NCBI GenBank assembly: GCA_014523485.1
Contig: JAATVK010000040.1
Coordinates: 1 to 10,607 of the forward strand
Origin: Nitrososphaerales archaeon TH5894
GTDB lineage: Archaea; Thermoproteota; Nitrososphaeria; Nitrososphaerales; Nitrososphaeraceae
DNA length: 10,607 bases
Reading direction: 5' to 3'
Shown: positions 1 to 10,607 of the stretch, piece by piece
Numbering within the stretch: position 1 is the first letter of the stretch
How the letters are laid out: each line of letters starts with the position of its first letter
The notes under the pieces: model-generated
What the model saw: the letters and a program-made list of their open reading frames with translations, nothing else
Database searches by the model: none
What the model was told of the DNA's origin: nothing
Position numbers and translations under genes: made by a program

Positions 1-210
1 GCATTTGGATATAGATTAAATATTCCTGCAGGAACTTCTATAAGATTTGAACCAGGAGATTCTCGTGAAGTAGAACTTTGTGAACTTGGAGGAAAAAAAA
101 TCGTTTATGGATTCAATGGTCTTACTATGGGAGGACTAAAATCGACAAATGCTAAACAAGCTGCCCTTGAAAAAGCAAAAACACTTGGTTTCAAGGGATG
201 TAGTTCTTAG
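1..210 (+). CDS. ureB: Urease beta subunit UreB, C-terminal part (5' end outside window)
   Basis: This is the last 69 codons of the small structural subunit of urease, which with UreA and UreC forms the cytoplasmic nickel enzyme that hydrolyses urea to ammonia and carbamate. The frame is open from the first base to TAG at 208-210. The first residues, [19 protein letters not shown], match the conserved UreB core ([17 protein letters not shown] in Klebsiella), followed by REVEL and [11 protein letters not shown]. After the GGL, where short bacterial UreB proteins end, about 23 more residues follow ([12 protein letters not shown] near the end). This resembles the extended tails of some other beta subunits and is not a sign of damage. 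The stop lies 17 bases before ureC, so the two are surely cotranscribed. Whether ureA is separate or fused cannot be seen here. Confidence 0.95.
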
Positions 211-213
211 GAG
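209..213 (+). promoter_or_regulatory. Ribosome binding site of ureC
   Basis: AGGAG overlaps the ureB stop codon and lies 14 bases before the ureC ATG at 228. A second purine-rich GAAGAG lies nearer the start. Its presence fits translation inside a polycistronic message, in contrast to the apparently leaderless genes elsewhere in the window. Confidence 0.5.
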
Positions 214-227
214 ATGAGAAGAAGAGT

Positions 228-1955
228 ATGGTTTTAAAATTAACTAGAAAACAATATACTGATCTTTTTGGTGCCTCTCAAGGAGATAAGATCAGATTGG
301 GAGATACTGATATTATTATAGAGGTTGAAAAAGATCTGATCTCTCCAGGTGATGAATGTGTTTTTGGAGGAGGAAAAACAATTAGAGATGGGCTTGCCCA
401 GGCATCAGGAGTTACCAATGCTAATGGTGCACTTGATTATGTAATTACAAATGCTGTTGTTCTTGATCCAATGGTTGGTATAGTTAAAGGAGATATTGGT
501 ATAAAGGATGGAAAAATTGCAGGAATTGGCAAGGCAGGGAATCCGTTAGTAATGGACAATGTAACTTCAAACATGATAGTTTCTGCCTGTACAGAGGCTA
601 CTGCGGGAGAGCACACAATATGTACACCAGGACATTGGGATACCCATGTCCATATGATATCTCCCCAACAATATACAGATGCAATAAGTAATGGCATTAC
701 TACCATGATCGGTGGAGGTACTGGTCCAGCTGATGGGACAGCTGCAACGACTTGCACTCCTGGTGTATTCAATATAAGCAGAATGATGGAAAGTGTAGAA
801 GATATTCCAATAAATTGGGGATTTCTTGGTAAAGGTAATGATTCTCATCCATCACTTGCTACGCTATTAGAACAGATCGAAGCTGGAGCATGCGGACTAA
901 AAGATCACGAGGATTGGGGTACCACTAACGCTGTTTTAGATGCATCACTTCGTGCTGTAGATGCCACTGATACACAATTAGCAATTCATACTGATTCAAT
1001 CAATGAGTGTGGATATGTAGAGGATACAATTAATGCAATAGACGGAAGAACAGTACATACATATCATACAGAAGGAGCAGGTGGAGGACATGCACCAGAT
1101 ATTATGAAAATAGCAGGAGAACAATTTGCTCTTCCTTCATCGACCAATCCAACTAGACCATATACTGTTAATACAGTCGATGAGCATTTAGATATGTTAA
1201 TGTTTTGTCATCACTTGAATCCAGCAGTCGCTGAAGATGTTGCCTTTGCAGAATCTAGGATTCGAGCAGAAACAATTGCTGCGGAAGATGTCTTACATGA
1301 CGAAGGTGTGTTGAGCATGTATTCTTCTGATAGTCAAGCTATGGGTCGAATAGGTGAAGTGGTTATTCGTGCATGGCAGACTGCCGACAAAATGAAAAAG
1401 ATGAAAGGAAAATTAGCAGAAGAAACAGGAGATAATGATAATATCAGAGCAAAAAGGTATATTGCCAAAACTACTATAAACTGTGCAATTACACATGGAG
1501 CTGCAGATGCTCTCGGTTCTCTTGAAGTTGGCAAATATGCAGATCTAGTAATGTATCCGACTGCGTTCTTTGGTGCAAAGCCAAAAATGATATTTAAAGG
1601 AGGCTTTATCGCTTGGTCGATAATGGGAGACACTAATGCATCCATACCAACCCCAGAACCTGTTTACTATAGACCAATGTTTGGAGCTTTAGGCAAAGCA
1701 GTAAAACGAACATCAATGACGTTTACATCTAAAGCAGCAGTCAACCTTGACGTAGGCAAAAAACTTGGATTAGAAAAGAGTCTCTTTCCTGTCCATAATT
1801 GTAGAAATATTGGTAAAAATGATATGGTTTGGAATAACAAGACCCCCGAAATTAGCATTGATCCCGAGACATATGAAGTTAAACTCGATGGAAAAATTGC
1901 AACTGTTGATCCAGCAAAGGAACTAGCTTTAGCACAAAGATACTTTATGGCATAG
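228..1955 (+). CDS. ureC: Urease alpha (catalytic) subunit UreC
   Basis: This is the catalytic subunit of urease, an amidohydrolase-type TIM barrel with a two-nickel centre; it releases ammonia and CO2 from urea. At 575 residues it has the usual length (about 570). All residues known to be required are present: H140 and H142 (HxH nickel ligands), K225 (the lysine that becomes carbamylated and bridges both nickels), H227 (substrate binding), H254 and H280 (nickel ligands), the flap pair C327/H328 in MFCHHL, and D368 in SSDSQAMGR. The [22 protein letters not shown] and [12 protein letters not shown] blocks are typical. Two changes stand out next to the ligands: PGHWDTHVH where bacterial and plant enzymes have PGGIDTHIH or similar, and LKDHEDWG where LK(I/L)HEDWG is usual. 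ATG at 228 gives the standard N-terminus ([12 protein letters not shown]). A T-rich terminator-like tract follows. Confidence 0.98.
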
Positions 1956-1993
1956 GGATAAAGAAAAAAAATTTCCCATTTTTTTGTTTTTTT
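1955..1993 (+). terminator. T-rich transcription terminator after ureC
   Basis: Directly after the ureC stop, a weak GGGA/TCCC hairpin (1955-1958 with 1974-1977) with an A-rich loop is followed by seven T, one G and seven T (1979-1993). Oligo-T tracts are sufficient for termination by archaeal RNA polymerase. A promoter-like TATA box follows at once, so at least part of the ureABC transcripts probably end here. Termination could be partial. Confidence 0.55.
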
Positions 1994-1997
1994 ATTA

Positions 1998-2031
1998 TTT
2001 AGATATATACCTCTTCTAAAGATTATATATT
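1998..2031 (+). promoter_or_regulatory. TATA-like promoter of the chaperonin-urease accessory block
   Basis: The sequence TTTAGATATATAC (1998-2010) is centred about 27 bases before the ATG at 2032, the spacing expected when transcription begins at or beside the start codon. No Shine-Dalgarno is visible between it and the ATG. This suggests a leaderless message beginning with the chaperonin and running into ureE, ureF, ureG and ureD. Confidence 0.55.
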
Positions 2032-3588
2032 ATGTCTAGTCTTAATCATGGAGTTTGGAGACCTATAGCTGAAAATGTTGAATTTAATGCTTTAGAATCA
2101 AATTCGCAGGCAGTAATGGCAGTTGCAGATACAGTAAGGACCACTTTGGGGCCAAAAGGTTTAGATAAACTCTTAATAGATCAAGCGATGAATAGGCACG
2201 TTTCAAATGATGGTGTAACCATTCTTCTCTCTTTAAAGGCAATTCATCCAGTTGCAAGGATGATAGTAGAAATCGCAGAAAGACAGGAGCAATTAGTGGG
2301 TGATGGGACCACTACTGCAGTAGTGATGGCATCAGAAATGATAAAAGAAGGTAAGAGGCTTATTAAAGAACTTGGAGTTCATCCTACGAAAGTAGTTGAG
2401 GGAATAGAAAATGGAGTAAAACATGCATGTAAAATTTTAGAAAAAGATGCCAAAAAAATATCTCTTGAAGATAAAGAATTGGAGCAAATTATAAAAACTT
2501 CCTTATCTTCAAAATTAGATGGTATTAACTTATCGGAGTTAGTAATAAAATCAATTAGGACAGTAGGAAATAATTCAATATATAATAATTTATTTGATTT
2601 TGATAAATCAATTAAAGTAATTAGAAAAACTAACGTTTCTGATACTGTTTTCAATGGTGTGGTTTTGGAAAGAAAACGTATGGATCAAGAAATGCCAATG
2701 CGAATATTAAAGCCTAAAATAATGATCGTTAAACTTGACTTAAAACCTGTAAAAGAATCTTGGTTGAAAGAAAATAATCGTTATGAAGAAATTTTAAATA
2801 TGGAAAATGATAGGTTGCTAAAATCTAAAAAAATTGTAAATGAAATTGTGGTTACTGGTGCTAATACTCTTCTAATATCTTCTCCAGAGGTAGATGAAGT
2901 TATAGAGAACCTCTTAGTGTCCAAAAATATCTTTGCAACAAGAATATCTTCTGATGAAATAGAATTTTTATCTAGATATACTGGTGCAAAACCTGTTCGG
3001 ATGATGGAAGATCTTAAGAACAATGGCATTCTTGGAAATGCTGACTCTATATACGAAGATGAAGATACTGGACTTATTTATATTGAAAATGGTTCTGGTA
3101 AAAATATAGTTACAATCATAGTCTCTGGAACAACTAAGGAAACTTCTCTTGAAAGATGGAGATCTGTTATTGATGGTGTCAATGCCTCAGAAGCTGCATT
3201 GAATAGAGGAATAGTTGCTGGTGGAGGAGCGGCAGAAATACATGTAATTGAAAAGTTAAAGAGCCTACGATTAAAGGGACTAGAACAAGTAGGGCTCGAT
3301 GTTGTAGCGTCAGCATTAGAAAGTATCATGCGACAGATCCTAACTAATGCTGGATTCAATGGATTAGAAAAAGTAATGGCAGCTAAAGCATCAAAACTAA
3401 ACATGGGAATTGATATTGACACAGGAGAGCTGGTAAATATGTTTGAAAACGGAATCCTAGATCCTCTATTGGTTAAATTAATGGCTCTTGAGGCAGCTGG
3501 CGAAATTTCAAAATCCGTTTTAAGGATAGATAGAAACCTTGCTGCAGAAGATCTTAGTCAGCAAAGTGTATCGGAAATTAAGAGGTAA
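2032..3588 (+). CDS. Divergent archaeal-type chaperonin (Cpn60/TCP-1 family), group III-like
   Basis: This is an ATP-driven double-ring chaperonin subunit of 518 residues, against about 545 for normal thermosome subunits. The equatorial ATP site is intact: TTLGPKG (37-43), NDGVTIL (59-65), GDGTTT (90-95, with D91), D381 as the probable catalytic aspartate, GGGAAE (397-402) and GIDIDTGE (459-466). The apical region includes the RMDQEMP segment (216-222) and a helical-protrusion stretch (about 240-270), as in group II chaperonins that close with a built-in lid. Unlike common thermosomes it has no glycine/methionine-rich tail and ends SEIKR. The 15 residues between D381 and GGG match GroEL spacing, one fewer than in thermosomes as I recall them. 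GPKGLD, NDGVTIL, NAGFNGLEKV and ALEAAGEI recall group III chaperonins described from Firmicutes. It lies between ureC and ureE with its own promoter, so urease or its accessory proteins are the inferred clients. It is unlikely to be the cell's main thermosome. Confidence 0.9.
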   Translation: MSSLNHGVWRPIAENVEFNALESNSQAVMAVADTVRTTLGPKGLDKLLIDQAMNRHVSNDGVTILLSLKAIHPVARMIVEIAERQEQLVGDGTTTAVVMASEMIKEGKRLIKELGVHPTKVVEGIENGVKHACKILEKDAKKISLEDKELEQIIKTSLSSKLDGINLSELVIKSIRTVGNNSIYNNLFDFDKSIKVIRKTNVSDTVFNGVVLERKRMDQEMPMRILKPKIMIVKLDLKPVKESWLKENNRYEEILNMENDRLLKSKKIVNEIVVTGANTLLISSPEVDEVIENLLVSKNIFATRISSDEIEFLSRYTGAKPVRMMEDLKNNGILGNADSIYEDEDTGLIYIENGSGKNIVTIIVSGTTKETSLERWRSVIDGVNASEAALNRGIVAGGGAAEIHVIEKLKSLRLKGLEQVGLDVVASALESIMRQILTNAGFNGLEKVMAAKASKLNMGIDIDTGELVNMFENGILDPLLVKLMALEAAGEISKSVLRIDRNLAAEDLSQQSVSEIKR

Positions 3589-3598
3589 ATGATGTAAT

Positions 3599-3994
3599 AT
3601 GCAAATCCGCCATTGTGTTGAAGAAAATAATGTGGATGAAAACCTGATTATCAAAAAACCTAAAGAAATTAGACATATAATAGCACAAGGAGGTAAAATA
3701 AAACAAATGTCAGGATTTATTGATCCTAGATCTCATCTTAATCTTGACTATCCTTTACATCGCGTCACCAAATGCGTAATAGCAAAAAAATTTGAAATAG
3801 GATCCGAATTGCTTTTTACCGGTTCTGGATTTACCTTTGCTATGGTAACTAAATCTCATTTTGAACATTATGGATACATAGATTATACAAAAAATCTTAC
3901 AGAAATGATAAATAAAGTCAATGATTTAAGAAACTCAAAATCCATTTATACAAGCAATCTTAAAAAATGTGATATAGAAGGGAATCTAAAGTAA
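3599..3994 (+). CDS. Unrecognised 131-residue protein of the urease accessory block
   Basis: I do not recognise this family. The protein is small, soluble-looking and basic, with no signal peptide or membrane segment. A mixed, probably alpha/beta core runs from about residue 18 (KKPKEIRHIIAQGG) to 95, and a helical tail with NLTEMINKVNDLRN covers about 99-112. Histidines and cysteines are fairly frequent (H5-C6, H26, H46, H54, C59, H87, H90, C124), including SHFEHYGY, so metal binding is possible but unproven. The ATG at 3599 is 10 bases after the chaperonin stop and is preceded by GAGG at 3582-3585. The stop is a single base before ureE. This tight packing between a chaperonin and UreE suggests a part in urease maturation or nickel handling, or an adaptor for the chaperonin. 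That is inference from position only. Confidence 0.8.
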   Translation: MQIRHCVEENNVDENLIIKKPKEIRHIIAQGGKIKQMSGFIDPRSHLNLDYPLHRVTKCVIAKKFEIGSELLFTGSGFTFAMVTKSHFEHYGYIDYTKNLTEMINKVNDLRNSKSIYTSNLKKCDIEGNLK

Positions 3995-3995
3995 T

Positions 3996-4511
3996 ATGAT
4001 TACAGTTAATCAAATTTTAGGTAATATCAATCAAAATTCTAATCTTAGGAAAAAATATGAAGAGATGTTAAAAAATAATCTTTGCGAAAGAGTAGTAATA
4101 ACTAGAATGGAATCAGAAAAATTAAGAATGAGAAAAAGTACAGATAAGAAAACTGATGTTGCTTTTATATTTGAACATAATCCGAATTTAAGAAATAATG
4201 ATATAATTTTTATGGATGACAACAAAATGATATTGCTGACACTTGAATCAGAGTCTGTAGCTATAATTACCTTCAAAGGTTACGAAAATAAAGAAAATAT
4301 TTTTCCACTCTCTGTTAAGATTGGACATCGCCTTGGTAATTTACATCGACCTATAAAGGTAACAAAAAATCAAGTAATTTTTCCATTGCAAGCTGAAACA
4401 GAACTGGAAATGCTAAAAAAGATGTTTTCATCATTTAATCAATTCATGGATATTCGAAGTGAGAACATGATCTTTGAACCAGATGAGGGATCAAATATTC
4501 ATGAGCACTAG
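3996..4511 (+). CDS. ureE: Urease accessory protein UreE (nickel metallochaperone)
   Basis: UreE is a cytoplasmic dimer that binds nickel and hands it to UreG during urease maturation. The protein has 171 residues, somewhat longer than the usual 150. The N-terminal, peptide-binding-like domain shows NQILGN (5-10) and RVVITRMESEKLRMRKS (32-48), aligned with the RxRxRV strand of other UreE proteins. The C-terminal metal-binding domain contains KIGHRLGNLHRPI (108-120). H117 corresponds to the conserved histidine at the dimer interface that holds nickel (H96 in Klebsiella). The long C-terminal histidine tail of some bacterial UreE proteins is reduced here to IHEH (H169, H171). ATG at 3996 is one base after the preceding stop, with GAAGGG 14 bases upstream. 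Its last codons overlap the start of ureF by 11 bases, pointing to translational coupling. Confidence 0.93.
   Translation: MITVNQILGNINQNSNLRKKYEEMLKNNLCERVVITRMESEKLRMRKSTDKKTDVAFIFEHNPNLRNNDIIFMDDNKMILLTLESESVAIITFKGYENKENIFPLSVKIGHRLGNLHRPIKVTKNQVIFPLQAETELEMLKKMFSSFNQFMDIRSENMIFEPDEGSNIHEH
4485..4490 (+). promoter_or_regulatory. Ribosome binding site that selects the ureF start
   Basis: GAGGGA lies 10 bases before ATG 4501 and inside ureE. It sits 3' of the earlier in-frame ATG at 4474, so it favours 4501 over 4474 as the ureF start. ATG 4546 has no comparable site. Confidence 0.55.
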
Positions 4512-5277
4512 ATTTAGTAATAAAATAGACGTTATTGATAATAATATGAAACATCATCACGCTCATGATCCTACCACCTGTGAGGATCCACTTATAGATG
4601 AGGTTAGTATGCTTCAGCTTGGAGATTCATTCTTCCCTACTGGAATGTATACCACGTCAAGTGGTCTAGAAACATTATTTTATGATAAAAGGATCAAAAC
4701 CAAGCAAGAAATCATAGAATTTATAACAGTTTGTTTACAATATCAAATAGGACCAGCTGATTGTGCCGCTCTCTCTAATGCATATGACTTTGCTAAAGAG
4801 CAAAATATTTCTAAAATAATAGAAATAGATCATATTCTGTTTTCAATGAAATTAATAAAAGAGATTCGTGAGGCTTCAATACGCTCAGGAAGACAACTTT
4901 TGAATTGTTTATTGAGCTTTGTTCCAGATAATAATTTAATTGCTTCATATTATACATCAATAAAGAATAAGACTGCAAATGGTACATATCCGGTTGCACT
5001 AGCACTGGCCTCAAATAGTTTAAATATAAAGAAAGAACGTGCATGTCTCATTTTATTGTATGGATTTACAGTTAGTGTCACAGGTGCGGCACTTAGACTT
5101 GGAATGTTACAACATTTTGAAGGACAACAGGTTATTCATGAGCTAAAACCAATTATGGGAAATGTTTTAAACAACAATATAACGAGACATTACTCCCAGT
5201 TATGGCAGTTTAGTCCCAGTGTAGATCTAGTTCAAATGACACATGAAAGAATGGATTCGAAAATGTTTATTACATAA
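4501..5277 (+). CDS. ureF: Urease accessory protein UreF
   Basis: UreF is an all-helical protein that, with UreD, recruits the UreG dimer and gates nickel insertion into apo-urease. With the start at 4501 it has 258 residues (most are 220-240). The family opening is seen as LQLGDSFFPTGMYTTSSGLE (38-57), matching LLQLxSPxLPVGGFxYSxGLE, followed by helices with GPADCAALSNAY and the late TGAALRLGMLQH block. The SHGLE/SQGLE histidine or glutamine is serine here. An unusual histidine cluster, KHHHAHD (17-23), with a nearby cysteine, precedes the family core and may bind nickel. ATG 4501 is chosen for its ribosome site (4485-4490) and an 11-base overlap with ureE. ATG 4546, right before the histidine cluster, is an alternative that would keep it. 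Confidence 0.9.
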   Translation: MSTRFSNKIDVIDNNMKHHHAHDPTTCEDPLIDEVSMLQLGDSFFPTGMYTTSSGLETLFYDKRIKTKQEIIEFITVCLQYQIGPADCAALSNAYDFAKEQNISKIIEIDHILFSMKLIKEIREASIRSGRQLLNCLLSFVPDNNLIASYYTSIKNKTANGTYPVALALASNSLNIKKERACLILLYGFTVSVTGAALRLGMLQHFEGQQVIHELKPIMGNVLNNNITRHYSQLWQFSPSVDLVQMTHERMDSKMFIT

Positions 5278-5298
5278 AATATCATTTATTATTTTTAG

Positions 5299-5973
5299 AT
5301 GACGTTTAAAAGAATTCCTAGAGTCGGTATTGGTGGCCCAGTAGGTTCTGGTAAGACGATGTTAATAGAACAATTTGTTCCATTATTAAGTCAAATAGGG
5401 TATAGAGTTGCTATTATTTCCAATGATGTAGTATCAAAAGAAGACGCTGATAGAATGAGAAGAAATTTGGCGTCAGAAAGAGGGCTTATGCCTGAAAGTC
5501 TAGTAATTGGTTTAGCCACAGGTGGATGTCCCCATACTGCAGTGAGAGAAGATCCTTCCATGAATCTTTCTGTAGTTGAAGATATTGAATCAGCTCATAA
5601 TGAAGAGTTGGATTTAATAATTATTGAAAGTGGTGGAGACAATATTACAACCACATTTAGCCCTGCTCTTGCTGATTATTTCATCTATATTATTGATGTC
5701 TCTGGAGGAGATAAATATCCACGAAAACGTGGTCTTGGCATTGAAAACTGTGATCTATTGGTAATTAATAAAATTGATCTAGCACCATATGTGGGAGCAG
5801 ATCTCAAGGCAATGGAACGCGATGCCAAATTAATTAGAAAGGATAAACCTTTTGTTTTTGTAAACTGTAAAACTGGCAAAGGAATTAAAGAAGTAGCAGA
5901 TAATATCGTGAAAAATGTATTATTTGAATTACCACCAAAAAAAAACGAGAAAAAAACTGAAAAAATGACTTGA
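5299..5973 (+). CDS. ureG: Urease accessory GTPase UreG
   Basis: UreG is a SIMIBI-class GTPase whose GTP-dependent dimer carries one nickel ion and delivers it to urease through the UreF/UreD complex. The 224 residues show GPVGSGKT (13-20, P-loop), SNDVVSKEDADRM (41-53, switch region; NDIYTKEDA is common elsewhere), ATGGCPHTAVRED (73-85) with the nickel-binding C77-P-H79, ESGGDN (110-115), SGGDKYPRKRGLGI (135-148) and NKID (157-160, guanine specificity). The C-terminal tail (212-224) is lysine-rich (PPKKNEKKTEK) and extends past the usual end. There is no N-terminal histidine stretch. The gene begins 21 bases after ureF, and no Shine-Dalgarno is visible in that gap, unlike its neighbours. The stop overlaps the ureD start. 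Confidence 0.97.
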   Translation: MTFKRIPRVGIGGPVGSGKTMLIEQFVPLLSQIGYRVAIISNDVVSKEDADRMRRNLASERGLMPESLVIGLATGGCPHTAVREDPSMNLSVVEDIESAHNEELDLIIIESGGDNITTTFSPALADYFIYIIDVSGGDKYPRKRGLGIENCDLLVINKIDLAPYVGADLKAMERDAKLIRKDKPFVFVNCKTGKGIKEVADNIVKNVLFELPPKKNEKKTEKMT

Positions 5974-6899
5974 ACGAACTAGAATATTTTATTCCAGACG
6001 ATATACCTCAGGAAGTATTATGTTACGAATCTGATCTTAGTCAACTAGGTGTTGGAAAAGCCGGAAAATTAGGGGCCATTTTTTTACTACTAGAAAAAAA
6101 TGATAAAGTAAATAAAACAGTTATCAAGGAACAATATTCAAAAGTACCTTTATTTACCCAAAGAGCTCTGTATCTTGAAGAAAGTCTTCCTTCTATGGCC
6201 TATATTTATATAATTTCTCCATCTGGGGGAATACTACAAGGTGATAGGTATAGAATTGATATAAAATTAGCTAAAAATGCAGTAGCCCATATAACTACTC
6301 AAGGCGCCACTAGGCTGTATAGAATGGATAAAAATTTTGCTACACAAATCTTGAATATATCATTAGAGAATAATTGCTATCTTGAATATGTTCCTGATCA
6401 AATAATCCCTTATAGAGACTCACGATTTTATCAAGCTGTAAATCTTAATGTAAATGATGATGCAACTTTAATTTATTCTGAAACTATAGTTCCTGGTCGG
6501 ATGGCCATGGGTGAGTATTTTGATTATGATGTATGTTATTTAAAGACTATAGCCAAAAGCCATAGTGGGTCATTAAAGCTTGTTGACACAGCATTACTAG
6601 AACCAAAAAAAAATCAATTAAAACGATTTGGGCTTCTCGAAGCATTTAATATGTTCTCAAATATGTATTTATTAGTTCCATATAAGTATGTAAATATCCT
6701 AAATGAAAAAATCAGCGAGGATCTAATTAATTACAATAAAGTACTAGCAAGGTGTTCAATATTACCTAATGATTCTGGATTAGTAGTGAGAATACTAGGT
6801 AACATGATTGATAATATCAAAGAAGTCACGCATCATATACTTAAAATCTGTAGGCAGGAAATTCTGGGAGCTGGATTTAGCGGTATTAGGAAGAATTGA
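5970..6899 (+). CDS. ureD: Urease accessory protein UreD (UreH), TTG start
   Basis: UreD is the scaffold that binds apo-urease and, with UreF and UreG, forms the channel for nickel transfer. The protein has 309 residues, somewhat longer than the usual 270. Typical blocks are SPSGGILQGDRYRIDI (about 88-103; PPGGxxxGD in the family), ITTQGATRLYRM (about 108-119), LEYVPDQIIPYRDSRF (about 134-149) and the late AGFSGIRKN end. The frame has a TGA at 5958-5960 and no ATG until codon 76, inside the conserved core. TTG at 5970 is therefore the only sensible start. It shares TTGA with the ureG stop, a four-base overlap that implies translational coupling. The conserved similarity starts around residue 30, so the first 30 residues are a lineage-specific extension. 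Confidence 0.92.
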   Translation: MNELEYFIPDDIPQEVLCYESDLSQLGVGKAGKLGAIFLLLEKNDKVNKTVIKEQYSKVPLFTQRALYLEESLPSMAYIYIISPSGGILQGDRYRIDIKLAKNAVAHITTQGATRLYRMDKNFATQILNISLENNCYLEYVPDQIIPYRDSRFYQAVNLNVNDDATLIYSETIVPGRMAMGEYFDYDVCYLKTIAKSHSGSLKLVDTALLEPKKNQLKRFGLLEAFNMFSNMYLLVPYKYVNILNEKISEDLINYNKVLARCSILPNDSGLVVRILGNMIDNIKEVTHHILKICRQEILGAGFSGIRKN

Positions 6900-6901
6900 T
6901 A

Positions 6902-6931
6902 TTTTTTGAACTTTATATTTATTATAAATAT
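6902..6931. terminator. Palindrome and T-run between convergent ureD and zinc-finger gene
   Basis: Six T (6902-6907) follow the ureD stop, then a perfect inverted repeat with 8-base arms and a 1-base centre (ATATTTAT-T-ATAAATAT, 6915-6931). It ends exactly at the stop codon of the minus-strand gene. The position between converging genes suggests a terminator, possibly for both directions. AT-only palindromes can arise by chance in such sequence. Confidence 0.4.
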
Positions 6932-7081
6932 TTATCGTGATATAGTCCAGAATTCTGTAATTTTGAGTCTATGATTTAAATTTTCTTTATGAATCTCAGC
7001 ATCTAGTTTGGTATCAAAAACCTTATCACAATCAAGACACCATGATGTTTGTTTCCTTGTACTTTTATCGAATGCATTCAA
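6932..7081 (-). CDS. C2H2 zinc-finger microprotein (49 residues, TTG start)
   Basis: This short minus-strand gene encodes 49 residues, ending with TAA (complement of 6932-6934). Its centre is a classical single zinc finger: W14, C15-x2-C18, then a hydrophobic VF (21-22), L26, H31 and H37, that is C-x2-C-x12-H-x5-H. The spacing and the conserved aromatic and leucine match C2H2 fingers. Small single-finger proteins are common in Nitrososphaeria and other archaea, and are thought to bind DNA, RNA or proteins. No in-frame ATG exists. TTG at 7079-7081 is the first plausible start after an in-frame stop upstream, and a TATA-like box lies about 27 bases before it, so the gene may be leaderless. The target is unknown. 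It converges on ureD, and the nearest upstream gene is divergent. Confidence 0.7.
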   Translation of the reverse strand: MNAFDKSTRKQTSWCLDCDKVFDTKLDAEIHKENLNHRLKITEFWTISR

Positions 7082-7103
7082 ATTATAAAACCCTTATCTA
7101 CTG

Positions 7104-7113
7104 TTAAATAAAT
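7104..7113 (-). promoter_or_regulatory. TATA-like box of the zinc-finger gene
   Basis: On the minus strand this reads ATTTATTTAA, centred about 27 bases upstream of the TTG start at 7081. The spacing equals that of the other apparently leaderless genes in this window and supports the TTG start. Confidence 0.4.
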
Positions 7114-7119
7114 GATTAG

Positions 7120-7227
7120 TTATTTAAAACTTGAGAGAAATTTCAACATATAATTTGGAAATATCAAAGATATATCTAGTATTCCTTTCAAGTTATCTTT
7201 AAAATTTAAATGAATACGAATTTCCAT
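7120..7227 (-). CDS. Doubtful 35-residue ORF upstream of the zinc-finger gene
   Basis: A minus-strand frame runs from ATG (complement of 7225-7227) to TAA (7120-7122). A GTGAGG sequence lies about 5 bases before the ATG, which is a reasonable ribosome site. The product would be short, basic at its start (MEIRIHLNFKDNLK) and hydrophobic later (ISLIFPNYMLKFL), with no motif I recognise. The frame lies between the zinc-finger gene and the divergent thioesterase. Frames of this length occur by chance, so this is offered only because of the ribosome site and the otherwise empty stretch. Confidence 0.22.
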   Translation of the reverse strand: MEIRIHLNFKDNLKGILDISLIFPNYMLKFLSSFK

Positions 7228-7243
7228 AGTGCCTCACTACTGT

Positions 7244-7270
7244 TATTATCTCAGGTCAATCTTGATAATA
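7244..7270. repeat. Inverted repeat TATTATC ... GATAATA
   Basis: Two perfect 7-base arms (7244-7250 and 7264-7270) flank a 13-base spacer that is less AT-rich than its surroundings. It lies just upstream of the half-site cluster at 7272-7299. It could be a hairpin or a further protein-binding site. Confidence 0.3.
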
Positions 7271-7271
7271 G

Positions 7272-7299
7272 AATTTGATTAATTATCAAATAATTTGAT
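7272..7299. promoter_or_regulatory. Operator-like cluster of ATTTGAT/ATCAAAT half-sites
   Basis: Three half-sites are evenly packed: ATTTGAT (7273-7279), ATCAAAT (7285-7291) and ATTTGAT (7293-7299). The first pair forms a 7-5-7 palindrome and the second a 7-1-7 palindrome. The outer copies of AATTTGAT are direct repeats 20 bases apart, about two helical turns. The cluster ends about 15 bases before the TATA-like box of the thioesterase gene, a usual place for an archaeal activator or repressor. Confidence 0.45.
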
Positions 7300-7310
7300 A
7301 TTAGGTGACC

Positions 7311-7326
7311 TTAATATATTTATAAT
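7311..7326 (+). promoter_or_regulatory. TATA-like promoter of the thioesterase gene
   Basis: TTAATATATTTATAAT is centred about 30 bases before the TTG start at 7349. There is no Shine-Dalgarno between them, so transcription probably starts at or near the start codon. Confidence 0.5.
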
Positions 7327-7348
7327 ATGAACACAGTGAAATATATAT

Positions 7349-7840
7349 TTGCAGAATCCATTTAAGAATCTAAAAAAATCTCCAAATGAATCAAAAGCAG
7401 AAACAACACTTATGATGTTACCATCAGATGCAAATCCGAAAGGAAATGTTTTTGGAGGTGTTATATTAAAAAATGTAGATCTTATAGCTGGTATAGTTGC
7501 AAAAAGACATGCTAATCAATCAAATGTTGTTACTGCAAGTATAGATAGGATGACTTTTATTAAACCAATTTTTATTGGCAATGCTTTAATTCTTGAAGCA
7601 AGATTAAATTATGTTAAGCGTTCTTCTATGGAAATTGAGGTAAATTTTTTTTCAGAAGACCTTGATTATAATCTACGGGTTCATGCAGGAAGAGCATATG
7701 TGACCTTAGTTTCAATAGATAAATATGGGAAACCCATGGAGGTTCCCCAGCTTCTATTAGAAACAGAAGATGACAAGCGACGATTTCAAGAAGGTGAAGC
7801 TAGAATGATGGCTCGTCTAAAAGAGGCAGGAAAACTTTAA
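7349..7840 (+). CDS. Hotdog-fold acyl-CoA thioesterase (YciA/BACH-like)
   Basis: The product is predicted to hydrolyse acyl-CoA thioesters to free acid and CoA in the cytoplasm. The 163 residues carry the family signature near the N-terminus: LPSDANPKGNVFGGVILKNVD (24-44), matching PxxxNxxGxxFGGxLxxxxD. N29, G36-G37 and D44 sit at the known active-site positions. The second conserved part, SIDRMTFIKPIFIGN (64-78), resembles the (S/A)xDxxxFxxPxxxGD strand of the fold. The C-terminal tail (EDDKRRFQEGEARMMARLKEAG) is a charged helix, as in relatives. The frame has TGA at 7337-7339 and the first start after it is TTG 7349; the next ATG (codon 22) would cut into the signature. The substrate is unknown. 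The gene stands alone behind its own promoter and operator-like repeats. Confidence 0.88.
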   Translation: MQNPFKNLKKSPNESKAETTLMMLPSDANPKGNVFGGVILKNVDLIAGIVAKRHANQSNVVTASIDRMTFIKPIFIGNALILEARLNYVKRSSMEIEVNFFSEDLDYNLRVHAGRAYVTLVSIDKYGKPMEVPQLLLETEDDKRRFQEGEARMMARLKEAGKL

Positions 7841-7972
7841 AAAAACTTTGTAGAACAATTTTCAAATTTACTAAATGTCTAATTCACTAATAATGATCTT
7901 ATTTAACCTTCTATAAATTAGCCTATTGATTGGTAATAGTATTATTCATAGTTTTTAATAATCCTCTAAAAT

Positions 7973-7984
7973 TTTTTATAATAC
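7973..7984 (+). promoter_or_regulatory. TATA-like promoter of the CHRD protein gene
   Basis: A TTTATAATA element within 7973-7984 lies about 23 bases before ATG 8003. There is no ribosome binding site, in keeping with a leaderless or nearly leaderless transcript. The preceding 130 bases after the thioesterase show no gene. Confidence 0.4.
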
Positions 7985-8002
7985 TTGAATCAAATTAAAT
8001 AA

Positions 8003-8575
8003 ATGGAAAAAAACAAATATATAAATAAAATTTTTGTGTTTGGAAGCATTTTTATTTTATCTGCGGTTCTTGTTATATCTACTATAGGTAATTATGATTC
8101 TGTATATGCTCAAGAAAATACTGATTTTACAGCAACACTTTCAGGAAAGCAAGTAATACCTCCTGTTAAAACTGATGGAACAGGAATAGCAAATTTTGAA
8201 GTAGGTGAAAATTCACTTTATTATCAAATAAATGTATTAAATGCAGGTAAAATTATTTCTGTCACGATTAATAAAGGGGCAGTTGGAACAAATGGTGATG
8301 CTATAGTTACATTAATTGAATCAGAAGATAATGATGTAAAGTTAATTGGTAATGTACCAAAGGTTACTGAGGTTGCTTCAACAACACAGAGTTCTAGCTC
8401 ATTCTCTGCTAGTGGGAACGTTAATGTTTCAGAGTTGACTGGCCCATTGAAGGATAAAACAATTGCTGATCTGGTAACAGCAATGCAAAGTGGTCAAATC
8501 TATGTAAATGTTCAAACTGAAGACTATCCAGAGGGCGAACTACGTGGACAAATATCTGAAGCAAATGAAGAGTAA
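8003..8575 (+). CDS. Secreted CHRD-domain protein
   Basis: This is a 190-residue exported protein. A lysine/asparagine-rich start (1-9) is followed by a hydrophobic helix (about 10-29) and a probable signal-peptidase site after VYA (residue 36, VYA-QE), a cleavage pattern frequent in thaumarchaeal secreted proteins. The rest is one CHRD domain: FTATLSGKQVIPPVKTDGTG (about 42-61), the ANFEV strand, LYYQINVLNAGKIISVTINKG (72-92) and the final GQIYVNVQTEDYPEGELRGQI (164-184). The domain was first described in chordin and is widespread in bacteria and archaea; its function there is unknown. A serine/threonine-rich insert, TTQSSSSFSASGN (127-139), lies where other members carry a short loop. The protein is probably in the cell envelope or released. 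It has no visible membrane anchor beyond the signal peptide. Confidence 0.9.
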   Translation: MEKNKYINKIFVFGSIFILSAVLVISTIGNYDSVYAQENTDFTATLSGKQVIPPVKTDGTGIANFEVGENSLYYQINVLNAGKIISVTINKGAVGTNGDAIVTLIESEDNDVKLIGNVPKVTEVASTTQSSSSFSASGNVNVSELTGPLKDKTIADLVTAMQSGQIYVNVQTEDYPEGELRGQISEANEE

Positions 8576-8959
8576 GAATTAACTAGTGTTCCTAATTAAA
8601 TTTATTAAAATGGTCTTTGATAGACTAGTTGAAGATAAAATATTATCAGATAACATATACAAATAAATTTTCCAAAAATACAAATTTGGTTGATTAGCTA
8701 AAATGATATAAGTATATATTATTTGAATTTTTATTTTATCCCAGTTGAATTTCAAAATAATATTATTAAAAAATGAAGATTGTACATGGAAAAAGAAATA
8801 AAAATATACTTAAACTGAAACATAGTAATAGTTATGTATGAAATATGAATTGATAATGAGTAATTATAATGAAATAAAATTAATAATAAAGAATAAGTAA
8901 ATTTTATTATAATTCAAATATTAAATAAAAGTTAAGTAGTATGAGCTCGAATATATAGT
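8576..8959. other. AT-rich intergenic stretch without a supported gene
   Basis: About 384 bases with stop codons throughout all frames; the longest frames seen are about 20 codons. It contains an inverted repeat AACTAGT/ACTAGTT (8581-8587 and 8624-8630, 36-base loop) soon after the CHRD stop, which could mark the end of that transcript. It also contains a stretch of 93 bases (8822-8914) with no C on the + strand. Toward its end, TTAAATAAAAG (8921-8931) may be the TATA-like box of the next gene. Confidence 0.5.
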
Positions 8960-9139
8960 ATGATAGGTGATCAGAGTAAAAACAAAAATTCAAAAATAAA
9001 AATTTATGATGATGATACCTTAGAAAACATGAAAAAGTATTATGGTATAGAAGATCACACCGACTTACTAAAATTTATTAAAATAAATGGAATTAATCAC
9101 CACGATCATTATGATAAATATGAAGATGAACACACCTAA
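8960..9139 (+). CDS. Small Asp/His-rich hypothetical protein (59 residues)
   Basis: I do not recognise this gene. The product has 59 residues: a lysine/asparagine-rich start (KNKNSKIK), an acidic and helical centre (YDDDTLENMKKYYGI, 16-30, then DLLKFIKING), and a C-terminal cluster HHDHYDKYEDEHT (47-59) that could bind divalent metal. ATG 8960 is the only start that gives the whole frame, and TAA is at 9137-9139. There is no ribosome site, but a TATA-like TTAAATAAAAG is centred about 34 bases upstream, allowing a very short leader. Amino acid composition is protein-like rather than random for such AT-rich DNA, with aspartate codons frequent. It stands alone and converges with the transporter gene. 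Function unknown; metal sensing or buffering is only a guess. Confidence 0.55.
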   Translation: MIGDQSKNKNSKIKIYDDDTLENMKKYYGIEDHTDLLKFIKINGINHHDHYDKYEDEHT

Positions 9140-9423
9140 ATAATCAATAAATTCTTTTAAAATGAGTCAAATTTTATATATGAATTATAGATATTTTATC
9201 ACATTGTAAAAAAAATAGTCATCATTATCTAAGTATATTCACTCCTTCATTTTCTAGCACCTGGTCTTGAGAGAATTTATTTTTCTATCTTAAAAAAATT
9301 ATAAAGTCCTTTACAAAAATAGTATGATATTAACAAAGGGCTTATAACCTGTATTTGATATGCAATTTTGATAATTCGGAATTACGAAATTCTCATTTTT
9401 TTATACTTTGTTTCATAGTTGTT
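9140..9423. other. Convergent intergenic stretch, no gene seen
   Basis: This 284-base stretch lies between the Asp/His-rich gene and the end of the transporter gene. Both strands carry frequent stops. An imperfect hairpin, AATTCG/CGAAATT (9375-9390), followed by CTC and a run of seven T near 9396-9402, might stop transcription coming from the left. No RNA gene or repeat was recognised. Confidence 0.35.
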
Positions 9424-10607
9424 CTATTTATTGTATCTACTTTTTTCAGAATCTAACTTTAATATGGGAAGGGATAGTATTATTATAGTAATTCCAGCAC
9501 ATAACCATGCTGTCATATAATTAAACTGGCTCACAGTAAAGGAAAAAATAAGAGGGATCCAAAAGGAACCAAATAACGATATCCCGTTAACATAACCTAC
9601 GGAAAGTGTATGATATTCAGGAATAATTTCTTTCGATTCTCTTGCTCGGGCATATATCACCACAAATCCAATCGATAAGAATATTCCAGAAATAATTAGG
9701 GATATTATTATAATATATATAGAATTGGTTGAAATTAACATAATACTTAAAGCAGACAGCATTGCTGAAACGAACAAAAGTTTCTTTGCATTCTTGAATT
9801 TGTCATATATCTTACCTGAAATAGGGGATATGATTATTCCTATTATTAGACTCAAACTCCCAAGGAGGCCAGCAATAATTGGATTAATATGTATCTCTTC
9901 AATTAGGAATAAAACAATAAAAGTTAATGTCAGAGTGGCTCCAGTTTGATAACCCAACAACGTAATCCCAAGTATTATTAGAGATTTATTTAATAATACA
10001 TCCTTTAAATCGTTAAATCTAATTTTGAAATTTTTTTTATTATCTTCTTTTAACAATCCTATTCTCATTATTAAGACGATTGCTAAACCAATTATTCCGC
10101 CAATAATAATTGAAATACGCCAACCTATGATTTCCGTAAGCGCCACCCAGCCAAAAATCCCCAAAAGTGCTCCTATGGCATGACCTGAATTTAATAATCC
10201 TACACCTAAACCCTCGTTTCCCTTGCCTAAATGATTTGAAATAAGTGTAACACTTGCTCCGAAAAAGAATGCCATCCCTGCACCAACTACAAATCTTAAA
10301 ATAGTAATTTGTAAGGCATCTTGAGAAAATCCAGAAATCAATGCCATACTTGAAGATAATAATATTCCAATGATGCTGAGTCGTTTAGGACCGTACTTTG
10401 CTACTAAAACTCCAGCAGGGACTTGGAATACTCCTACGCCAATGAGAAAACTAGTAGTAATTAATCCAAGTGTATTTATATTTAAATTAAAATCTAATGC
10501 AATAAAGTAAAAAATTGAAGAGATATTGAACCAATTTATAGTGTATTGAATCCTGGCTAATAACAGAGTAAAAATTACTTTGGAGAAAATAATGGATGAA
10601 AATTTCA
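9424..10607 (-). CDS. Major facilitator superfamily transporter (N-terminal few codons outside window)
   Basis: This is a cytoplasmic-membrane transporter with many hydrophobic helices. The frame stays open to the right edge; 393 residues are visible, and the stop is TAG (complement of 9424-9426). The first ATG inside the window (10345-10347) falls after helix 2 and is not the start. Upstream of it the same frame encodes helix 1, with FNISSIFYFIALDFNL, and GVFQVPAGVLVAKYGPKR, the helix 2-3 loop in motif A position. The usual aspartate of motif A (GxLaDrxG) is replaced, giving LVAKYG. Further on come GLLNSGHAIGALLG, a long central loop (KEDNKKNFKIRFNDL) between the two six-helix halves, and ISPISGKIYDKF, the second-half copy of motif A, which keeps its aspartate. 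The overall pattern fits the 12-helix MFS_1 group. The substrate cannot be told. It converges with the genes to its left and has no operon partner in view. Confidence 0.88.
   Translation of the reverse strand, partial: KFSSIIFSKVIFTLLLARIQYTINWFNISSIFYFIALDFNLNINTLGLITTSFLIGVGVFQVPAGVLVAKYGPKRLSIIGILLSSSMALISGFSQDALQITILRFVVGAGMAFFFGASVTLISNHLGKGNEGLGVGLLNSGHAIGALLGIFGWVALTEIIGWRISIIIGGIIGLAIVLIMRIGLLKEDNKKNFKIRFNDLKDVLLNKSLIILGITLLGYQTGATLTLTFIVLFLIEEIHINPIIAGLLGSLSLIIGIIISPISGKIYDKFKNAKKLLFVSAMLSALSIMLISTNSIYIIIISLIISGIFLSIGFVVIYARARESKEIIPEYHTLSVGYVNGISLFGSFWIPLIFSFTVSQFNYMTAWLCAGITIIILSLPILKLDSEKSRYNK

Follow-up and report, generated by a model that had tools for sequence, protein, structure and literature searches.

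A Group-II-Like Chaperonin Encoded in Urease Gene Clusters of Nitrososphaerales and Anammox Bacteria, Probably Dedicated to Urease Maturation

We found that a chaperonin encoded in the urease gene cluster of the ammonia-oxidizing Nitrososphaerales archaeon TH5894, here designated UreCpn, forms a clade of its own and accompanies urease genes in archaea and in anammox bacteria. Judged from gene sequences and their neighborhoods, UreCpn is probably a chaperonin of group-II-like type that serves urease maturation specifically. That archaeal urease loci contain an Hsp60, and that it may have a role in urease, is already known: in the part of the report considered here, Abby et al. 2018 (PMC5797428) describe a specific Hsp60 homologue (arCOG01257) that is conserved in the urease loci of Nitrosocaldus and Nitrososphaerales and absent from Nitrosopumilales. 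They propose that it stabilizes urease, by analogy with the urease-associated Hsp60 of Helicobacter pylori, and compare it with the Hsp60 that is linked to urease in Haemophilus influenzae. This is evidently the same gene family in the same place as UreCpn; that part of the account, however, contains no companion ORF, link to a kind of UreC, group-II-type anammox member or clade test. What is added here is the separate clade, the companion orf131, the tie to one kind of UreC and the bacterial members, none of which was found in the open-licence literature, a body that leaves most subscription journals outside.

Organization of the Urease Genes

The window, i.e., the whole stretch of 10,607 nucleotides that was analysed, contains the following features, all on the + strand.

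1..210, +, ureB (urease beta), 3' end, truncated by the window start (PF00699, 61.2 bits, cut-off 25)
228..1955, +, ureC, urease alpha subunit, 575 aa, "type A" (PF00449, PF01979; TIGR01792, 881 bits, cut-off 680)
1956..2031, +, gap between ureC and UreCpn, a candidate terminator and putative promoter of the accessory unit (two 7-T runs, TATATA)
2032..3588, +, UreCpn, urease-linked group-II-like chaperonin, 518 aa (PF00118, tree, fold, linkage)
3599..3994, +, orf131, 131 aa, uncharacterised companion of UreCpn (conserved columns, co-occurrence, model)
3996..4511, +, ureE (PF02814, 31.1 bits, cut-off 26.9; PF05194, 19.8, below the cut-off of 23)
4546..5277, +, ureF, start unsure (4474, 4501 or 4546) (PF01730, E 1.5e-32)
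5299..5973, +, ureG (TIGR00101, 240 bits, cut-off 204)
5970..6899, +, ureD/ureH (PF01774, E 5e-46)

A sequence-only reading had placed a complete Cpn60 gene between ureC and ureE in the same direction. The ORF is indeed complete from ATG to stop on the + strand, but it does not touch ureE, because the conserved 131-codon ORF intervenes, 10 bases after the end of UreCpn and 1 base before ureE. The remaining accessory genes named in that reading, ureE, ureF, ureG and ureD, were all recognized downstream on the same strand by domain matches. The gap of 76 bases between ureC and UreCpn contains the two 7-T runs and, 28 bases 5' of the ATG, the TATATA element, suggesting that UreCpn heads its own unit. 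T-rich stretches and a TTTAT-type element were seen by eye (uncounted) at similar positions in many related loci, and the region 5' of UreCpn looked different by eye in the Nitrosocaldus-like loci. In the window, UreCpn thus probably heads a transcription unit of its own, UreCpn-orf131-ureE-ureF-ureG-ureD, which follows ureABC. All urease operon genes of N. viennensis are upregulated under copper limitation, the portion of that report considered here leaving unstated whether the chaperonin is included (PMC7785015). The longest ureF frame begins at 4474, within ureE, and a start at 4546 would give a His-rich N-terminus, MKHHHAHD (4546–4570).

UreCpn Is a Group-II-Type Chaperonin Outside the Thermosomes

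The source genome (2.36 Mb) contains three Cpn60-family genes, the third being UreCpn. The protein matched PF00118 (Cpn60_TCP1) with 348.6 bits (E 7e-104, cut-off 34.3) over positions 1–484 of the 490-position profile, which places it in the superfamily. It also matched 17 NCBIfam thermosome, CCT or GroEL models, in every case under the curated cut-off: scores against three thermosome models were 304.4, 300.0 and 293.6 for cut-offs of 671.1, 450 and 400, and the best GroEL score was 163 for a cut-off of 352, outside group I. The UreCpn of an anammox contig (L115) likewise remained under the three thermosome cut-offs (292.9, 283.6 and 273.7). UreCpn is an archaeal group-II-type chaperonin, which corrects the earlier reading; the description "divergent" in that reading agrees with these scores and with the 34% and 31% identity of UreCpn to the remaining two Cpn60 proteins encoded in its genome.

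A tree was constructed from 60 Cpn60 proteins, comprising 23 UreCpn sequences, 24 thermosomes, seven members of a second unusual chaperonin family (CpnB, see the last section) and six GroELs as the root. All 23 UreCpn sequences formed a single clade with a long stem (support 100/100). The 24 thermosomes and seven CpnB proteins lay on the opposite side of the tree (91/98), so that UreCpn was not among the thermosomes, and the remaining two Cpn60 proteins of the source genome grouped with the latter. The exact depth of the UreCpn branch is unsure owing to a program warning that the long branches of GroEL and UreCpn meet. These results bear on the alternative that UreCpn is a third thermosome subunit, a stress chaperonin that joins general rings and lies in the urease operon by chance. 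It is of the same family, and the two canonical subunits of its own genome would be available to join; the low identity to those very subunits and the separate, long-stemmed clade nevertheless speak against this possibility, which we regard as quite unlikely.

Sequence scores of UreCpn against PDB entries were 285 bits for an ancestral group II construct, 233 for thermosome 1a6d and 198 for 5x9u; by these scores, on which the comparison with group III relies, UreCpn is nearer to the first two. We take the group III chaperonin 5x9u/5x9v to be an archaeal-type chaperonin in a bacterium. A structure model of UreCpn computed from 22 sequences (pLDDT 81.8) showed the three-domain group II fold with a helical protrusion, into which the predicted apical helices at 242–247 and 251–274 fit; pLDDT was below 50 at residues 1–12, in the tail and at residues 41–69, an unsure region that includes conserved motifs. 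The top fold matches in the PDB were group II chaperonins, Mm-cpn being the best (Foldseek E 8.5e-33 to 3izi), and 5x9u/5x9v ranked sixth. The predicted apical helices could form a built-in lid, and the apical stretch is shorter in a deep relative (L034). UreCpn thus shares the Cpn60 fold, apical helices and ATPase motifs with the thermosome and Mm-cpn, and differs from them in its identity of about 30%, its scores below cut-off, its sister-clade position and its association with urease.

D60, D91 and D381 were present in all 22 UreCpn sequences, position 161 was K in 17 and R in five, and the GDGTT and NDG motifs were retained. We take the three residues to be the ATPase aspartates of chaperonins, and the positions given here are presumably ATPase and sensor sites. 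This conservation weighs against the idea that UreCpn has lost its folding activity and serves as a scaffold or stabilizer of the finished urease particle. Such a role would be consistent with the C-terminus, which is devoid of the Gly/Met-rich tail of the thermosomes in the same genome, as well as with the stabilization proposed in the considered part of PMC5797428 on the analogy of the H. pylori Hsp60. We consider it unlikely.

Linkage of UreCpn to One Kind of Urease in Nitrososphaeria

We searched 400 Nitrososphaeria genomes, drawn evenly from the larger group, for UreCpn and UreC. At a threshold of E 1e-66, UreCpn matched in 43 genomes: 39 at 69–100% identity, one (G118) at 42% and three at 34–36%. 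The last three (G079, G087, G093) were dropped as thermosomes, since the proteins of L048 and L049 exceeded NCBIfam thermosome cut-offs, with G093 assigned by inference. The 39 genomes contained 40 UreCpn matches, one gene (in G040) being in two pieces. UreC matches were obtained in 141 of the 400 genomes and were sorted by identity to the UreC of the window into type A (at least 78%; 37 genomes) and less similar kinds (107 genomes), both occurring in three.

As many as 36 of the 40 UreCpn matches were located 74–433 bp from a type A UreC. The other four (G060, G037, G039 and the second piece in G040) were on contigs with no UreC match, and three of the 39 UreCpn genomes, the fragmented bins G037, G039 and G060, had no UreC match at all. 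That UreCpn stands away from urease genes only in these four of 40 cases, where the contig shows no UreC, is a further point against a general thermosome subunit. Conversely, UreCpn was present in 36 of the 37 genomes with type A UreC. The contig of the exception, G056 (L043), stops 63 bases past ureC, and may be a stray one, since its UreC is 96% like that of the window. UreCpn was not found at E 1e-66 in 103 of the 107 genomes with other kinds of UreC; the four others were G043 and G026, in which it lies beside a type A copy, G056, which also has type A, and G118, with the 42% relative. No UreCpn match was obtained in family f2, which is probably Nitrosopumilaceae as inferred. On these counts, the association of UreCpn with urease is too regular for chance.

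G043 and G026 contain both kinds of urease: a type A cluster that includes UreCpn and orf131 and, at a distance of about 22 kb and 19 kb, respectively, type B ureABC genes (L039/L040; L041/L042). The presence of two urease kinds in one archaeal family, with and without UreCpn and both in these two genomes, makes the question of how client specificity arises directly testable.

A UreC tree was built from 40 of 67 sequences that aligned over more than 500 residues and contained no more than one stop, near-copies or unchosen sequences being omitted and L095 excluded by the length/stop rule. Type A (13 sequences) and type B (15 sequences, the largest other set) were sister clades (98/96), and the UreCs of anammox bacteria and deep archaea were sister to both (96/94); the root is unsure, since the five plasmid outgroup references did not form one clade. 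The presence of UreCpn requires two changes on this tree, e.g., a gain in the common ancestor and a loss in type B. Neither UreCpn nor orf131 was found in the type B lineage, so that this class of enzyme does not generally need a dedicated chaperonin.

UreCpn in Anammox Bacteria and Other Archaea

Genome contigs were scanned with an alignment of ten UreCpn sequences, which yielded 78 loci, from the best 80 of 240 relatives. Among these best relatives, UreCpn loci were set apart at 37% identity or more, the rest being at 33% or less; L127 and L129 of the latter group were rejected as UreCpn, being annotated thermosomes. Ten loci of at least 37% identity bore the title of another group or, in the case of L124, were below 64% identity (L091, L107, L115–L119, L121, L124 and L125), and urease genes lay beside UreCpn in all ten (L124 is the contig of L034). 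In the eight loci extending past UreCpn (L107, L115–L119, L121 and L125), ureF, ureG and ureD were adjacent in every case, together with ureABC in five (L115, L117, L118, L119 and L125). We found orf131 in L107, L115, L117, L118, L119 and L125, and the contig of L091 ends in it; it was not found in L116, whose contig begins in ureF, or in L121, where the gene 5' of ureE is unrelated.

Judged by their titles, the UreCpn loci from outside the ammonia oxidizers come from metagenome assemblies, and the bacterial ones are anammox (Scalindua, Brocadia). L118 is titled Neomarinimicrobiota and is nearly equal to L117, so that its title may not fit the gene content, and L107 (Thermoplasmata title) and L091 (Nitrospirae title, 76%) may be misbinned. 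In G118, which belongs to the class of the window but to another family, UreCpn was found with ureD, ureG, ureF and ureE on L034, and ureC-orf131 on L035. Urease clusters with the UreCpn-orf131 pair accordingly occur in anammox bacteria and also in two other lineages of archaea. The close homologues examined stood among urease genes wherever the contig reached far enough, in archaea and anammox bacteria alike, which was the neighborhood comparison that the sequence-only reading had put forward for dedication.

Three gene orders were observed: ureC-UreCpn-orf131-ureE-ureF-ureG-ureD in ammonia-oxidizing archaea; ureABC-orf131-ureE-ureF-ureG-ureD-UreCpn, followed in most by a transporter, in anammox bacteria; and ureABC-orf131-ureE-ureF-ureG-ureD facing UreCpn in L125, an order which L034 fits. 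Among 62 genomes from the order that includes Scalindua G408, which we take to be Brocadiales, UreCpn was present in five, UreC in four and both in three. The other 57 had no UreCpn, and 56 of them no UreC match; G434 has a different UreC (66%) and no UreCpn, and the contig of G411 is cut. A Scalindua MAG, G410 (L121/L201), carries ureEFGD-UreCpn-transporter; upstream of these genes there is neither ureABC nor orf131, and the bin as a whole gave no UreC match. Of 120 genomes in the order to which G414 (the bin containing L125) belongs, one had UreCpn.

All six other Cpn60 proteins scanned from anammox bins (one from the L118 bin) were GroELs over the cut-off, and the single archaeal-type Cpn60 gene of the anammox genomes is located in the urease cluster, again at odds with a subunit of general thermosome rings. 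We found no report linking anammox urease to a thermosome in the open-licence literature, most subscription journals lying outside it. The patchy distribution across domains, as in the order of G414, might be taken to mean that UreCpn and orf131 are a selfish or hitchhiking pair that moves with the urease island and has no urease role. This appears very improbable, as the pair is retained in three gene orders, is mostly single copy per genome with its motifs retained, and shows no clear loss among the 37 genomes with type A UreC.

The Companion Protein orf131

The orf131 members scanned had no Pfam or NCBIfam match. A profile search detected orf131 in 39 of the 400 Nitrososphaeria genomes, all within the 40 UreCpn genomes (the 39 and G118); in the fortieth, G004, the contig end cuts inside UreCpn (L112). 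In an alignment of 27 sequences, H5, H26, H46, H54 and D95 were invariant, D50 was present in 26, and H90 and C59 in 25. The model of the window's orf131 (pLDDT 86.9) had no fold match in the PDB, nor had its sequence any match there. The conserved histidines are consistent with a metal-binding role, and the five of them make orf131 a better candidate than UreCpn for nickel handling. It represents an added candidate maturation factor for urease in soil nitrifiers and some anammox bacteria.

Proposed Role of UreCpn

UreCpn co-occurs with urease genes in the manner of a urease accessory factor, the exceptions being the bins G037, G039 and G060, which lack a UreC match, and G410, which lacks ureABC. 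In our preferred reading, namely a chaperonin for urease maturation, UreCpn would assemble into a separate ATP-driven double ring from which the two housekeeping thermosome subunits are absent, and would take in a client of the urease pathway. It would fold or hold this client while UreE, UreF, UreG and UreD load nickel, and then release it, with orf131 as a possible adaptor or metal-handling partner. We lean toward UreD/UreF, or their complex with apo-urease, as the client rather than UreC alone, because, whichever of the three gene orders is considered, UreCpn either adjoins ureD or stands first among the accessory genes, and because one anammox contig keeps UreCpn with ureEFGD in the absence of ureABC. 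The sequence-only reading had suggested a client-specific chaperonin or, alternatively, a part in nickel-dependent assembly; dedication to urease is upheld by the linkage in archaea and anammox bacteria, whereas the nickel role was not borne out for the chaperonin itself.

It is also possible, although we put this forward only tentatively, that UreCpn and orf131 constitute a two-part maturation module shared between domains. In such a module, a chaperonin sister to the thermosomes would have evolved for one nickel enzyme, the small histidine-conserved protein would deliver or check the metal or hand over the client at the chamber, and the second urease branch would have lost the module.

Chaperonins are usually generalists. 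MmoG is a GroEL-type chaperonin whose gene lies in the operon of methane monooxygenase, the metalloenzyme it supposedly serves. UreCpn resembles it as a chaperonin gene inside a metalloenzyme operon, but MmoG is of the GroEL type and is associated with another enzyme and another metal. A chaperonin clade beside the genes of one enzyme in two domains offers a natural system for studying the origin of client specificity.

A Second Unusual Chaperonin and Its Neighbors

We also noticed CpnB, a second unusual thermosome-type chaperonin with 67 matches (e.g., L040:6263–7978, L045:14610–16307, L052:6254–7987 and L191:15470–17164), which is 22–27% identical to UreCpn and 38–47% to three thermosomes. 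At E 1e-150, it was found in 66 of the 400 genomes: 48 of the 107 with non-type-A UreC, as compared with 18 of the 293 others. A non-type-A UreC lay within 25 kb of 34 of the 67 matches. A His-rich C-terminal tail was conserved in all 26 loci listed, and its sequence suggests binding of nickel or another metal. An arginase-family ureohydrolase (PF00491) shared the stretch with CpnB in 14 of 16 cases (e.g., L191:9462–10978), and a urease-gamma-like protein was present in 12 of the 16 (in L191, 133 aa; PF00547, 30.7 bits, cut-off 23.9); the stretch of L191 also contains an SSF transporter. The ureohydrolase beside the UreA-like paralogue is possibly a guanidinase, and this odd pairing is worth study.
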